64,000 bases of DNA from Flavobacterium taihuense (GTDB taxonomy: Bacteria; Bacteroidota; Bacteroidia; Flavobacteriales; Flavobacteriaceae): contig NZ_JAHWYN010000006.1 in NCBI RefSeq assembly GCF_019351435.1, positions 124,001 to 188,000 of the forward strand. The letters run 5' to 3'. Positions 1-64,000 of the stretch are shown here, piece by piece. The position numbers and the translations under genes are program-made. The notes below the pieces were generated by a model. It saw only the letters and a list, made by a program, of their open reading frames with translations. It had not been told where the DNA came from and searched no databases. How positions within the stretch are numbered: the first letter of the stretch is position 1; each line of letters opens with the position of its first letter.

Positions 1-2645
1 TCATCAATCTTTGTATTCGCAATCTGTATGGCTTCCATATCCCGTACCTTGATCTCCTTATCATCAATCATGACCTTTTTGGTAATATCGGGAGTGGTAT
101 TGACTAATGCATTTTTCAGCAGAGCAATCCCGTCAAACGTTCGGCTTTCAGACTTGACGGCATATTTATCCCATATATGCACATTTTTTTTATCGCATTT
201 TATAGAAAAATCATCGGAAGTTTCAGAATACTGGATACGCACGTCCGTATCAAAAATATGAGAAGCAAAACAGGCATAGATCCCTGTCGGTATCCAGCGC
301 TCTCCAAGATTGAAATCTAACTCTTCAAATTCGATACGTCTGGGTCGGGCTTCTTCCAAAGCCCTAAGACTTTGTTTTGCTTCTGCATCACTGGAATTTA
401 TTTCGAGGTAGGTTTTTACAGCAGCGGCTTTCTCCACTACATTCCCGGCTATCCATCTTTCAGCTATTTCATATTGATTTTCCATAGGATTGTAAAAGAT
501 GCTACCACGTAATGCATCCTTCAAATCGTTGAATGCTATACTGCTGATTTGGGACATAAAGTCCAAATCAACATTGCCGTATTTATTCAGCGATGCAGCC
601 AACGCCTCATCGGGTTTATCGGTAGTTAATGTTGTAATAGAGAAACTTACCGGACGGTGGAATATATCGGCCTTGCGTACCACACCACCCACCACACGCT
701 CCAGATAAGGGATTTCCTTACCTGAACTGTCTGTTTTGACAAGCTTAATATTTTCCGCATTATTCAGATTGCCGTACTTTTTCACAAAGGCATCGTACAG
801 TTTGTTAAGGTTTTCCCTTTCCTCTTTATGTTCGGTTTGCAGTTGGGCTTCTTTCTGGTATAGATCGAGGTAAGTATCCCGTACAGAAATATAGGCCTCG
901 GCTCTTGCTTTCTGCAATGGAGGCAACTGCAAAGGATGAAACATTGCGTGCTGCTTATCATTATCAAAATCTTTAAGATAGCCAACCCAACCATTATCTA
1001 CCGTAAGGCAATCGCTTCGGTGAAAAAATTGTATTTCTTTGGTATAAATTGCAGATCTAGCAATGGTGTTACCTGCGGTAATCTTTTCGTCCAAGCTATT
1101 TATGTTCAGTGCTGAAAACAAATCTCCGATAACTTCCTGTGCATTCCTTTCATTAGGTGTATTGTTATTTACAAGAGAAGTCGAAACTGAAGGTAAGTAG
1201 GATTGCCGCACCAAACCACTGAATAGGTTTGCTTGATGCCCATTCACTCCCTTTCTTATTTTGGTTGGTTGTTTTTTTATTCTAACTGCTTTATCAGGAA
1301 CAACAACGGCCACTCGTTCATCTAAATTTTCAAACAGGTCAAAAATGCTTAGTTGTCTTTCTTCTTTTACAATTGCCTTATTTGTTGTTGGAGTAGATAA
1401 TGTCTGTGCTTCCTGTGTAATAGTTACAGATTGAGCAACGTGAGGTACAACCGTTGGTGTTATCGGAATTTTTATGACAGGTGCATCGTTTCGCTCACCT
1501 TTATACAAGCCAATATCCAGATGCTCCCTAAAATCATCCGATAGCATTCGCTTCATATCTTTGGCAATTCCTTCCACACCATCCTTGTGGGTACAGATAA
1601 ATGCAGGTTGTCCATAAGGATCAGTAGCTAACATCTGTGTAGTGTATATAATCCTTCCGTTATCCTGAAACAAGGCATTGCTTGATGTATTGTATTCCGT
1701 TATTTGGCTCTGACAAAACAGTTCTTCCGATTCGGTCAAACTTTGCTTTGCAGTATTCTTTTGCAGAATTATCAAATCACTTCCTACTTCTGTACCAGCA
1801 TAATCGGCAAATAAATTATTCGGAAGCCGAATGGCAGACACTAGGTTGTTGTCCTTCATCAATGCCCTGCGTATGGATTCATTCTTTGGGCTGTTCAGCA
1901 CACCTTGTGAAGTAATAAAAGCCAATATACCCCCTTCACGGAGCATATCGGTTCCCTTCATGAAAAAGTAGTTGTGTATGCTTCGCGCAGCCTGCACTTT
2001 TGCCGTGTCCCTGCTTCTGGAATAGGAAAGGTCAAATACGGACGTATCCCCAAAAGGGATATTACTAGCTACTACGTCATAACTATTTCTTTCCTTTTCG
2101 GTTATTTCTTCAAAACCACTGATGCGGATAGTGTTATCGTGATAGAGTTGTTTTAAAATTTTTCCGGTAAGCAAGTCCTTTTCATAAGCGGTAACCTGTG
2201 CTACATCTTTATTTACAAAAGATTGTATGAAAGAGCCAATACCGGCAGAGGGTTCTAAAAGTTTTTGGATGCTTACACCACTTTCTTTTAAGGAAGCAGA
2301 AATCCCATCAATGACCTGAGGCGGGGTGTAAAATGCAGTCAGTACAGAACTCCGCATACTGTCCACATAACTACGGTATTGTTTCTCATCAGTTGTATTT
2401 TCCTTTAGAAGCCTATGGAGTTCCTGAGTGAGGGGGAAAAGTTCGTGTTCGGTCTTTCTCCAATGGTTAATGTCTACCGGATTTTGGGCAGGGTTCAACA
2501 CAAATTTAAGACCTCCAAATCCACTGTACTGCATCATTAGCAACCTTTCGCCTTCGGAGGCTTTTCCGTTCTCCTTTTCCAGTTTAAAAGCAATTCGCAG
2601 GGCATCAATGTTCCGTTGGAGATGTTGGCGTTTACTGAAGCCCAT
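1..2645 (-). CDS. N6-adenine DNA methylase/helicase-type conjugative element protein (C-terminus outside window)
   Basis: The frame is open from an ATG at 2643-2645 to the left edge, giving about 881 residues of an unfinished protein. A SAM-binding motif I (LEPSAGIGSF) lies near residues 127-136. The catalytic motif IV appears as NIPFG near residue 192, the form usual in the very large methylase/helicase proteins of Bacteroidota conjugative elements, where the classical form is NPPF. In that family a superfamily 2 helicase follows the methylase. That part would lie beyond the window, so it is inferred. The start overlaps the end of the DUF1896 gene by 14 bp, which suggests translational coupling. 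Likely roles are DNA modification and unwinding during transfer or protection from host restriction. The methylase call is firm; the helicase part is not seen. Confidence 0.85.
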   Translation of the reverse strand, partial: MGFSKRQHLQRNIDALRIAFKLEKENGKASEGERLLMMQYSGFGGLKFVLNPAQNPVDINHWRKTEHELFPLTQELHRLLKENTTDEKQYRSYVDSMRSSVLTAFYTPPQVIDGISASLKESGVSIQKLLEPSAGIGSFIQSFVNKDVAQVTAYEKDLLTGKILKQLYHDNTIRISGFEEITEKERNSYDVVASNIPFGDTSVFDLSYSRSRDTAKVQAARSIHNYFFMKGTDMLREGGILAFITSQGVLNSPKNESIRRALMKDNNLVSAIRLPNNLFADYAGTEVGSDLIILQKNTAKQSLTESEELFCQSQITEYNTSSNALFQDNGRIIYTTQMLATDPYGQPAFICTHKDGVEGIAKDMKRMLSDDFREHLDIGLYKGERNDAPVIKIPITPTVVPHVAQSVTITQEAQTLSTPTTNKAIVKEERQLSIFDLFENLDERVAVVVPDKAVRIKKQPTKIRKGVNGHQANLFSGLVRQSYLPSVSTSLVNNNTPNERNAQEVIGDLFSALNINSLDEKITAGNTIARSAIYTKEIQFFHRSDCLTVDNGWVGYLKDFDNDKQHAMFHPLQLPPLQKARAEAYISVRDTYLDLYQKEAQLQTEHKEERENLNKLYDAFVKKYGNLNNAENIKLVKTDSSGKEIPYLERVVGGVVRKADIFHRPVSFSITTLTTDKPDEALAASLNKYGNVDLDFMSQISSIAFNDLKDALRGSIFYNPMENQYEIAERWIAGNVVEKAAAVKTYLEINSSDAEAKQSLRALEEARPRRIEFEELDFNLGERWIPTGIYACFASHIFDTDVRIQYSETSDDFSIKCDKKNVHIWDKYAVKSESRTFDGIALLKNALVNTTPDITKKVMIDDKEIKVRDMEAIQIANTKID

Positions 2646-3069
2646 TTTCTTCTATCCAAATGGCTATGGTTCCAGTCAGTTCGGTATAGAGCAGGTTAAA
2701 CTCAATGCTATAGGTGAAGTCATCCGTCAATTCATAGTTTGTAAAAACAAGTTCGCAAACGGGTAACATCTTTAAGGCAAATGGTCGTAATTCCTCATCA
2801 GCCATTCTGGTATCGAACTCATTGCAGACAACTTGAAAAAGTATGTCAAATTTTGAAAAGTGCAATCCTTCAAATAAGACACAATTGGCAATATGGTCAC
2901 ATTGGCTGACGGAGTTCCCTGCGCGAAAAGCATCTTCATACGCATTAGCCGCCCTGCTTGAACGCTGGTTGATAAATTTGATATCCCAAGCTCTTCCAGG
3001 GAAGCTCGTATTCAATAGTTCCTGTATTCTTAATGCATAATACGACAGGTCTCTTTGTTTTGTATTCAT
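2632..3069 (-). CDS. DUF1896 family protein
   Basis: This 145-aa protein opens with the YYALRIQELL...SFP pattern typical of DUF1896, a family known almost only from Bacteroidota conjugative transposons, where it sits beside the methylase/helicase gene as it does here. No catalytic motif, signal peptide or membrane segment is visible. It overlaps the downstream methylase gene by 14 bp and lies 23 bp after the ORF6N gene, so it is part of the same minus-strand operon. Its biochemical role is unknown; an accessory role to the methylase/helicase is inferred only from constant linkage. Confidence 0.8.
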   Translation of the reverse strand: MNTKQRDLSYYALRIQELLNTSFPGRAWDIKFINQRSSRAANAYEDAFRAGNSVSQCDHIANCVLFEGLHFSKFDILFQVVCNEFDTRMADEELRPFALKMLPVCELVFTNYELTDDFTYSIEFNLLYTELTGTIAIWIEENGLQ

Positions 3070-3092
3070 ACTATATTTTGTTTAGAATTTTG

Positions 3093-3974
3093 CTAAACGG
3101 CTAAAATTTGGAGCATTCTGCCTACCTCAATATCCATTCTCGAAAAGGCGAACCATTTTTTACCCAAGTCTTTTAATGATGCTCCGATATGGTAGAGTTC
3201 GGTATTATCAATTATGAGAAAACGGTCGTGGGCATTAGAAAAAACTTCAACTTCAACTGGAGGGTACTGGCTGTTGAATCTTTGCACATCAAGCCGCAAC
3301 TGATTACTTATACTTTTGGTATAGATTGTTGCGGTAACATTATTATTTCTCTTACCCAATAAGATAAGCACTGTGTCATCCACATAATTATCAATCAAGA
3401 GAATGGAGTTGCTGGCACTGCGGATAATATCAGAGACAAAAGTATAGGCATCAAAAACTTGACCGTTGTAGAAAATTCCTTTTTCGCTGTGGAGCTTGTC
3501 GCTTTCCAGTGCCTTAAAGATTTCTTCAAATTTCTGGTCTGATTCTGCCTGTTTCAATTCTATCTTATCCAGTCGATGAAACAAGCCTGCGTTATTAACT
3601 AGCATCTTACGCATTTCCACAAAGGCATTCATTATCTCGATGCTTACTTTTATGGCAATATCACTACGGAGTACCGCTGAAAGCATCGCAATTCCTTGTT
3701 CGGTAAAAGCATAAGGCAAATAACGCCTTCCCCCATAATTCAAACTTGAGGTCACAAATTGTGACCTCAAGTTTATAGTATCAAATTCATCCTGTTTCAA
3801 TTGAAAACAAAAGGATTCAGGAAAGCGGTCTGTATTTCGCTTTACAGTCTGATTGAAGACTTTGGTTTCTACATGATAAATCCTTGCGAGATCACTGTCG
3901 AGCATAACCTGTTGTCCTCGTATAGTATAAATTCGGTTCTCAATATCCAGACTAGTAATGATAGAATTGCTCAT
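3093..3974 (-). CDS. ORF6N domain protein with a C-terminal PLD-like segment
   Basis: The first 125 residues or so form an ORF6N domain (IRGQQVMLDSDLARIY, then TEQGIAMLSAVLRS), a DNA-binding module of phage and mobile-element regulators. A short coiled-coil linker (about 130-165) follows. Residues 170-290 contain HDRFLIID at about 249-256, which resembles the HxK/RxxxxD motif of phospholipase D-like domains. Only one such motif is seen, so nuclease activity is uncertain. The gene shares a 4-bp ATGA overlap with topB and so is probably cotranslated with it. ORF6N genes are common in this position in Bacteroidota elements. A regulatory or DNA-processing role is inferred. Confidence 0.85.
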   Translation of the reverse strand: MSNSIITSLDIENRIYTIRGQQVMLDSDLARIYHVETKVFNQTVKRNTDRFPESFCFQLKQDEFDTINLRSQFVTSSLNYGGRRYLPYAFTEQGIAMLSAVLRSDIAIKVSIEIMNAFVEMRKMLVNNAGLFHRLDKIELKQAESDQKFEEIFKALESDKLHSEKGIFYNGQVFDAYTFVSDIIRSASNSILLIDNYVDDTVLILLGKRNNNVTATIYTKSISNQLRLDVQRFNSQYPPVEVEVFSNAHDRFLIIDNTELYHIGASLKDLGKKWFAFSRMDIEVGRMLQILAV

Positions 3975-6064
3975 TTTGTCTTCGGAAATTTAGATTTTTC
4001 AAATTCAAAAGAGCTTTCGGCTTTATCATTCAATATGATATAAGCATCGAATTCCTTTCCGGCTTTGCTTTTCATTCCTTTTATAAGAGAGGTTCTCCTT
4101 TTGTTCACAAGACTTTCAATATCAGCTATACCAATTTGCACACCACACACATTTCGGAATTGTATCCAATTACAAACCTCATCAGGACATTTGACAATTT
4201 TATCCCTAATAATCAGTTGCCTATTTTTGCATTTGGGGCAGTCAAGCATGGCTAGATTTTCTTGCGCAATGACAGTTTGCAACAATTCATTGGTAATGGA
4301 TGTAGCATAGTTTTCCATTTCCTTCTGGAAGGTATCTACGTTACTTTCGTTGTTTTCTATTTTCTGTAAAATCAACTCCCATTCGGCGGTCATCGCTACG
4401 TCTGCAATCTTTTTATCTTTTATAAGTTCATACACCTGTAATCCTTTTCCGGTAGGTATCAGGGATTTCAATTCCCTTTGGATATAATTACGGGTAAACA
4501 AGGTTTCGATGATGGCAGCCCTTGTGGCGGGTGTACCGATGCCAATGCTTTTTAATGCCTTGCGCTCTTGTTCGTTCTCTATTTCCTTTCCCGCAGTTTC
4601 CATAACTGCTAAAAGCCCTGCTTCTGTATAAAGCACAGGAGGCTTTGTTTTCTTTTCCAGCACCCAAGCGTGTTTGATTTTGAGTTCATCACCTTCTTTC
4701 AGCTTGGGCAATTCCTGCACTGGTTCAGCATCATCATCTGAAAAACTGCCTTTGATCGAACGCCAGCCTGGTTCCAATATCTTGCAGCCTTTCACGACAA
4801 AATCATAATGCAAAGCCTGTAAAGTAATATCGGTTGTCTCTTTTGTGCAAGCTTGTGAAATTGCTTCCAGTATTCGAAAGGCAATCATATTGTAAACGGC
4901 ATTTTCCTTTGCCTGTAATGCCGAAGGGATTCTGTCCGTAATGAGTAGACCATGATGATCTGTAACACGAAGATCATTCACGATACGTTTATTGAAAGTC
5001 CCCCATTTCACTTTGGTTACTGCTTGCTTGAAGGTTTCCATATCCTGCAAAGCCCTGATAAGATTGGGAATCTCTGCCCACAGATCTTCAGGAAGGTATT
5101 TACTTCCGGTACGCGGATAAGTAATAAATTTCTTTTCATACAGGCTTTGGGCAATGTTCATGGTTTCTTCAGCCGTGAGGCCTAGCTTTTTATTAGCTTC
5201 CTTTTGCAAGCCTGTCAGATCAAACAGCAGAGGCGGTTGTTCCGTCACGTATTTGTTTTCTGCGGATGTGACCATTGCAGTATTCCCGTTTCTTCCAATT
5301 GATTTCAACGCATCTTCCGCTAGCTTTTTATCTTCCCATTTGTTTTTGGACAGGCTTTCAAAGTCAGTGAACTCTTTTGTATGGGACAACTGTATCTGCC
5401 AATATTTCTGTACCGAGAAGTTCTTATTTTCCAGATAGCGCTTACATACCAAAGTCAGTGTAGGGGTCTGTACTCTACCGAGTGAATAAATACCATTTCC
5501 TGCGGCAATCGAGAGTGCCTGCGAAGCATTGATCCCCACTAGCCAGTCGGCTCTGCTCCTGCCCTGCCCAGCCTGATATAATCCGTCAAAATCACTTCCG
5601 GGTTTTAGGTTCTCAAAACCCTGCTTGATTGCTTTTTCGGTTAGCGAACTAATCCAAAGGCGTTCAAAGGGCTTGTTGCATTTCAAATATTCGTAGATGT
5701 AACGAAATATTAGTTCACCCTCACGTCCGGCATCGGTTGCGACAATAATTTTTTCACTACGGTCAATGAGCTGTTCAATAACTTTCAGTTGTTTTAATGC
5801 TCCCATATCTGCCGTATAATCTTTGTCTTTTTTTACCTTGCGCACCCTAAGTAAAAAGGGATTCGGCAGTATCGGCAGTGATGATTTCTGAAATCCGGAA
5901 ATGCCGTAATCTTCCGGCATACCCAACCCCACTAAATGTCCAAAAGCCCACGTAACATAATAACCATTACCTGTCAAATACCCATCCTTTTTTTCAGAGG
6001 CTCCCAATAGAACAGCTATTTCCCTAGCGACACTTGGCTTTTCTGCAATAACTACTTTCATCAC
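3971..6064 (-). CDS. topB: DNA topoisomerase III, conjugative element type
   Basis: A 697-aa type IA topoisomerase that relaxes or decatenates DNA through a transient 5'-phosphotyrosine link. The N-terminal Toprim domain shows IAEKPSVAREIA near residue 6 and ATDAGREGE near residues 109-117. The active-site tyrosine lies in FITYPRTG (Tyr316). SLGRVQTPTL is at about 194-203. A C-terminal Cys4 zinc-finger-like segment (CPKC, then C-x4-C) lies near residues 620-645. The protein starts with two adjacent Met codons. It follows the DUF3945 gene after a 3-bp gap and overlaps the ORF6N gene by 4 bp. Copies of this type are standard in Bacteroidota conjugative transposons and are distinct from chromosomal topA. 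Confidence 0.96.
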   Translation of the reverse strand: MMKVVIAEKPSVAREIAVLLGASEKKDGYLTGNGYYVTWAFGHLVGLGMPEDYGISGFQKSSLPILPNPFLLRVRKVKKDKDYTADMGALKQLKVIEQLIDRSEKIIVATDAGREGELIFRYIYEYLKCNKPFERLWISSLTEKAIKQGFENLKPGSDFDGLYQAGQGRSRADWLVGINASQALSIAAGNGIYSLGRVQTPTLTLVCKRYLENKNFSVQKYWQIQLSHTKEFTDFESLSKNKWEDKKLAEDALKSIGRNGNTAMVTSAENKYVTEQPPLLFDLTGLQKEANKKLGLTAEETMNIAQSLYEKKFITYPRTGSKYLPEDLWAEIPNLIRALQDMETFKQAVTKVKWGTFNKRIVNDLRVTDHHGLLITDRIPSALQAKENAVYNMIAFRILEAISQACTKETTDITLQALHYDFVVKGCKILEPGWRSIKGSFSDDDAEPVQELPKLKEGDELKIKHAWVLEKKTKPPVLYTEAGLLAVMETAGKEIENEQERKALKSIGIGTPATRAAIIETLFTRNYIQRELKSLIPTGKGLQVYELIKDKKIADVAMTAEWELILQKIENNESNVDTFQKEMENYATSITNELLQTVIAQENLAMLDCPKCKNRQLIIRDKIVKCPDEVCNWIQFRNVCGVQIGIADIESLVNKRRTSLIKGMKSKAGKEFDAYIILNDKAESSFEFEKSKFPKTK

Positions 6065-6067
6065 ACA

Positions 6068-7519
6068 TTACATTTTACGTCCTTTGGATTTGGCAGGTGC
6101 TTTGGTTGCTTCCTGTTCTTCTTGCTGTTCTTTGCTGTCGGGATTTTTTTGACCCGATTTTAAAGGCTCTTTGATATTCTTGGTTGCTTCATTGGTTTTG
6201 CCCTCAGAATTGACCGCCGTCTGCGTTTTATAACCTTCAGTAGGTTTCGCCTGTTCTTTAACCTTATTCGGATTTTGGAAAGAGAAGTCTATCTTATTAG
6301 TTTCCTTATTAAAGGTGATGTAACCATTATATTCTTTACCCTTCTTATCTACCAATCCACTAACATAAATAGTCTGACCGTCTTTGAACTTTTGGTACTG
6401 CTCATTATCAAGTTCCTTATCTCTGAAAATTTTAGGAGCTACCTGCGATTGGTTTTGCTCATTGCCTTGTATCTGCTTATTGGAGTTCCCCCTGTCAAAC
6501 AGGAACTCTACAAATCGTTTATCTGCATTGAATTGTACGGTAGCATCAAACGGAGTTCCTTTCTTGGAAACCATGCCTTCTAAATAAAGTGGTTTGCCTT
6601 CCAGTAAGGTTTGCTTTTGTTCTTCGTTCAGTTTTATCCCTTTGATTTCCTCAGGAACTTTTATAAAATCTGTACGCAGTGCCACTAACTCATTGGTCAG
6701 CCTGTCTATGCTGACAATAGAGGGAATGGCCTCATTCGTTTTTGGATTTGTCAGATTGACCACACGGCCCATATTGCCTGTTTGGAGCAGGTTGTTTTTA
6801 TCTTCCTTACTGAACTCATGACCGAAAAAAGCAAAATTCAGGTTTGGCTCTTTGCGGATCCCATGAATGGCAACCACTACCGCCCCTTCATCATTTTGTT
6901 GCAGAGACAGCCGTGCATCCATACGGGTAACGGCAGTGCCAAGATTAAGGCTTACAGGTACAAGTTCATTCGTTTTAAAACCTCTTAATAAAGGATCAAG
7001 CACGTTCATTTTTTCAAGTTTTTCTTTATTCAGTCCAAGATTGTTCATTGTTTCCCAGTCAATCTGTTCTGGTTTGTAGCGGTATTCGCCTGTTTCCGAT
7101 GTTCTCTGTGTTGTTTCCATACTATTTTTATTTTCTTGTTTATTATTTTGACTAGGTTCTGCTTTCACTTCGTGTTGCTTCATTAGTTCTTCTCCTGCAG
7201 GTGTTGGGTGATTTACCTGTTTTTGCATTTCTTTTGCCATATTAATAGCCAATAGTGCAGGAACTTTAAAAAATGAGAAATTGGTAGGGTTCTTCAGCTG
7301 ACTGAAGAAATTGGAGAAGAAGTTGGAAAAGAAATCACCCTGCTTATCCACTCGCATAAACTGGTTGTGGTTTTTCTTTGTAGGTTCGACGGTTTCCAGC
7401 TTGCCATTTTCATCAATGCCCTTTACAGCCTGAATTTTCTTTTTCTCTTTATCCAGCACCAATAATATCTCGGATAATTGTTCTGGAGATTGAGACTTAT
7501 CTAAAGTTTGTTCGCTCAT
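6068..7519 (-). CDS. DUF4099/DUF3945 domain protein of conjugative elements
   Basis: A 483-aa soluble protein. An N-terminal segment (to about 95) is followed by a charged linker. A DUF4099-like domain begins at YRYKPEQIDWETMNNLGLNK (about 146). The rest holds two related copies of a DUF3945 unit, each with a basic-hydrophobic core of the type GKPLYLEGMVSKKGTPFD (about 315) and GQTIYVSGLVDKKGKEYN (about 390). The C-terminus is Lys/Glu/Gln-rich and probably disordered. The family is found next to topB in Bacteroidota conjugative elements, and the gap to topB here is 3 bp. Function is unknown; a role in DNA processing for transfer is inferred from linkage. Confidence 0.88.
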   Translation of the reverse strand: MSEQTLDKSQSPEQLSEILLVLDKEKKKIQAVKGIDENGKLETVEPTKKNHNQFMRVDKQGDFFSNFFSNFFSQLKNPTNFSFFKVPALLAINMAKEMQKQVNHPTPAGEELMKQHEVKAEPSQNNKQENKNSMETTQRTSETGEYRYKPEQIDWETMNNLGLNKEKLEKMNVLDPLLRGFKTNELVPVSLNLGTAVTRMDARLSLQQNDEGAVVVAIHGIRKEPNLNFAFFGHEFSKEDKNNLLQTGNMGRVVNLTNPKTNEAIPSIVSIDRLTNELVALRTDFIKVPEEIKGIKLNEEQKQTLLEGKPLYLEGMVSKKGTPFDATVQFNADKRFVEFLFDRGNSNKQIQGNEQNQSQVAPKIFRDKELDNEQYQKFKDGQTIYVSGLVDKKGKEYNGYITFNKETNKIDFSFQNPNKVKEQAKPTEGYKTQTAVNSEGKTNEATKNIKEPLKSGQKNPDSKEQQEEQEATKAPAKSKGRKM

Positions 7520-7609
7520 AATTTGAAATTTTTGAATTCGACATCGAAAATAAAAGAAGCTTTCACAGTTTCTTATTAACGGGCATTCCTTGGCACTATT
7601 TGTCCCCCG

Positions 7610-7918
7610 CTAGCTTTTTACTTTGGGCATTGGAGCGCTAAAACTTTCTCTGACAAATTGGTGTACATCAGATAGCTTATAATAAATTTTCCCACTAATT
7701 GTATAATAAGGCAGCTTGCCGGAAGAGCGGTAACGCTGCAGGGAGCGTGTACTTATCTTAAGCATCTGCAAAACATCTTGATTGTCCAACAGCTCTTCTC
7801 CATCAATAACAGCAAGTTGGTTTTTATCTACGTTTACTAATTCCATAAGGATATCGAACCGCTCCATTATTCGCTCCATCCAAGCCATAAATTCTATTCT
7901 GTCAATATTCATAATCAA
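7610..7918 (-). CDS. Excisionase-like helix-turn-helix protein
   Basis: A 102-aa protein with a coiled-coil-like N-terminus and a MerR/excisionase-type winged HTH: LLDNQDVLQMLKISTRSLQRY followed by the wing GKLPYYTISGKIYYKLSDVHQF (about residues 43-95). Proteins of this class in Bacteroides elements (Xis-like) bind att or promoter DNA and help excision or activate transfer genes. It is the first gene of the DUF3945-topB operon direction, 90 bp upstream of the DUF3945 gene, and directly follows the repeat-bearing intergenic region, which may hold its binding sites. The alternative is a plain transcriptional regulator. Confidence 0.88.
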   Translation of the reverse strand: MIMNIDRIEFMAWMERIMERFDILMELVNVDKNQLAVIDGEELLDNQDVLQMLKISTRSLQRYRSSGKLPYYTISGKIYYKLSDVHQFVRESFSAPMPKVKS

Positions 7919-8413
7919 TATTTTAGGTTCAAGACATAGTATGCAGCAATTCTTCCAATAGAGGTACTGCTTAGTATCTTTTTACAAAATTCAGTAGCTT
8001 TTGTTAGATTATATCCCAATGGCTTTCGTAGTACGGAAAAAATTTAACATTTAAAATTCGTAAAGTCTTGGTTTTACTGGGAGATTTAACTCTAAAAAAA
8101 TAATGTTCCCTTATTCTGTTTAAAATATTCTCTTTTGTAAACTCAATTATTTGTCTGATTCTGTCATAAAAAATGAGTCAGGCACGATTCCTGTCTTAGA
8201 TGGATACTGATTAGTCTATTTTTACAAAATTTAGTGGCAATTATTGGATTTTATCCCAATGCGTTTCGTAGTACGGGAAAAATTAACATTTGAAACTTGT
8301 AAAAACTTTTATTTTACTGGGAATTATTCTTTGATTGATTCTAGCATAAAAAAAAGCAGTATATCCTTTTTCAAATGAGGATTTACTGCTTGTGAGTTTT
8401 CGTAGTTACAACT
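7919..8413. repeat. Gene-free region with a long imperfect direct repeat, period 240 bp
   Basis: Two copies of a unit of about 115-120 bp lie at about 7964-8083 and 8204-8322, in exact register at a distance of 240 bp. Shared blocks include tttacaaaat, atcccaat, ttcgtagtacgg and ttttactggga. Each copy carries a near-palindrome of the form TTTCGTAGTACGG(G)AAA (8024-8039 and 8264-8280). Each copy also runs from a TCCCA to a TGGGA, an inverted pair. A shorter match (gattct..cataaaaaa) follows each unit at about 8158 and 8337. The stretch separates rteC from the HTH-topB operon. It could be a regulatory region, an origin-like site or a duplicated binding array. No gene is seen. Confidence 0.7.
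8346..8391 (-). terminator. Intrinsic terminator of rteC
   Basis: Read on the minus strand, a 13-bp stem with one mismatch (arms 8354-8366 and 8379-8391, aagcagtatatcc / ggatttactgctt) with a 12-nt loop is followed by a run of eight T residues. It lies 23 bp after the rteC stop codon. Confidence 0.85.
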
Positions 8414-9247
8414 TTACTCTTGGTCTTCTCTGGACATTTTTTGTTGTAGGTTTAAGGTTAGTTCTTCCAGAAATTTTGTCTTACTGCTTTTACGAGCTTT
8501 GATTTCGCTATAGGTTTTATAGATATTATCTAGTTTGATGTTGAAAAAATCTTCAAATGATGCTGTTATCGTATTAATATCTGCCGCACCATAATTAATT
8601 GCCCCATTAGAAAACAAGGCATAAATTAATTCTGTTAAAGCTGTTTTTGGTCCTGTCCATACCAATACTTTGTGTTTTTTTTCTTCAAATATTTCAGAAT
8701 CATCGACTTTTAGTCTTTTTAATGCTTGGCGGATGTAATGAATGAATCGGTACATCGCTTTTACTTTTGCCCATAGCATGTCTTGCGATGTTGAAAATTC
8801 GGGGAACTGGTAGTAATCGGTCATAGGTGTAAATGGAAAATTATCACGATGGTTTCTGGTAAAGAATTGATGGTCCAGGTAACAGTATCCTTGTTCCATA
8901 TAATGCACAAAATCGGCATTTCTGTAAAAGAATTTATTGATTTTTCGCAATTCTTTTTGGAAGAACTGAACTTTATAGGTGTTACCCGCTTTAGGCATTC
9001 TTAGTTCGCAGGAACGTACTTCTGTAAAATAAATCAATAAGCTCATAGGAACAGGTTTGATGTTTTTGAAAAAATCAATTTCCTCAGGAACCGTATTGAA
9101 ATCATTTTTATCCACTATCTCTTTTAAGTTAGTTAATGTTTTATTACACAATACAATTCCATTGCAAGCCTTATTTTGCATCGTTTCGTTTGATTCTAAA
9201 ATTTCATTGCAGACAGCATTAAATGAGTCAATCGATTTTTTAAACAT
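8414..9247 (-). CDS. rteC: RteC-family mobile element regulator
   Basis: A 277-aa protein matching the RteC family in length and pattern: an N-terminal helical region, the FFKNIKPVPMSLLIYFTEV and QGYCYLDHQFFTRNH segments, and a C-terminal helical DNA-binding part with FEDFFNIKLDNIYKTYSEIKAR near residue 235. In Bacteroides elements of the CTnDOT type, RteC activates excision genes. Here it lies only 31 bp after the oxoamine synthase gene on the same strand and ends in a strong terminator, so the two are probably cotranscribed. No rteA or rteB two-component genes are seen beside it. The family is certain; the input signal is not. Confidence 0.9.
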   Translation of the reverse strand: MFKKSIDSFNAVCNEILESNETMQNKACNGIVLCNKTLTNLKEIVDKNDFNTVPEEIDFFKNIKPVPMSLLIYFTEVRSCELRMPKAGNTYKVQFFQKELRKINKFFYRNADFVHYMEQGYCYLDHQFFTRNHRDNFPFTPMTDYYQFPEFSTSQDMLWAKVKAMYRFIHYIRQALKRLKVDDSEIFEEKKHKVLVWTGPKTALTELIYALFSNGAINYGAADINTITASFEDFFNIKLDNIYKTYSEIKARKSSKTKFLEELTLNLQQKMSREDQE

Positions 9248-9278
9248 CTCTTTAAATATTAGTTGTCACATACTTTCG

Positions 9279-11708
9279 TCATTTTGCAATTGATTTGTAA
9301 TCATTTTGCAAAGTATTCATCAGTTCCATTGCGTAATTGTCTCTTGCCTGAACATAAGCTACTTTTGGAATTACCCTAGCTCCTAGTTTTCTTTTTTCAA
9401 AGGAAGCGGACACGCCAAAGTCTATTTTTTGAAACTGTAGTGCAGAAGCTCTTTTTATCGTTTGAAATAACAATTGTCTGTAGAGTTGGTATTTTTTTGC
9501 CCATTCATAATCCATTCCGATTAATTCTGGGACGTATGTATGAGTATTGTTTTTGTAACAAAACATAATTCCTACAAATGGATTTTCTATTTCTGTTTTC
9601 AAAGCTAATAGTATGAACTCCCAGTTTTGGCTGTCATTCATATTTTCGAAAACTTCTTGGGTATATCTAAATGTATTGATCGCATAATTATTATCTTTTA
9701 CATTTCCGTAGAGTTGATATGCTCTCTCTATTTCTGATTTGCTTAATTTATCTTTTATTTTAACATCATAATATTTTTCGTAAGGTTCTATCTCTTTATT
9801 GAAATGCTTCCGTGACCGGGGTGATAACCCATTGGCAAATTCCTCATTACTATTCCATATTTGACTTTGCACTTCACAGGATTCCGGCATGTCTATTTTG
9901 AAATACCCTTGATCCAGTATTGTTTTGTTGTAGTTGTTACCTTCATCAAAATCTCTTAAAACCAGCATATCAGCATTTAGTGCATTATATTTTTCTTCTA
10001 CTTTATCTAATAATAATTTTAATGCTTTTTCCACTAAAGGATGTTGCTGATTGATAAAACAGTGTTTCCCTTCTGTAAATAAAGAACCCATGCTCAATAC
10101 TTTTGAGGTGAGGTATAGAGGATTTATTTTTCTTATTTCTTCCAAATGGATGGAGACAGATTCTGTTGCCAGCATATCGTCTTTCCAAAGTCCATAAGTA
10201 AAAAAGGTCATTAATATTATGTTGTCTTTGTTGTCTTTAACGGTGTAATAGTAAAAATCCCATTGATTAGTTGGATCTGGATGCCGGCTGAATGTCTTTT
10301 CCAAATAAGCCATTCCATCCCAATCGAAAATATTTTGTTTCCCCATATATTCATCCCATTCAGATTTTTCGATATCCTGAATGGTGTTTTTTTCTTCGAT
10401 AAAAAGCTCCTGCTCTTTTGATTCTGTAATCTTGTCTGCTTTTCTACTGTCTATTCCAAAAGCTTGTCTGATTTTATTTTCACTGTTATTGGTTTCCTCC
10501 AAAGCTTTAGGAAAATGAAATTCCATTGCTTCAGCCAAGGCTGAAATGTCCTGTTGCTGATTGTGACTGGACAGCGTAATTCTAATTCCAGTATTCTTGA
10601 TTGGTACAGCAGGATAAATTCCTAAATTCAGGAAAAAACCTTCCTTAAATAAACGCTGTACAAAATTATAAGCCGTTACGGGTGTGCCCATTCCCAAAAA
10701 GAAAACAGGGGAATCGTTTTTTGAAATTATGGGAAGATTTCCTTGCGCCAGCAATTGATTGAAACAGCTAATTTTATCAGCTAAGTCTTTTTGTCTCAAC
10801 TCTATTTCAGGAGATAAATGGATGTCTGCTGAAGCAATTGCAGCCGCTACAGATGCGGGTTCTAATTGAGCCGAAAAAGTCAAAGGACCTCCAAAATTTT
10901 TAATTTTGTCTCTCAGTTTTTGGTTCCTGCAAAATACTGTTGCACCACTCGCTCCAAAGGTTTTGCTTAGAGTGCTCACTACAATACAGTTTTCAGGTAA
11001 TTCTTTAATAGCATCAAAAACAAAACCAGTTCCGTTTTTGCCTTTCCAACTCATGCCGTGAACATCGTCAAAATAGAGATTAAGACGAGGGTATTTTTGA
11101 GTTAAAGCCAATAATTCCGAGATGGGCGCATAATCACCAAACATGGAATATACTCCATCAGCCATATACCAAATTCTATTGCATCTACTGGTTAGCTGTT
11201 TTATTTTGTTTTCTAACATTTCCAAATTGCTATGCCTGATCATTTCTACTGGAATACCTCGCAGTTTTAAAAGCTGGCATGCATTCTGGACGCTCCAGTG
11301 TACCTGATGATCCATTATAACTGCATCTTCATCTCTTATTAATGTTGGAATAACCGCTAAATGACCTAACGTGCTGTTCTTTGTAATAATTGGAGGTATA
11401 CCATACATTAATCCAATTTTTTGCTCTAATTCATTGTAAAGTGGATGTGAAATATATGATTTTGAAAGTGGGAATTGTGTGCCATAATTTTGTATGGCAG
11501 CTATAGCGGCTTCTTTCAACCGAAAATCCTGTTCGAGGCCCAGATACCCCGTTGTTCCAAAATGAAACATTTCTTTTCCCTTGATTTGAATTGTCCTGCC
11601 TGTTAAAAAATGGTCTTCAGCATATAAATGCAAAATGCCTTCTTCTTTAGCTCCAGATAAAACCTCATCCACTGTATCGATAAAGTTATTGTGTTTGATT
11701 TTTGCCAT
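9279..11708 (-). CDS. Alpha-oxoamine synthase (PLP) fused to a FemAB/GNAT-like acyltransferase
   Basis: An 809-aa fusion. Residues 1 to about 405 are an alpha-oxoamine synthase of the BioF/serine palmitoyltransferase class, which condenses an amino acid with an acyl thioester and releases CO2. Visible sites are the PLP-phosphate-side DDVHG (Asp214-Gly218) and the Schiff-base Lys249 in STLSKTFG. Residues from about 450 to 809 resemble Acetyltransf_6/FemAB-type GNAT acyltransferases (GLSPRSRKHFNKEI, then IDFGVSASFEKRKLG near the end). Bacterial sphingolipid and sulfonolipid pathways use an oxoamine synthase plus a GNAT-type N-acyltransferase, so one protein doing both steps is a plausible inference. 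Substrates cannot be read from the sequence. The start ATG at 11708 has a clear upstream gap. Confidence 0.85.
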   Translation of the reverse strand: MAKIKHNNFIDTVDEVLSGAKEEGILHLYAEDHFLTGRTIQIKGKEMFHFGTTGYLGLEQDFRLKEAAIAAIQNYGTQFPLSKSYISHPLYNELEQKIGLMYGIPPIITKNSTLGHLAVIPTLIRDEDAVIMDHQVHWSVQNACQLLKLRGIPVEMIRHSNLEMLENKIKQLTSRCNRIWYMADGVYSMFGDYAPISELLALTQKYPRLNLYFDDVHGMSWKGKNGTGFVFDAIKELPENCIVVSTLSKTFGASGATVFCRNQKLRDKIKNFGGPLTFSAQLEPASVAAAIASADIHLSPEIELRQKDLADKISCFNQLLAQGNLPIISKNDSPVFFLGMGTPVTAYNFVQRLFKEGFFLNLGIYPAVPIKNTGIRITLSSHNQQQDISALAEAMEFHFPKALEETNNSENKIRQAFGIDSRKADKITESKEQELFIEEKNTIQDIEKSEWDEYMGKQNIFDWDGMAYLEKTFSRHPDPTNQWDFYYYTVKDNKDNIILMTFFTYGLWKDDMLATESVSIHLEEIRKINPLYLTSKVLSMGSLFTEGKHCFINQQHPLVEKALKLLLDKVEEKYNALNADMLVLRDFDEGNNYNKTILDQGYFKIDMPESCEVQSQIWNSNEEFANGLSPRSRKHFNKEIEPYEKYYDVKIKDKLSKSEIERAYQLYGNVKDNNYAINTFRYTQEVFENMNDSQNWEFILLALKTEIENPFVGIMFCYKNNTHTYVPELIGMDYEWAKKYQLYRQLLFQTIKRASALQFQKIDFGVSASFEKRKLGARVIPKVAYVQARDNYAMELMNTLQNDYKSIAK

Positions 11709-11797
11709 TGGTTAGTTCTCTTTAGATGATATTTAAAAAATAGACATATAAAAGTCACTATAAAAAATGAAAGTTATTTCATCTATTAGTTCAATAC
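11709..11797 (-). promoter_or_regulatory. Possible upstream region of the oxoamine synthase gene
   Basis: Read on the minus strand, a TTG (about 11793) is followed after about 15 bp by TAACTTTC, a 7-of-8 match to the Bacteroidota minus-7 element TAnnTTTG. The spacing is shorter than usual, so this is a weak call. It lies between the gene and the phased repeats at 11798-11873. Confidence 0.25.
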
Positions 11798-11873
11798 TCC
11801 CAATATGACAAGCCAAAGTCCCAAATTGACAACTAAAACACCGAATTGCAACAAATAATCCCAAATTGGCAAC
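11798..11873 (+). promoter_or_regulatory. Four phased copies of a TCCCAA-n-TTGACAAC-like box, candidate AraC-regulator sites
   Basis: Four related boxes in the same orientation: TCCCAATATGACAAG (11798-11812), TCCCAAATTGACAAC (11819-11833), a degenerate ACCGAATTGCAAC (11840-11852) and TCCCAAATTGGCAAC (11859-11873). Their CAAC/CAAG ends fall at 11812, 11833, 11852 and 11873, so the spacing is 21, 19 and 21 bp, about two helical turns. A TTG begins 5 bp after the last box (11878-11880) and TATTTTTG (TAnnTTTG) lies at 11895-11902. The same box occurs upstream of the mauE-like gene. The encoded PAS-AraC protein (12350-13267) is the obvious candidate to bind. Confidence 0.65.
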
Positions 11874-11894
11874 TGCCTTGTTAATAGATGTTTA

Positions 11895-11902
11895 TATTTT
11901 TG
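11895..11902 (+). promoter_or_regulatory. Minus-7 element of the STAS-like/AraC operon
   Basis: TATTTTTG matches TAnnTTTG exactly, 30 bp before the ATG at 11933. The TTG at 11878-11880 is only 14 bp upstream, shorter than the usual 17-23, so either the promoter depends on the activator bound at the phased boxes or another minus-33 element is used. Confidence 0.5.
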
Positions 11903-11932
11903 TTAAATTACAACACCCTAAATTCATAGAAC

Positions 11933-12316
11933 ATGATTGCAGCACATGATCTTTATGAAAATGATTTTGCCCGGTTTTGGATTACCGATGGTATTCTTTT
12001 TTTTGAATATAAACCTAATATCATTATTGATCTGAAGGTAGCACAGTGTGTTGTAACAGATCGAATTCATTTTCAAAATGAAAAAGCATATCCAGTTCTG
12101 TGTGATATTCGTGGTGTTATAGCCACCAAAAAGTCTGGGAGAGATTATTTGGCACAATCTGGCTCTATATTGACACATGCAGTTGGTCTGCTTGTGCATG
12201 AAAAAGTATTGTTGACGATTAGTACTTTTTATGTAGAAATTAGTAAGCCCAGTGTGCCTACTCAAATTTTTACAAATGAAGAGGATGCTCTGGTTTATCT
12301 TAAAGGGTTTATTTAG
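11933..12316 (+). CDS. STAS/SpoIIAA-like protein (DUF7793-like)
   Basis: A 127-aa protein with alternating strands and helices and no signal peptide. Residues 40-100 (AYPVLCDIRGVIATKKSGRD, then HAVGLLVHEKVLLTISTFYV) resemble small STAS/SpoIIAA-like proteins of Bacteroidota, now often labelled DUF7793. Proteins of this fold often act as regulatory partners. It is followed 33 bp later by the PAS-AraC regulator and is divergent from the oxoamine synthase, so a role in the same signalling circuit is inferred. Family assignment is by pattern only. Confidence 0.7.
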   Translation: MIAAHDLYENDFARFWITDGILFFEYKPNIIIDLKVAQCVVTDRIHFQNEKAYPVLCDIRGVIATKKSGRDYLAQSGSILTHAVGLLVHEKVLLTISTFYVEISKPSVPTQIFTNEEDALVYLKGFI

Positions 12317-12349
12317 TTTTATAGAAAGAAAAATTAAAAGTTAAGTTTT

Positions 12350-13267
12350 ATGAAAGCGCACAATGAAAACCGCATTGTTACCATTCATCAAATGTTATTT
12401 GAGATGGCACGCGGCAATTTTAACAGTAGCATTCCTTTAAGTTCCAATGAGGACGAATTGGAAACGCTAGTTGTTTTAATTAATATGGTTGCGGAAGAAA
12501 TGAAAGAATCTATTTTTCAAGTCGGCTATGTAAATACCCATAGGACACATCAATTTATAGCTCAAAGCACATTAGTTTTGGATGGCTCTTTTATAATCAA
12601 AAGCTTTACCCCTGAAGTTACTTACTTTTTAGGTTATTCTGAATCTGAGTTGATAGACCTACCTTTGGCGGACATTATTACTACAGCTTCTTTTAAACAA
12701 TTTCAAGACGTACTCGATGTAAATGTTTCTTTGCCTACAACTATTGTATTAGATTTCACACCTAAAGAACATTTGCCTGTTTCTATTTCTTGTACTATTG
12801 GAAGGTTAGTTAATAGTTCGGAAATTATATTAAATTTTGTTACTCCTGCCCGACAAGATTCTTATCGTCCTTTGATGTACGAAAATGAAAACGATAAACA
12901 TAATAAAACCCGTAAAGCTGATGCGCTTTTGATCCAGAAACTCTATGACTATATATTAGCACATCTTGAAGAACCGCTTCCATCTTTAAAAGAACTTTCA
13001 TATGAATTTGGTACCAATGAACGCAAATTAAAAGATGGCTTTCGTCATTTTTTTAAGACCAGTATTTACCAGTTTTATAATGATGAGCGTTTGAAAAGAG
13101 CTTATTTTATGATTGAACATACTACAATCCCTTTGAAAAATATATGTTTAATGAATGGTTTTAACAATTATCCCAATTTTTCAAAATCCTTTAAGAAACG
13201 ATTTGGTTTTTCGCCGTACGAAATGAAGCGAAATGAAACCAGTTTTAATTCCCTCTTGGAAGATTAA
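12350..13267 (+). CDS. PAS domain AraC-family transcriptional regulator
   Basis: A 305-aa regulator. Residues 10-55 resemble a HAMP-like helical segment (GNFNSSIPLSSNEDELETL). Residues 65-165 form a PAS-like sensor (VLDGSFIIKSFTPEVTYFLG). The C-terminal 100 residues hold a double-HTH AraC domain (LPSLKELSYEFGTNERKLKDGF, then IPLKNICLMNGFNNYPNFSK) ending in the family signature FKKRFGFSPYEMKR. No membrane segment is seen, so it is a cytoplasmic sensor-activator. Phased repeat boxes of the kind AraC proteins bind occur upstream of its own operon and of the mauE-like gene, so autoregulation and control of the cassette are likely. The ligand is unknown. Confidence 0.9.
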   Translation: MKAHNENRIVTIHQMLFEMARGNFNSSIPLSSNEDELETLVVLINMVAEEMKESIFQVGYVNTHRTHQFIAQSTLVLDGSFIIKSFTPEVTYFLGYSESELIDLPLADIITTASFKQFQDVLDVNVSLPTTIVLDFTPKEHLPVSISCTIGRLVNSSEIILNFVTPARQDSYRPLMYENENDKHNKTRKADALLIQKLYDYILAHLEEPLPSLKELSYEFGTNERKLKDGFRHFFKTSIYQFYNDERLKRAYFMIEHTTIPLKNICLMNGFNNYPNFSKSFKKRFGFSPYEMKRNETSFNSLLED

Positions 13268-13285
13268 ATTTTAGTTTTTAAACTT

Positions 13286-13323
13286 TACCCGTTTTAGGCA
13301 AGTTTTGCTCCCAATAAGACAAG
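13286..13323 (+). promoter_or_regulatory. Two phased AraC-type boxes upstream of the mauE-like gene
   Basis: TACCCGTTTTAGGCAAG (about 13286-13302) and TCCCAATAAGACAAG (13309-13323) have CAAG ends exactly 21 bp apart, the same period as the boxes at 11798-11873. The second box ends 4 bp before the TTG of the promoter, the same gap as in the upstream array. Confidence 0.6.
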
Positions 13324-13327
13324 TGTT

Positions 13328-13356
13328 TTGGTTTTGGAATTCAGAATTTTACTTTG
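13328..13356 (+). promoter_or_regulatory. Promoter of the mauE-like gene
   Basis: TTG (13328-13330), 19 bp, TACTTTG (13350-13356), one base short of the TAnnTTTG consensus. Transcription would begin near 13362, downstream of the ATG at 13328, so the coding start at 13379 is preferred. The AraC-type boxes abut it, as expected for a directly activated promoter. Confidence 0.65.
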
Positions 13357-13378
13357 TAGAACTAAAACCTATGAAGCT

Positions 13379-14857
13379 ATGAGATTGAATACCAAAATAC
13401 AGAACCTGTTTTTAGAGTTTACTTGCTTGCTCTATATTATACTTTTTGTTTATGCGGCAGTCAGTAAACTATTGGATTTTGAAAACTTTCAAGCTCAGTT
13501 GGGTCAATCTCCGCTTTTAAGTCCATTTGCAGATTTTGTGTCTTATTCCGTAATTGTTATTGAACTGATTATTGCTGTTTTACTGAGCATCCCCAAATTA
13601 AGATATTTTGCTTTATGGGGAGCTGTTGCATTAATGAGCATGTTCACTGCTTATATAGTTATCATACTCCATTTCAGCTATTTCGTTCCCTGTTCCTGTG
13701 GCGGTATACTAGAGAAATTAGGATGGACGGAGCATTTGATTTTTAATGTGGTATTTGTGCTTTTAGCAATTGTTGCTATCCTATTGCAAGCGATGAACAA
13801 CCGCATTCTAATCCAATTATCAGTTTTAGTTTTAGGAAGTGTTTTGATTATTACAGGACTATTTCTTTTCTCGGAAGATATTATGCAAAAGGAAAACCCT
13901 TTTATTAGACGCTTTCCGCAGGCAAGCGCAGCGAAAGTAGGTAGCATTGATTTGAGAAATCCATCGTACTATGTTGCGGGTACAGACAAAAACAAAATAT
14001 ATTTAGCTAATCGCTTGGCTCCGCTTCAGATTCTTAAAATTGATTCCAATCTAAAGAATAAAAAGAAGTACACCATAAAACTTGATCGTGAGAATTTTAA
14101 ATTCCAGGCAGTCGAGGTTCGGGTCACTGCTCCCTATTTTTATGTTATTGACGGCACCGTGCCTGTCATTTACAGAGGTTTGATTTCCGATTGGAAAGCC
14201 AAAGTCATCAGTGAGAACCGCTTCTATTTTTCTGACATCGTTTTTATAAATGAAAAGCAAGCAGTCTTTCGTACACAAAATCCGCGCACAGTTGAAAATA
14301 TTGTGGGAGTTTCCAATAGTTATGAAAGGAAAGATGTGAAGTACAATCCGCAGGTATTGCAAAAACAGCTGGACGGTATTTTTGATACCGACGGGACACT
14401 GCAGTACAGCACAACACTGCATAAATTAATTTACACCTATTATTACCGCAATCAATACATTATAACCAATGAAAGCCTTGTTGTGGAACATCGTGGAAAC
14501 ACCATTGATACCACTACCAAAGCAAAATTAAAGGTGTTGAAAATAAAACAATCCGGTGATACAAAATTGGGAGCACCACCCTATATGGTCAACAGTCGCA
14601 CGACAGTATGGGGCAACTTACTTTTTGTCAATTCCCTTTTGCGCGGCAAATATGAAGGTAGTAAGGTTTGGAAATATGCCACCGTTGTTGATGTGTATGA
14701 TATATCAAAACAAACCTATGTCTTAAGTTTTTATGTCTATGATGAAGAAGGATTTCGGATGCAGAATTTTTTGGCTTCCGATTCGGCTCTGTATATCATT
14801 TCGGGACACTATCTGCTTAAATATGGATATGGAAAAAGAATCCAATCAAGAATCTAA
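13379..14857 (+). CDS. MauE/DoxX-like redox-associated membrane protein with extracytoplasmic domain
   Basis: From the ATG at 13379 the protein has 492 residues. An in-frame ATG at 13328 would lie upstream of the predicted transcription start. Four or five membrane segments occupy the first 160 residues, with a VPCSCGG motif in a loop near residue 108, as in MauE/DoxX-type proteins that support disulfide chemistry. Residues from about 165 to the end form a soluble, beta-rich domain with repeated short strands, possibly a propeller. The next gene encodes a small exported peptide with four mature Cys, so oxidative folding of that peptide is an attractive inference. The membrane part is well supported; the function of the C-terminal domain is unknown. 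Confidence 0.75.
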   Translation: MRLNTKIQNLFLEFTCLLYIILFVYAAVSKLLDFENFQAQLGQSPLLSPFADFVSYSVIVIELIIAVLLSIPKLRYFALWGAVALMSMFTAYIVIILHFSYFVPCSCGGILEKLGWTEHLIFNVVFVLLAIVAILLQAMNNRILIQLSVLVLGSVLIITGLFLFSEDIMQKENPFIRRFPQASAAKVGSIDLRNPSYYVAGTDKNKIYLANRLAPLQILKIDSNLKNKKKYTIKLDRENFKFQAVEVRVTAPYFYVIDGTVPVIYRGLISDWKAKVISENRFYFSDIVFINEKQAVFRTQNPRTVENIVGVSNSYERKDVKYNPQVLQKQLDGIFDTDGTLQYSTTLHKLIYTYYYRNQYIITNESLVVEHRGNTIDTTTKAKLKVLKIKQSGDTKLGAPPYMVNSRTTVWGNLLFVNSLLRGKYEGSKVWKYATVVDVYDISKQTYVLSFYVYDEEGFRMQNFLASDSALYIISGHYLLKYGYGKRIQSRI

Positions 14858-14884
14858 TAGAAGCACATAAACAGTATAAAAAGA

Positions 14885-14920
14885 TACCGGCCGGTACAGG
14901 AGTAACGATCGAAAACCTGT
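14885..14920 (+). other. Palindrome and small hairpin between the mauE-like and DUF6520 genes
   Basis: TACCGGCCGGTA (14885-14896) is a perfect 12-bp palindrome. It is followed by ACAGG-n15-CCTGT (14896-14920) and six A residues. It may be an operator, or an attenuator separating the two genes. Only the symmetry is seen. Confidence 0.35.
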
Positions 14921-14966
14921 AAAAAAGAGTAGATCAAATTTTTTATTAATTAAAATCTTTAAGATT

Positions 14967-15233
14967 ATGAAAACAACCATTTTAAGAGCGTTTGTGCTGC
15001 CTGTGGCAGCATTTGCTCTTGCCAGTGCTGGTGCGGTAAGTACCAACACTTCGGATGTAAGCAAAACCGATGTTTTGATTCCGGCTTACATTCACAATCT
15101 GCCAGTTGACAAATGTCAGGAGGTTCAAGTAAATTGTGCTTCAGGTGGTGGTCCCGCTTGTCTGTATGGCAGCTTTACCGCCTATGGAGGAAACGAAACT
15201 TCCTGTAATGAACAATTGCATCGTGTTAATTAG
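14967..15233 (+). CDS. DUF6520 family exported peptide
   Basis: An 88-aa product starting MKTTILRAFVLPVAAFALASAGAVST, a cleavable signal peptide typical of DUF6520. The mature part is about 60 residues with four Cys: one in DKCQEV, then VNCASG, PACLYG and TSCNEQ. DUF6520 peptides are widespread in flavobacteria and often occur in multi-gene runs near regulators and oxidoreductases. Function is unknown. It lies downstream of the MauE-like membrane protein on the same strand, which suggests disulfide formation in the mature peptide. A strong terminator follows 25 bp after the stop. Confidence 0.85.
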   Translation: MKTTILRAFVLPVAAFALASAGAVSTNTSDVSKTDVLIPAYIHNLPVDKCQEVQVNCASGGGPACLYGSFTAYGGNETSCNEQLHRVN

Positions 15234-15257
15234 CTTAAGCAGATTTCAATGAAAGGT

Positions 15258-15294
15258 AATGCAGTTTCCTAAAAAGAAACTGCATTATTTTTTG
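15258..15294 (+). terminator. Intrinsic terminator after the DUF6520 gene
   Basis: A perfect 11-bp stem (aatgcagtttc 15258-15268 / gaaactgcatt 15276-15286) with a 7-nt loop is followed by ATTTTTT. It also stands in the convergent gap before the S9 peptidase end at 15303. Confidence 0.93.
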
Positions 15295-15302
15295 TCTAAT
15301 GG

Positions 15303-17954
15303 TCACTCAACTGATGTTCCTTCCGATATCCAGGACTGCGTTGGTTTCTCTTTCAAGAAATAGTCAAACCATGCCATCATTCGTTTACTTAGATCTGTTT
15401 GGTTTTCAGCATTCTCCAATGAATGATCCTCGTCAGGATATGCCAACAGCATGTTTTTTACGCCCAATCTCTGGAGCGCCAAATAATAAGTAACACTCTG
15501 ATTCCAGGGAATGATTCTATCGTTTTTACCTGCCCACAAAAGTAGCGGGGTTTTTACGTTTTCGGTGTACATAATGGGAGAGTTACTTATATAGGCTTCT
15601 TTATCCTCATACAGCGATTTTCCAATGCGGAACTGCTGATTTTCAAATCGCCACATGTCCGATCGGAAATCACCATTCCTGCTGATATTAAAGTAATAGG
15701 AAATGATGTCGCTTACACCGGCGCCGGAAACGGCGGCTGCAAAAATGTTGGTCTGCGATATGATAAAATTGGTTTCATACCCTCCGAATGAATGCCCGTA
15801 TAAACCGACCTTATCTTTATCCACAATGTCTTTAGCAATAACCGCATTGACTCCTGCTGTTACACAATCAACGGCCGAACTTCCCGGATTACCCATCTTG
15901 TAGATGATATCGGGCATCAGTACAAAATAACCATTTAGCGCATAATTGGTGACATTAAAACCTTCGGGATTCAAAAAACTGGGATTCACATATTGATGCA
16001 GCTCATCGGACATCACATCGTAGATATGCACTATCATCGGATATTTCTTTGAAGGGTCATAATGAGCAGGGTAAAAGAGAGCTGCTTTTAGTTTTTGCCC
16101 TTTGTTGTTGGTGTAATACATTAATTCTGATTTTCCAAAAAAATACTCATTTTGCTGCCTGTTGGATTCAAACAGAATTTTGGAAACAGTCTCGTTTTTC
16201 TTCCTGAATTCCAGTCTTGGCGATTGACTAAAAGTTTGATTCTGGAAAATATAAGTACTGTTTTTACTTTTTCGGATCTCATCGATTTTACTGGTTCCAT
16301 ATATCAAGGGTTTTTCCCCTGATCGGCTGTTGTAAATATAATATCCAGTTGACCAGTCTTCGGTATTCCGCGCCTCAAGCAATAGCTCTTTGGACAGATC
16401 GAAAAGTACTGATTCTCTCCTGTCATAGTTAGTCTGTGAATGCCAGTCAAATTCAATGCGAGGTATTCTAAAAACCATATTTTTCTCACGTCCTCGGGTT
16501 AGTCGGGTGCAGGAAGAACCATCAATGGCCACCTGCCAGATATCATTGGCATCATACAATAAAACTTTCTTCCCATCTGAACTCCAGCCCGGATTGCCAT
16601 AGACCCCAAATTGATGGGGAGCATCAACAGTACTGTAGTTATCCCAACTGGTCACCACTTTTTTGGTCAGATTCGTATGTGCTTTAGCAACAGGATCATA
16701 AATCCACCAATTCTTTTCCCGGTAATACAGTATTTTGTTGCTGAAGGGATCAAATCCCATCTGGTTGGGATCAACGGATTGCTTTTTGAGTATCAGCTCC
16801 TTGGATCCGTCTTTTAGATTGGTTAAATAAAAATCCGCTTCTTCATAATAGCTCGATTGCAGGCCATAGGAAAATTTATTGTATAAAACAGCATACTGCT
16901 GCTGCCCGCTCAACATAATTGCTGGCAGCTCATCATTGCTGATCTGTAAAAACTCACCCGTATCAGGATACCAGCCGGCCACTTTGGGAATATCTCCCTC
17001 GGCCTGCTGACGCTGCCGGTCTGCATAAAGCCATTTATCGGTGCCTTTCCAAATTTCGGGAGCATCTGGGTTTTCTGTTGCCTCGGGATTTTTCTTTTTG
17101 GCCACCATAAAAAAAACTTTTGTCCCGTCATCAGAAATAGAGAATCTTGTCTCTTTAAAAACTTCCGTATTCTTTGAGCCCATTTTAGAAGCATAATCGA
17201 ATGAGAATAGTTTTTTATCGGCAATTCTATAATAATTCACGGTAATTGCCTTGGAAAGGGAATCTGTTTCCTGTAAAAAAGCCACTGATTTTGCGCCTTT
17301 TTCCCACATCAGATTAAAACAAGAACCGTTGTTTACTGAGACCACAACGCGGGAATACGGCTTAAAATGTATGATCTCTACTTGTTTGTGTCCCGGTTGA
17401 GTGCTGGCATACAGTAGTGCATCCCTGTTTTCATTTAAGGCATATCCAGTTACGCCAGCAATACTGTCAATTACCTTCCCATTTTGATTACGGATTCTCA
17501 TCAGGCTTTTTTCACCATATCCCTTATTCAAAGTGATAATGTACTCACCATCCATAGCCAATTCATACCGCTTAACATGGTTATATACGGCAATTTTGCT
17601 TTTCCGCAGCTGCAGTACTTTTAATTTGGATTCCGGAGCCAGAAAAGCAAATAGCTGTTCCCCTCCAAAGTGGCTATCATTCCCATTCGGGAAGACGTAA
17701 CGTTTATTTTTGTCGGTGCTTTGCACAAATAAGGTATCGCTGTGGTTTTCGTAGTGCATTGCATAACTCACCCATTTTCCCTTTTCGGAAATGGCTTTTA
17801 CCTCGAGCGTTCCCCACCTGTCGCAATCTTTCTCGGTTAATGGCTTCTTTTGTTGTGCCTGCCCCAGTATGGAACAGGATAACAACACTAAAAGAAATAG
17901 ATCCAACACCAAACTCGAACATTCGAAATCAATTTTTCTTTTGAATAGTATCAT
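15303..17954 (-). CDS. Exported S9 family (prolyl oligopeptidase-like) peptidase
   Basis: An 883-aa serine peptidase. The N-terminus has a hydrophobic signal segment (LDLFLLVLLSCSILGQAQ) that ends near residue 35. A long N-terminal beta-propeller-like region is followed by an alpha/beta hydrolase domain from about residue 620. The catalytic triad is readable: Ser722 in GHSFGG, Asp812 in GKNDR, His844 in DEDHS. It probably trims peptides in the periplasm. It is the last gene of a SusC-SusD-S9 operon (9-bp gap to susD), so imported peptides are the likely substrate. Compared with typical S9 enzymes of about 650-700 aa it is long, because of the extended propeller. Specificity is not predictable. 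Confidence 0.92.
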   Translation of the reverse strand: MILFKRKIDFECSSLVLDLFLLVLLSCSILGQAQQKKPLTEKDCDRWGTLEVKAISEKGKWVSYAMHYENHSDTLFVQSTDKNKRYVFPNGNDSHFGGEQLFAFLAPESKLKVLQLRKSKIAVYNHVKRYELAMDGEYIITLNKGYGEKSLMRIRNQNGKVIDSIAGVTGYALNENRDALLYASTQPGHKQVEIIHFKPYSRVVVSVNNGSCFNLMWEKGAKSVAFLQETDSLSKAITVNYYRIADKKLFSFDYASKMGSKNTEVFKETRFSISDDGTKVFFMVAKKKNPEATENPDAPEIWKGTDKWLYADRQRQQAEGDIPKVAGWYPDTGEFLQISNDELPAIMLSGQQQYAVLYNKFSYGLQSSYYEEADFYLTNLKDGSKELILKKQSVDPNQMGFDPFSNKILYYREKNWWIYDPVAKAHTNLTKKVVTSWDNYSTVDAPHQFGVYGNPGWSSDGKKVLLYDANDIWQVAIDGSSCTRLTRGREKNMVFRIPRIEFDWHSQTNYDRRESVLFDLSKELLLEARNTEDWSTGYYIYNSRSGEKPLIYGTSKIDEIRKSKNSTYIFQNQTFSQSPRLEFRKKNETVSKILFESNRQQNEYFFGKSELMYYTNNKGQKLKAALFYPAHYDPSKKYPMIVHIYDVMSDELHQYVNPSFLNPEGFNVTNYALNGYFVLMPDIIYKMGNPGSSAVDCVTAGVNAVIAKDIVDKDKVGLYGHSFGGYETNFIISQTNIFAAAVSGAGVSDIISYYFNISRNGDFRSDMWRFENQQFRIGKSLYEDKEAYISNSPIMYTENVKTPLLLWAGKNDRIIPWNQSVTYYLALQRLGVKNMLLAYPDEDHSLENAENQTDLSKRMMAWFDYFLKEKPTQSWISEGTSVE

Positions 17955-17963
17955 GACTTTAAT

Positions 17964-19382
17964 TTAATATCCCGGATTTTGCGGATTCAGGTTGGGGTTC
18001 GAATTGAGTTCAAGCGCCGGCAATGGCCATAGGGCATCGTTGGTATTCCAGCCCGTCTTGGAAGCGGATAACACTTGGTCGAGTTTTCCGGTTCGTTTCA
18101 AATCAAAAAAACGCTGCCCAAATTCAGTAAACAGCTCAAAACGCCTCTGATTGAGAAGATCAGTTATAATTTCCTCAGCGGTAACCGCAGTTGTATTGGT
18201 AAGTCCCGCCATAGTTCTAATTAGATTTAGATCCTCCTTGGCGCCAATTAGATCACCCTGATATGCTCTGGCCTCGGCACGGATGAGGTATTGCTCCGCC
18301 AAACGAAACACAACGGAATATTCCATCGAGCTTGGGGTAGTGGATTGCTGTTTGTATTTAGAGGCATGGTACCAAGTTGAGACTCCATCGGTCACCTCAG
18401 TAATCCAATGTGTTTTTCTCTGGTCGCCCTGCTCAAAAGCATTTACAAAATCAGGCCTAAGCGCCACGCTGGGTGGTGGACCAGAAGTAAATATGTACAG
18501 ACTCCCTTCGGCAGTATTACTGTCGGCGGTGTTCGGCATAAATTGCCAGATGGTCGTGCTGCTTTCTTTGAGAAAGATTTTATCCAAATCCATTTCCCAG
18601 ATATATTGTGGATTATTAATCACGGCAGAGGCTACATTGGAAGCTTCGGGATATAGTCCCATATATAAATAGACCCGTGCCAAAAGTGCCTTGGCAGTAC
18701 TGCGGTTGGGAATAATACGCTCGGGCGAAACATAATCCTCCGATAATAATTCGATAGCATTATTTAAGTCTGTAACAATCAGGTCATACACTTTGTCGTG
18801 CGGCATTCGGGATACTTTACTGTTCAGCAGATAATCCGTTGTGCTGATATAGGGAATATCGCCATAGAGATTCAACAGATAAAAATGAAGTAAGGCTCTT
18901 ATAAAAAGGGCTTCTCCCTGCAATTGATTTTTATCTGCTTCCGCTATGGCAGTGGAATTGTCCAATCCTTCAAGAACCGCATTGGCACTATAAATCTGGC
19001 TGTAACTCTTATTCCAGATATCGTTTACCCCAAGATCACCGGGAAATAACGAATTGGTATAAAAATTACTGACAGAATATTGGTAGTAGTAATCAAATTC
19101 ATCGGCGTAGAGGCCAAGATTACAGGAAACACCGTTTGAATTTCCAGCTAATAAGCCGCCATCTCTCATTTTGGCATACAAACCCGCCATTGCGGCATTA
19201 GCCGTTCCTGCATCTTCGAATACTGTTTTGGCTGTCAGCTGCGAAGCAGGAAGATCTACCTCCACATAGCTGTCGCAGCCAGCCAGTGTCAGGCATACCG
19301 CTATAAGGAAACAGCTGTCAGCAGTCAGCTCTTTAGCACTTTTATGAAGCATCTTTTTAAAAATAGTAAGTATATATATCAT
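17964..19382 (-). CDS. SusD/RagB-like outer membrane substrate-binding lipoprotein
   Basis: A lipoprotein of 472 aa from the first ATG; an internal ATG giving MLHKSAKELT (codon 11) is an equally good start. The lipobox LTLAGC lies near residues 30-35 and is followed by the acidic SYVEVDLPASQLT typical of surface-exposed SusD proteins. The TPR-like helical body shows ALLARVYLYMGLYPEA near residue 230. The C-terminus has RFELFTEFGQRFFDLKRTG and WPLPALEL, which are SusD hallmarks. It pairs with the SusC protein encoded 17 bp upstream to capture a nutrient, probably a peptide given the adjacent S9 peptidase; glycan substrates are less likely because no glycoside hydrolase is present. Confidence 0.93.
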   Translation of the reverse strand: MIYILTIFKKMLHKSAKELTADSCFLIAVCLTLAGCDSYVEVDLPASQLTAKTVFEDAGTANAAMAGLYAKMRDGGLLAGNSNGVSCNLGLYADEFDYYYQYSVSNFYTNSLFPGDLGVNDIWNKSYSQIYSANAVLEGLDNSTAIAEADKNQLQGEALFIRALLHFYLLNLYGDIPYISTTDYLLNSKVSRMPHDKVYDLIVTDLNNAIELLSEDYVSPERIIPNRSTAKALLARVYLYMGLYPEASNVASAVINNPQYIWEMDLDKIFLKESSTTIWQFMPNTADSNTAEGSLYIFTSGPPPSVALRPDFVNAFEQGDQRKTHWITEVTDGVSTWYHASKYKQQSTTPSSMEYSVVFRLAEQYLIRAEARAYQGDLIGAKEDLNLIRTMAGLTNTTAVTAEEIITDLLNQRRFELFTEFGQRFFDLKRTGKLDQVLSASKTGWNTNDALWPLPALELNSNPNLNPQNPGY

Positions 19383-19399
19383 GGCTGTATGTATTAAGG

Positions 19400-22300
19400 T
19401 TAAAAAGTAAGCTGTACGCCTGCGGTAATTATTCTTAGCGGAGGCAAGTAGGCTGTATATTTAAATTCGGGATCACCGCCTTTGTATGGGGTAAATGTTA
19501 ATACATTCTGTCCCAGCAGTGACAGTTTGCAGTGAACGCCTTTTATGGTCTGCAGCGGCAGGTCATAGCTCAGTGCAATATTTTTTAACCGAATGAAAGA
19601 TGCATCAACGATAGGGGCATTACTGTCCAGATAGTTGTAATAGGCATTTATGGCATCCCCATTTTCACCCGTTGTATTCATTTGAAAAGAAACCTGATCT
19701 CCTGCATGCTGCCATGCATTAGCCATGTCCGAATGCTGATTGAAAAAACTGCCTCCGGGAACATTTGGATTGTAATCGTAATTCTGCTGTTTTACAAACT
19801 GGAACAGAAAATCAAGGTGCCAGTTTTTATATTGAAACTGATTTTCAAAACCTCCAAAATATTGAGGAGTGAGATCCATAACGGTCTTTTTATCTCCCAA
19901 TGAAGTAATCATGCCGTCCTTATTGACATCTTCCACTTCATAGAGTCCCGTTTGTGGATTGACACCCTTGAACTGATACGTCTTTACAATACTGGTCGAT
20001 TCCCCGATAACGTATCGGTTTGAATAGGTAGAACCTTCGAGTCCCGGAAAAGAGAGCAGTTTATTATTGGAAGCGGAAATATTAAAGTTGGTTGACCATT
20101 TAAAATTGGCGTTTTCAAAGTTTACGGTTCTAAGGGTAAATTCCATACCCAAATTTTGAACCGTTGCATTCAGATTGGCGTTAATGGAACTGAATCCCGT
20201 CGTACCAGGCAAAGGAATTCCAACCAGCTGATTGGACGATTTATTTCTGTACCAAGCCAGCGTAAAGAATATTCTATCACTTAGAAAGCCCATTTCCAAT
20301 GCAACTTCCAATTTTTTATTGATTTCCCAACTAAAATCTGGATTGTAGAGTCGTGTAGGATCCAAACCGATAGCACCATTATAGTTTAGACCAGAGGATG
20401 TATAAGTATCCAAATACTGGTAATCCCCTATTTGATCACTGCCCGAACTCCCATAACTCGCTCTTAGCTTTCCAAAACTCAAAACGGTGTTTTCCTTGAG
20501 GAAATTTTCTTTTGAGAACAGCCAAGCAGCACCTACAGCTCCGAAAGTGGCAAACTGCTTGCCTGGACCAAATCGGCTTGAACCGTCCCGTCGCCCGGTT
20601 AAGTTCACAATGTATTTCTGATCCCAGTTGTAATTAAGTCGTCCAAAAAAGGCCTGATATTTATAAAGGGTTTCATCGCTTACATAAATGGATTTTTGCG
20701 TGGCCGAAGCGATGTCTGTAATCTGGCTGTTACTGGCAAAACCATATCCGAACTGGTACAGCCTTGAAGAAGTTTGCTGCTGCGCCGTCCCCCCCACCAG
20801 TATGTCAATTTTACTGATACCGAAATCATGGTTCCAGCGAAGCTGCGGTTCCACAATCCATGATTTTCTCTGGGTATTGTTGGTAAATAAGGATGAATAG
20901 CTGCTTCCGATTTGGTAAGCGGGATCGTACATCGTCGAAGGCAATAGCCGCTGTTCAGCATTTTTTAAATCCGTTAAGCCTAAATTGGCCTTTAGTTCCC
21001 AACTGGGGGATATTTCATAACTAAGTACGGTATTGGCAATAAGATCATTTGTTTTTGCAGTGGTGATGGCGCGAAGCGCTGCCAATGGATTTCTAAAAGT
21101 ACTGTTTTCAAAATTCAGATTACCGTCGGCATCATATAAGGCGGGGGCATTTGGAGCCAGATTTCGTGCAGTGCGGCTAATATCGGTTTCAGGCTGTAAA
21201 TTGTCTTGAGCCGTATAGCCTGTTGAAAAAGTGAGTTTAAATTTTTTATCTTCACTCCTATGATTCATGCTAAAATGGACAGCCGCTTTATCGTACTCAA
21301 AATCTCCTGGGAGCACCGTAGTTTCAGTATGGTACGTGCCACTGAGCAGGTATTGGGTTAAATCGGAACCGCCAGATACGGATGCCTGCATATTGGTGAT
21401 TATCGCAGTTCCGCCCAAAAGTTCCTTCTGCCAATCGGTATAACGGTTTTGATCCCAAGTGCCGTTAATATCATAAGCCCAATCGGGATAGTTCGTAACA
21501 GCATCATTGGCAAAACCCTGTCTTCTCATTTCCAGATACTGCTGGGTATCCATCAGGTCTATCATTTTGGTGACTTTTCCAATTCCTGACGAGGCGGAAA
21601 CTGTTACAGAGGTTTTTCCTGCCTTACCTTTTTTGGTGGTAATCAGCACTACCCCATTGGCACCGCGTGAACCGTATATAGCAGTCGCATCGGCATCTTT
21701 GAGTACTTCTATACTCTCAATATCATTAGGGTTAATACTGTTTAACGGACTCGTGGGCGTAGGTATTCCACTAGTAGTATTGCTATATCCGATGATTTCT
21801 GAAGAATAAGGTACGCCGTCGATAATATACAATGGTTCATTCCCTTCTTCACGAAGGCTGTTGAGTCCACGTATCTTAATCTGAAAACCACTTCCCGGCG
21901 TTCCTGTATCCTGCGTGATATCAACTCCAGCCATACGACCTTGCATAGTGGCAAGGACATTGGTAACGGGCTGTTTCTCGATGTCTTTGGTGGTTATTTT
22001 AGAGATACTTCCGGTTCGTTCGCTGTTCTTTACTGAATAGTACCCTGCATTAATTTTAACCTCCTGCAGTTTGGTTGTGTTTTCCTGAAGACTAATATTG
22101 ATGGTGCTACGTCTTTGCACGGAAACTATTTGCGTTCTGTATCCTATATATGAAAAAACTAAAATGTCTTCTGATGAGGCAGAAAGGGTGTAATGACCAT
22201 TATAATCCGTTACGGTGGCAATTGATTTCCCTTTTATCGAAATGCTCACACCAGCTAAAGGATTACCACCATCTGTGACAGTTCCCTGAACTTGAAACTG

Positions 22301-22426
22301 TTGAGCAGTTCTTAGATTATGCCGTAGTGAATTTTTGGCTTGTATAGGGGAAAAAGACAGGATGTTACCCATTAAAAACAGGAAACAAAAAGCCTTTCCA
22401 CCCATAGATAATGAAAAATTATTCAT
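19400..22426 (-). CDS. SusC/RagA-family TonB-dependent outer membrane transporter
   Basis: A 1008-aa protein with a signal peptide (about 1-30), a CarboxypepD_reg-like N-terminal domain (VQGTVTDGGNPLAGVSISIK, about 48-115), a TonB plug (about 130-250, with GLNSLREEGNEPLYIIDGVP and SIEVLKDADATAIYGSRGAN) and a 22-strand barrel to the C-terminal aromatic end (ITAGVQLTF). It transports a ligand across the outer membrane with energy from TonB. It heads the SusC-SusD-S9 operon. A promoter match lies about 490 bp upstream, giving a long structured leader, so RNA-level control is likely. No sigma/anti-sigma genes are adjacent. Confidence 0.95.
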   Translation of the reverse strand: MNNFSLSMGGKAFCFLFLMGNILSFSPIQAKNSLRHNLRTAQQFQVQGTVTDGGNPLAGVSISIKGKSIATVTDYNGHYTLSASSEDILVFSYIGYRTQIVSVQRRSTINISLQENTTKLQEVKINAGYYSVKNSERTGSISKITTKDIEKQPVTNVLATMQGRMAGVDITQDTGTPGSGFQIKIRGLNSLREEGNEPLYIIDGVPYSSEIIGYSNTTSGIPTPTSPLNSINPNDIESIEVLKDADATAIYGSRGANGVVLITTKKGKAGKTSVTVSASSGIGKVTKMIDLMDTQQYLEMRRQGFANDAVTNYPDWAYDINGTWDQNRYTDWQKELLGGTAIITNMQASVSGGSDLTQYLLSGTYHTETTVLPGDFEYDKAAVHFSMNHRSEDKKFKLTFSTGYTAQDNLQPETDISRTARNLAPNAPALYDADGNLNFENSTFRNPLAALRAITTAKTNDLIANTVLSYEISPSWELKANLGLTDLKNAEQRLLPSTMYDPAYQIGSSYSSLFTNNTQRKSWIVEPQLRWNHDFGISKIDILVGGTAQQQTSSRLYQFGYGFASNSQITDIASATQKSIYVSDETLYKYQAFFGRLNYNWDQKYIVNLTGRRDGSSRFGPGKQFATFGAVGAAWLFSKENFLKENTVLSFGKLRASYGSSGSDQIGDYQYLDTYTSSGLNYNGAIGLDPTRLYNPDFSWEINKKLEVALEMGFLSDRIFFTLAWYRNKSSNQLVGIPLPGTTGFSSINANLNATVQNLGMEFTLRTVNFENANFKWSTNFNISASNNKLLSFPGLEGSTYSNRYVIGESTSIVKTYQFKGVNPQTGLYEVEDVNKDGMITSLGDKKTVMDLTPQYFGGFENQFQYKNWHLDFLFQFVKQQNYDYNPNVPGGSFFNQHSDMANAWQHAGDQVSFQMNTTGENGDAINAYYNYLDSNAPIVDASFIRLKNIALSYDLPLQTIKGVHCKLSLLGQNVLTFTPYKGGDPEFKYTAYLPPLRIITAGVQLTF

Positions 22427-22452
22427 AATATTGGGTTGGTTTAGTAAAATGT

Positions 22453-22550
22453 TAGTTTTATTAGCTAGGTCCTCTATACAAGTTTTGCCGGCGAGTTAGA
22501 GGGCCATTTTTTTATTGTGCCACTAAGGCACAAAGGTTTTTTATTTTTTT
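22453..22550 (+). ncRNA. Candidate short antisense RNA in the susC leader
   Basis: On the plus strand TTG (22431-22433), 19 bp, TAGTTTTA (22453-22460, 7 of 8 to TAnnTTTG) could start a transcript near 22466. A 7-bp perfect hairpin TTGTGCC-actaa-GGCACAA (22515-22533) with a T-rich tail to 22550 would end it, giving about 85 nt antisense to the susC leader. The RNA would also fold CCTCTA...TAGAGG. Cis-antisense RNAs at susC starts are known in Bacteroides. This one is inferred only. Confidence 0.3.
22515..22550 (+). terminator. Plus-strand terminator-like hairpin upstream of susC
   Basis: Perfect 7-bp stem (22515-22521 / 22527-22533), 5-nt loop, then a T-rich run at 22537-22550. No plus-strand gene precedes it, since susC is on the other strand, which is what suggests an antisense transcript. 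Confidence 0.55.
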
Positions 22551-22753
22551 AATTCATAGGCATTTAATTTTAAAGGTTTATTAAAAGGAAAAACATCTGC
22601 CGTTGCCTGTTGCAGCCAGACGGTGGCAGTGCTTTTCCCAACTAATTCAGTAAGTGATATTGCGAGACTTTAAATGATGAAATAACGCTAAGAATAAAAG
22701 TTGAGTTTTGCCTAAATAAAGGGCATAAAAAAAGGCATGGAACTCAGCTTACT

Positions 22754-22857
22754 GCGTTAGAGGTACTGGTATACCGAGCAACAATAAGTGAGCCCACGCC
22801 ATAGGACGTGAGCATCTTACTTATTATCTCGTTGCAAAATTACCAGTTTTCTAACGC
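22754..22857 (-). repeat. Large imperfect inverted repeat in the susC leader
   Basis: The outer arms are gcgttaga (from 22754) and tctaacgc (to 22857). Further matches are actggta/taccagt, gcaac/gttgc and aataagt/acttatt. An inner hairpin CACG (22795-22798) / CGTG (22807-22810) closes it. Each arm spans about 45-50 nt with small bulges, so the transcript would fold into one long rod. This does not match the conserved boxes of cobalamin, TPP or preQ1 riboswitches that I can recall. Confidence 0.7.
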
Positions 22858-22920
22858 GAGATTCTAAGCGAATGCTTCAAATATTTTATATGAAGAATCG
22901 CGAAATTATAATAATATCGT

Positions 22921-22949
22921 CAAATATAATAATTTTTTTAATAAAGCAA
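22921..22949 (-). promoter_or_regulatory. Promoter of the susC operon
   Basis: On the minus strand TTG (22949-22947), 18 bp, TATATTTG (22928-22921), a full match to the Bacteroidota consensus. It implies a start near 22914 and a leader of about 490 nt before the susC ATG at 22426. Confidence 0.6.
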
Positions 22950-22995
22950 TATATATGTTGCCTTTTTTATTTTAACAAAGTGCGAATTTTATCAA

Positions 22996-23250
22996 ATGGA
23001 TAAGCCTAACTTTTTAAAGGAACGAAAACTATTAGGAAAGAGAATTATGCAATTGAGAAATAATTGTATGAATGAAAAAACTGGGAAGAAAATTTCGCAA
23101 GAAGAATTAGCTCTAAGACTTGGATTGGCAAAAAATCACATTGGTTTAATCGAACGAGGACAAACAAATACAACAGTCGACGTATTATATGGAATCGCTA
23201 AAGAATTCAAAATAGACATAATATCGTTATTTGACTTTAACGAACTTTAA
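22996..23250 (+). CDS. XRE-family helix-turn-helix regulator
   Basis: An 84-aa single-domain regulator. The HTH reads ISQEELALRLGLAKNHIGLIERGQTNTTVDVL (about residues 33-64), the Cro/CI-type fold. The N-terminus has a basic KERKLLGKRIMQLRNN helix. It diverges from the susC operon and is followed by a terminator, then by a HExxH membrane protease, an arrangement reminiscent of repressor/ImmA-type anti-repressor pairs on mobile elements. The partner role is inferred. Confidence 0.88.
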   Translation: MDKPNFLKERKLLGKRIMQLRNNCMNEKTGKKISQEELALRLGLAKNHIGLIERGQTNTTVDVLYGIAKEFKIDIISLFDFNEL

Positions 23251-23277
23251 AAAAGATGCTATGAAGCATTTTTTTTT
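23249..23277 (+). terminator. Intrinsic terminator after the XRE gene
   Basis: ATGCT (23256-23260), loop ATGA, AGCAT (23265-23269), flanked by an A run upstream and nine T residues downstream that extend the pairing. It overlaps the stop codon region of the XRE gene. Confidence 0.8.
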
Positions 23278-23556
23278 GCTTTATAACAATTACTTGTCAA
23301 ATCGGGAGGAACTGACTTTACAATAAAAAAGTAGTATTTCATACATTCTATATTTGAGAAATGGAATGGTATGAAAAACAAAATCAATAAAAAGCTCACA
23401 TTAATAATTTATAAGAATTAATTTCTATTTTAGCAAAACAATAAAATCTGGTACTTATCAAATCTATCTCTTCAGATTTGATGTGGAATTTACAGCGTCA
23501 AACCTACATGCAAGTTATTCGACACTTTGGCCGAACGAAACGAAAAATCAAAATTA
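23278..23556 (+). repeat. Cassette-junction-like palindrome upstream of the protease gene
   Basis: Nothing coding is seen. A perfect 9-bp inverted repeat, ATCAAATCT-n8-AGATTTGAT (about 23457-23482), is followed by acagcgtcaaacc and gttattcgac before the next gene. The layout resembles the palindromic spacers after the next two genes, though no conserved GTTRRRY core is found here. Confidence 0.35.
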
Positions 23557-24543
23557 ATGATGAATTTATATTTAGAAAACTCTAAAATAATTGCTGAAAG
23601 AACAAAAATTAATAGTGAAATTATTTTAGATTTAGAAGATAATCCAATCAAAGATATTTATCTTAAATTATTTCACTTCTGTTATGATAACTTAAAAATT
23701 AACAGCCCTAAATTTGGAATTGAGCCATCATATTTTTTTTATTATAACAAAGAAAACTTCATTAATGCAGGCGCAACTCGTGATAATGGAAATTATATAT
23801 TAATGATTTCTAAAGATTTAATTCAAAAACTTCACGAAAGTATATATTCAAATAATAGTATATTTAAAAATGACAGATTAACAAAATATGTTGAGCTATC
23901 AAATTTAATAAAAGTTGATTTCAATGAACTATTACTACAAAGCTCCACATTGTTTACATACTATCACGAGTTTGCTCATTTAGTACAAAAAAATGATGGG
24001 AATTTCTCATTTTTTGAAAATACTGAAAACTTGTTCATTCCTGAAAGTCATATTTTGGAATATGATGCTGATTTAAATGGTAGTCAATTCGTTTGTGGTC
24101 ATATTTTAGATTATTATGAAACATTAAGTATTGAAAACCGAAATCACGAAAATCTAAAAAATTTATTATCTATTGGATTAGCAGGAATATTAATAACATT
24201 TCTCCTTTTCTATTACAGGGAATTTGATGATGACAAAAGTGTTGATGAATTTTATCTAGACAAAAAGTCTCATCCACATACTATGATAAGAATATCATAT
24301 ATTATTAGTCACTATCAAAATATTGCATTAGAAAATGGAATTAAAATTGAAATTGTCGAGTTTTTAAAAGAAACGTTTTTAATTAGCGATATTTTCTTTA
24401 AATCAAACTTATATATTAGTAATTGTTTAAAAATATATGAAGAAAACATTGAGCAAATTGATAATTATATATTTTCATTATATGATGAAGCTAGTAAAAG
24501 GAATAATTTAATGATGCAAAATCATATGAAATATAATATCTAA
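23557..24543 (+). CDS. Membrane-associated HExxH zinc metalloprotease-like protein
   Basis: About 329 aa from ATG 23557 (a second ATG follows directly, and an in-frame TTG at 23527 is less likely). YYHEFAHLVQ near residue 138 is a HExxH zinc site, and EYDADLNG about 36 residues later supplies the third ligand and a typical gluzincin ExxAD pattern. A single membrane segment (LSIGLAGILITFLLFYY) lies near residues 208-225, followed by SHPHTMIRISYII, similar to the HP-x-R step of M48-type peptidases. The codon usage is extremely AT-rich. No close family is recognised. It follows an XRE regulator, so cleavage of a repressor is one possibility; a stand-alone stress protease is another. Confidence 0.6.
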   Translation: MMNLYLENSKIIAERTKINSEIILDLEDNPIKDIYLKLFHFCYDNLKINSPKFGIEPSYFFYYNKENFINAGATRDNGNYILMISKDLIQKLHESIYSNNSIFKNDRLTKYVELSNLIKVDFNELLLQSSTLFTYYHEFAHLVQKNDGNFSFFENTENLFIPESHILEYDADLNGSQFVCGHILDYYETLSIENRNHENLKNLLSIGLAGILITFLLFYYREFDDDKSVDEFYLDKKSHPHTMIRISYIISHYQNIALENGIKIEIVEFLKETFLISDIFFKSNLYISNCLKIYEENIEQIDNYIFSLYDEASKRNNLMMQNHMKYNI

Positions 24544-24646
24544 AAAGGCGATTGTAAAATAGCTACAACGGATTTGAGATGATTTTTCAAATCCGAAAAT
24601 AGGGCTTAATTAAAGCACAAACCCGCTTTTTACTAGAACGTTAGGC
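24538..24646 (+). repeat. Candidate recombination/cassette-end site 1
   Basis: Runs from ATCTAAA (6 of 7 to RYYYAAC, containing the stop codon of the protease gene) to GTTAGGC (24640-24646, a full GTTRRRY match), 109 bp. Inside is a perfect 9-bp inverted repeat CGGATTTGA (24569-24577) / TCAAATCCG (24587-24595) and a weaker GGGCTT.../...CCC pair. Length and order resemble integron attC sites. No integrase gene is in the window. Confidence 0.4.
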
Positions 24647-24677
24647 GCAAGCAGCTAAAAAACAGCTAAGAATAATT

Positions 24678-25472
24678 ATGGATAAAGAAATTAATCAATT
24701 TGAAAGAGCTGCATTAGGTTGGCAAATTCTCAAAAGAGTTTCATTAGAAAAAACTTTCATAACATATAAAAATTTTGGAAATGAAATTGGAGTTCATCAT
24801 CGTGCAGTTAGATTTGTTCTTGATAAAATCCAAGATTACTGCTTAAATAATCATTTGCCTCCAATAACCATTTTGGTTGGAGACAAAAATGGAATTCCAG
24901 GAACCGGATTCACAGCTTGGGATGTTGATAATATTGAAGAAGGTTTTGAAAAAGTTTATAATTGCAATTGGAATAATTTGGAAAATCCTTTTAGTTATGC
25001 TATTACAGGAACAACAGAAGAGGAAATTGTAAATGAATTATTAAATGAGCCTGAGAAATCTAAAGAAACTTATAGCAAAATTAAAGTTAGAGGAACGGCT
25101 CAAATAATTTTTAGAAAAGCATTATTAAAAGCTTATGATTCTCGATGCGCTTTTTGTGATTTTAGTTTTAGTTTTGCTTTACAAGCTGCCCATATAATTC
25201 CTTGGTCAAAAGCTTCGAAAAGTCAACGTTTAGATGTTAGAAATGGAATATTATTGTGTGCTAACCATCATTGCTTGTTCGATAATGGTTTACTTACAAT
25301 TAATAATGATTATTCAATAGCTTTCCAAAGCAATACGAAACATAAAGCTATTAGTAATTATGACAATCTTCTATCTTCTGCATTTCACAATCAAACAATA
25401 AAACTTCCGAAAAACGAAAAACATTGGCCGAACAAAGAATTTTTAATTGAACATAGAAATGCCAGCGCCTAA
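24678..25472 (+). CDS. HNH endonuclease
   Basis: A 264-aa protein. The C-terminal half is an HNH nuclease domain of the HNH_2 type: CAFCDFSF (first Cys pair, about 155-158), AAHIIPWSKA (the HH catalytic step, about 169-178), DVRNGILLCANHHCLFDNG (N and H residues, about 185-203). The N-terminal half (AALGWQILKRVSLEKTFITYKNFGNEIG) looks like a small helical DNA-binding region found before some HNH domains. A role as a modification-dependent or phage-restriction nuclease is likely from the family. No methylase partner is adjacent. It sits between two palindromic spacers, as a single promoterless cassette would. Confidence 0.85.
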   Translation: MDKEINQFERAALGWQILKRVSLEKTFITYKNFGNEIGVHHRAVRFVLDKIQDYCLNNHLPPITILVGDKNGIPGTGFTAWDVDNIEEGFEKVYNCNWNNLENPFSYAITGTTEEEIVNELLNEPEKSKETYSKIKVRGTAQIIFRKALLKAYDSRCAFCDFSFSFALQAAHIIPWSKASKSQRLDVRNGILLCANHHCLFDNGLLTINNDYSIAFQSNTKHKAISNYDNLLSSAFHNQTIKLPKNEKHWPNKEFLIEHRNASA

Positions 25473-25596
25473 CAGGTACAACGGATTTGGGCAATAGTCT
25501 TAATGGGAATTTGGTTTTGTATTTGGGATGATTTGGCAAATCCGAGAATAGGGCTAAATTTAGAGCTAAACTCGCTGTAGTAGAGTGACGCTAGCG
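25467..25596 (+). repeat. Candidate recombination/cassette-end site 2
   Basis: Runs from GCCTAAC (25467-25473, a full RYYYAAC match that contains the HNH stop codon) to GCTAGCG (25590-25596, a degenerate right core). Inside, CGGATTTG (25482-25489) pairs with CAAATCCG (25537-25544), the same 8-mers as in site 1, and both are followed by a..ataggGCT. The shared boxes at the ends of two unrelated genes point to a common mobile or structural role. Confidence 0.4.
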
Positions 25597-25652
25597 GTCT
25601 TTGTTCTGGACGAATGGAAAACAGATAAACAAAAAAACTAACAAACATAATT

Positions 25653-26003
25653 ATGCTTACAGATGTTAATCCAAAATTACCAATGCGTGACAAAGAAAGA
25701 ACAAAAGATTACTACTTAAACAATTTAGGTTTTAAACAACTTGGAGATTATGATGATTATTTAATAGTTGCCAAAGACAAAATAGAAATCCACTTTTTTA
25801 AGTTTAAGGGACTTGATCTTAAAGAAAACTATGGAGGTATTTATATAAGAACTGACGATATTGACAAACTTTATCAATCATTACTTGATAATAAAACGAG
25901 CATCCACCCAAATGGAAATTTAGAAATCAAACCTTGGGGACAAAAAGAGTTTGCAATACTTGACCCTGACAATAACTTGCTGACTTTTGGACAAAGTATA
26001 TAA
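25653..26003 (+). CDS. VOC (glyoxalase/bleomycin resistance) superfamily protein
   Basis: A 116-aa single-domain VOC protein: KLPMRDKERTKDYYLNNLGFKQLGD at the start, the central strand IEIHFFKF, then IYIRTDDIDKLYQSLL and the C-terminal FAILDPDNNLLTFGQ. The pattern is that of the bleomycin-resistance branch, which binds the drug as a dimer instead of catalysing. Resistance to bleomycin-type compounds is plausible but the substrate is not proven. It lies alone in the small-gene array, a common cassette gene type. Confidence 0.88.
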   Translation: MLTDVNPKLPMRDKERTKDYYLNNLGFKQLGDYDDYLIVAKDKIEIHFFKFKGLDLKENYGGIYIRTDDIDKLYQSLLDNKTSIHPNGNLEIKPWGQKEFAILDPDNNLLTFGQSI

Positions 26004-26043
26004 TGAATAATAAAAACCTAAATAAAGGAATAAAAATAACGAA

Positions 26044-26092
26044 TCGCTAAACAGCAAGGGTTTCGTTGCCTGCTTAGCAAGAACAACGGAAC
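26044..26092 (+). repeat. Palindromic spacer after the VOC gene
   Basis: Two interleaved inverted repeats: GCTAAACAGC / GCCTGCTTAGC (about 26046-26080) and GGGTTTCGTT / AACGGAACCC (about 26059-26091, one mismatch). No conserved core motifs of the two earlier sites are found. It may be a terminator-like or cassette-junction structure. Confidence 0.35.
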
Positions 26093-26172
26093 CCGTTTTG
26101 AAGGTATCCAGAAATAATTTAAAAAAAAATATTGTATCAAATCAAATACATTTAATTTCTAATTAAATAAAA

Positions 26173-26517
26173 ATGATGGAACTAATTAAAAGTGAAAATT
26201 TAAAGAATGTACAAACTTGTAAAATTGTACATAAGAAATCTGGATTGTTTTATAACGGATATGATGAACATAATCAATCAAAAGGAAAAAATACACTCTC
26301 CCTCACAAGCTATAAAAGATATCTAATCTTTAATAAGAATGATGATGAAATTTTAGCTCAAGCTTTTGAAGGACATATCATTATTAGAAATGACGGAATC
26401 AAATATATGAGAAATGTAATTGTCTATACTGGTAGTGGAATACATGAGATTCTCGACAAATATTATCAAAACTATGATTATTTACCTGTAGCAGATTTTT
26501 GCGTTGAGAAATTATAG
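26173..26517 (+). CDS. Hypothetical protein, 114 aa
   Basis: Not recognised. A soluble, mixed alpha/beta protein with two Met at the start, KIVHKKSGLFYNGYDEHNQSK near residue 18 and a C-terminal VADFCVEKL. No signal peptide or known catalytic motif. It is an AT-rich single gene bounded by palindromic spacers, like its neighbours. The codon pattern and clean bounds suggest a real gene. Confidence 0.5.
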   Translation: MMELIKSENLKNVQTCKIVHKKSGLFYNGYDEHNQSKGKNTLSLTSYKRYLIFNKNDDEILAQAFEGHIIIRNDGIKYMRNVIVYTGSGIHEILDKYYQNYDYLPVADFCVEKL

Positions 26518-26618
26518 GAAATAAATTACCATATTAACTCCATAAAATAATAAGGTCTACGTCGAGTATGTAAGAACAAAGAGATGAAATCTGAGGTGAA
26601 CGAAACCGATGACAAGTC

Positions 26619-26870
26619 TTATTTACGCGACTTTATTTCTTTTATCATACGTTCTAGTTTTGCTTGCTGTTGTTCGACTTTTTCATAATACTCCTTTTGT
26701 CTTCTCTCAAAAATGACTTGTTTCACACGAAGTTCATTGTTTACTCGAACAAGTTCTTTCTCCAAAGTGAGAGTTTTATTGTGATTATAAATCAATAGAA
26801 TAAATAGCAATGTAATACTAAAGAGAAAAAAACGATATTCAGATATTAGATATTTTATTTTTGACAGCAT
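26619..26870 (-). CDS. Small membrane-anchored coiled-coil protein
   Basis: An 83-aa product with one membrane segment (FFLFSITLLFILLIYNH, about residues 13-29) followed by a heptad-rich, highly charged coiled coil to the end (VEQQQAKLERMIKEI). No family is recognised. It is the only minus-strand gene of the cassette-like stretch. The downstream flank has an AATAAG...CTTATT inverted pair that may act as its terminator. It could serve as a spanin-like or anchor protein, but that is a guess from shape. Confidence 0.5.
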   Translation of the reverse strand: MLSKIKYLISEYRFFLFSITLLFILLIYNHNKTLTLEKELVRVNNELRVKQVIFERRQKEYYEKVEQQQAKLERMIKEIKSRK

Positions 26871-27199
26871 TTTGTACCATTTTAAAATGTTCTTTTTTTA
26901 AAAATCCAGACTAAGGTAAATGTATTACAAATTACAAAAAAAATTATTCCAAACTAAATTTTGTTTTTTTTTAGATTGTGCATTCAAGTATATAATTGCT
27001 ACGTAAGAATATAAGTTAGCCAATCAAAGATGGGCATTTTCTTAATTACCGGAATTGCCATTTTATCATTGAGGGATAGAGGTTATAATGGTAGTTGGAA
27101 GGATGAAAAGAAGAAATAATGAAAAATGCTGACATTTAATTAATGCAAGGCTACGACTACACTCCCCGACAAACAAATTGATTTTTTTTGAAGTTTTAT
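26871..27199. other. Gene-poor gap before the mer operon
   Basis: AT-rich. The only open frame is a 29-codon one from ATG 27030 to 27119 (a hydrophobic start, then a basic tail), possibly a tiny membrane peptide or chance. No repeat or RNA is recognised. Confidence 0.4.
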
Positions 27200-27219
27200 A
27201 TTTAAGTAATTGCTTAAAT
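27200..27219 (+). promoter_or_regulatory. ArsR-type operator of the mer operon
   Basis: A perfect inverted repeat ATTTAAG-taattg-CTTAAAT (27200-27206 / 27213-27219). It covers the TTG of the promoter, as expected for an ArsR/SmtB repressor that leaves DNA when metal binds. Confidence 0.75.
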
Positions 27220-27239
27220 AAGCAAATTAACTATGTTTG
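27210..27239 (+). promoter_or_regulatory. Promoter of the mer operon
   Basis: TTG (27210-27212), 19 bp, TATGTTTG (27232-27239), an exact consensus match. The ATG at 27244 is only 4 bp beyond, so the mRNA is probably leaderless or nearly so. Confidence 0.75.
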
Positions 27240-27243
27240 CATT

Positions 27244-27618
27244 ATGGAAAATAATTCTTGCATACGACAACAAGCAGATATCAAACAAATAAATCGCTGT
27301 AAAGACCGAGTTTTTGAGCTCAACGGGTCGTTTGACTATTTATCGAACGGACTTGAATTGGCGGGAAACAACGTAAGACTGAAAATTCTATTTCTGCTTT
27401 ATGAAGAAAAACGACTTTGTGTTTGTGATATAAGCGACATTCTCGGTATGACAATTTCAGCAGTTTCGCAACACTTGCGTAAACTCAAAGACAGAAAACT
27501 CATTGAAACAGAACGAGAAGCTCAAACCATTTTTTACTCATTGACAAAAGAGTATGAAAAAATGCTGAAACCGTTTTTTAAAATGCTTGAAGAGAACAAA
27601 ATTTTAGAAACAATATGA
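27244..27618 (+). CDS. ArsR/SmtB-family metal-responsive repressor
   Basis: A 124-aa regulator from ATG 27244. An upstream in-frame ATG at 27178 lies before the promoter and is rejected. The winged HTH reads CDISDILGMTISAVSQHLRKLKDRKLIE (about 61-88). The metal site RLCVCDIS (Cys59, Cys61) is the alpha-3 type seen in ArsR and related thiol-binding repressors, and there is a further Cys at 6 and 19. It overlaps merTP by 4 bp, so it is the first gene of the mercury operon and presumably autoregulates from the operator at 27200-27219. Mercury is the likely inducer from the context; arsenite or others cannot be ruled out. Confidence 0.9.
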   Translation: MENNSCIRQQADIKQINRCKDRVFELNGSFDYLSNGLELAGNNVRLKILFLLYEEKRLCVCDISDILGMTISAVSQHLRKLKDRKLIETEREAQTIFYSLTKEYEKMLKPFFKMLEENKILETI

Positions 27619-28214
27619 AAACAGATAACAAGCTAATCGGGGCAGGACTTTTGTCAGCAATTGGGGCTTCATTGTGTTGTATTACACCAGTCTTGGCTTT
27701 AATCGCAGGCACAAGCGGATTTGCTTCAACTTTTTCTTGGCTCGAACCTTTACGACCGTATTTTATCGGTTTAACAATTTTAGTGCTTGGTTTTGCTTGG
27801 TATCAAAATTTGAAACCTAAAAAGCAAATTGACTGCAATTGTGAGACAGAAGAAAAACCAAAATTCATTCAGTCAAAAATATTTTTAGGAATTGCAACAG
27901 CATTTGCAATAGTTATGCTTGCCTTTCCATACTATTCAACCATTTTCTATCCAAAGACAGAAAAGCAAATCATAATGGTGGTCAAATCAAATATTCAAAA
28001 AGTAGAATTTACGATTAACGGAATGACTTGTGCAAGTTGTGAAGGACACGTTAATCACGAAGTAAATAAATTGATAGGAATAATAAGTTCAAACACTTCA
28101 TACGAAAACGGAAGCGCAATCGTAGAATTTGACAGCTCAAAAACTAACATTTCTGAAATTGAAAAAGCAATAAATTCAACAGGATATTCTGTAACCGACA
28201 AAAAGGAAAATTAA
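27615..28214 (+). CDS. merTP: Mercuric transport protein MerTP (MerT-MerP fusion)
   Basis: A 199-aa inner membrane protein. Three membrane segments lie at about 7-33, 45-62 and 92-112. The first holds the paired Cys21-Cys22 (SLCCITP) of MerT. A CNCETEE metal-binding loop lies near residue 76. The C-terminal 70 residues are a heavy-metal-associated domain with GMTCASC (about 136-142), the MerP part. It takes up Hg(II) and passes it to the cytosol. No mercuric reductase (merA) is in the window, so uptake without visible reduction is odd. The reductase may lie elsewhere, or the small GDCCVxC protein and MerC may form another route. Confidence 0.92.
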   Translation: MKTDNKLIGAGLLSAIGASLCCITPVLALIAGTSGFASTFSWLEPLRPYFIGLTILVLGFAWYQNLKPKKQIDCNCETEEKPKFIQSKIFLGIATAFAIVMLAFPYYSTIFYPKTEKQIIMVVKSNIQKVEFTINGMTCASCEGHVNHEVNKLIGIISSNTSYENGSAIVEFDSSKTNISEIEKAINSTGYSVTDKKEN

Positions 28215-28215
28215 A

Positions 28216-28422
28216 ATGGAAATCAAATTACAATCAATAATCACTTGTCCTAATTGCGGACACAAGAAAGAAGAAACAATGCCGACAGACGCTTGCCAAT
28301 ATTTTTACGAATGTGAAAAATGCAAACAAGTTCTTAAACCAAAACAAGGCGACTGTTGCGTATATTGTAGTTACGGAACTGTAAAATGTCCGCCAATACA
28401 AGTTGGAAATGGGTGTTGCTAA
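28216..28422 (+). CDS. GDCCVxC-domain metal-binding protein
   Basis: A 68-aa soluble Cys-rich protein. A zinc-ribbon-like part (CPNCGHKKEE...CEKCK) is followed by GDCCVYCSYGTVKCPPIQ and a terminal GCC. The family label is GDCCVxC domain (seleno)protein; all key positions are Cys here. It begins 1 bp after merTP ends. A near copy forms the C-terminus of the MerC-like protein at 34414-35022. A metal-chaperone role for Hg(II) is inferred from constant linkage to mer genes. Confidence 0.88.
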   Translation: MEIKLQSIITCPNCGHKKEETMPTDACQYFYECEKCKQVLKPKQGDCCVYCSYGTVKCPPIQVGNGCC

Positions 28423-28464
28423 ACTTCAAATATACTTTTAAACCGCAAACGATCTTAAAAGCAC

Positions 28465-28507
28465 AATAAAAAAGCCTGCAGAATCTGGGTTTAATCCTGC
28501 AGGCTTT
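28465..28507. terminator. Bidirectional terminator between mer operon and TonB receptor gene
   Basis: A perfect 11-bp stem AAAGCCTGCAG (28471-28481) / CTGCAGGCTTT (28497-28507) with a 15-nt loop. The minus-strand exit has six T residues, so it serves the TonB receptor gene best and the mer operon less well. Confidence 0.9.
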
Positions 28508-28524
28508 GATTCTTTATGAGATAT

Positions 28525-30693
28525 CTAAATTTTTAGTTTAATTCCAGCATTAACAACAAATCCGTCCAGCGGAGCATAGATGTCTTTAAAGACAGGATTT
28601 GAAATTGGCCCAGTATAAATACTTCCAAATTTTGTTTGTCTGGTATCAGTAAAATTTTCGAAATTGGCATAAACTGAAAAATTTTCCCAAAGCTTTTCAA
28701 CCATAAAACCGAAAATCCAATACTCTCTCCCAATAGTGCCGTCATTAAGTTTTTGAGGACTGTAATAGTAAGCCTCTAAACCAGCTTTCCATTTATCTTC
28801 TACTTCATACATCAAAACATTATTCAATCTGTGTTTCGCAGTTAAAGGATTTTCAGATTTTATCCCATTATTATCAATTGATGCATCAGTATAAGTATAA
28901 CCCAGGAATAATTTGAAATCTTTATATCCTAATTTGACATTTGTTTCGGCTCCTTTTGTGTTTAAATAACCATCAACATTTACAAACTGATAAATGTTAT
29001 TAGGGAGTGAAGTCAAGATTAGTGGACTATCAACATTCGTATAGAAGAATAACTGATTCAATGATAAAGATATATCTTCGGTAATATTAGTTTTATAATT
29101 CACATCAAAGTTAAGGCCGTAACTTTTCTCAAGCGTATTGAAATCACTATTAATAGGCAGTACATTTCGGTATTGTATGCGCTCGCTTTCTTCAGTAAAA
29201 ATGGTTGGCGTTTTGTAACCTAACCCACCACCAAGTCTGGAAGTAAATTTAGAATTGATTTTAAATAAAGCCGAAATTCTTGGCAAAAAAGAAAATCCAT
29301 AATCAACAACATAATCGCCTCGCAGACCTGTTTCTATATCCAGCCATTCTTTAGCTTTTACAGTATTTTGAATGAAAGCACCATAAGTTATTTGGTTATA
29401 ATTTCTTAGAGGAAAGGCTGTTTTGCTGTCTTCGGTAAAATTATCTGTATATAAATTTGCGCCGGTAACCCATTCTGCAATATCCCCATTTTTCGAATAG
29501 CTAATTTCAGAAAAGGTACTGTTCTGTAAACCGTCAAAAACATAATCAGGTATGGTTATGACACGGCTGAAATTATTGAAACTGTTCTTAATTGTCAAAG
29601 ATTCTTTCTCGTTGAATTTATGCGTAAGGGTAAATTGAGTGCTAATTCTCTGCGTTTTGTTCTTTTCAAAGTAACTGTCTGGATATTGGCTTTCGTCTTT
29701 GATATAATCAATGTTTCCGCCTATACGGTTTTCAAAAACCGTATTTACGCCAAAATTAAGCTTTGTGTTCTCATTAAAATTGACAAATAATTTTGGATTA
29801 AAATTATAACGTTCAAATTTTGGAATAGCAGTAAGCTGGATATCAGCAGGATCATACGGAGCATTTCGATCATGTGAAGCAAAAACTGTCAATCCAATTT
29901 TATTAAACTGTTGAGAATAAAACCCATTGATATCCAGTCCAAGAGCAGAGGTTCCATTAATTATAAATCGTAATTCTCTTTCTTCAGTCGGAGTTTTGGA
30001 AACAAGGTTCACTAAACCTGCAATTGCCCCGCCTCCATAAAGTGTAGAAGCAGAACCTTTGATTATTTCCACTTGTTTTAAATCTAAAGGGGGTGTTTGT
30101 AATAATCCCAGTCCGCTGGAAGCCCCGGAATAAAGAGGAAAACCATCCTTTAAAATTTGAGTATATCTTCCGTCCAATCCTTGGATTCTAATAGAAGAGT
30201 TTCCAGAAGTTGCAGATGTCTGCTGAGTTTGTATTCCTGTACTTTCGTTAAGCATCATGCGGATATCCCCTGGTTTCATATTGGCTTTTTCTTCGAGTTC
30301 TTCTCCTGCAATAAACTCTACTCTGGTCGGAATGTTACTGATGGTTCTTGTTCCTCTGGTTGAAGTGACAATAATTTCATCCATTTCTTCGGCTTCGCTT
30401 TCTAAAGCAATCTCAAAAAATTCATCCGCAAAAGGTATTGTAAATGATGTTTTGTGTTTCTTATAACCTTCTAAAGAGAAAGAAATTGTATGTACACCTT
30501 CTGAAATATTTTCAAAAATAACAATACCTACATTATCGGATGTAGATACCAAATTAGTTCCTTCTATTTTAGCTGATACATCTTTTATTGATTCATTCGT
30601 TTCAGCATCTTTTATATGGAATTTGATTTTATTCTGAGCTTGCGCCGTGCCAATAGTTACTATTGTCACAATTAAAAAAATATATTTAAGCAT
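28525..30693 (-). CDS. TonB-dependent receptor with carboxypeptidase-like N-terminal domain
   Basis: About 722 aa from ATG 30693 (MLKYIFLIVTIVTIGTAQAQ, a good signal peptide). ATGs at 30720 and 30756 give longer, less signal-like starts. A CarboxypepD_reg domain spans about 22-100. The plug starts near EEMDEIIVTSTRGTRTI, a TonB-box-like region, and contains VEIIKGSASTLYGGGAIAGLVNLVSK. The barrel ends in VNAGIKLKI. It lacks the SusC fusion length and signature, so it is a siderophore/metal-type receptor. Its position between mer and P1B-ATPase genes suggests a metal or metal-chelate ligand. It runs convergent to the mer operon. Confidence 0.92.
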   Translation of the reverse strand: MLKYIFLIVTIVTIGTAQAQNKIKFHIKDAETNESIKDVSAKIEGTNLVSTSDNVGIVIFENISEGVHTISFSLEGYKKHKTSFTIPFADEFFEIALESEAEEMDEIIVTSTRGTRTISNIPTRVEFIAGEELEEKANMKPGDIRMMLNESTGIQTQQTSATSGNSSIRIQGLDGRYTQILKDGFPLYSGASSGLGLLQTPPLDLKQVEIIKGSASTLYGGGAIAGLVNLVSKTPTEERELRFIINGTSALGLDINGFYSQQFNKIGLTVFASHDRNAPYDPADIQLTAIPKFERYNFNPKLFVNFNENTKLNFGVNTVFENRIGGNIDYIKDESQYPDSYFEKNKTQRISTQFTLTHKFNEKESLTIKNSFNNFSRVITIPDYVFDGLQNSTFSEISYSKNGDIAEWVTGANLYTDNFTEDSKTAFPLRNYNQITYGAFIQNTVKAKEWLDIETGLRGDYVVDYGFSFLPRISALFKINSKFTSRLGGGLGYKTPTIFTEESERIQYRNVLPINSDFNTLEKSYGLNFDVNYKTNITEDISLSLNQLFFYTNVDSPLILTSLPNNIYQFVNVDGYLNTKGAETNVKLGYKDFKLFLGYTYTDASIDNNGIKSENPLTAKHRLNNVLMYEVEDKWKAGLEAYYYSPQKLNDGTIGREYWIFGFMVEKLWENFSVYANFENFTDTRQTKFGSIYTGPISNPVFKDIYAPLDGFVVNAGIKLKI

Positions 30694-30768
30694 TTGTAAT
30701 TTCTTAATATTAATAAACATAACATATCTGTCCGATCTCAAAATCAGACAAATCAAAAGTTTTATATA

Positions 30769-31092
30769 TTAGGAAATCTTTGGAGGCTCCCAAATTTTAC
30801 AGATAAAAGAAGAATTTATAAATTTATCATACGCTGTTGGCTGTACTATTTCGTCTGTTGTAAAATCTAAATTTTTACTAAAATAGGCAGAAATTAAATT
30901 TATTGTGAACCCAACACAGGTGCCACACGAATAAAACGGAGAACACTTTCCGTTACAATCGTTGCCACAATCATTTGAATCCTTTTCACAATTTTTCTTT
31001 ATGCCACATTCTGAATGATTTGCATATGCAGAGCAAGGCACTGTTGAAAGAAACAGTACAATAAACGATACTATTGTTGCAAATATTTTCAC
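30769..31092 (-). CDS. DUF6660-type exported Cys-rich peptide
   Basis: A 107-aa product with a signal peptide (MKIFATIVSFIVLFLSTVPCSAYA). It has a Cys-rich middle (about 29-60) including CSPFYSCGTCVG and a C-terminal KIWEPPKIS. The pair CSPF..C..C and IWxPPx at the end is shared with the product at 40744-41067. Such peptides precede TonB-receptor or RND metal efflux genes in flavobacteria. It lies just upstream of the TonB receptor gene. A periplasmic metal-binding or sensing role is inferred. Confidence 0.75.
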   Translation of the reverse strand: MKIFATIVSFIVLFLSTVPCSAYANHSECGIKKNCEKDSNDCGNDCNGKCSPFYSCGTCVGFTINLISAYFSKNLDFTTDEIVQPTAYDKFINSSFICKIWEPPKIS

Positions 31093-31291
31093 ATTGCGAA
31101 TTTATAGATATTATTTACTACAAACTTATTTTATTCTATAAATAATATTCCAATAGTTTTTTTTAGTGTTTCAATTGTTTTTGATAGCATATTACCAGAT
31201 TTTAAAATGCCTCTTTTGAAAAACAACAGAATAGAATAAATGTATAAGTCACTCCAATAGATTTAATTACAAACTCCTTTATTGATCTACC

Positions 31292-33328
31292 CTAAAATTT
31301 CATTCGCTGTATTCTAATTGCATTCAAAATAGCTAACATTGCCACTCCTACATCAGCAAAAACAGCTTCCCACATTGTGGCTAAACCTCCTGCGCCAAGA
31401 ACGAGAACAATTGCTTTTACAGCAAATGCCAAACCAATATTTTGATAAACAATTTGTTTGGTCTTTTTACCGATGTTTATGGCTGTATAAATTTTATAAG
31501 GTTGGTCGTTTTGAATGACAATATCAGCCGTTTCAATAGTGGCATCACTTCCTAAACCTCCCATTGCAATACCGGCATCGGCGAGGGCTACCACTGGTGC
31601 ATCATTTACCCCATCGCCAACAAAAGCAATATGAAGATGTTCATTTTTGAGTGCTTCTACTTTCTCCACTTTGTTTTCAGGTAATAAATCCCCAAAAGCC
31701 TGGTCAATGTTTAGTTCTTTGGCAACAGCATCAACAACGGCTTGTTTGTCGCCTGACAGCATTACTGTTTTTACATTTATTTTGTGTAAACTTTCTATAG
31801 CTTCTTTTGCATCTTCTTTGATTTCATCGGCAATCAAAAAGTAGCCGGAATATTTTTGATTGATGGCAATAACTATGATTGTAAATGGTGTATTGTCAAT
31901 TTCAACATCATAACTAATATTGAATTTCTTCATCAGTTTTACATTTCCTGCCAATATTTCGTTTCCATCGACTTTTCCTTTTAGTCCGTGTCCTGCAATT
32001 TCTTCTACATCGGTAACAGTTATGTTTTTCTCTGTTCCTTTTGCGTATTCTATAATAGCGGTTCCAACGGGATGAGTTGATTTGGTTTCTAATGCTGCTG
32101 TAAATTTTACTAAATCGGCTTCGGAAATATCCATCGCTACGACTTTTTGAACTTTGAAAACACCTTTGGTCAGTGTTCCAGTTTTATCCATAACCACCAC
32201 TTGAATAGATGCCATAATATCTAGAAAATTGGATCCTTTGACCAGAATTCCGTTTTTACTTGCTGCACCAATTCCGCCAAAATATCCTAACGGAATTGAA
32301 ATTACTAACGCACAAGGACAGGAAATAACCAAAAAGATTAAGGCTCTGTACAACCAATCACTGAATACATAATTATCGACAAAAAGCATTGGTAACACGC
32401 AAATTACAATTGCTAAAAAAACAACTATTGGTGTGTATATTTTGGCAAATTTTCTAATGAATAATTCGGTTGGTGCTTTTTTTGCTGTTGCTTCCTGCAC
32501 CATTTCAAGGATTTTAGATAATTTACTATCGGTGTAGGCAGTTGTTACTTCGACTAAAACAACTGTATTCAGGTTTATCATTCCGGCAAGAACGGTTTCG
32601 TCTTTTTGTTTGGTATCTGGCTTGCTTTCTCCTGTTAGGGCTGCGGTGTTGAACGAAGCTGTATCAGAAAGTAACTTTCCGTCTAATGCTAATTTTTCTC
32701 CTGGTTTTAATTGGATGATTTCTCCAATAGTAATTTCAGAGGCTTTTTTAGAAACAGCATTTTCACCTTCCATTACAGTTGCAGTATCTGGCCTTTGGTC
32801 TAATAGTGCCTTAATGTTTGATTTTGCTCTTTGAACTGCTAATGTTTGAAATACTTCTCCAACTGCATAAAACAGCATTACTGCAACACCTTCGGGATAT
32901 TCGCCAATGGCAAATGCACCAATGGTAGCAATGCTCATCAATAAAAATTCCGAAAAGACTTCTCCTTTACGAATGCTTTCAAAAGCCTCTTTAATTACAG
33001 GAAGACCTACAGGAATATATGCCACAATGTACCAACCAATTCGTACCCAAGCTGTAAACCAAGTTTGTGGAAAATAGTTGTCAAAACCAATGGCAATAAG
33101 TAATAATGTAAAACTTATGATTGCTGGCAGAAACATTTGAAAGATAGATTGGTTTGTCTCTGAATGTTCGTGACCATCATCGTCAGAATGATTTTCTGGC
33201 TCATTATGAGTAGAACAACATCCTGTTTGATTATTGGTTTTGCTGTTTATTTTTTCTTCCAGTGTGCAGCAAAGCTGTTTGCCGTTTACATCGTATTTGT
33301 GTTGGTGTTTTGGGTCTGTATTTATCAT
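31292..33328 (-). CDS. P1B-type heavy-metal ATPase (Zn/Cd/Pb class)
   Basis: A 678-aa P1B ATPase that exports soft metal cations from the cytosol. The intramembrane metal site is SCPCALV (CPC about residue 335). The phosphorylated Asp lies in DKTGTLTKG (about 380). MLSGDKQ and GDGVNDAP follow in the P domain, and a final QNIGLAFAVK segment precedes the last helix. The N-terminus (1-60) has no heavy-metal-associated domain; instead it is His/Cys rich (HQHKY, LCC, GCC, HEHS), a flexible binding tail common in Bacteroidota. Zn, Cd or Pb are the likely substrates. It is 37 bp downstream of the mgtC-like gene on the same strand. Confidence 0.95.
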   Translation of the reverse strand: MINTDPKHQHKYDVNGKQLCCTLEEKINSKTNNQTGCCSTHNEPENHSDDDGHEHSETNQSIFQMFLPAIISFTLLLIAIGFDNYFPQTWFTAWVRIGWYIVAYIPVGLPVIKEAFESIRKGEVFSEFLLMSIATIGAFAIGEYPEGVAVMLFYAVGEVFQTLAVQRAKSNIKALLDQRPDTATVMEGENAVSKKASEITIGEIIQLKPGEKLALDGKLLSDTASFNTAALTGESKPDTKQKDETVLAGMINLNTVVLVEVTTAYTDSKLSKILEMVQEATAKKAPTELFIRKFAKIYTPIVVFLAIVICVLPMLFVDNYVFSDWLYRALIFLVISCPCALVISIPLGYFGGIGAASKNGILVKGSNFLDIMASIQVVVMDKTGTLTKGVFKVQKVVAMDISEADLVKFTAALETKSTHPVGTAIIEYAKGTEKNITVTDVEEIAGHGLKGKVDGNEILAGNVKLMKKFNISYDVEIDNTPFTIIVIAINQKYSGYFLIADEIKEDAKEAIESLHKINVKTVMLSGDKQAVVDAVAKELNIDQAFGDLLPENKVEKVEALKNEHLHIAFVGDGVNDAPVVALADAGIAMGGLGSDATIETADIVIQNDQPYKIYTAINIGKKTKQIVYQNIGLAFAVKAIVLVLGAGGLATMWEAVFADVGVAMLAILNAIRIQRMKF

Positions 33329-33365
33329 TTTTTAATCGTTTAAAATTAATTAAGTATCTTTTAAG

Positions 33366-33833
33366 TTAATCATTTTCGTTTTCCTTGCCGTGTTTGTTTA
33401 TCATATTTTGCTTCCATTTTACATACCACTTTTGATGATGTAATGAAAGTAAAAAATACAATGCCAATGATCCTATTATAGCAATAATGAACATATTCAA
33501 TCCTACAGCAACACCAACAGCTGAAGTACACCATACTGTTGCTGCTGTTGTTAATCCGTGTGATGTTCCTGCACTAGAATTGCGATAAATAATTCCAGCA
33601 CCCAGAAAACCAACACCAGTTACAATATTTGCAATTACTCTTGAAGTGTCGGCCGGATTATTGACCAAATGTGCTGTAATGGCTGTAAACAAAGTTGCTC
33701 CGATACAAACGGCTGCATAAGTTCTTATTCCAGCATCACTACCGTGTCTTTCTCTATCTAAACCAATAAAAGCCCCTAACAAAAAAGAAACAATCAGTTT
33801 AGAAACAATAATTAATTCGGAATTTATATCCAT
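33366..33833 (-). CDS. MgtC/SapB family membrane protein
   Basis: A 155-aa inner membrane protein with four hydrophobic segments and the family signatures FLLGAFIGLDRERHGSDAG near residue 15 and GLTTAATVWCTSAVGVAVG near residue 95. Only the membrane domain is present; the long C-terminal soluble domain of MgtC proper is missing, as in the short SapB-like members. It is often linked to Mg or metal homeostasis genes. It lies just upstream of the P1B ATPase gene and is probably cotranscribed. Confidence 0.93.
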   Translation of the reverse strand: MDINSELIIVSKLIVSFLLGAFIGLDRERHGSDAGIRTYAAVCIGATLFTAITAHLVNNPADTSRVIANIVTGVGFLGAGIIYRNSSAGTSHGLTTAATVWCTSAVGVAVGLNMFIIAIIGSLALYFLLSLHHQKWYVKWKQNMINKHGKENEND

Positions 33834-33965
33834 AAATTTATGTATAATTAATTTTAAATAGTGTATTACTTGTTATCGGTTGTAATATTATGTTTAATTC
33901 TTCTTTGAGTGTACAATAGATTTTTTTCAGTTTACATCGTTTTTGAGTTAGTGTTTCATAATTTT

Positions 33966-34286
33966 TTATTTTCTTGGTATATATAGAATAACAGGTATGC
34001 CAATAACTATAATAGCAGTACCTATCAAATCGTATTTGTCAGGTTTAAAATTATCAATCTTCCAGGCCCATATTAATGCCATAACAATGAAAATCCCACC
34101 ATATAGAACATAAGATTTTCCAAAAGAGGCAGTTTGCAAAGTCATTACATATCCATATAAAGCAAGAATTATTGCTCCTGTAACACCGTACCAAACGGAT
34201 TTTTCTTCTTTCAGTCAAAGCCAAACAAGATAACCTCCGCCAATTTCACATAAACCTGCAAGAATAAAATAGACTATAGTTTTCAT
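33966..34286 (-). pseudogene. YnfA/UPF0060 family membrane protein broken by one stop codon
   Basis: The minus strand reads MKTIVYFILAGLCEIGGGYL at the start, then VWL-stop-LKEEKSVWYG..., and continues in one frame to IPVILYIPRK and TAA at 33966. Codon 24 is TGA (34215-34217). The family has TGG (Trp) at this place, so one G-to-A change explains it. The rest of the four-helix protein (106 residues) is intact, so decay is recent, or a sequencing error is involved. YnfA proteins resemble small multidrug/metal exporters. It sits between MgtC and the MerC fusion in the metal region. Confidence 0.85.
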
Positions 34287-34413
34287 AAATGGAATCATAC
34301 TATTTTATAAAACCCCAAAATTGAAAATGCTAAATTCTATCAAACTGACTTCATTTGGGTTTCGGATTGAAAAAACATTTTCAAAATGGGGTTTGTTTTC
34401 TATATTTATTATG

Positions 34414-35022
34414 TTAGCAACAATTATCACCCGCTTGTATTGGTGGGCATTTTACTGTTCCATAACTGCAATAAACACAGCAATCACCTTCCAATGGTTT
34501 GAGTATTGTTTTACATTTTTCACATTCGTAAAAATACTGACAAGCATCAGTTGGCATTAGCTCATCTTTTTTATATCCACAATTTGGACACGTTAAAGTT
34601 GATTTCAATTCAACCGTTTTCCCTTCATAGGTTGTACACGTTTTGCAATTTCCGTGAAGTTTATTTTGGTAATAATTTACGATAGTAGCAATAAGAAGTC
34701 CAAACATTCCAACATAAATTAAGTAAGTTGGATTTTCTATTTTGCTAAAATAGTAAGCAAAGAATATTAAAATTCCACTCGGAATAGCAATTCGCAAAGG
34801 GTACAAACAAAGATGTTTTCGGTAAGAAATGTAAAGTCCACCGATTGCAATTAAAACCATCGCTTGAAAAACCCACATTGTCCAACCTCCAAATAGTTCT
34901 ATACTTCCAAGTCCAAGTGCTGATGCCCCAAAAGCAAATAATGGAAAACAGCAAGGGGAAAATAGTGCCGTAATGAAAAGTCCAATTGTCCCCAATTTGT
35001 CAATGTTTGATTTTAGTTTCAT
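34414..35022 (-). CDS. MerC-like membrane protein fused to a GDCCVxC domain
   Basis: A 202-aa fusion. Residues 1 to about 125 are a four-helix MerC-type Hg(II) importer with the paired Cys in FSPCCFPLFAFG (about 23-24). A short linker with CKTC leads to a GDCCVxC domain (about 140-202) whose sequence is nearly the same as the free 68-aa protein at 28216-28422 (shared MPTDACQYFYECEKCK and GDCCVYCSYGTVKCPPIQ). The fusion supports direct hand-off of metal from the importer to the Cys-rich domain. It lies 17 bp downstream of the czcB-like gene, so it ends that operon. Confidence 0.88.
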   Translation of the reverse strand: MKLKSNIDKLGTIGLFITALFSPCCFPLFAFGASALGLGSIELFGGWTMWVFQAMVLIAIGGLYISYRKHLCLYPLRIAIPSGILIFFAYYFSKIENPTYLIYVGMFGLLIATIVNYYQNKLHGNCKTCTTYEGKTVELKSTLTCPNCGYKKDELMPTDACQYFYECEKCKTILKPLEGDCCVYCSYGTVKCPPIQAGDNCC

Positions 35023-35039
35023 ATTATTTTTTAAATCAA

Positions 35040-36308
35040 TTAATGCTCGTGTTCTCCGCCACCTTTCATAGCAGAAAGCAAATAAAATGCGCCTTTGATT
35101 ACAATTTTTGCGTCAGCAGGAATTTCTTCAACAAATTTCACTTCGGTATAACCTAAATCCGTAGTTCCAGGTACAACTTCAATTGCTTTGAAATGAATTT
35201 CGTTGTGTCCTTCTTCTTCGCCTGCTGTTTCTTCAGAATGTGCTTCGCCTTCTTTATGCGCATGAGCTTCAGGTTTTTTAGCTGTAGCCTTTTCTTCGTG
35301 TTCTTCCTGAATGTAAACAAAATATTTATCGCCATTTTTTACTACAGCATCTTTTGGCAGGGCAGGAACAGTGGCATTTTTAATACTGATATTGGCAGAA
35401 ACATACATTCCCGAAATTAAATCCTTGGAATCAGCCGGATTAATTTTGGCGTGAACGGCTACGGTTTTACTTTCGTTTGAAAATGATTTATTGATCCCAA
35501 ATATTTTTCCTTTTATAGATTTATTTCCTTGATTTGTTAAGATGAAGTCTATCGTTTGTCCTACGGCAATAGATCCTAAATCTTTTTCATAGACATTCAA
35601 ATCCAAGTGCATTTGGCTATTATCAACTACTTCAAAAAGTGTAATTCCTGTTTCGGCAAATGCGCCTTTGGCAATATTAATTTTCCCAATATAACCTGAT
35701 ATCGGCGAAACTATTGGTACCACACTTGATCCTTTAGTACTCATATTCAAAGCCTGTAATTTATCTTTAGATGCTTTAGCTCTTGCTTTTTCAATTGCTA
35801 ATTTTGCTTTTACTTCCTGTAGCAATTTTCTAGGATTTACATCTTGGTCGCTTAATGTTTTCTGACGATTGTATTCTAATTGCAGGTATTCAATATTGGC
35901 AATAGCCGAATTATAATTTTCCTGCATTTCAACTACTTCCAGGTTTTGAATGGTAGCCAATACTTTTCCTTTGTTTACATAAGTACCTTCAAGAACTAAA
36001 ATATCTTTAACCGTTCCACCAATTAAAGTAGAAACATTTGCCATATTTTGTGGTGGAACTGTAGTGTATCCATTGGCTTTAATCACTAAATTCAAATTTC
36101 TATTTTCTACAGAACCTGTTTGAATTCCAACAGTTTTGTATTGTATAGCAGTTAATGCTACTTCATTTTCTGATTTTTCTTCTTCGTGAGCTGCTTCTTC
36201 TGTTTTCTTTTCTCCACAAGAAGTAAGAAGTAAGAGGCAAGAAGTAAGTAGTAAGAGTGTGGTTTTAATCTTGATATTTGAAATTGTATTTATCTTTATA
36301 TTTTTCAT
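35040..36308 (-). CDS. RND heavy-metal efflux periplasmic adaptor (CzcB/CusB type)
   Basis: A 422-aa membrane fusion protein. The N-terminus is a lipoprotein signal (LLLLTSCLLLLTSCGEKK). The barrel-sandwich and coiled-coil hairpin (about 95-210) include GKVLATIQNLEVVEMQENYN and SPISGYIGKINIAKGAFAETG. The beta-barrel part follows. Residues 335-370 are a His/Glu-rich insert (HAHKEGEAHSEE) and the end is GGEHEH, both likely to bind metal. It links the RND pump to the outer membrane channel. It follows the czcA-tolC fusion gene by 11 bp. Confidence 0.95.
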   Translation of the reverse strand: MKNIKINTISNIKIKTTLLLLTSCLLLLTSCGEKKTEEAAHEEEKSENEVALTAIQYKTVGIQTGSVENRNLNLVIKANGYTTVPPQNMANVSTLIGGTVKDILVLEGTYVNKGKVLATIQNLEVVEMQENYNSAIANIEYLQLEYNRQKTLSDQDVNPRKLLQEVKAKLAIEKARAKASKDKLQALNMSTKGSSVVPIVSPISGYIGKINIAKGAFAETGITLFEVVDNSQMHLDLNVYEKDLGSIAVGQTIDFILTNQGNKSIKGKIFGINKSFSNESKTVAVHAKINPADSKDLISGMYVSANISIKNATVPALPKDAVVKNGDKYFVYIQEEHEEKATAKKPEAHAHKEGEAHSEETAGEEEGHNEIHFKAIEVVPGTTDLGYTEVKFVEEIPADAKIVIKGAFYLLSAMKGGGEHEH

Positions 36309-36319
36309 TGTAGAAATTA

Positions 36320-39300
36320 TTAATTGTTAGAAATGGATGGGAATTGTAATTGAATGGCACTTTGATTGTAAGCATTGGTAGCTTCGGCATTTTGTTTTTT
36401 GATGTCGATAGCCTGATTCAAAAAACTAATGTACATCCAATAACTCATATCGCCATTAGCATAACTTTTTTGCGCTGTTGCAATAATCTGTTCTGCATAT
36501 TGCAGACCTTCTTTTTGATAGTATTCTAATGCTTTTTGTTGTTTTTCGAAATCATTTTTCAATTCCTGCATTTTTAACTTCAAAGCCAATTTATTTTTAT
36601 CCAATTCTAATTGGGATTGCGAAATACTAATGGCTGATGCTTTGGCTTTAGCTGAATTTACACCACCAAATAGAGGAATTTGCAAACCTGCGGTAAATCC
36701 TTGAAAATAAGATTTGGTATCAATGGTTTGTGCAAAATAACCCAATCCTAATTTTGGAGTTCGCATTGCTTTAAACGTATTGGCTTCTTTTTGATACACC
36801 GAAATTTGTTGTGTATAATAATCACTTACTAAAGTTGCTGCTTTAGATTGGTTTTCATCCGACAGCATTGAAAACTTCATTGGTGTTGCACTATCCGGTA
36901 CAATATTATCTTCGGTTTGAATAAAAAACTGCAATTGCTTTTGATAAATTGCCAAATCAAATTCGAGTTGTGCTTGCTGGGTTTCAATTTCTTTCGATTT
37001 TGCTTTGGCACTGATTACTTCAATTTTTCCACTTTCGCCTGTTTCAAAACGAAGTTCTGCATTCTTCAGAAATTTAGAATAAATATCCAATAAATCTGTA
37101 TTTAGCTTTTGAATAGTAACGCCGTATAAATATTGATAGTAAGCGATTGATACCGCTTTTTCAATTTCAAATTCGGATAATGCTTTTCGCTTTTCTGCTA
37201 GCTTTACCAATTCTTCCTGCAATTGTCGGTTGGCTTTTGTAATTCTTCCTATTGGGAAATATTGTTGTATAGAAACATTACTGTCATAATACTTACTATT
37301 AAATTGCCCGCCCTGGTACTGTATTTGCAAAGGATCTGCCTGAAAGGCAGTCTTTTTCAGCACCGTTTGTTTTTCAATTTCCTTATCGGCAATTTTTAAA
37401 TCGATATTGTTTGTTTTTGCCATTTCTATTGCTTTTTGAAGTGAAATAGGCTGACTGTTTTGAGCAAAAGAAAAACTACTTATCAATAAAACAATTGAGG
37501 TAACGAATGAAGTTTTTATTTTTTTTCTTCTTCCTTTAATTCCTTTCTCAAAGAGTAAATATAAAATTGGTAAAACAATCAATGTCAATAACGTGGCTGA
37601 TATTAATCCGCCAATAACCACGGTGGCCAATGGTTTTTGTACTTCGGCACCACCGCTTGTTGATAATGCCATTGGCATAAAACCTAAAGAGGCTACAGCA
37701 GCTGTCATTAAAACAGGACGTAATCGTGTTTTTGTACCCATTAAAACTCGTTGCAATGGATCGGTTATTCCTTCGGTTTTTAGCTGGTTGAAATAGGAAA
37801 TCAATACAATTCCATTTAGCACTGCAATTCCGAAAAGGGCTATAAATCCAATTCCTGCCGAAATACTAAAAGGCATTCCTCGCATCCACAAGGCAAAAAC
37901 ACCACCAATAGCTGATAGTGGAATAGCGGTAAATATTAATCCCGCCTGCTTCATACTATTGAATGTAAAAAATAAAAGAACCATTATTAATCCTAATGCA
38001 ATTGGCACCGCTACCGAAAGTCTTTTAGTAGCTTCAATTAAATTTTCAAACTGTCCGCCATAGGTTACGTAATAACCTGCTGGAAGTTTAAAATCTTTGT
38101 CTAATTTTTGCTGAATCTCTTCGACAACACTTTTAATATCACGACCACGAACGTTTAATCCAACAGTAATTCTACGTCTACCATTTTCACGGGAAACCTG
38201 AACAGGACCTTGTTCATACGAAACCGTTGCTACTTGTGAAAGCGGCACTTGTTGACCATTAGGCAGAGGAATAAAAAGGTTACTTACATCAGTAATATCA
38301 CTTCTATTAGTAGCATTCATTCTTACTACTACATCAAATCGTTTGCTTTCTTCATAGATTTTACCGGCACTTTCTCCTGCAAATGAGGAACGGATGATTT
38401 GGTTGATATCAGTAATATTCAAACCGTATAATGCTATTTTATTATAGTCGTATTTTACAGTAATTTGCGGCAATCCGGTTACTTTATCGGCTTTTAAATC
38501 GCCCACACCTTCAATTTTATTGATTTTGCTTATTAACTCGGTAGCTTTGTTTCCTAAAGTTTCTAAATCATCACCAAATATTTTAATGGCAATATCACTT
38601 CGGCTTCCTGTCATTAATTCGTTGAATCGCATTTGGATGGGTTGCGATACTTCTATATTGGCACCTGGAATGGCTTCCATTTCTTCTTTCATTGCATTGG
38701 CTAAATCTTCCCAGTTGTCATAATCGCCAGTCCATTCACTTTTGTCTTTCAATACAATAATCATATCTCCACTTTCAATTGGCATTGGATCGGTTGGTAT
38801 TTCGCCGCTGCCTATTTTAGTCACAATCGTTTTTATTTCGGGGAATTTTGCTTTTAGAATTTTTTCGTATTCTGTAGTCGTTTTTACCATTTGCGAAAGC
38901 GAACTTCCTGTCATAATAGTAGCATTAATAGCTAAATCCCCTTCCTCAATTGTTGGAATAAACTCGCCACCCATATTTTGAAAAATTACGATTGCCAGGA
39001 CAAATAATCCTAATGAGATTGCCAGAACGGTTTTTTTGAAAAGTAATGCTTTTTCAAGAAATGGGGTATATATACCCTCTAACCAAGCCATCATACGGTC
39101 ACTGAAATTAGATTTGTGTTCTGTATTTTTGGATAAGAACATGGCACTCATCATAGGAACATAAGTCAAAGAAAGAATAAAGGCTCCGATTACAGCAAAT
39201 CCTACCGTCATTGCCATAGGTTTGAACATTTTACCTTCTGTTCCTACTAATGCCAGAATTGGCAAATAGACAATTAAGATAATGATTTCCCCAAAAGCAG

Positions 39301-40642
39301 CACTATTTCTAATTTTTGAAGCAGATTGATATACTTCTTCATCCATTTCAGATTGGGTTAAATCTTTTTTTCTTTTGAGTTTCTGCAAATGATGCATAGT
39401 GGCTTCGACAATTATGACTGCGCCATCGACAATAATTCCAAAATCGATTGCTCCAAGACTCATCAGGTTTCCGCTGACGCCAAAAGCGTTCATAAGTATA
39501 ACGGCAACCAGCATCGAAAGCGGAATTACGGAAGCAACGATTAATCCCGCACGAAGATTACCAAGAAATAAAATCAGTACAAAAATTACGATTAATGCTC
39601 CTTCAAGTAAATTTTTCGTTACCGTTCCAATGGCATTATCGACTAATTTACTTCTATCAATAAAGGCTTCGGCAACAACTCCCTCGGGCAGGCTTTTGTT
39701 AATCTGAACCATTCTTTCTTTTACCCTTTCGGTTACGGCTTTTGAATTTTCACCTTTCAGCATAAGGGCCATACCACAAACAATTTCGCCTTTCCCGTCT
39801 TTTGTAGAAGCTCCATAACGCAAGGAAATTCCTTCTCTTACTTCTGCTACATCACGTACTAAAACAGGTGAACCATTTCTATTTTTGACTACTACATTTT
39901 CTAAATCTTTGATGCCGGTAGCCATACCAACACCACGTATGAAATAAGAATATTGGTCTTTTTCGATATAAGCACCACCTGTATTTTGGTTGTTTTGTTC
40001 TAAAGCATCAAATATTTCTGTGATGGTTACTCCAAGACTATTTAAGGTATTTGGATTTACCGCTACTTCATATTGTTTTAATTTTCCACCCCATGTACTT
40101 ACTTCAGCTACGCCTTCAACTCCCTGTAATTGGGGAATGATGATCCAATCCTGAATGGTTCGCAATTTTACGGCATCGTATTTGTCTTCATAGCCTTTTT
40201 TGGCATAAACATCATATTGGTAGATTTCGCCCAAACCTGTAGAAATAGGGCCTAAATCTGGTTTTCCTGCATATGCCGGTATGTTTTCTTCGGCTACTTT
40301 TAGCCGTTGTGAAACTTGTGCTCTGGCCCAATAAATATCTACATCGTCCTTGAAAACTACGGTTACTACCGATAATCCGAAACGAGAAATGCTTCGCAAT
40401 TCGATTACTTTGGGAATTGTTTTTACAGATTGTTCAAGAGGATAGGTAATTAATTGCTCTATTTCCTGACTTGCCAATGTGGGGGCAGTAGTAATAATTT
40501 GTACTTGATTATTGGTTACATCTGGCAGAGCATCCAGAGGTAAGTTTTTAAGAGAATAACTCCCCCAAGCTATAAGTACAAGGGTAAATAAGAGTATAAT
40601 GAATTTGTTCTTTATACTAAATTGTATGATTTTGTCTAACAT
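36320..40642 (-). CDS. CzcA/CusA-family RND heavy-metal pump fused to a TolC-like channel
   Basis: A 1440-aa fusion. Residues 1 to about 1040 are a heavy-metal RND pump: the start LDKIIQFSIKNKFIILLFTLVLI, LPLDALPDVTNNQVQI, the transmembrane acidic motif ALGAIDFGIIVDGAV, and GVFALWMRGMPFSISAGIGFIALFG. From about 1055 to the end is an outer-membrane-factor (TolC/CzcC) domain with a predicted signal-like segment (IVLLISSFSFAQ) at the joint. The signal suggests the two halves may be separated after export or joined across the periplasm. Such fusions occur in Bacteroidota. Cations exported are Co, Zn, Cd, or Cu/Ag; the sequence alone does not decide. Confidence 0.93.
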   Translation of the reverse strand: MLDKIIQFSIKNKFIILLFTLVLIAWGSYSLKNLPLDALPDVTNNQVQIITTAPTLASQEIEQLITYPLEQSVKTIPKVIELRSISRFGLSVVTVVFKDDVDIYWARAQVSQRLKVAEENIPAYAGKPDLGPISTGLGEIYQYDVYAKKGYEDKYDAVKLRTIQDWIIIPQLQGVEGVAEVSTWGGKLKQYEVAVNPNTLNSLGVTITEIFDALEQNNQNTGGAYIEKDQYSYFIRGVGMATGIKDLENVVVKNRNGSPVLVRDVAEVREGISLRYGASTKDGKGEIVCGMALMLKGENSKAVTERVKERMVQINKSLPEGVVAEAFIDRSKLVDNAIGTVTKNLLEGALIVIFVLILFLGNLRAGLIVASVIPLSMLVAVILMNAFGVSGNLMSLGAIDFGIIVDGAVIIVEATMHHLQKLKRKKDLTQSEMDEEVYQSASKIRNSAAFGEIIILIVYLPILALVGTEGKMFKPMAMTVGFAVIGAFILSLTYVPMMSAMFLSKNTEHKSNFSDRMMAWLEGIYTPFLEKALLFKKTVLAISLGLFVLAIVIFQNMGGEFIPTIEEGDLAINATIMTGSSLSQMVKTTTEYEKILKAKFPEIKTIVTKIGSGEIPTDPMPIESGDMIIVLKDKSEWTGDYDNWEDLANAMKEEMEAIPGANIEVSQPIQMRFNELMTGSRSDIAIKIFGDDLETLGNKATELISKINKIEGVGDLKADKVTGLPQITVKYDYNKIALYGLNITDINQIIRSSFAGESAGKIYEESKRFDVVVRMNATNRSDITDVSNLFIPLPNGQQVPLSQVATVSYEQGPVQVSRENGRRRITVGLNVRGRDIKSVVEEIQQKLDKDFKLPAGYYVTYGGQFENLIEATKRLSVAVPIALGLIMVLLFFTFNSMKQAGLIFTAIPLSAIGGVFALWMRGMPFSISAGIGFIALFGIAVLNGIVLISYFNQLKTEGITDPLQRVLMGTKTRLRPVLMTAAVASLGFMPMALSTSGGAEVQKPLATVVIGGLISATLLTLIVLPILYLLFEKGIKGRRKKIKTSFVTSIVLLISSFSFAQNSQPISLQKAIEMAKTNNIDLKIADKEIEKQTVLKKTAFQADPLQIQYQGGQFNSKYYDSNVSIQQYFPIGRITKANRQLQEELVKLAEKRKALSEFEIEKAVSIAYYQYLYGVTIQKLNTDLLDIYSKFLKNAELRFETGESGKIEVISAKAKSKEIETQQAQLEFDLAIYQKQLQFFIQTEDNIVPDSATPMKFSMLSDENQSKAATLVSDYYTQQISVYQKEANTFKAMRTPKLGLGYFAQTIDTKSYFQGFTAGLQIPLFGGVNSAKAKASAISISQSQLELDKNKLALKLKMQELKNDFEKQQKALEYYQKEGLQYAEQIIATAQKSYANGDMSYWMYISFLNQAIDIKKQNAEATNAYNQSAIQLQFPSISNN

Positions 40643-40718
40643 TGAAAATATTATAATGAATTAGAAATTAGCAAATAGAATATTTGCCATTATTTGTGAA
40701 AAGGTCACAACTTTCTAA

Positions 40719-40738
40719 CCCCGCCAAAAAAGGCGGGG
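40719..40738 (-). other. GC-rich hairpin upstream of the czcA fusion gene
   Basis: A perfect 7-bp stem CCCCGCC (40719-40725) / GGCGGGG (40732-40738) with an A6/T6 loop, the most GC-rich spot nearby. No T tract follows on either strand. It may be a processing or attenuation hairpin between the DUF6660 gene and the pump gene. Confidence 0.5.
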
Positions 40739-40743
40739 CATCA

Positions 40744-41067
40744 TTATGCTATTTGAGGCGGTTGCCAAATACTTCCGTAGAAATTGGAAGATAAAATGGA
40801 TTTGTATGTAGGTAATGGTAATTTAATTATTTCAGTAGTAATGGGGAAATTAATTGTTGTTACAGGAAAATATGTTAATGACACATTGCAACAATTACAG
40901 GCACAAAATGGTGAACACAAATCATTTTGTTTATCGTGAGAATGTTCATCGTTGTTTGAAGCAAATTCTGGTTTAGTATGTGCTGCACTATTTACTTCCA
41001 TATCTGCACAAGGCAAACAGGAAAGTACTAGTAAGATGATTGATAATATGGTGTTTGTATGTTTCAC
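40744..41067 (-). CDS. DUF6660-type exported Cys/His peptide
   Basis: A 107-aa product with a signal peptide (MKHTNTILSIILLVLSCLPCADM). A His-rich stretch (NNDEHSHDKQND) precedes CSPFCACNCC (about 50-59). The C-terminus is SIWQPPQIA. The pattern matches the product at 30769-31092 (same length, CSPF..C..C core and IWxPPx end), so they are paralogues with different metal ligands. It is the first gene before the czcA-czcB-merC operon (about 100 bp gap). A periplasmic metal chaperone or sensor is inferred. Confidence 0.78.
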   Translation of the reverse strand: MKHTNTILSIILLVLSCLPCADMEVNSAAHTKPEFASNNDEHSHDKQNDLCSPFCACNCCNVSLTYFPVTTINFPITTEIIKLPLPTYKSILSSNFYGSIWQPPQIA

Positions 41068-41105
41068 TGCTGTAAAAGTAGTAATTTTATTTTTGTTGTT
41101 ACTAA

Positions 41106-41267
41106 TTATTTCCAGTGAATGTTAAAATAGTGGATAACCTTTGCAACTATTCCTAATATCAATATTATGCAAACTAAAGTTATGAATATAACACGAATCA
41201 CTGCGTATGCAGTAATTGGTTTTTTCTTTACCATCTTTTTCTTTTTTATTCTTTGTGGTTTTGGCAT
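41106..41267 (-). CDS. Small basic single-span membrane protein, 53 aa
   Basis: An open frame from ATG 41267 to TAA 41106. The N-terminal 17 residues are strongly basic (MPKPQRIKKKKMVKKK). They are followed by a single hydrophobic span (about 25-45, VIFITLVCIILILGIV). This shape is typical of real small membrane proteins. It lies 38 bp upstream of the DUF6660 gene, same strand. It may modulate the efflux pump or the exported peptide; no family is recognised. Confidence 0.5.
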   Translation of the reverse strand: MPKPQRIKKKKMVKKKPITAYAVIRVIFITLVCIILILGIVAKVIHYFNIHWK

Positions 41268-41350
41268 TTGATATTTAATTATTTAACAAATGTAAATATA
41301 TTACGCTTTAAAATATTTCAATAATAATATTACTATTCTAAATATTTATT

Positions 41351-41358
41351 TAGTTTTG
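41351..41358 (+). promoter_or_regulatory. Minus-7 element of the di-heme/Rieske/porin operon
   Basis: TAGTTTTG matches TAnnTTTG, 22 bp before the ATG at 41381. No TTG is found at the usual distance upstream, so an activator may be needed. Confidence 0.45.
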
Positions 41359-41380
41359 CCTAAAAATAATATTTAGAGTA

Positions 41381-42577
41381 ATGAAAAATAAATTTTTGAA
41401 TACACTTTTAGTGGCTTGTGTTCTTATTGGTTTAACATCTTGTGAAACGAGCTATGTTGATATTCCTAAAGATGATGAATTACTAGATGGTACTGTAGAG
41501 GGGCTTACGAGTTCGCAATTATCTCAATTTTTGCGTGGTGATGCAGCCGTCAATGAAGTTTTTACCCGAGAAACTGGGTTGGGGTCAACCTTTGTTGGAA
41601 CTAGTTGTATCAACTGTCACGCAGGGGATGGTAAAGGGCATTTGTTTACAACACTTACTCGTTTTGGTCAAGTTGACGAAACTGGAAACCAATTTTTAAA
41701 TCAAGGCGGACCACAATTGCAAAACAGAGCATTGCCTGGTTTCTTACCCGAACAAATTCCTGCTGGAGCAACGTTTTCTAAATTTACACCTCCTGCATTT
41801 TCAGGTTTAGGTTTTTTACAAAATGTTTCTGATGCCGATTTATTGGCAATGGCAGACCCAAATGACAGCGATGGGGATGGAATTTCTGGAACAGTAAACT
41901 GGATTACAATTCCGGGATATTCAATACCTTCATCTAATTCGGTTACTCAAAACGGAAAATATATCGGACGATTTGGCAAAAAAGCATCAGCCTTTGATTT
42001 ATTGCATCAAACTGTGAATGCCTACAATCAAGATATGGGAATAACATCTGCTTTCAGTCCAATAGACCATTATTCCAATTTAGAAATTGATCCTGAAGTT
42101 GCGACCTCTAAAGTAAATGATGTTGTTTTTTATTTGAATGTATTAAAAGCGCCTATTCAACGCAATCAAAATGATAATGTCGTAAATCAAGGGAAGCAAT
42201 TATTCAAACAAATTAATTGTACAGGTTGTCATAAATCTGAACTAACTACTGGATATTCGCCTATAAGTCCGCTTTCTTTTAAAACATTTTCGCCATACAC
42301 CGATTTGCTTTTACACGATATGGGAGCAGGTTTAGACGATGGTTATACAGAAGGAAGTGCCAAAACATTCGAATGGAAAACTCCTGCGCTTTGGGGAATC
42401 GGTCTTTCTGAAAACTCACAAGGAGGTAATTATTTCTTGATGCACGATGGAAGAGCAAGAAGTATCGAAGAAGCAATAATGATGCACGGAGGAGAGGCAA
42501 ACAATAGTAAAAATGCGTTTCAAAACCTTTCCCAATCGGATAAAAACGCCGTATTAAAATTTATAAAATCATTGTAA
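41381..42577 (+). CDS. Di-heme oxidoreductase family cytochrome c (thiol oxidoreductase-like)
   Basis: A 398-aa exported lipoprotein (LIGLTSCETS, Cys at about 21). The first heme site is SCINCHAGDGKG (Cys76, Cys79, His80) and the second is INCTGCHKSEL (about 280-285). The conserved DSDGDGISG turn lies near residue 163-171. The C-terminus has YFLMHDGRARSIEEAIMMHGGEA, typical of the DHOR/thiol oxidoreductase family, with the His that often ligates the heme. It accepts or passes electrons in the periplasm. It heads an operon with a Rieske protein and a porin. The partner substrate is unknown. Confidence 0.9.
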   Translation: MKNKFLNTLLVACVLIGLTSCETSYVDIPKDDELLDGTVEGLTSSQLSQFLRGDAAVNEVFTRETGLGSTFVGTSCINCHAGDGKGHLFTTLTRFGQVDETGNQFLNQGGPQLQNRALPGFLPEQIPAGATFSKFTPPAFSGLGFLQNVSDADLLAMADPNDSDGDGISGTVNWITIPGYSIPSSNSVTQNGKYIGRFGKKASAFDLLHQTVNAYNQDMGITSAFSPIDHYSNLEIDPEVATSKVNDVVFYLNVLKAPIQRNQNDNVVNQGKQLFKQINCTGCHKSELTTGYSPISPLSFKTFSPYTDLLLHDMGAGLDDGYTEGSAKTFEWKTPALWGIGLSENSQGGNYFLMHDGRARSIEEAIMMHGGEANNSKNAFQNLSQSDKNAVLKFIKSL

Positions 42578-42579
42578 TT

Positions 42580-43020
42580 ATGAATAGAAAAGAATTTTTA
42601 AAAGCCTGTGGTTTTGGCTGTTTAGCAGGGATTACAGGTATAACATTATTGCAAAGTTGCAGCTCTTCTCAAATTCTTTCAAAAGAAATTAAAGGATCGG
42701 ATATTTTGGTACCGATTTCTGATTTTGAAATAAAAAAAGACCGAGAAACAACATACAAGAAATATATCATTATTCAAAATGAGCTATTAAAATCGCCAAT
42801 TTGCGTCTATCGATTTGATTCTACTGAATATTCTGCTATGTTAATGGTTTGTACGCATCAAGGAGCAGAATTACAAGTTTTTGGAGATAAGCTTCAATGT
42901 CCTGCGCACGGAAGTGAATTTAGTAATAGAGGTGTTTTAGAAAACGGACCTGCAGATAAAGACTTGAGAAAATTTCCAATAGTAATTGAAAACAACATTT
43001 TAAAAATATCCCTGAAATGA
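42580..43020 (+). CDS. Rieske [2Fe-2S] protein
   Basis: A 146-aa protein with a twin-domain signal or lipoprotein start (CGFGCLAGITGITLLQSCSSS). The cluster motifs are CTHQGAELQ and CPAHGSEFS (about 94-119), which provide two Cys and two His. Small Rieske proteins of this sort pass electrons in the cell envelope. It begins 2 bp after the di-heme gene and overlaps the porin gene by 4 bp, so the three are translationally coupled. It is probably the redox partner of the di-heme protein. Confidence 0.9.
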   Translation: MNRKEFLKACGFGCLAGITGITLLQSCSSSQILSKEIKGSDILVPISDFEIKKDRETTYKKYIIIQNELLKSPICVYRFDSTEYSAMLMVCTHQGAELQVFGDKLQCPAHGSEFSNRGVLENGPADKDLRKFPIVIENNILKISLK

Positions 43021-44249
43021 GATTAAAACCAACTTATATATTCCTTTTTGTATTGTTATCTAGTTTAACTTCTTTTGCTCAAATTGACCCCAGTTTACTG
43101 AAAAGAATCCCAAAAGATACTGTAAAAAACATTCTGAATATGGATGCTTTATACAATAGACCTGCTTTGAATATCAATAAAACACCAATTTCTATTGGTG
43201 GTTATGTTGAAATGAATTGGCAAAAAATGACAACAGACGGCGCATCAGAAGGGCATCAATTTCAAGCCAGAAGATTGTCTGTTTTTATGTCATCTGCCAT
43301 TAGTAAAAGAGTAAAATTTTTAAGCGAAATAGAATTTGAGGATGGAGGGAAAGAAATAGCCATAGAATTTGCTTCTGTCGATGTAGAATTTCATCCATTA
43401 GTTAATTTAAGAGCTGGGATAATTTTGAATCCAATAGGCTCTTTTAATCAAAATCACGACGGACCAAAATGGGAATTTACAGATAGACCTATTTCAGCAA
43501 CTCAAATGTTGCCAGGAACATTCAGTAATGCTGGAGCTGGTTTTTTTGGAAAAAAATATACTCAAAATTGGATGTTTGGTTATGAAGTTTATTTGTCTGG
43601 AAATTTTGACAACTCTATAATTGAAAATGCTGAAAACAAAACGTTTTTACCGGAAGCAAAGAAAAACCCTGAACGATTCGAAGAAATTAATAGCGGAGAA
43701 CCTTTATTTACTGGAAAATTTGCTATTAGAAACAATAAAATAGGGGAACTTGGAATATCCTATATGAAAGGAATTTATAATAAATTTCAAGACGATGGAA
43801 TTGTGATTGATGACAAAAGGCGTGTTTCTGTTTTTGCATTGGATTTTAATACAACGATTCCAAAAACGAAAACATTCATTACAACAGAATTTGCCTGGAT
43901 TAATGTTGATGTTCCTGAAACTTATTCTCAACAATTTGGAAACAAACAATATGGTGGATTTATGGATATTGTGCAACCTGTTTTGAAAAGAACCATTTTA
44001 GGTTGGGAAAATGCTGTCATAAATCTAGCTTGTAGATTAGAATATGTAGATTGGAATGTTGGAACTTTTAATGAAACTGGAGGAAATATAGGAGAAGATC
44101 TTTGGAGTATAATGCCCGCAATTAGTTTTAGACCTACATCCCAAACGGTTATCCGATTTAATTATCGTTATCAAAAACAACGAGATATTTTTGGTAATCC
44201 GCCTTCAATAACAGACGGAATTAGTTTGGGAATTTCTTCTTATTTTTAG
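43017..44249 (+). CDS. Outer membrane porin, phosphate-selective porin-like
   Basis: A 410-aa protein with a signal peptide (FLFVLLSSLTSFAQ), many amphipathic strands and a C-terminal aromatic end (GISLGISSYF). Motifs such as IEFASVDVEFHPLVNLRAGIILNPIGSF resemble the OprO/OprP-like porins of Bacteroidota. It is the last gene of the operon with the di-heme and Rieske proteins. The substrate is not known; an anion or metal oxyanion used by the redox pair is one possibility. Confidence 0.8.
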   Translation: MRLKPTYIFLFVLLSSLTSFAQIDPSLLKRIPKDTVKNILNMDALYNRPALNINKTPISIGGYVEMNWQKMTTDGASEGHQFQARRLSVFMSSAISKRVKFLSEIEFEDGGKEIAIEFASVDVEFHPLVNLRAGIILNPIGSFNQNHDGPKWEFTDRPISATQMLPGTFSNAGAGFFGKKYTQNWMFGYEVYLSGNFDNSIIENAENKTFLPEAKKNPERFEEINSGEPLFTGKFAIRNNKIGELGISYMKGIYNKFQDDGIVIDDKRRVSVFALDFNTTIPKTKTFITTEFAWINVDVPETYSQQFGNKQYGGFMDIVQPVLKRTILGWENAVINLACRLEYVDWNVGTFNETGGNIGEDLWSIMPAISFRPTSQTVIRFNYRYQKQRDIFGNPPSITDGISLGISSYF

Positions 44250-44266
44250 ATATAAGGTTGTATTAT

Positions 44267-44612
44267 TAATTTTTGCTTAATGGGAAAATTGAGTCCTTGC
44301 ATCTATCCAATTTTTTATTTTGAAAAGCACCTTTAATAATTAAAGCATCGTCATCTATGTCTATATTTTGATAGGGTGTTAAAAAAACTGTCGGATAAAA
44401 ATTTGTATCAAAATCCTTAAAAATAATGACTATACATTCTCATTATAATTATTGAAAGATATTATTACATCACTATAAACATCTGTGTGTATTCTTAGTG
44501 TTTTAAAATTACATTTACTTTTTAAATGAATATTTGAATGATTTATATGTAGATTATTAATATCTATAAATTCTCTTAATACATCTAATTCGGGTAAAAA
44601 GTTATTTGGCAT
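44267..44612 (-). pseudogene. Small unknown gene split by a frameshift
   Basis: A 60-codon frame (44430-44612, MPNNFLPELDVLREFIDIN...) ends near NNYNENV. A second frame continues from GAATGTATAGTC just there and reads IVIIFKDFDTNFYPTVFLTPYQ to a TAA at 44267. Joined they give about 118 residues without internal stops. A one- or two-base indel near 44430 would explain this. No family is recognised. It could also be two chance frames. Confidence 0.4.
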
Positions 44613-44650
44613 TTTTATTTGGTTTAATTATTTACAATAGTAGAAAACAT

Positions 44651-44905
44651 TTTCATAAGTATATTCTGCAAAATAAATATTTATAAATTGTACGAAGGTT
44701 TTTATGACCAAGCATTTTGTTTACACTTTCAATAGGAACGCCATTAGTAAGCGTCACAGTGGTTGCAAAAGTATGTCGGGCAATGTGAAAGGTTAATTTT
44801 TTTCTATCTCGCAAACGCCCGCTATTTCTTTTAAATAGGCATTCATTTTCTGATTACTCATTCGTTCGGATGGGGCTAATAGACCGAATAGTTCGAATCA
44901 ACATT
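44651..44905 (-). pseudogene. Decayed tyrosine recombinase (C-terminal remnant)
   Basis: The minus strand reads MSNQKMNAYLKEIAGVCEIEKN, then after a frame change in a run of seven A/T near 44798 LTFHIARHTFATTVTLTNGVPIESV...KMLGHKNLRT. The HxxR (HIARH) and LGH motifs of the phage-type integrase family are present, but the catalytic Tyr segment (normally TQ.YA.I) is lost and upstream parts are absent. It is a relic of a mobile-element integrase and marks an old element end. Confidence 0.85.
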
Positions 44906-45033
44906 TCTCCTTAATGGATTTGATTTCTTATAGTCCTGTAACAATTAAAAGCCAAACTCCCTCTTTAAAGGACATCTTTTATCTCAAATGTTGGCAATAA
45001 ATACTTTTACATTAGATTTAAATAACAGATCGT

Positions 45034-45357
45034 ATGAAGCCATTTACTTTTGACCAAATACCCGTAATGATGAACAAAATTCATGATAAATTGGAGCATT
45101 TGGAAAAACTTATTGTAAGAATCTCTAATGTAGAAGAAAATAAAGAAGAAGTTCTAAACATTCAAGAAGCATCAAAACTTTTAGACCTATCGGTATCAAC
45201 AATCTATAGTAAAGTATGTAAAAGGGAAATCCCTGTTAATAAACAAGGCAAACGTATTTATTTTTACAGGCATGAGTTGATGAAATGGATTAAGTCAGGT
45301 CGGGTAAAAACTTATTTAGAAATCCAAAATGATATTGAAAAAAGGTCAAAAATCTAA
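45034..45357 (+). CDS. Excisionase-like helix-turn-helix protein
   Basis: A 107-aa protein: a coiled-coil N-terminus (about 10-40), then a MerR/excisionase HTH (LNIQEASKLLDLSVSTIYSKVCKREIPVNKQGKRIYFYRHEL, about 42-83) and a basic tail. It resembles proteins encoded beside integrases or transfer genes. It lies between the decayed integrase and the Wadjet operon. It may regulate the island or be a relic of the element that carried it. Confidence 0.85.
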   Translation: MKPFTFDQIPVMMNKIHDKLEHLEKLIVRISNVEENKEEVLNIQEASKLLDLSVSTIYSKVCKREIPVNKQGKRIYFYRHELMKWIKSGRVKTYLEIQNDIEKRSKI

Positions 45358-45380
45358 ATGTTAGATTTTTGACCTTTTTA
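45338..45380 (+). terminator. Very long perfect terminator overlapping the HTH stop codon
   Basis: A 20-bp stem made of aaaaaaggtcaaaaatctaa (45338-45357, including the stop TAA) and its complement (45361-45380, last base aside), with a 3-nt loop ATG. The right arm has two T-rich blocks. It should end transcription in both directions. Confidence 0.9.
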
Positions 45381-45944
45381 CTTTTTAACCTTCATGTCTA
45401 AGTACGCAATCATACATCACTTAGCTTTTTTTATGTCAGTGATATAATCAATATTCAAAGTTTATAAATGTATATAACTTTTCAAAAAGAAAAACCTTAA
45501 TTAGACACCATCAATGTTAATAAAAACTATTTTATAATTTCCGATATTGTTAATAAAAGATATCCATAATCAAAATTAACTGAGTGAATCTGATGTTTCA
45601 AATGAAGTTGTTCTTTACCACCTTTTTTATTTTTGTCAAATGGACCTCAAATTATAATCTTTTTTTAATATTGATTAATTTGAATTTCTCAAGACAATGC
45701 TTATATTATTTATACTAATTATCAATACCATGTAAATTAAAATCTTTATACTCTTGAAGTTTTTTTTTAAAAATTTAGCCTAACTATTTTAATTACAGAC
45801 TATGAAAAGGTAAAAATTAACGCATCTGTACAGCAGCTAAAAATTATATAAAATGTAGTTTTATAAATAAATTCATTAAATTTAGCTTAATATTTTCCCT
45901 TTTCCCAAAAATCATCAATCAATTTTATTCTTAATTAACAATAT
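45381..45944. other. AT-rich gap before the Wadjet operon
   Basis: About 560 bp of very AT-rich DNA without a supported gene. No full promoter consensus, repeat or RNA is recognised. It must hold the jet operon promoter. Confidence 0.5.
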
Positions 45945-47264
45945 TTGGAAAGTTTTAATTTATATATAGAAGCCAAAGATCAATACGAGAAATTAGTTCC
46001 GGAAAAAAATGACGGATTAATTATTTTATCGCTCTATGGAAAATATAAAGACAAAGATTTTACAGAAGAGAATATCGTCTCACTCATAAACAAGGTTTTT
46101 AAAGATCAGGGTACTGATTCCACCAGAACAGAACATAACAGGAACAATAACGTGATATTAAGGCTTCAGGAATCTTTTCTTTGGCGTAATGAAATTAAAA
46201 GGACTTATAAATTCAAAAAATACGGACTTGAATTTTGCCAGAGTCTCGAAAAACGTCTTATCGCCAAGTATAATCCTGCTAAGATAAAGAGGTTCTTTGT
46301 TGAGTTATATAACAGTCTTACAACCGCCGTGGAGATTGGAACTAATTTTAATCTGTGGGTAGAAGATCATTTTGACATCAGGATGCCCTCACTCTCTTCC
46401 CAGATTGAAATATTGGATCAGCAGGTTAATGAATCGGTGAGTGACTTTAAACTTACCGTTAAGTCTGAAGGCAGCAATATTCAGGACATTTTAAAACAGA
46501 TTGAAATGGGGCTTGACATTATAAAGGAGCAGGCATCCGAGTTAAGAAATGCATTTCAAATATCATATGACATCGACGAAATCCTCACAGTCATCCTTGA
46601 AAAAAATGAGGCTAGCGGCTACATTGAAAATATAAAGAAAGTCCAGGATTTTCATGACAGTTCCAGAAGCCAGCTCGAACAGGTCAGTAAAAGAATCGAG
46701 AAGATAAAACCTAGGATCAGGGAATTTATATATGATTTTAATAAGCAAGACTTTGATAGAAAAACCAACAAGTTCCTCACTCACATACTGGAGCATTCAA
46801 CGGTCGGAAGACGATCAGGAAATAAATATATTCAATTTCCCAAAGGTATCCCTGTATTTAAGCTAAGAGCGTCGGAAATTATTGCCCGCCTTACTGTAAT
46901 ACCAATAAGGGAAATCAGCCCCAAGGTGCCAATTACCGTATACAAAAGGGAAATTAATATCTCTAAAAGGCAAGATTTAGTTGACAAGACAGTCAGGTGG
47001 AAGTATGAAAAAGAGAGGATAAAATATTGGACAGAGCTTGCATTTTCTCAGCTTGAGCAGGACAGCATCCTGGATTTTACACCTTTTTTCTTTAAAATTC
47101 TGGAAACTGAAAAATTTTCCATTGCTGTAAAAACAGCTCATAACACCCTTAGAAGAAGTGCAGGTTTAAAAAATAAATACAGGATAATAATCAACAAACA
47201 GGCATCTTATACAGGTCAAAATAAAGGTATATCGATATGGCAGATGACAATTCAGAAAAAATAG
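45945..47264 (+). CDS. jetA: Wadjet subunit JetA (MukF/kleisin-like)
   Basis: A 439-aa protein. The only start in frame before residue 140 is TTG at 45945 (an in-frame stop lies 9 bp upstream), so a TTG start is inferred. The N-terminal 100 residues look like a winged-helix domain, the middle (about 150-290) is helical and coiled, and the end is again winged-helix-like. This is the kleisin layout of JetA. DUF3375 of the best-known Wadjet type is not evident, so this is probably another subtype. It overlaps jetB by 28 bp. It would load on DNA with JetB and JetC to recognise and help cut small circular DNA. Confidence 0.75.
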   Translation: MESFNLYIEAKDQYEKLVPEKNDGLIILSLYGKYKDKDFTEENIVSLINKVFKDQGTDSTRTEHNRNNNVILRLQESFLWRNEIKRTYKFKKYGLEFCQSLEKRLIAKYNPAKIKRFFVELYNSLTTAVEIGTNFNLWVEDHFDIRMPSLSSQIEILDQQVNESVSDFKLTVKSEGSNIQDILKQIEMGLDIIKEQASELRNAFQISYDIDEILTVILEKNEASGYIENIKKVQDFHDSSRSQLEQVSKRIEKIKPRIREFIYDFNKQDFDRKTNKFLTHILEHSTVGRRSGNKYIQFPKGIPVFKLRASEIIARLTVIPIREISPKVPITVYKREINISKRQDLVDKTVRWKYEKERIKYWTELAFSQLEQDSILDFTPFFFKILETEKFSIAVKTAHNTLRRSAGLKNKYRIIINKQASYTGQNKGISIWQMTIQKK

Positions 47265-47911
47265 AAAAATATAATTTCCTTTTTGAAAAAAAAGCCCAAT
47301 CAGTCTTCTCCAGATTGGACTATTCTCTAAAAAATGGTATGCATGTCCAGCGGGAATATCCCACAACGCCAGACCTGTACCGCTTTTTAAATGAAAATTA
47401 TATTTCATTGAAACATTACTATAAAGATTTTTTCAATCTTAACCTCTGCAGAGAGGGTAATGAATTCAACCAATATTACTTCCTTGATGTAAACGAAATC
47501 GGAAAAAGTAATGTCCCAGTTGATAATAAGGATTACCTGAAAACTGAACATATTATAATAGGCATGTTATTTCTCAAAATGTTCAAAATGGATGGCAACA
47601 TTGAACTTGACAGCATAACCGAATTTATCACATTGCTTTATGACGAGTATGAAGAAGAAAAGAATGCACTCCGGAAACTAATTAACGACAATTCTTCTGA
47701 TAAAGGTTCAGATTTAAATGACCAGAGATTTGAAGAAACGGTAAAAAAAGCATTTTATAAGTTTGGCGAGCTGGGCTGGCTGATGTGGGATGACGAAGAC
47801 AATAAAAACAAATTCAAAATCATGCCTTCATTTGAAAGGCTGCGTGGTGCCTATCAACCACAGATAGAAACAATAGACGACCTGCTTAAAGAAATGAAAG
47901 ATGTACAATAA
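47237..47911 (+). CDS. jetB: Wadjet subunit JetB (MukE-like)
   Basis: A 224-aa acidic protein, mostly helical, with a two-winged-helix layout: LFEKKAQSVFSRLDYSLKNG at the start, then HIIIGMLFLKMFKMDGNIELD near residue 95 and GWLMWDDEDNKNKFKIMPSFERL near the end (about 186-208). Size and place between the kleisin-like and SMC genes fit JetB (DUF4194-like). It overlaps jetA by 28 bp and jetC by 11 bp. It would act as the kite subunit that binds the kleisin and DNA. The sequence is divergent, so the call leans on gene order. Confidence 0.75.
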   Translation: MADDNSEKIEKYNFLFEKKAQSVFSRLDYSLKNGMHVQREYPTTPDLYRFLNENYISLKHYYKDFFNLNLCREGNEFNQYYFLDVNEIGKSNVPVDNKDYLKTEHIIIGMLFLKMFKMDGNIELDSITEFITLLYDEYEEEKNALRKLINDNSSDKGSDLNDQRFEETVKKAFYKFGELGWLMWDDEDNKNKFKIMPSFERLRGAYQPQIETIDDLLKEMKDVQ

Positions 47912-50900
47912 TTTTCCTAGAATATACAGCTTATCAACCATCGGCATCAAACAACATTTAAATGCCGATTACCTCTTCCATCCTTATCGAACAGATTTCA
48001 GTGGAGAAAGTGGCAGTGGGAAAAGCATGGTTGCCGATATCATACAGCTAATTCTAATAGGTTCAGGTGAATTTAAATCCGCAACAGATGGAAATAAACA
48101 GCGTGATGTGAAAGGAATGCTTCTAGATTTAAAGGGTAAGGCGTCCTCCAGAGGATATGTCTTTTTAAATATCGAGGTTCGTAGTAACAGTTATGTCACC
48201 ATAGGTGCATATATCGAAAGTACAAGCAATGTAGCCGAGATGTTTATCATTCAAAACGGTTATGACTGGGAAGACCTATCCCCTATGAGCGACCCGATAA
48301 TGACTAAGGATCTGATCATTGAAGACAAAATAGAAACCATAAACAATCTTTGTGATAAGTTTAATAAAGCAAGGATGAAGGTATTCAACAGAAAAAAATA
48401 CCACCATATTCTTTATTCGAATGATATCCTGTCCTTAGACTTAACCAAAGACGAAACCCTTAGGACATATGCCAATATATTGAGGTCTTTTTCCAGAGGC
48501 AAAGGTTTTAAGGTCGAATCGGAAAGCATTAAAAAGTTCCTTTTTGGCGATGAAGAGCAGAACAGCATTATGCAAAGGTATTCTGATGAAGTAAATAATA
48601 TTAATAATGATTTTCATGAGCACAGAAGGTTTCAGGAAGAAATCGAACTGATAAATGAGAAAGAGAACCTACTGAAGGTGGTAGTAGAAAAAAATAAAAA
48701 TTTCAAGACGCTTTACAGTGAATACCTAATTAAACGTTTTAACTATTGGACAACAGAACAAAACAATGCTCAAATCCAGTTGCAGACTTCCTCTAAAGAC
48801 TTGGCTCAAAATCAGGTGGAGCATCAGTATATTGAAAATCAGCTTACACAATTACGTATTAATGACTTGGGACAGCTTTTACTAAAAAAGAAAAAAATAG
48901 AAGAAGGTGCACAACTTTCGGATGAGACGATTGCTGAAATAAAAAACAATTACAAAGAAATTCAGAAATTCAAAGAACAGGTAGAAACAGTTGAGAAATG
49001 GATGACTGAAAACGGTAATGAAATTGACGAAGTCAAAAAATGGTATAAGAATCAAAAACAAAACGATGAGAACAAATCAAATGTTTTAAAATTCACATAT
49101 TACCTTAAAAGCAATGGCCTGCTGGATACCTTTGAGGATTCGGCATGGTTTCTTAATTTTGAAGAAGAAGAACAGAAATTTCAAATAGATATAATCACTC
49201 TCGAAGGTAAAATCTCAAATTTGGAATCCTTATCCAAATTCTCAGATATTGCCAATCCTGAATCGCTTTTAAAATGGGCTGTGGAGAACCTGCAATTTCC
49301 TATATCCCATTCGATTGAAAGCATATTGATTTATTTTCAAAAGCTCGACAGGAAGATGCCAAAATTAGAAAGCAGGTATCTGCCTTTTCCAGGTGAGCTC
49401 TTTGAGAATCTTGATATTAAAGATGAAACAGATCTCGGATTTTGGCTCAATCTCGATGGAGTATATGAATATATAGAATATTCAAAGAGTCAGGTTTTGA
49501 ACACTGATAACCCTGATTCTATCACCGGCCCATTATCTGAACTCAAAGGAGGCATTGAATCTGAACTGAAAACTGTTGTTCAGGAAAAGGATCAAAAGAT
49601 AAAATACAAAGATCTGCTGTTTAAGTTCAGTAATCTTCAAGATCACATTATACTTTATAAAAAGAAAGACAGCTTAGTAAATTTCTGCATAGACGAAAGT
49701 ATTGATATTACTGAGAATAGATTTGAACAGTTCATTACTTTATATTCAGATAAAACCAATATTTACAGCCATTACAATTCTCTTCATGGGCAGTATGAAG
49801 ATATTCTAAAACAGGAAGCCTCTTATGAAGAGCAGAAAAGAGCAATTGAAAAATTGGAATCAACACTATTTACTGGCAAAAAAAACATAGCAATTGAAGT
49901 CTTAGAAACGGTAATTGAAACCGAAAAAGAATTACTATTAGAGAAACAAAAACAATTATATACCCAGCTGCTCAAATCAGAAATTAAACTGGCAGATTTA
50001 GAAAACAAATATGGTGATAAAACCAAAACTGGTGATCCAGTAGCTCTATTGGAGCTAAGACACAAACTGGATCTTGAGATAATGCGCCTTGCGAAAAAAA
50101 CTGAAGAAAAAAGCAATTTCATAGCTTCTGCCAAGCTTGAACTAAAAAGTACTGAAGAACTAAATAATGAAATATTCCGGTCAAAAATTAAACTTGATAC
50201 AACTCTCGATGAGCATTTAAATCCTGATGAGGGCGGAAATAATTCCCTTAAAAATAAAGCCGAAATAGCTAAAATATCCTATAACGAGAAACTGAAGTCA
50301 ATTATAGAAAAAATGAGCTATCAAATTGATGAATCAATTTCCATGGGAAAGCTCGCTAGTTTGATGTTACCTACCGTTTTTAAGAGTTCTGCTGTAGATG
50401 AAGATATGATTGCTTCTAATATTGCGGAAAGACTGCATAAGCTTGCCCTTGACATTCAAGAAATCGGTTCAAGAAAAATTGAGATTTTGAGCAGTATTTT
50501 CAATGAAGTATACAAAACGTATTCGGCCCATCTGACAAAAGTCAACGATATAGACGAATACCTGAAAAAAAAGAACAAAGTTATTACTGGAGGAAATCGT
50601 GCATCACTTACAGCGGGTAAATCAATACATTATCCCGAAAGCTGGCTGGGAACCTTTCGGAAACAGCTTGCAAATCAAATGAATAACACCGGTCTGTTCA
50701 CTGAATTGAGAGAAGAAATTGATATTGATAAAATGATGATAAAAGCTTTTCAGAAAATTGGGGGCAGTCCAAAAGTTGAACCTCAGGACCTCATGAACCC
50801 AAAATCTTATTTCGACCTCGAATTTGAATTGAAGCTCGAAAATGGGGAAGCAAACTCAGGAAGCAATGGACAGACCTATACAGCAAATGCTTTATTATGT

Positions 50901-51209
50901 CTGGCCAGGCTTTCGTTGATAGAAGAGAAAAATAAAAAAGGATTAAAAATTATGTCAATTGATGAAGCCGAAGGATTAGGAAGCAATTACGACATGCTGC
51001 ATGAGCTCGCGAAAAAAGAAAATTATCAGATTATCACAATGGCAATCGAAACCGCCGGAGACATTAAAGCCGGCGATCAGTTTATCTATATCATGAACGA
51101 AAATAACCTAGCTGATATGGAAAGTTACGTCCCTCCCCTTGGCATATTTTCCGAAAATATTATTGAAGATATTAATGACTACATAAATTCAATGCCGGAT
51201 GATAAATAA
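47901..51209 (+). CDS. jetC: Wadjet SMC-like ATPase JetC (MukB-like)
   Basis: A 1102-aa SMC-type ATPase. Walker A is GESGSGKS (residues 35-42). Long coiled coils run at about 220-370 and 600-760, with a hinge-like region between. The C-terminal head has a signature-like SGSNGQTYTANALLCLARLSL and Walker B IMSIDEAEGLG. It would extrude DNA loops with ATP and detect small plasmids. It overlaps jetB and jetD by 11 bp each. At this length and with the ATP-binding head split at the two ends, the SMC/MukB-like class is firm. Confidence 0.88.
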   Translation: MYNNFPRIYSLSTIGIKQHLNADYLFHPYRTDFSGESGSGKSMVADIIQLILIGSGEFKSATDGNKQRDVKGMLLDLKGKASSRGYVFLNIEVRSNSYVTIGAYIESTSNVAEMFIIQNGYDWEDLSPMSDPIMTKDLIIEDKIETINNLCDKFNKARMKVFNRKKYHHILYSNDILSLDLTKDETLRTYANILRSFSRGKGFKVESESIKKFLFGDEEQNSIMQRYSDEVNNINNDFHEHRRFQEEIELINEKENLLKVVVEKNKNFKTLYSEYLIKRFNYWTTEQNNAQIQLQTSSKDLAQNQVEHQYIENQLTQLRINDLGQLLLKKKKIEEGAQLSDETIAEIKNNYKEIQKFKEQVETVEKWMTENGNEIDEVKKWYKNQKQNDENKSNVLKFTYYLKSNGLLDTFEDSAWFLNFEEEEQKFQIDIITLEGKISNLESLSKFSDIANPESLLKWAVENLQFPISHSIESILIYFQKLDRKMPKLESRYLPFPGELFENLDIKDETDLGFWLNLDGVYEYIEYSKSQVLNTDNPDSITGPLSELKGGIESELKTVVQEKDQKIKYKDLLFKFSNLQDHIILYKKKDSLVNFCIDESIDITENRFEQFITLYSDKTNIYSHYNSLHGQYEDILKQEASYEEQKRAIEKLESTLFTGKKNIAIEVLETVIETEKELLLEKQKQLYTQLLKSEIKLADLENKYGDKTKTGDPVALLELRHKLDLEIMRLAKKTEEKSNFIASAKLELKSTEELNNEIFRSKIKLDTTLDEHLNPDEGGNNSLKNKAEIAKISYNEKLKSIIEKMSYQIDESISMGKLASLMLPTVFKSSAVDEDMIASNIAERLHKLALDIQEIGSRKIEILSSIFNEVYKTYSAHLTKVNDIDEYLKKKNKVITGGNRASLTAGKSIHYPESWLGTFRKQLANQMNNTGLFTELREEIDIDKMMIKAFQKIGGSPKVEPQDLMNPKSYFDLEFELKLENGEANSGSNGQTYTANALLCLARLSLIEEKNKKGLKIMSIDEAEGLGSNYDMLHELAKKENYQIITMAIETAGDIKAGDQFIYIMNENNLADMESYVPPLGIFSENIIEDINDYINSMPDDK

Positions 51210-52152
51210 AAAAATTACATGGAAAGAGCTCAAAGCATTAGACGACATTTATCATCTTAAAAAAACTAAGGCTGCTATTCAGGGACATCCGTATATCAAT
51301 TATCTAATAAATGATAAAGGTATTCTTGATTTAAAAAGGGATAACATAAAAGTTATTATTTCAACTGAAGGTTTTGAAGAATTCTATGAGAAAGAATTTA
51401 AATTGCAGTATGACGAGGCAAAAAGCTTTTTAGAAAATAATGGTATTGAAGCCAATGCCAAAAAAAACTTTACGCTGGAAGAGGTAAAAACCTTAATGCT
51501 TATCGAAGAAAATAAAGAGGAACTAAAAAGTAAACCGACCAATATTGAGGATTTTTCCAACGAGTTTTTTGATATTTCGAAATACTTAAAAAACAAAACT
51601 GGGCTCAGAAATGCTGTTTTCAAAATTTTAGACATAACCCAATTTCCCCTAGATAAAAAGGAAAACCAATGGAGAATTGTCGTAGACAGGCAGAATCCTG
51701 ATGCTGTTGTACTTTGTGAAAACAAGTCGTTTTTAAAACAGACTTGGATTGCCAAAAGTACCAACGTAAAGTTATGGTATGTGGGTGGCAACAATATAAA
51801 AATCCTTGACGACATCGATGAAATTGAATTGGCTAAACCATTCTATTATTGCTGCGATTGGGATTTGGCAGGATTAGAAATTTACGAGAGAATAAAAAAG
51901 AAATTAAAGCTAAGAAATAAGGATATAGTCCTGCTCTACCCCAATGAGCCACATAAAAAAATAAGCACCTACATAGAGTATCACGACAGCCACTGGAATT
52001 TAAACAAGATATTATCTGGGTTACAGATTGGAAATTTCAACAAAAAGGAATTACAGCTTATACAGGATCTTATTAAGAATGAACAGTGGATTGAAGAAGA
52101 ATCTTTTGATCTCATTCAAATACTAAAGGTAGTATTATTAATAAAACAATAG
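51199..52152 (+). CDS. jetD: Wadjet nuclease JetD (Toprim/TopoVI-A-like)
   Basis: A 317-aa protein. The C-terminal Toprim-like part has LCENKSF (Glu174) and YCCDWDLAGLEIY (Asp220, Asp222), the metal-binding Glu and DxD residues that cut DNA in JetD. The N-terminal part (about 1-130) is helical and binds the complex. It is shorter than typical type I JetD (about 390 aa). It overlaps jetC by 11 bp and closes the operon. It should cleave plasmids stalled by the SMC ring. Confidence 0.85.
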   Translation: MINKKITWKELKALDDIYHLKKTKAAIQGHPYINYLINDKGILDLKRDNIKVIISTEGFEEFYEKEFKLQYDEAKSFLENNGIEANAKKNFTLEEVKTLMLIEENKEELKSKPTNIEDFSNEFFDISKYLKNKTGLRNAVFKILDITQFPLDKKENQWRIVVDRQNPDAVVLCENKSFLKQTWIAKSTNVKLWYVGGNNIKILDDIDEIELAKPFYYCCDWDLAGLEIYERIKKKLKLRNKDIVLLYPNEPHKKISTYIEYHDSHWNLNKILSGLQIGNFNKKELQLIQDLIKNEQWIEEESFDLIQILKVVLLIKQ

Positions 52153-52377
52153 ATTAGATGTCACATCCATTCTAGTACTTTTATCATTCTTTTTATTTCT
52201 TAACATTACTCTTACATATAACTTTATAATTTTGCATTAAACAACTTCCATGAGTGTATGTTGTCTTGATAAGGATATTTTGTTTTGCGATAGTTTGCTT
52301 TAAATTGTACCATAATTCTACCACTGAAGTTTAAACTCTAGTAAAGTAATCGTCTCTTATACAACATTTTTAGTAAA

Positions 52378-54045
52378 TCAAAAAGGCAAATCATCCGGCT
52401 CTTCCATAGCATCATCATAAAAATTAGATTCGCTTTCTGTTTCACCTTCCAGATTTGAATAATATTTCTCGATCATTTTTACTTCGTTACTAAAACCATC
52501 TTTTTCCAAATTTTCTAATAATTCCTTACGACCGATTATAGTTTTTGATTTGGCAGATCTAAATGTACTATTTTCCATCTCTTCTATAAACTCTTTAGTA
52601 TTTTTCCAAAAACCTGCCGACGTGATAAAAATGGCTTTAATCTTAAGATTTTTGGAATTTTTATCCTTATAATATTCTTTTGCAAGCCCCATAGATTTAT
52701 TAAAAAACCATTTTAAAGTAGCTTTAGTATCAATGTCACCTAATGAAACAAATGTTCCGTCACGTAGTCCTTTTAGCTCAACAAAAACTAATTCCGCAGG
52801 ATGAGTTGAAGTAATTACATAATCAAACTCATGTTTACGCTGACCCATTTTTAAAATTACATTCTGTTCAAATCCCGCACGAGGGTATAAAGAACTTAGG
52901 TAGCCAAACATTAAGTACTCAAATAATGTACCTCTAAGATCTTTTAAGGCCCCCTCCTGCCCTGAACTTTTTATCGTCTCTAAAATGGATTCTACTGATT
53001 GATCTAAATTTTGATCATTTTTTAAAAGAAGAGGCAGCTGACTGGATTTTCTTATTATTTCATAAATTTTAGATCCGAAAATCGCACTTATATTAAAAGA
53101 TATTATTCCATTTTTTCTCATGGTAAAGAATACTTCTTTACTGCATTCACGATAAATAATTACAGGTAAAGTTTTTCTTTTTTCACTTTTTACAGAATTA
53201 ATATTTATTTGAATTCTGGCTAAAAATGCATTAAGATGAATATGAGAATATTCCGTTGCTAGTACAACATCCAAAACCACTAAAGTTTGTTTTTCTTTGG
53301 AATCCGCTTTTGCTCCTAATATTTCATTTATCCCAGTACTTTTAGAATATGCATAAGCGTCCCAAAATAAATTATTATGTATTGTACCCATTCCTGGGTT
53401 AGATTTATTCCGATAAATAAAAGATGCATTATCAATTATATTTGAATTTACAAGCCAATTCATGATATCAGGCATCAAGCTACAATCAATTATCATTTTT
53501 TGATGATGAATGCTTATTTTTAAATTTTCCTCAGGCTTATCAAGCACCTGGCTAAATTCTTTTTGTATTATAAACCGATTATTGTTTTTATCTCTTTTTT
53601 CATAAACAAAATCTAATCTACTCAACACCTTTATAATATCATCCAATGAACTAATTTTTGTCGAATTATCTTCATTAGGTGCCGCAGTTATTTTTAAAGC
53701 TTCGTAATATGAAACGATACCATCATTTATTTGGAGCAATACAATTAACCTGTATATAGGTGGTCTAGACTTTTCTACTATTTTTTTAACAGCTTCAATA
53801 TCTAATAAATATGTATTGCAATAATAAATGAATTGACCGTTACCAAACGTAGATGGTTTAGAAGATGTAATAATGCTTTTGGTTACGGCCCTACCAACAA
53901 TTTTTCTAGCATTATCAGGCGTAACTGAAAATTTAGCTATTAATTTCTCGTGAACATCTTTCGCTGAAAGAAATAAATGTTCGTGAAGAAGGACACTAAG
54001 AAATGTATTATAGTTGTCTTGCGCTGTTAATTTTTTATTTTCCAT
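52378..54045 (-). CDS. Winged-helix/PD-(D/E)XK nuclease-like protein, unassigned
   Basis: A 555-aa protein not assigned to a known family. The N-terminus (about 20-60, LFLSAKDVHEKLIAKFSVTPDNARKIV) looks like a winged-helix DNA-binding region. The middle is mixed alpha/beta. Residues about 370-425 look like a PD-(D/E)XK nuclease core: LRGTLFEYLMFG, then HEFDYVI (Asp about 407) and LVFVELKG (Glu-x-Lys about 421-423). The C-terminus is acidic. It stands alone, convergent with jetD and divergent from Gabija, inside the defence island. A single-gene restriction or abortive-infection nuclease is inferred. Confidence in the nuclease core is moderate; the role is unproven. Confidence 0.6.
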   Translation of the reverse strand: MENKKLTAQDNYNTFLSVLLHEHLFLSAKDVHEKLIAKFSVTPDNARKIVGRAVTKSIITSSKPSTFGNGQFIYYCNTYLLDIEAVKKIVEKSRPPIYRLIVLLQINDGIVSYYEALKITAAPNEDNSTKISSLDDIIKVLSRLDFVYEKRDKNNNRFIIQKEFSQVLDKPEENLKISIHHQKMIIDCSLMPDIMNWLVNSNIIDNASFIYRNKSNPGMGTIHNNLFWDAYAYSKSTGINEILGAKADSKEKQTLVVLDVVLATEYSHIHLNAFLARIQININSVKSEKRKTLPVIIYRECSKEVFFTMRKNGIISFNISAIFGSKIYEIIRKSSQLPLLLKNDQNLDQSVESILETIKSSGQEGALKDLRGTLFEYLMFGYLSSLYPRAGFEQNVILKMGQRKHEFDYVITSTHPAELVFVELKGLRDGTFVSLGDIDTKATLKWFFNKSMGLAKEYYKDKNSKNLKIKAIFITSAGFWKNTKEFIEEMENSTFRSAKSKTIIGRKELLENLEKDGFSNEVKMIEKYYSNLEGETESESNFYDDAMEEPDDLPF

Positions 54046-54473
54046 CTGTCACACTGCCCTTATAAATTTTATTTTTAAATAGAGTTCAAGGCTCGCTTTT
54101 TTTTATCAAGCTGAATATTAAAAACATAAATTTCTGATTTACAGTACTTTGGTTTTTTAAAACCTTTAATATATTACTAATTTTGTTGCTTATTAAAATT
54201 TAAGTTGTCCGAAAGTACGTTAAATTAATAATATTTCTATGCATAAAAAATATATAATAGTAGTTTTTATTAATATAAGTATAAAAGAATTAATAAAACG
54301 CTGGAGTTATATTTCTAATGATTTAGTTCAATTATTTTTCGTCAAGTAAAAAAGCCACTAGGTGCTTAAATAGATCCTCAAAATTCATCGAGTTAGTATT
54401 TTCTAGCCATCTGCGGATTCAAAATATTATTTAAAAATACGGATTTTCGTAAAAAAGAGCCTGACAAAACAAC
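54046..54473. other. Divergent AT-rich intergenic region
   Basis: Between the 555-aa nuclease gene and the Gabija operon. No gene or clear repeat is seen apart from the minus-7 element at its right end. Confidence 0.4.
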
Positions 54474-54481
54474 TATATTTG
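54474..54481 (+). promoter_or_regulatory. Minus-7 element of the Gabija operon
   Basis: TATATTTG, an exact TAnnTTTG match, implies a start near 54487. This places an in-frame TTG at 54483 before the mRNA start and supports ATG 54537 as the gajA start. No clear TTG lies at the usual upstream distance. Confidence 0.5.
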
Positions 54482-54536
54482 TTTGTATCACAAGTTCAAA
54501 AGGACACAACAATTAACTAACCCAGAATTATTAAAA

Positions 54537-56609
54537 ATGTATATATCACAAATCGAAATAAAAAACTTTAGAAACTTCAAAGAATGTGAAATTCAGTTTA
54601 ATGAAGGAGTAAATGTGATTATAGGTCACAACAATGCTGGGAAAACAAATCTGCTAAAAGCACTTTCTTTAATAATTGATCACAAAACTTCTAAAAGGCT
54701 GGAAACAGACGATTTTAATAAATTGATATCAATAGATGATCTTAAAAAAGCTCCTCCAAAGATTAGTATTGCAATCAAGATCAATAAAGGCCCTAATGTT
54801 GAACCTGATGACCTTGTTACTATCGGTAACTGGTTAACCAAACTTGATTCCTCCTATGAAGCCCTCCTTACCTACGAATTTTTCCTTCCTGAAAAAGAAA
54901 TCCCCCATTATCTTAGCGCTATAAATGCTATAACAGAAACTGATGAAATAAAAGCTGTGGAAAAAGCCTGGAAAATCATTAAACATGATTTTATACGTCT
55001 TTTTACCCACAAAATCTGGGGCGGTGAAATTTCAAATCAAGCAGTAGCTGACAGCGACTCTCTTCAAAAATTTGATTTTCAATTCTTAGATGCGATTAGG
55101 GATGTTGAAAGAGATATGCTTACAGGCAGGAATACACTTCTGCGTGATGTATTTGATTTTTTCATGGACTATGAAATAAAAAATGAGCCAGAAGCTACTA
55201 AACCAAAAAGTGCAAAAATTGCAGAAATAAAAGCACGCAAAATTGATTTTTCTGACAAAGCGGATGAGTTAATCGAAATGCTGCAGAAACGCATGGAACA
55301 AGGTAAAGAACAAATACTATCATATGCTAATGTAACAGGAGCATCCTTTAATGAGGCTAAACCAAACTTTGAAGGAAGTATAAGCGATGTTGAGATGTTT
55401 TCAGTACTAAAACTAATCGTAGAGTACAAGAGCGGAATTAAAATTCCAGCCACTCACAATGGTTTAGGATACAATAATTTGATCTATATGTCACTCTTAC
55501 TTGCAAAAATGCAAGTCAACTCAAATGGTTCCTATATGGGAAGTAATGCAAAGGTTTACGCAACTTTAGCAATTGAAGAACCAGAAGCACATTTACATCC
55601 GGCAATGCAATACAAGTTTTTAAAATTTCTAAAGCAAAACAGAAAAGAAAGGAAAGTAAGGCAGATTTTTGTTACTTCACACTCTACCAATATAACCTCT
55701 GCAGTCTCATTGGACGAAATAATATGCCTGCATTCAGAAAATGGAATCACTTCAGTTGGGTACCCTGGGAAAGTTTTCCCAGATGATAAAAGTAAAAAAT
55801 ATGTACAGCGCTTTTTAGATGCCACAAAATCTGATATGCTGTTTGCAAAAAATGTGATATTGGTTGAAGGTCTTGCGGAACAATTATTAATGTCAGTTTT
55901 TGCGCAATATGAGAAGGAATCGTTAGAAGATAATCATACTGTAGTCATTAATGTTGGCGGACGTTTCTTTGATCACTTCCTGCACTTGTTTGACAGTACA
56001 AAACCAAATACAATCCATAAGAAAATTGCCTGTATCACAGATAGAGATCCAGAAAGCAAAATTATACTTAATGGCAAGTTTAAAAAATGTTATCCTTATG
56101 AATACAATCTGGATCCATCAACATATGAATATAAGTTCAATTCTTCTGCATTAAAATATCCAGCGGGAACACATCCTAACATTAGCTTCTTCACACAGGA
56201 TGAAACGAAGGGAAAAACTCTAGAATATGACTTGTTACTTACCAATCCAACATCAGAATTATTATTAACCCCTTCGATAAGTAATCAAGATGAAATCTTA
56301 AAACTAATGCAACTATATTCTGAGGGAAAAAAGCCAACTGATTTACTAGTTGCTTTACGCTCTAGTACAGAAAATGACAGAATTATATCAAGTATCAACA
56401 TCGCTGATACTACCACATGGGATGACGACATAAAAATGAGAGCAATTATAGCATCACGTTATTTAAACTCTGTCGGGAAAGGTGAAAATGCATTAGAATT
56501 ATCTTATGCATTATTGGAAAATCTGGACTTGCTAGGTAAACCTGAATATAAGAATTTTATAGTTCCCGATTATATAAAAGAAACAATCGCCTGGATATGT
56601 CAAAAATAG
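54537..56609 (+). CDS. gajA: Gabija nuclease GajA (OLD-family ATPase with Toprim)
   Basis: A 690-aa OLD-type protein from ATG 54537. The N-terminal ABC ATPase has the start MYISQIEIKNFRNF, Walker A GHNNAGKT (30-37) and Walker B LAIEEPEAHLHP. The Toprim part has ILVEGLAEQ (Glu about 444) and CITDRDPE (Asp-x-Asp about 502). It cuts DNA when nucleotide levels drop during phage infection, in a complex with GajB. It is longer than the type GajA (about 580 aa), with an insert near residues 190-250. It overlaps gajB by 13 bp, as in Gabija operons. The pairing of OLD with UvrD makes Gabija the best reading. Confidence 0.9.
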   Translation: MYISQIEIKNFRNFKECEIQFNEGVNVIIGHNNAGKTNLLKALSLIIDHKTSKRLETDDFNKLISIDDLKKAPPKISIAIKINKGPNVEPDDLVTIGNWLTKLDSSYEALLTYEFFLPEKEIPHYLSAINAITETDEIKAVEKAWKIIKHDFIRLFTHKIWGGEISNQAVADSDSLQKFDFQFLDAIRDVERDMLTGRNTLLRDVFDFFMDYEIKNEPEATKPKSAKIAEIKARKIDFSDKADELIEMLQKRMEQGKEQILSYANVTGASFNEAKPNFEGSISDVEMFSVLKLIVEYKSGIKIPATHNGLGYNNLIYMSLLLAKMQVNSNGSYMGSNAKVYATLAIEEPEAHLHPAMQYKFLKFLKQNRKERKVRQIFVTSHSTNITSAVSLDEIICLHSENGITSVGYPGKVFPDDKSKKYVQRFLDATKSDMLFAKNVILVEGLAEQLLMSVFAQYEKESLEDNHTVVINVGGRFFDHFLHLFDSTKPNTIHKKIACITDRDPESKIILNGKFKKCYPYEYNLDPSTYEYKFNSSALKYPAGTHPNISFFTQDETKGKTLEYDLLLTNPTSELLLTPSISNQDEILKLMQLYSEGKKPTDLLVALRSSTENDRIISSINIADTTTWDDDIKMRAIIASRYLNSVGKGENALELSYALLENLDLLGKPEYKNFIVPDYIKETIAWICQK

Positions 56610-58297
56610 AAATAACATCAGAAACTAGGCTGAACAATATCGAACAGCACTTTAGGGTTTCAGCGGGACCAGGAGCGGGAAAAACACATTGGCTATGCGA
56701 ACATATAAAAAATGTTTTACATCATTCAGCTCGCTTGGAAAAAACCAGAAAAATAGCCTGTATAACATATACAAATACAGCTGTCGAAACTATTCTTTCC
56801 AGATTAGGGACATCAGCAGAACGGGCAGAAATTGCAACAATTCACAGTTTTTTATATAATCACATTATAAAACCCTATGCACCTTTTATTGCAGGAGAGT
56901 ATGGATTAAACCTTTCAGAGGTTGATGGTCACGACGATACTATTCTTTCTAACTTTGGGTTTATCAATGACTGGAAAACCAGAACTTCACAGCAACGAAT
57001 CAGGGAGGATCATTTAATATTAAAAGCATTTCATGCTATCAAATGGAAGTTTGATACCAGTGGGGATTTAGTTGCCACTACAGATTATCCGCATAAAGTT
57101 GGCAGCTATTCAATCAAAAAATCATCTTATCTCGATTATAAAAAAATGGCATGGGGAAAAGGTGTTTTGCACCACGACGATGTGCTTTTTTTCAGTTTTC
57201 AGATAATTAAAAAATTTCCCTTCGTACTAGAGATACTCAGGTCAAAATTCCCTTATATTTATATAGATGAATTTCAAGACAGTAGCCCTATCCAAGTCGA
57301 AATTTTTAGAAATATTGGGCTTAAAGAAAGTAAAATTGGAATTATTGGCGATCAGGCACAGTCCATATATAAATTTCAAGGTGCTGATCCTACTCAGTTC
57401 ATGCTTTTCAACCTTCCAGGCATGATTGATTACATAATGAAAGAAAATAGAAGAAGTACAAATGAAATCATTGAAGTTCTTAATATAGTTAGAAAAGATA
57501 TAATTCAGGAAAAATACAGGAACGAATCTGATTCAAAACCACTTATTATCGTAGGTAATCTTGCTGATGCTTCGCAAAAAATCAGACATTTATGTGCCGC
57601 TGAACCTGTATACTCTCTCTCAAGAGATAATATAACTGCAAATTTGATGAAAAAACAAATAAGAGGCTTTCATGATGCAAAACTTTTCGAAAAACTGGCT
57701 GATAACGATAAACCAGGAAGCGGTAATAAATATAGAAGTACAATTGTCGCGATTTGTATAAAAGCAGTCGAATATGCCAGAGAAGGTAAATTCAAAGATG
57801 CAATAAAGGAAATGCAGAAGGAGTTTAAAACAAAAACTGATCCTACGATTGGCAGAAGGAAGAGCTTGGATTTTATTGTATTGCTGCTTTCTAATTATGA
57901 AACCTATAAAGACATCTCCTTATACGCCTTCTTTACATTCGTCAAGCAAAACATAAAACCTGAAATCTCAGATTTAAGAAAGGGCAGCGCGAAAAGCTTT
58001 TATGAAGATCATACTTATCAGCAGATGGCATTATGTGTAAAAATACCTGAAGATTTAAGTCGTGACAAAACAATACATAAAGCCAAAGGCGATGAATTTG
58101 CTAATGTTTTATTAATTCTGCCAGAAGAAAAGGATTTGTCTTTCTTACTCAACCCAGACACACAGAACAATGAAGAACATAGAATAAATTATGTTGCAGT
58201 AAGCAGGGCAAAGAACAAACTTTTTATTTCTGTCCCCAGTTTAGATGCCACAAATAGAACCACATTAGAACCACATTTTGAAATTGAAACCCTTTAG
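56597..58297 (+). CDS. gajB: Gabija helicase GajB (UvrD-like)
   Basis: A 566-aa SF1 helicase-like protein. Walker A is GPGAGKT (24-30). Further motifs are ITYTNTAVETI, YIDEFQDSS (Walker B), GDQAQSIYKFQGAD, KENRRS, TIHKAKGDEFANVLL and YVAVSRAKNKL. This is a full set of UvrD-family motifs. In Gabija it senses DNA ends or nucleotides and activates GajA. It overlaps gajA by 13 bp and is followed after 60 bp by a small nuclease-like gene. Confidence 0.9.
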   Translation: MSKIEITSETRLNNIEQHFRVSAGPGAGKTHWLCEHIKNVLHHSARLEKTRKIACITYTNTAVETILSRLGTSAERAEIATIHSFLYNHIIKPYAPFIAGEYGLNLSEVDGHDDTILSNFGFINDWKTRTSQQRIREDHLILKAFHAIKWKFDTSGDLVATTDYPHKVGSYSIKKSSYLDYKKMAWGKGVLHHDDVLFFSFQIIKKFPFVLEILRSKFPYIYIDEFQDSSPIQVEIFRNIGLKESKIGIIGDQAQSIYKFQGADPTQFMLFNLPGMIDYIMKENRRSTNEIIEVLNIVRKDIIQEKYRNESDSKPLIIVGNLADASQKIRHLCAAEPVYSLSRDNITANLMKKQIRGFHDAKLFEKLADNDKPGSGNKYRSTIVAICIKAVEYAREGKFKDAIKEMQKEFKTKTDPTIGRRKSLDFIVLLLSNYETYKDISLYAFFTFVKQNIKPEISDLRKGSAKSFYEDHTYQQMALCVKIPEDLSRDKTIHKAKGDEFANVLLILPEEKDLSFLLNPDTQNNEEHRINYVAVSRAKNKLFISVPSLDATNRTTLEPHFEIETL

Positions 58298-58357
58298 AAT
58301 CAATTTAGGACAATAAAAATTAATAAATAATTTAAATTAATTCGAATAAACAAATTA

Positions 58358-59059
58358 ATGACAAGTAAGGAGCGATCGACTATTCAAGAAAACATTGTAA
58401 AATTATATCTTAGGCTAAATGGATATATTACTACTGGTTTAATTATACATTCTTCAGAAAAGAAAATCTCAGGAGAAATTGATATTATTGCCGTTAGATT
58501 TCCTTATCATACCCAAAGTGATACAGAACATAATTCTTCTGAGTATATGGAAATTCCGGAAACAATTGATGTAATCATTGGTGAGGTAAAAAGTCATGGC
58601 ATTTCATTAAAATTTAATAAGTCATTAAGAAATGAAAGCCTGATCCCATTGAGTAAAGCAATTAAATGGATAGGGCTTTTCAAAGAGGAACAAATACCTG
58701 AGATTGCCCAAAAGTTACTTATATTAATCAAGCCTGTGGAAAACTCAAATAAAACATCGTTTAGTTCACTTATAATAAAAACAGAATTTGGTCTGATTTC
58801 AATCAGACCTATTCTATTTAGTCCCGAAAGCATTACCAATGTTTCCAATATTAATAAATTTGTTGGCTGGCAGGAAATCAATGATTTTTTATGGAGTTGT
58901 CTGTGTCCCTCAAATATAAGAGAGGAATGCGGCACCAGATACGATTTTAGTGCTTGGGGACCAGGACTGAGTGAAATAGTAAAAGCATATAAAGATAGAC
59001 AACGTTTACAAAACAGATTTACTAATATTATCGAATTATATAACGATATAAATCTTTAA
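58358..59059 (+). CDS. Small PD-(D/E)XK-like protein, possible Gabija accessory
   Basis: A 233-aa protein. Residues 10-80 resemble a restriction-endonuclease-like core: ENIVKLYLRLNGYIT, GEIDIIAVR (Glu40, Asp42) and VIIGEVKSHG (Glu76-x-Lys78). The remainder has WGPGLSEIVKAYKDRQR near the end and no known family. It is the third gene in the Gabija direction (60 bp after gajB, no terminator seen), so it may be cotranscribed. Gabija normally has two genes. It may be an extra nuclease, a regulator, or an independent system. Confidence 0.6.
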   Translation: MTSKERSTIQENIVKLYLRLNGYITTGLIIHSSEKKISGEIDIIAVRFPYHTQSDTEHNSSEYMEIPETIDVIIGEVKSHGISLKFNKSLRNESLIPLSKAIKWIGLFKEEQIPEIAQKLLILIKPVENSNKTSFSSLIIKTEFGLISIRPILFSPESITNVSNINKFVGWQEINDFLWSCLCPSNIREECGTRYDFSAWGPGLSEIVKAYKDRQRLQNRFTNIIELYNDINL

Positions 59060-59186
59060 TTTCTTCTTATCATCGGTATTTGTAAATTGGTTGGCCTGTT
59101 TGCTTCTGTAACGAATCCACGTCCATGACGAATTGCCTTTGATAATCAGGTGGTTTTATTTATGCATTAATAATGCGATCACAATT
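59060..59186 (+). promoter_or_regulatory. Upstream region of the large NTPase gene
   Basis: A short gap with a perfect palindrome GCATTA-a-TAATGC (59164-59176), 10 bp before the ATG, a candidate operator. A TGCCTTTG (7 of 8 to the minus-7 element) lies near 59128. Confidence 0.35.
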
Positions 59187-62100
59187 ATGAAAAACATGGG
59201 AAAGAAAAATAATGATAGTACAATACGTGAAGTTGCTACAGCGAAGCAAACAGGCGGCGGCGGATTTGTATTTGAAGGTAAAGCAGCAGCATGGTTTATT
59301 ACACATTTTCTAGCAGATGAATTTCCATTCACTCCTGAAATGGGGAAAATTAAAAGAATTGGGTTTCAGGTAAGGCCTGAGGGCTGGCTGTTTGATGACC
59401 TACTACTTACACTTGAAAATATTGATGGTGACATTAGTGTTGGCATTTCAAGCAAAAGTAATATACAGGTAAACACTAAAGGTCCTACAGAGGATCTACT
59501 GAATGACATTTGGAACCAATATTTAGGTACAGATTCAAATGTATTTAATCCTCTAAAAGACTATTTATGTATTGTAAGTGCACCACTTCCAAAAGGTGTT
59601 GCTAACAACCTAAACGATTTGATTACGTCTTCAAGAACTATGGATACAGCGATATTTTGTGATAGAATTTCAAAAGATGGAAAAGGATTTTCAAAATCTA
59701 AGCAGGATTTATTTAATTCGTTCCGTTGCCCTTCAGCTTTGGCAACCAAAAATAATATCAAACAATACGATATTGTAAACGTTTTAAGCAGATTACTATT
59801 GCTCGAATTCGACTTCCAGAATGATACTTCAAAAGACGTTTCCACTATTATTTCTTTGGGAAAAACTTGCCTCAAAAATCCTAATGAGCAAAATGAAGTC
59901 AGACTATACGAATCAATGTGCGCCATCCGCTCAGAACTGGCTCCTACAAGCGGTTTTCTAGATTATAGTGGACTGGTAAATAGATTCAGATACCAATATG
60001 ATTTGATTGGCTACCGGAATCATGCCACCGACTGGAAAAGAATTTGGGAAGCCAGCATGGCCAGAGTCAATTCCATACCAGATAAAATCGGCGGTAAGAT
60101 CAGTTTGCCGATGGACGATCAAGTTAAATCCCTAAAAACCCAATTAACCAAGAATAATGTGGTATTTGTTCTAGGCAAATCAGGTTACGGTAAATCAGTA
60201 CTGGCCAAAAAATTCATTGAAGCTGAAACTGATGATGATTCAAATTTTCTATGGATTGATTCTCAAAGTGTGGGGCATGGAAATCTTAAACAATATTTTG
60301 GCCTTGAAAACAGCATTTCTGATATTTTAAAAAATGTGCAAAAGCCAGTTTCTTATTTGATTATTGATGGAATTGACAGGTTTTTCAAGGAAGAACAATT
60401 AAGCGTATTATATGAAATCCTTGATATTGCCATTGAGCCAGAATCTGGTTGGAAGCTTATCTTTACCTGCCAAACCGACGATTATAGTGATGTGATTGAA
60501 CGTTTGTACCGGATAAATATTCCTTTAAATGCAGTAGACTTTAAAGTCGATCTAGATGTGTATAAACATCTGACTGAACTCAGGAAACATTTCCCCGGGC
60601 TATCAGATTTATTTAAGCATGAACATTTGAGAAGCGTTCTTAATAACCTAAAATACCTTGATCTCATGGCCTTTAAGTTATCGGCCGGTTTGCAAATATC
60701 AGATAACGACCTTTTAGGCGAAACTACTTTGATTGACTGGATATGGAAAGAAGAAATTGACAGTATTGGCGCTGCCAATGCAAGGCTGTTGCAAGATTAT
60801 GCGGAAAAGCAAGCGGAGCGTTTTTCGGTTAGCATTCCTGTTGTGGATTTCACTGTTGCCGAACTGGCATATCTCGATGCGCTAATGCAACGGAAAATCA
60901 TGTATGTTGTTGACGACAAACTTTACCTGACGCACGATTTGTTTGGAGATTGGGCCAGGTATAAGCTGATCCGATCTAATAGCAAAAACCTTAATGCATA
61001 CCTCCTATCTAAAGAATTGGGATCCTCTCTTTGGCGCAAAGCCATTCGTCTATATGGAATGTACCTACTTGATAAGAACGATAAAGGTGCATCATGGATT
61101 GCATTTTTCAAAAGCCTTGCTACCCATGAACCAAAGGAAAAAATTATACAAGATTTATTGCTCGAATCTATTTTATTCTCTGCTTCAACGGGCGTGCATT
61201 TAATTACGCTGTTCGATTTCCTGAAAGAAGAAGAAGGCGCCTTATTCAAAAGATTTTTGGAGCAATTTTTGCTAAAGGCCACGCTACCGAATCAGGGGAT
61301 AATGAAAATCATTAAAGATATACCGGGTATTACAATCGCAGAAGCAGCTTCCTATCACAGGATACCCAATTATCTATATTGGCCACAGCTTATCCAATTC
61401 CTTTTTGACCACAAGAGAGAGGTCATTGAGCTTTCAAGGAAACGGGTAGCCTTAATTTGTGAAATGTGGCTCAACAATACCGCGGTTGGTTTCCCATACC
61501 GCAAAAAAATGGCTGCGATTGCACTTGAAAATGCCAACGTCATGTTTGTCTATAAACATGAAGGAACTTACGTTCGTGATGATGTAGATGAAGTTATTTA
61601 CAAAGCTTTTCTAGCGGGAATCAACGAATATCCTGACGGAGTCATTGAATTGGCATTGAAACTGTGTAAGCGAATCAGGGTTGAACATAAACCAAAAGCT
61701 GAAGAAATCGACAGTGATTTCATTTCGGATGAACGGCCGCGGTCACTCTTTTCCATGATGAAAATACGAGATAAAGTTCAATGGTCTGACGGGCCTTATG
61801 AAAACCCTGATGATGCTTTTGAAAAAATTTGCATTAACAGCGATGCAATTAATCCTTTAATTTTGGCGTGTCCCGAAAAGGCGAAAGAAATTTTGCTGGC
61901 ATTGTTTATTGAACCACCAAGGGAAATTTCATACGGATTTGATTCGAGCCATTACCATCTCGATATCAATGAGCCAACACAATGGTTCCCTCCATTTTAC
62001 AATAGGGGGCCATTTTTGTTTTTCCTGAAAAATCAGCCGTTGGTTGGATTACGGTTTGTCATTAGCCTGATAAACTTTGCCTGCAAGCAATGGACAAACG

Positions 62101-64000
62101 ATTATACGCACAAACAAAAAGCAATACCAAAGCTAGCGATTGAATTCCCAGATGACAAGCATGAATATATTGGTGATTCGAGGATGTATTTTTGGTATCG
62201 CGATCACGGTCAGTGCTCACATGCTATTGTCAGTGCATTACAGGCCTTGGAAAAGTTCCTGATTGATGCCAGTGATAATGATGGTCCTGTTTGTGGTTTT
62301 GTTGACATTGTTTTAAAAGAGGGCAATTCGACAGCTTACCTCGGCGTGATTAATTCTGTAGGCAGATATAACCCTAGTTTGTATTTGACAGTATTAAAAC
62401 CATTGTTACAAGTGCTGGAATTCTATTTATGGGAAAAGGATCTGGATTACGGTGCTTTCGGTATTGAAGGACACCAAATGATGGGTTCTAATTTTTTTGA
62501 CAAAACCACTTTAAAACTAGCAAAAAAATGGCATGATTTGCCTCACCGCCGAAGATCAATCAACAGCACTGCACTAATCTTATACATGAACAATCCTGAG
62601 ATTCAGGAATACTTTGTGCCTATAGTTACGAAGTGGACAACCATTCTAAGTGAAATTGAAGCACAGGGTGAAACTTTCCCTTACCTGACGCGGCTCATTA
62701 CCTTTTTCAATATAGAAAATTACGAATCTAAAAATGATGGCAAACAGACCTACTTTGAATACAAAGAACCTAAAGCAATTACCGCCGAATTTGAGCATGC
62801 TCGCGCGGAAATGCAGGTGGACCATGACCTCCATTTATTTCCTTTTAGGTGCCTACAGGATATCGAAAAAGGCATACAATATGACTTGGCACAAAGCGAG
62901 GCACTGTGGAAGTCAATTCAGGAAATTGCTGTAACTAACGACGAAGACCCGTACGAGTCCTTTAGCGGAAAACACAAATCCGTATTGGGTGGATGCGCTG
63001 TTTTACTTTACAATAAAGAAAGCTGGATTTCGAAACATCCGGAAATTACAGGCTGGACGGTTGCCTACATTGAACAAGCATTGGACGGTTATCAAACCGA
63101 CTCTTATGGCAGGGCGCAGGCGGACATTGGTGATTCATGGACAGCATTTACAGCTCGCACCTTGGGAATACTATGGTCAGAGAAACCTAACGACAAGCAG
63201 TTAAGAAGACTAACAGGCCAACTTATTTTAAAATCACCATACGATACCGCGAATGTTTTATTCGCAGTGATTTCTAAAAATTTAAACTGGTCTGACGCAA
63301 ATTTTGTACAAGTCCAAAATTTCCTTATACTATTTAGCATTGGGTTCGATAGGAATTATTCCTTAAACAGCCCCAGATATCTACAGTTTAATCAAGAAGA
63401 AGAAGAAGAAGAAACCTTGATGCTACGCTTCTTGAAATTTACCGGACTTGCTCAATTTATAAAACAAGAAACGAAGGGATTCGATCTTGATAAATATAAT
63501 AATAGGATATTAAAAGACTTTATCAATAATAAAACCCCAAGTGAACTATTAACGTGGTCGAAACTGCGACTTTCCATTCCTAAAACAAGACAGCATTGGA
63601 GGTATAATGATAACGATACCGTTGGGAATGATTCCGGATTGGATAAAAAAATGTTACAGCATGCCTTTGTATCAATACCTTCCTTAGACGGGCTCATTGC
63701 CACAGACCGAAAGCATTTGCTTATATTCTGGAAACAGGTGTTGGAACAAATAACATTTGAATTGGGTGAAATCAATGAGAAACCCAGACAGCATGATAAC
63801 TATCCACACGCTTTTGATATATGGTCAATGGAAAAGATAGCGAGAGTTGTATTGGATATCGAATCAGATGATGTATTCACTACTAAAAGTTTTTGGCAAC
63901 CGATATTTGCTTACGGATATCTCGCCAATGAATGGATTGACCGGTTCTTACTGTATTATTTCCTAAATGGTACTGAAAAAAAAGTAACCGCAGACAGGTT
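59187..64000 (+). CDS. Large STAND/Avs-like NTPase with N-terminal nuclease-like domain (C-terminus outside window)
   Basis: The frame is open from ATG 59187 (or 59196) to the right edge, more than 1600 residues with no stop. Residues 20-100 resemble the Cap4/DUF4297-type nuclease region found at the head of Avs proteins: GGGGFVFEGKAAAWF (23-37), an Asp-Asp pair (70-71) and GISSKS (86-91), where the usual Gln-x-Lys is Ser-Ser-Lys. A P-loop domain follows, with GKSGYGKS near residue 330 and Walker B YLIIDGIDRF near residue 390. The rest is a long helical array, as in sensors of phage proteins. A large anti-phage NTPase that binds a viral protein and then cuts DNA is inferred. The exact subfamily cannot be fixed. 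Confidence 0.7.
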   Translation, partial: MKNMGKKNNDSTIREVATAKQTGGGGFVFEGKAAAWFITHFLADEFPFTPEMGKIKRIGFQVRPEGWLFDDLLLTLENIDGDISVGISSKSNIQVNTKGPTEDLLNDIWNQYLGTDSNVFNPLKDYLCIVSAPLPKGVANNLNDLITSSRTMDTAIFCDRISKDGKGFSKSKQDLFNSFRCPSALATKNNIKQYDIVNVLSRLLLLEFDFQNDTSKDVSTIISLGKTCLKNPNEQNEVRLYESMCAIRSELAPTSGFLDYSGLVNRFRYQYDLIGYRNHATDWKRIWEASMARVNSIPDKIGGKISLPMDDQVKSLKTQLTKNNVVFVLGKSGYGKSVLAKKFIEAETDDDSNFLWIDSQSVGHGNLKQYFGLENSISDILKNVQKPVSYLIIDGIDRFFKEEQLSVLYEILDIAIEPESGWKLIFTCQTDDYSDVIERLYRINIPLNAVDFKVDLDVYKHLTELRKHFPGLSDLFKHEHLRSVLNNLKYLDLMAFKLSAGLQISDNDLLGETTLIDWIWKEEIDSIGAANARLLQDYAEKQAERFSVSIPVVDFTVAELAYLDALMQRKIMYVVDDKLYLTHDLFGDWARYKLIRSNSKNLNAYLLSKELGSSLWRKAIRLYGMYLLDKNDKGASWIAFFKSLATHEPKEKIIQDLLLESILFSASTGVHLITLFDFLKEEEGALFKRFLEQFLLKATLPNQGIMKIIKDIPGITIAEAASYHRIPNYLYWPQLIQFLFDHKREVIELSRKRVALICEMWLNNTAVGFPYRKKMAAIALENANVMFVYKHEGTYVRDDVDEVIYKAFLAGINEYPDGVIELALKLCKRIRVEHKPKAEEIDSDFISDERPRSLFSMMKIRDKVQWSDGPYENPDDAFEKICINSDAINPLILACPEKAKEILLALFIEPPREISYGFDSSHYHLDINEPTQWFPPFYNRGPFLFFLKNQPLVGLRFVISLINFACKQWTNDYTHKQKAIPKLAIEFPDDKHEYIGDSRMYFWYRDHGQCSHAIVSALQALEKFLIDASDNDGPVCGFVDIVLKEGNSTAYLGVINSVGRYNPSLYLTVLKPLLQVLEFYLWEKDLDYGAFGIEGHQMMGSNFFDKTTLKLAKKWHDLPHRRRSINSTALILYMNNPEIQEYFVPIVTKWTTILSEIEAQGETFPYLTRLITFFNIENYESKNDGKQTYFEYKEPKAITAEFEHARAEMQVDHDLHLFPFRCLQDIEKGIQYDLAQSEALWKSIQEIAVTNDEDPYESFSGKHKSVLGGCAVLLYNKESWISKHPEITGWTVAYIEQALDGYQTDSYGRAQADIGDSWTAFTARTLGILWSEKPNDKQLRRLTGQLILKSPYDTANVLFAVISKNLNWSDANFVQVQNFLILFSIGFDRNYSLNSPRYLQFNQEEEEEETLMLRFLKFTGLAQFIKQETKGFDLDKYNNRILKDFINNKTPSELLTWSKLRLSIPKTRQHWRYNDNDTVGNDSGLDKKMLQHAFVSIPSLDGLIATDRKHLLIFWKQVLEQITFELGEINEKPRQHDNYPHAFDIWSMEKIARVVLDIESDDVFTTKSFWQPIFAYGYLANEWIDRFLLYYFLNGTEKKVTADR

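Follow-up and report, generated by a model that had tools for sequence, protein, structure and literature searches.

A PD-(D/E)XK-like gene behind gajB in a Flavobacterium defence island is probably a passenger beside an ordinary Gabija pair

Gabija pairs GajA, an ABC ATPase with a Toprim nuclease domain, with GajB, a UvrD-like helicase. In Bacillus cereus, GajAB is described as a 4:4 complex that is essential for defence (PMC10781630), and a preprint proposes that the system acts on linear DNA free of RecBCD (PMC12407980). The word 'accessory' is absent from the main texts of both papers, no third Gabija gene appeared in the literature searched on Gabija and a third gene (PMC11706625 in the portion consulted, PMC11302039 by title), and among the matches listed for GajC all were unrelated by title.

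We analyzed a 64,000-nucleotide stretch of a Flavobacterium taihuense contig (hereafter the window) in which a small gene follows closely behind gajB. The original prediction took this gene, which we call X, to be a possible accessory nuclease of a three-gene Gabija system. Here we compare X, the neighboring genes, and the loci of their relatives across the genus and phylum.

A canonical Gabija pair in a multi-system defence island

The features of the locus, in window coordinates, are as follows.

45034–45357, plus strand: gene for an HTH_17 protein, recurring in islands of the window and of a second genome, G520
45945–52152, plus strand: four-gene Wadjet-like/Mks-like module with MksE, JetC and JetD_C matches
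52225–52333, plus strand: copy of a ~120-bp repeat (nhmmer), one of four copies used to build the model
52365–59059, no strand assigned: block D-gajA-gajB-X, 88.9% identical in G520
52378–54045, minus strand: D, 555 aa, divergent from gajA, a defence-island protein of an unnamed family with conserved E376, D408 and E423-L-K425
54537–56609, plus strand: gajA, OLD-type ABC ATPase with a Toprim domain, 690 aa (PDLC00069, AAA_15, OLD-like_TOPRIM, PDB GajA chains)
56597–58297, plus strand: gajB, UvrD-like helicase, 566 aa (PDLC00119, UvrD-helicase, PDB GajB chains)
58358–59059, plus strand: X, 233 aa, with a PD-(D/E)XK-like motif (E11, D42, E76-x-K78) seen in alignments and a weak PADLOC PD_DExK match
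59187–64000, plus strand: gene for an Avs4-like STAND protein (PDLC02169, E 3e-32), running past the window end

GajA matches the PADLOC model PDLC00069 with 990 bits across residues 1–689, and GajB matches PDLC00119 with 735 bits across residues 3–564. GajA contains the ABC ATPase and Toprim domains that define its family (AAA_15, E 1.9e-40; OLD-like_TOPRIM, E 1e-12), GajB contains the helicase domain (UvrD-helicase, E 2.5e-34) in a gene that adjoins gajA, and the PDB relatives of the two proteins include GajA and GajB chains. The reading frames of gajA and gajB share 13 bp, in agreement with the predicted overlap. Gene order, overlap, full-length matches, and the combination of a nuclease-ATPase with a UvrD-like helicase are thus those of described Gabija systems, and, judged from its sequence, the system is intact, canonical and composed of two genes. 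It differs from described Gabija in the slightly greater length of GajA (690 aa, compared with 575–675 residues in the solved chains) and in the third gene behind gajB.

The locus as a whole is a multi-system defence island, with the order HTH_17, Wadjet/Mks-like module, D, gajA, gajB, X and Avs4-like gene. Within the Wadjet-like module, the second gene matches MksE, the third matches JetC (E 1.2e-10), and the fourth matches JetD_C at a level under the cut-off (E 0.0029); no domain match was found for the first.

X and the block in which it travels

As originally described, X encodes a 233-aa protein containing GEIDIIAVR and GEVKS and starts 60 bp past the gajB stop codon, and no terminator-like site was found in the 60-bp gap between the two genes. 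Proteins of the PD-(D/E)XK superfamily carry a glutamate in the first helix, an aspartate after a hydrophobic stretch and an E-x-K on the next stretch. The corresponding residues of X, E11, D42, E/D76 and K78, occur in this order. All four are retained in five of five rows of an alignment (A4) that includes a protein from an Aquincola plasmid; in a second alignment, of five X-family genes (A3), E11 falls in a gap in the shortened copy from genome G697, and the other three positions are retained. Common to both alignments are R19-L20, G22, I29, H31, D42, R47, P49, V77-K78 and N87. The four predicted catalytic positions persist in the family down to ~20% identity. X resembles the superfamily in this layout but falls outside every Pfam, NCBIfam and PHROGs family: no significant match was found in these collections or in the PDB, none of five X-family members had a Pfam match, and the PADLOC PD_DExK model matched just one of the five, X, and that weakly (E 0.015, residues 9–80). 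On the strength of the motif, X looks like a PD-(D/E)XK-type nuclease-like protein.

Window positions 52365–59059 align with G520 at 88.9% identity over 6702 columns. The similarity stops at the X stop codon, beyond which the sequence of G520 differs, and at the other end of the block the HTH_17 gene of G520 lies directly beside D, without the Wadjet-like module. When 204 kb of the contig containing the window was compared with 199.5 kb of G520 (similarities of at least 150 bp, E 1e-15), the other similarities consisted of island repeats and a 1.3-kb HTH-gene unit alone. The flanks share almost no sequence, so the surroundings of the block differ between the two genomes, and X travels with gajAB as one block in both. 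The X proteins of the window and G520 are 86.7% identical with a dN/dS of 0.117, which marks X as a genuine gene and one that purifying selection maintains. Synonymous divergence between the two genomes is similar along the block (dS of 0.43 for gajA, 0.52 for gajB and 0.54 for X), as is dN/dS (0.07, 0.10 and 0.12, respectively), indicating that X has kept pace with Gabija under selection.

X-family genes and gajB neighbors in other genomes

Searches of 100 relatives found X in the window alone, and among 395 phylum genomes the only accepted match was again the window, with four others (E 0.004–0.007) not accepted. We then ran a two-row X profile over 398 genus genomes, leaving out three weaker matches (E 0.006–0.008). 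A match of E 5.4e-4 from another search, covering 55 residues of an 896-aa frame, was likewise left uncounted. X-family genes were present in five of the 398 genomes: the window, G520 (~87% identity to X), G736 (37–39%), G635 (26–30%) and G697 (30–33%). Of the four unaccepted phylum matches, those in G174 and G235, re-read at loci L039 and L040, were rejected by their sequence as response regulators with a LuxR-type end, which is what we take this domain combination to be, and those in G378 and G217 have stops inside the frame. A plasmid search with four queries found one protein, the distant homologue from Aquincola (E 8e-3, 46% of the query covered, 20% identity in A4), which retains the E, D, E and K. 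No confirmed X was found in a genome-contig collection and phages queried with X, or in viral contigs queried with X, A2, A3 and the Aquincola protein; the reach of these pattern scans is limited, so the rarity of X is not proven by them. X thus belongs to an unnamed family of small nuclease-like proteins in five genus genomes and, distantly, one betaproteobacterial plasmid.

The members of this family differ in their relation to Gabija. In G520, X starts 50 bp after gajB. Using blastp of ORFs (E 1e-3), no GajA or GajB relative was found in the 19 kb around the X-family gene in G736 or G635, or on the entire 19.3-kb contig that carries the gene in G697, a shortened copy with an internal stop. 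Judged by eye, the neighbors in G736 include presumed gatB, gyrB and other housekeeping genes, and those in G635 include what is presumably a hydroxyanthranilate dioxygenase. Elsewhere in these genomes, a GajA-like match (E 9e-43) lies on a different contig from the X-family gene in G736, and G697 has a weak partial GajA match (E 2e-9); no GajA match was found in G635. The family therefore lies mostly away from Gabija, narrowly and on small numbers (three of five X-family genes, 398 genus genomes), a distribution that the original prediction had named as telling against it. Strong GajA matches (E 1e-60 or better) occur in 22 of the 398 genus genomes, window included, and in two of the five genomes with X compared to 20 of the 393 others (Fisher p 0.026, in a test that treats two 398-genome samples as one and counts two positive genomes that share one block and so are non-independent).

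To survey what follows gajB, as the original prediction had proposed, we read 24 other gajB loci. The genus contributed 21 and the phylum search three, and in one of these three gajB occupies two ORFs. In the phylum survey, the GajB model at E 1e-40 matched 128 of 395 genomes, and the control was matched in 4 of 14; besides the window, three genomes scored above 490 bits and were read, and the rest, at 171 bits or less, were taken as UvrD-type helicases and dropped. A GajB query of the genome-contig collection gave no match, so the survey rests on the genome search. The absence of X was checked by tblastn at 23 of the 24 loci and by blastp of its ORFs at L111. X was missing at 23 of the 24, close relatives included, so X is not a constant third gene behind gajB; Gabija systems without X have GajA/GajB identities to the window of 84/77%, 72/61% and 63/55%.

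A co-directional gene lies within 100 bp behind gajB at 10 of the 24 loci (all ten within 50 bp), and these ten genes fall into nine families: X (one), HEPN/RES (two), calcineurin-like phosphoesterase (one), PDC-M62A/PtuA-like ATPase (one), DUF5677 (one) and no clear family (four). For comparison, a co-directional gene lies within 100 bp behind 148 of 275 genes of any kind, and within 60 bp behind 126 of 275, as counted on ORFs of at least 150 aa in 403 kb of two genomes with a crude ORF-calling procedure rather than a gene finder. The 10 of 24 does not exceed this base rate (binomial P(≥10) 0.92), and the closeness of X to gajB, together with the missing terminator, is weak evidence of a functional link. 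A neighbor of this kind is easily misread as an accessory gene, given that the close followers of gajB are of nine kinds and no closer than the base rate.

At two of these loci, genes 30 and 37 bp behind gajB (L068:6299–7495 and L069:6143–7324) encode proteins that are 75% identical; the first has HEPN/RES domains, and the second is assigned by that identity. At L036:7988–12769, gajB is followed after 13 bp by genes for a calcineurin-like phosphoesterase and for a large protein of the P-loop type, which by eye presumably resemble SbcD and SbcC. In G064 (L038:8058–9813), gajB is in two separate ORFs, and gajA is open.

Origin and possible roles of X

We consider it likely, with a probability of roughly 0.6, that X is an autonomous, nuclease-like passenger that a mobile defence block picked up on a single occasion, beside an ordinary Gabija. 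Three genomes hold X-family genes at a distance from Gabija, which makes a passenger likelier than a third part of Gabija. X would have come to lie behind gajB and thereafter moved with D-gajA-gajB as one block. It would be transcribed from the gajAB promoter and would cut nucleic acid, probably acting alone on invading or host DNA and not inside the GajAB complex, while Gabija would work as published, with a 4:4 GajA-GajB complex attacking foreign DNA. X then most likely acts as a nuclease of its own that is co-expressed with gajAB, though it may also cooperate with GajAB. Counting against this reading are the persistence of the link between X and gajAB since a dS of ~0.5, which would not be required of a neutral passenger, the co-occurrence of X with strong GajA at the genome level, and, for the fold of X, the lack of a significant profile or PDB match and the low pLDDT of 33 in a single-sequence AlphaFold model.

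X could instead be a lineage-specific Gabija accessory, a second nuclease that works on DNA opened or nicked by GajAB and so widens or sharpens the response. A block conserved up to the X stop codon, the matched divergence and purifying selection of X and gajAB, the nuclease motif, and the shared strand with a terminator-free gap all fit this idea, which we nevertheless hold to be unlikely: the Gabija relatives with GajA/GajB identities of 84/77%, 72/61% and 63/55% lack X, X-family genes elsewhere occur apart from Gabija, and there is just one independent association of X with Gabija. The three-gene reading is thus partly supported. The moving block in two genomes and the purifying selection speak for it, and the 23 of 24 loci without X, the three of five X-family genes elsewhere and a closeness at the base rate speak against it. 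As for the proposed accessory nuclease, the PD-(D/E)XK motif layout agrees with the second word, and a third Gabija component is unsupported.

A different reading, quite improbable in our estimate, is that D-gajA-gajB-X is one of several complete defence cassettes swapped, integron-like, at a shared ~120-bp site beside HTH_17, with X now a working third Gabija nuclease. The site in question is the repeat that lies before D in window coordinates. The model was built from four copies, at 52225–52333, 66276–66420 and 125837–125979 (window numbering; the second and third lie outside the window, in L115 and L118) and one after X in G520. Further clear copies were found by nhmmer, another in G520 and one at L080:3142–3274 (genome G566), along with a weak match at 134345–134394; the G520 copies lie at C1 2580190–2580328 and 2599524–2599639. 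The repeat was not found in 29 of 30 other loci searched. It holds two TTGTACCA-like words and sits at several defence-module borders with HTH_17-type genes nearby.

The repeat is possibly a recombination site. The order in G520 is HTH_17, then D-gajA-gajB-X, then the repeat, in an island beside what we take by eye to be mnmE. At a second locus on the window contig, which also carries a tyrosine integrase, the repeat comes within ~80 bp after the HTH_17 gene, with no gene between. These two loci would look like a filled and an unfilled arrangement if they are orthologous. In the window, the repeat copy precedes D, and the interval from X to the Avs4-like gene yielded no copy. At L080, a different Gabija and D adjoin the repeat, fragments of the second HTH gene and the HTH_17 gene seen here (94%). 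The island is the better lead, as its repeats permit a direct test of whole-system cassette exchange in the genus.

X might also be a catalytically silent DNA-binding or immunity protein that, for example, shields host DNA or tunes GajAB. The lack of a significant family or PDB match, the PADLOC E of 0.015 and a single-sequence AlphaFold model with a pLDDT of 33.2 are consistent with such a protein, but all four positions expected to be catalytic persist in relatives with as little as about 20% identity, and we regard a silent X as very improbable.

Slightly less probable again is that X and D, as PD-(D/E)XK-like proteins at the two ends of the block, form a defence pair of their own that has enclosed Gabija. 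Each belongs to the block and retains the D and E-x-K residues, yet no X was found near D in five of the seven genomes with D, no D was found near the X-family genes of G736, G635 and G697, and D is broken into two ORFs in G520, where X is open. Of 199 genus genomes, seven carry D; it adjoins Gabija in three (window, G520 and G566) and other genes, several of them defence-like by eye, in four. We considered D as the true Gabija partner and, given its occurrence away from Gabija in four of seven genomes, rejected it as Gabija-specific. At one of these four, locus L105, an 867-aa protein adjoining D resembles GajB weakly and locally (E 2.9e-5, 47 residues), with no GajA found there.

That X belongs with the downstream Avs4-like gene, which is on the same strand with its ATG 127 bp from X, has next to no chance of being right, as it is contradicted by G520, where X closes the block and is not followed by an Avs4-like gene. 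A 440-aa gene, for which no Pfam match was found, follows the Avs4-like STAND gene; the two lie in 59187–64000 and L115:1–1870.
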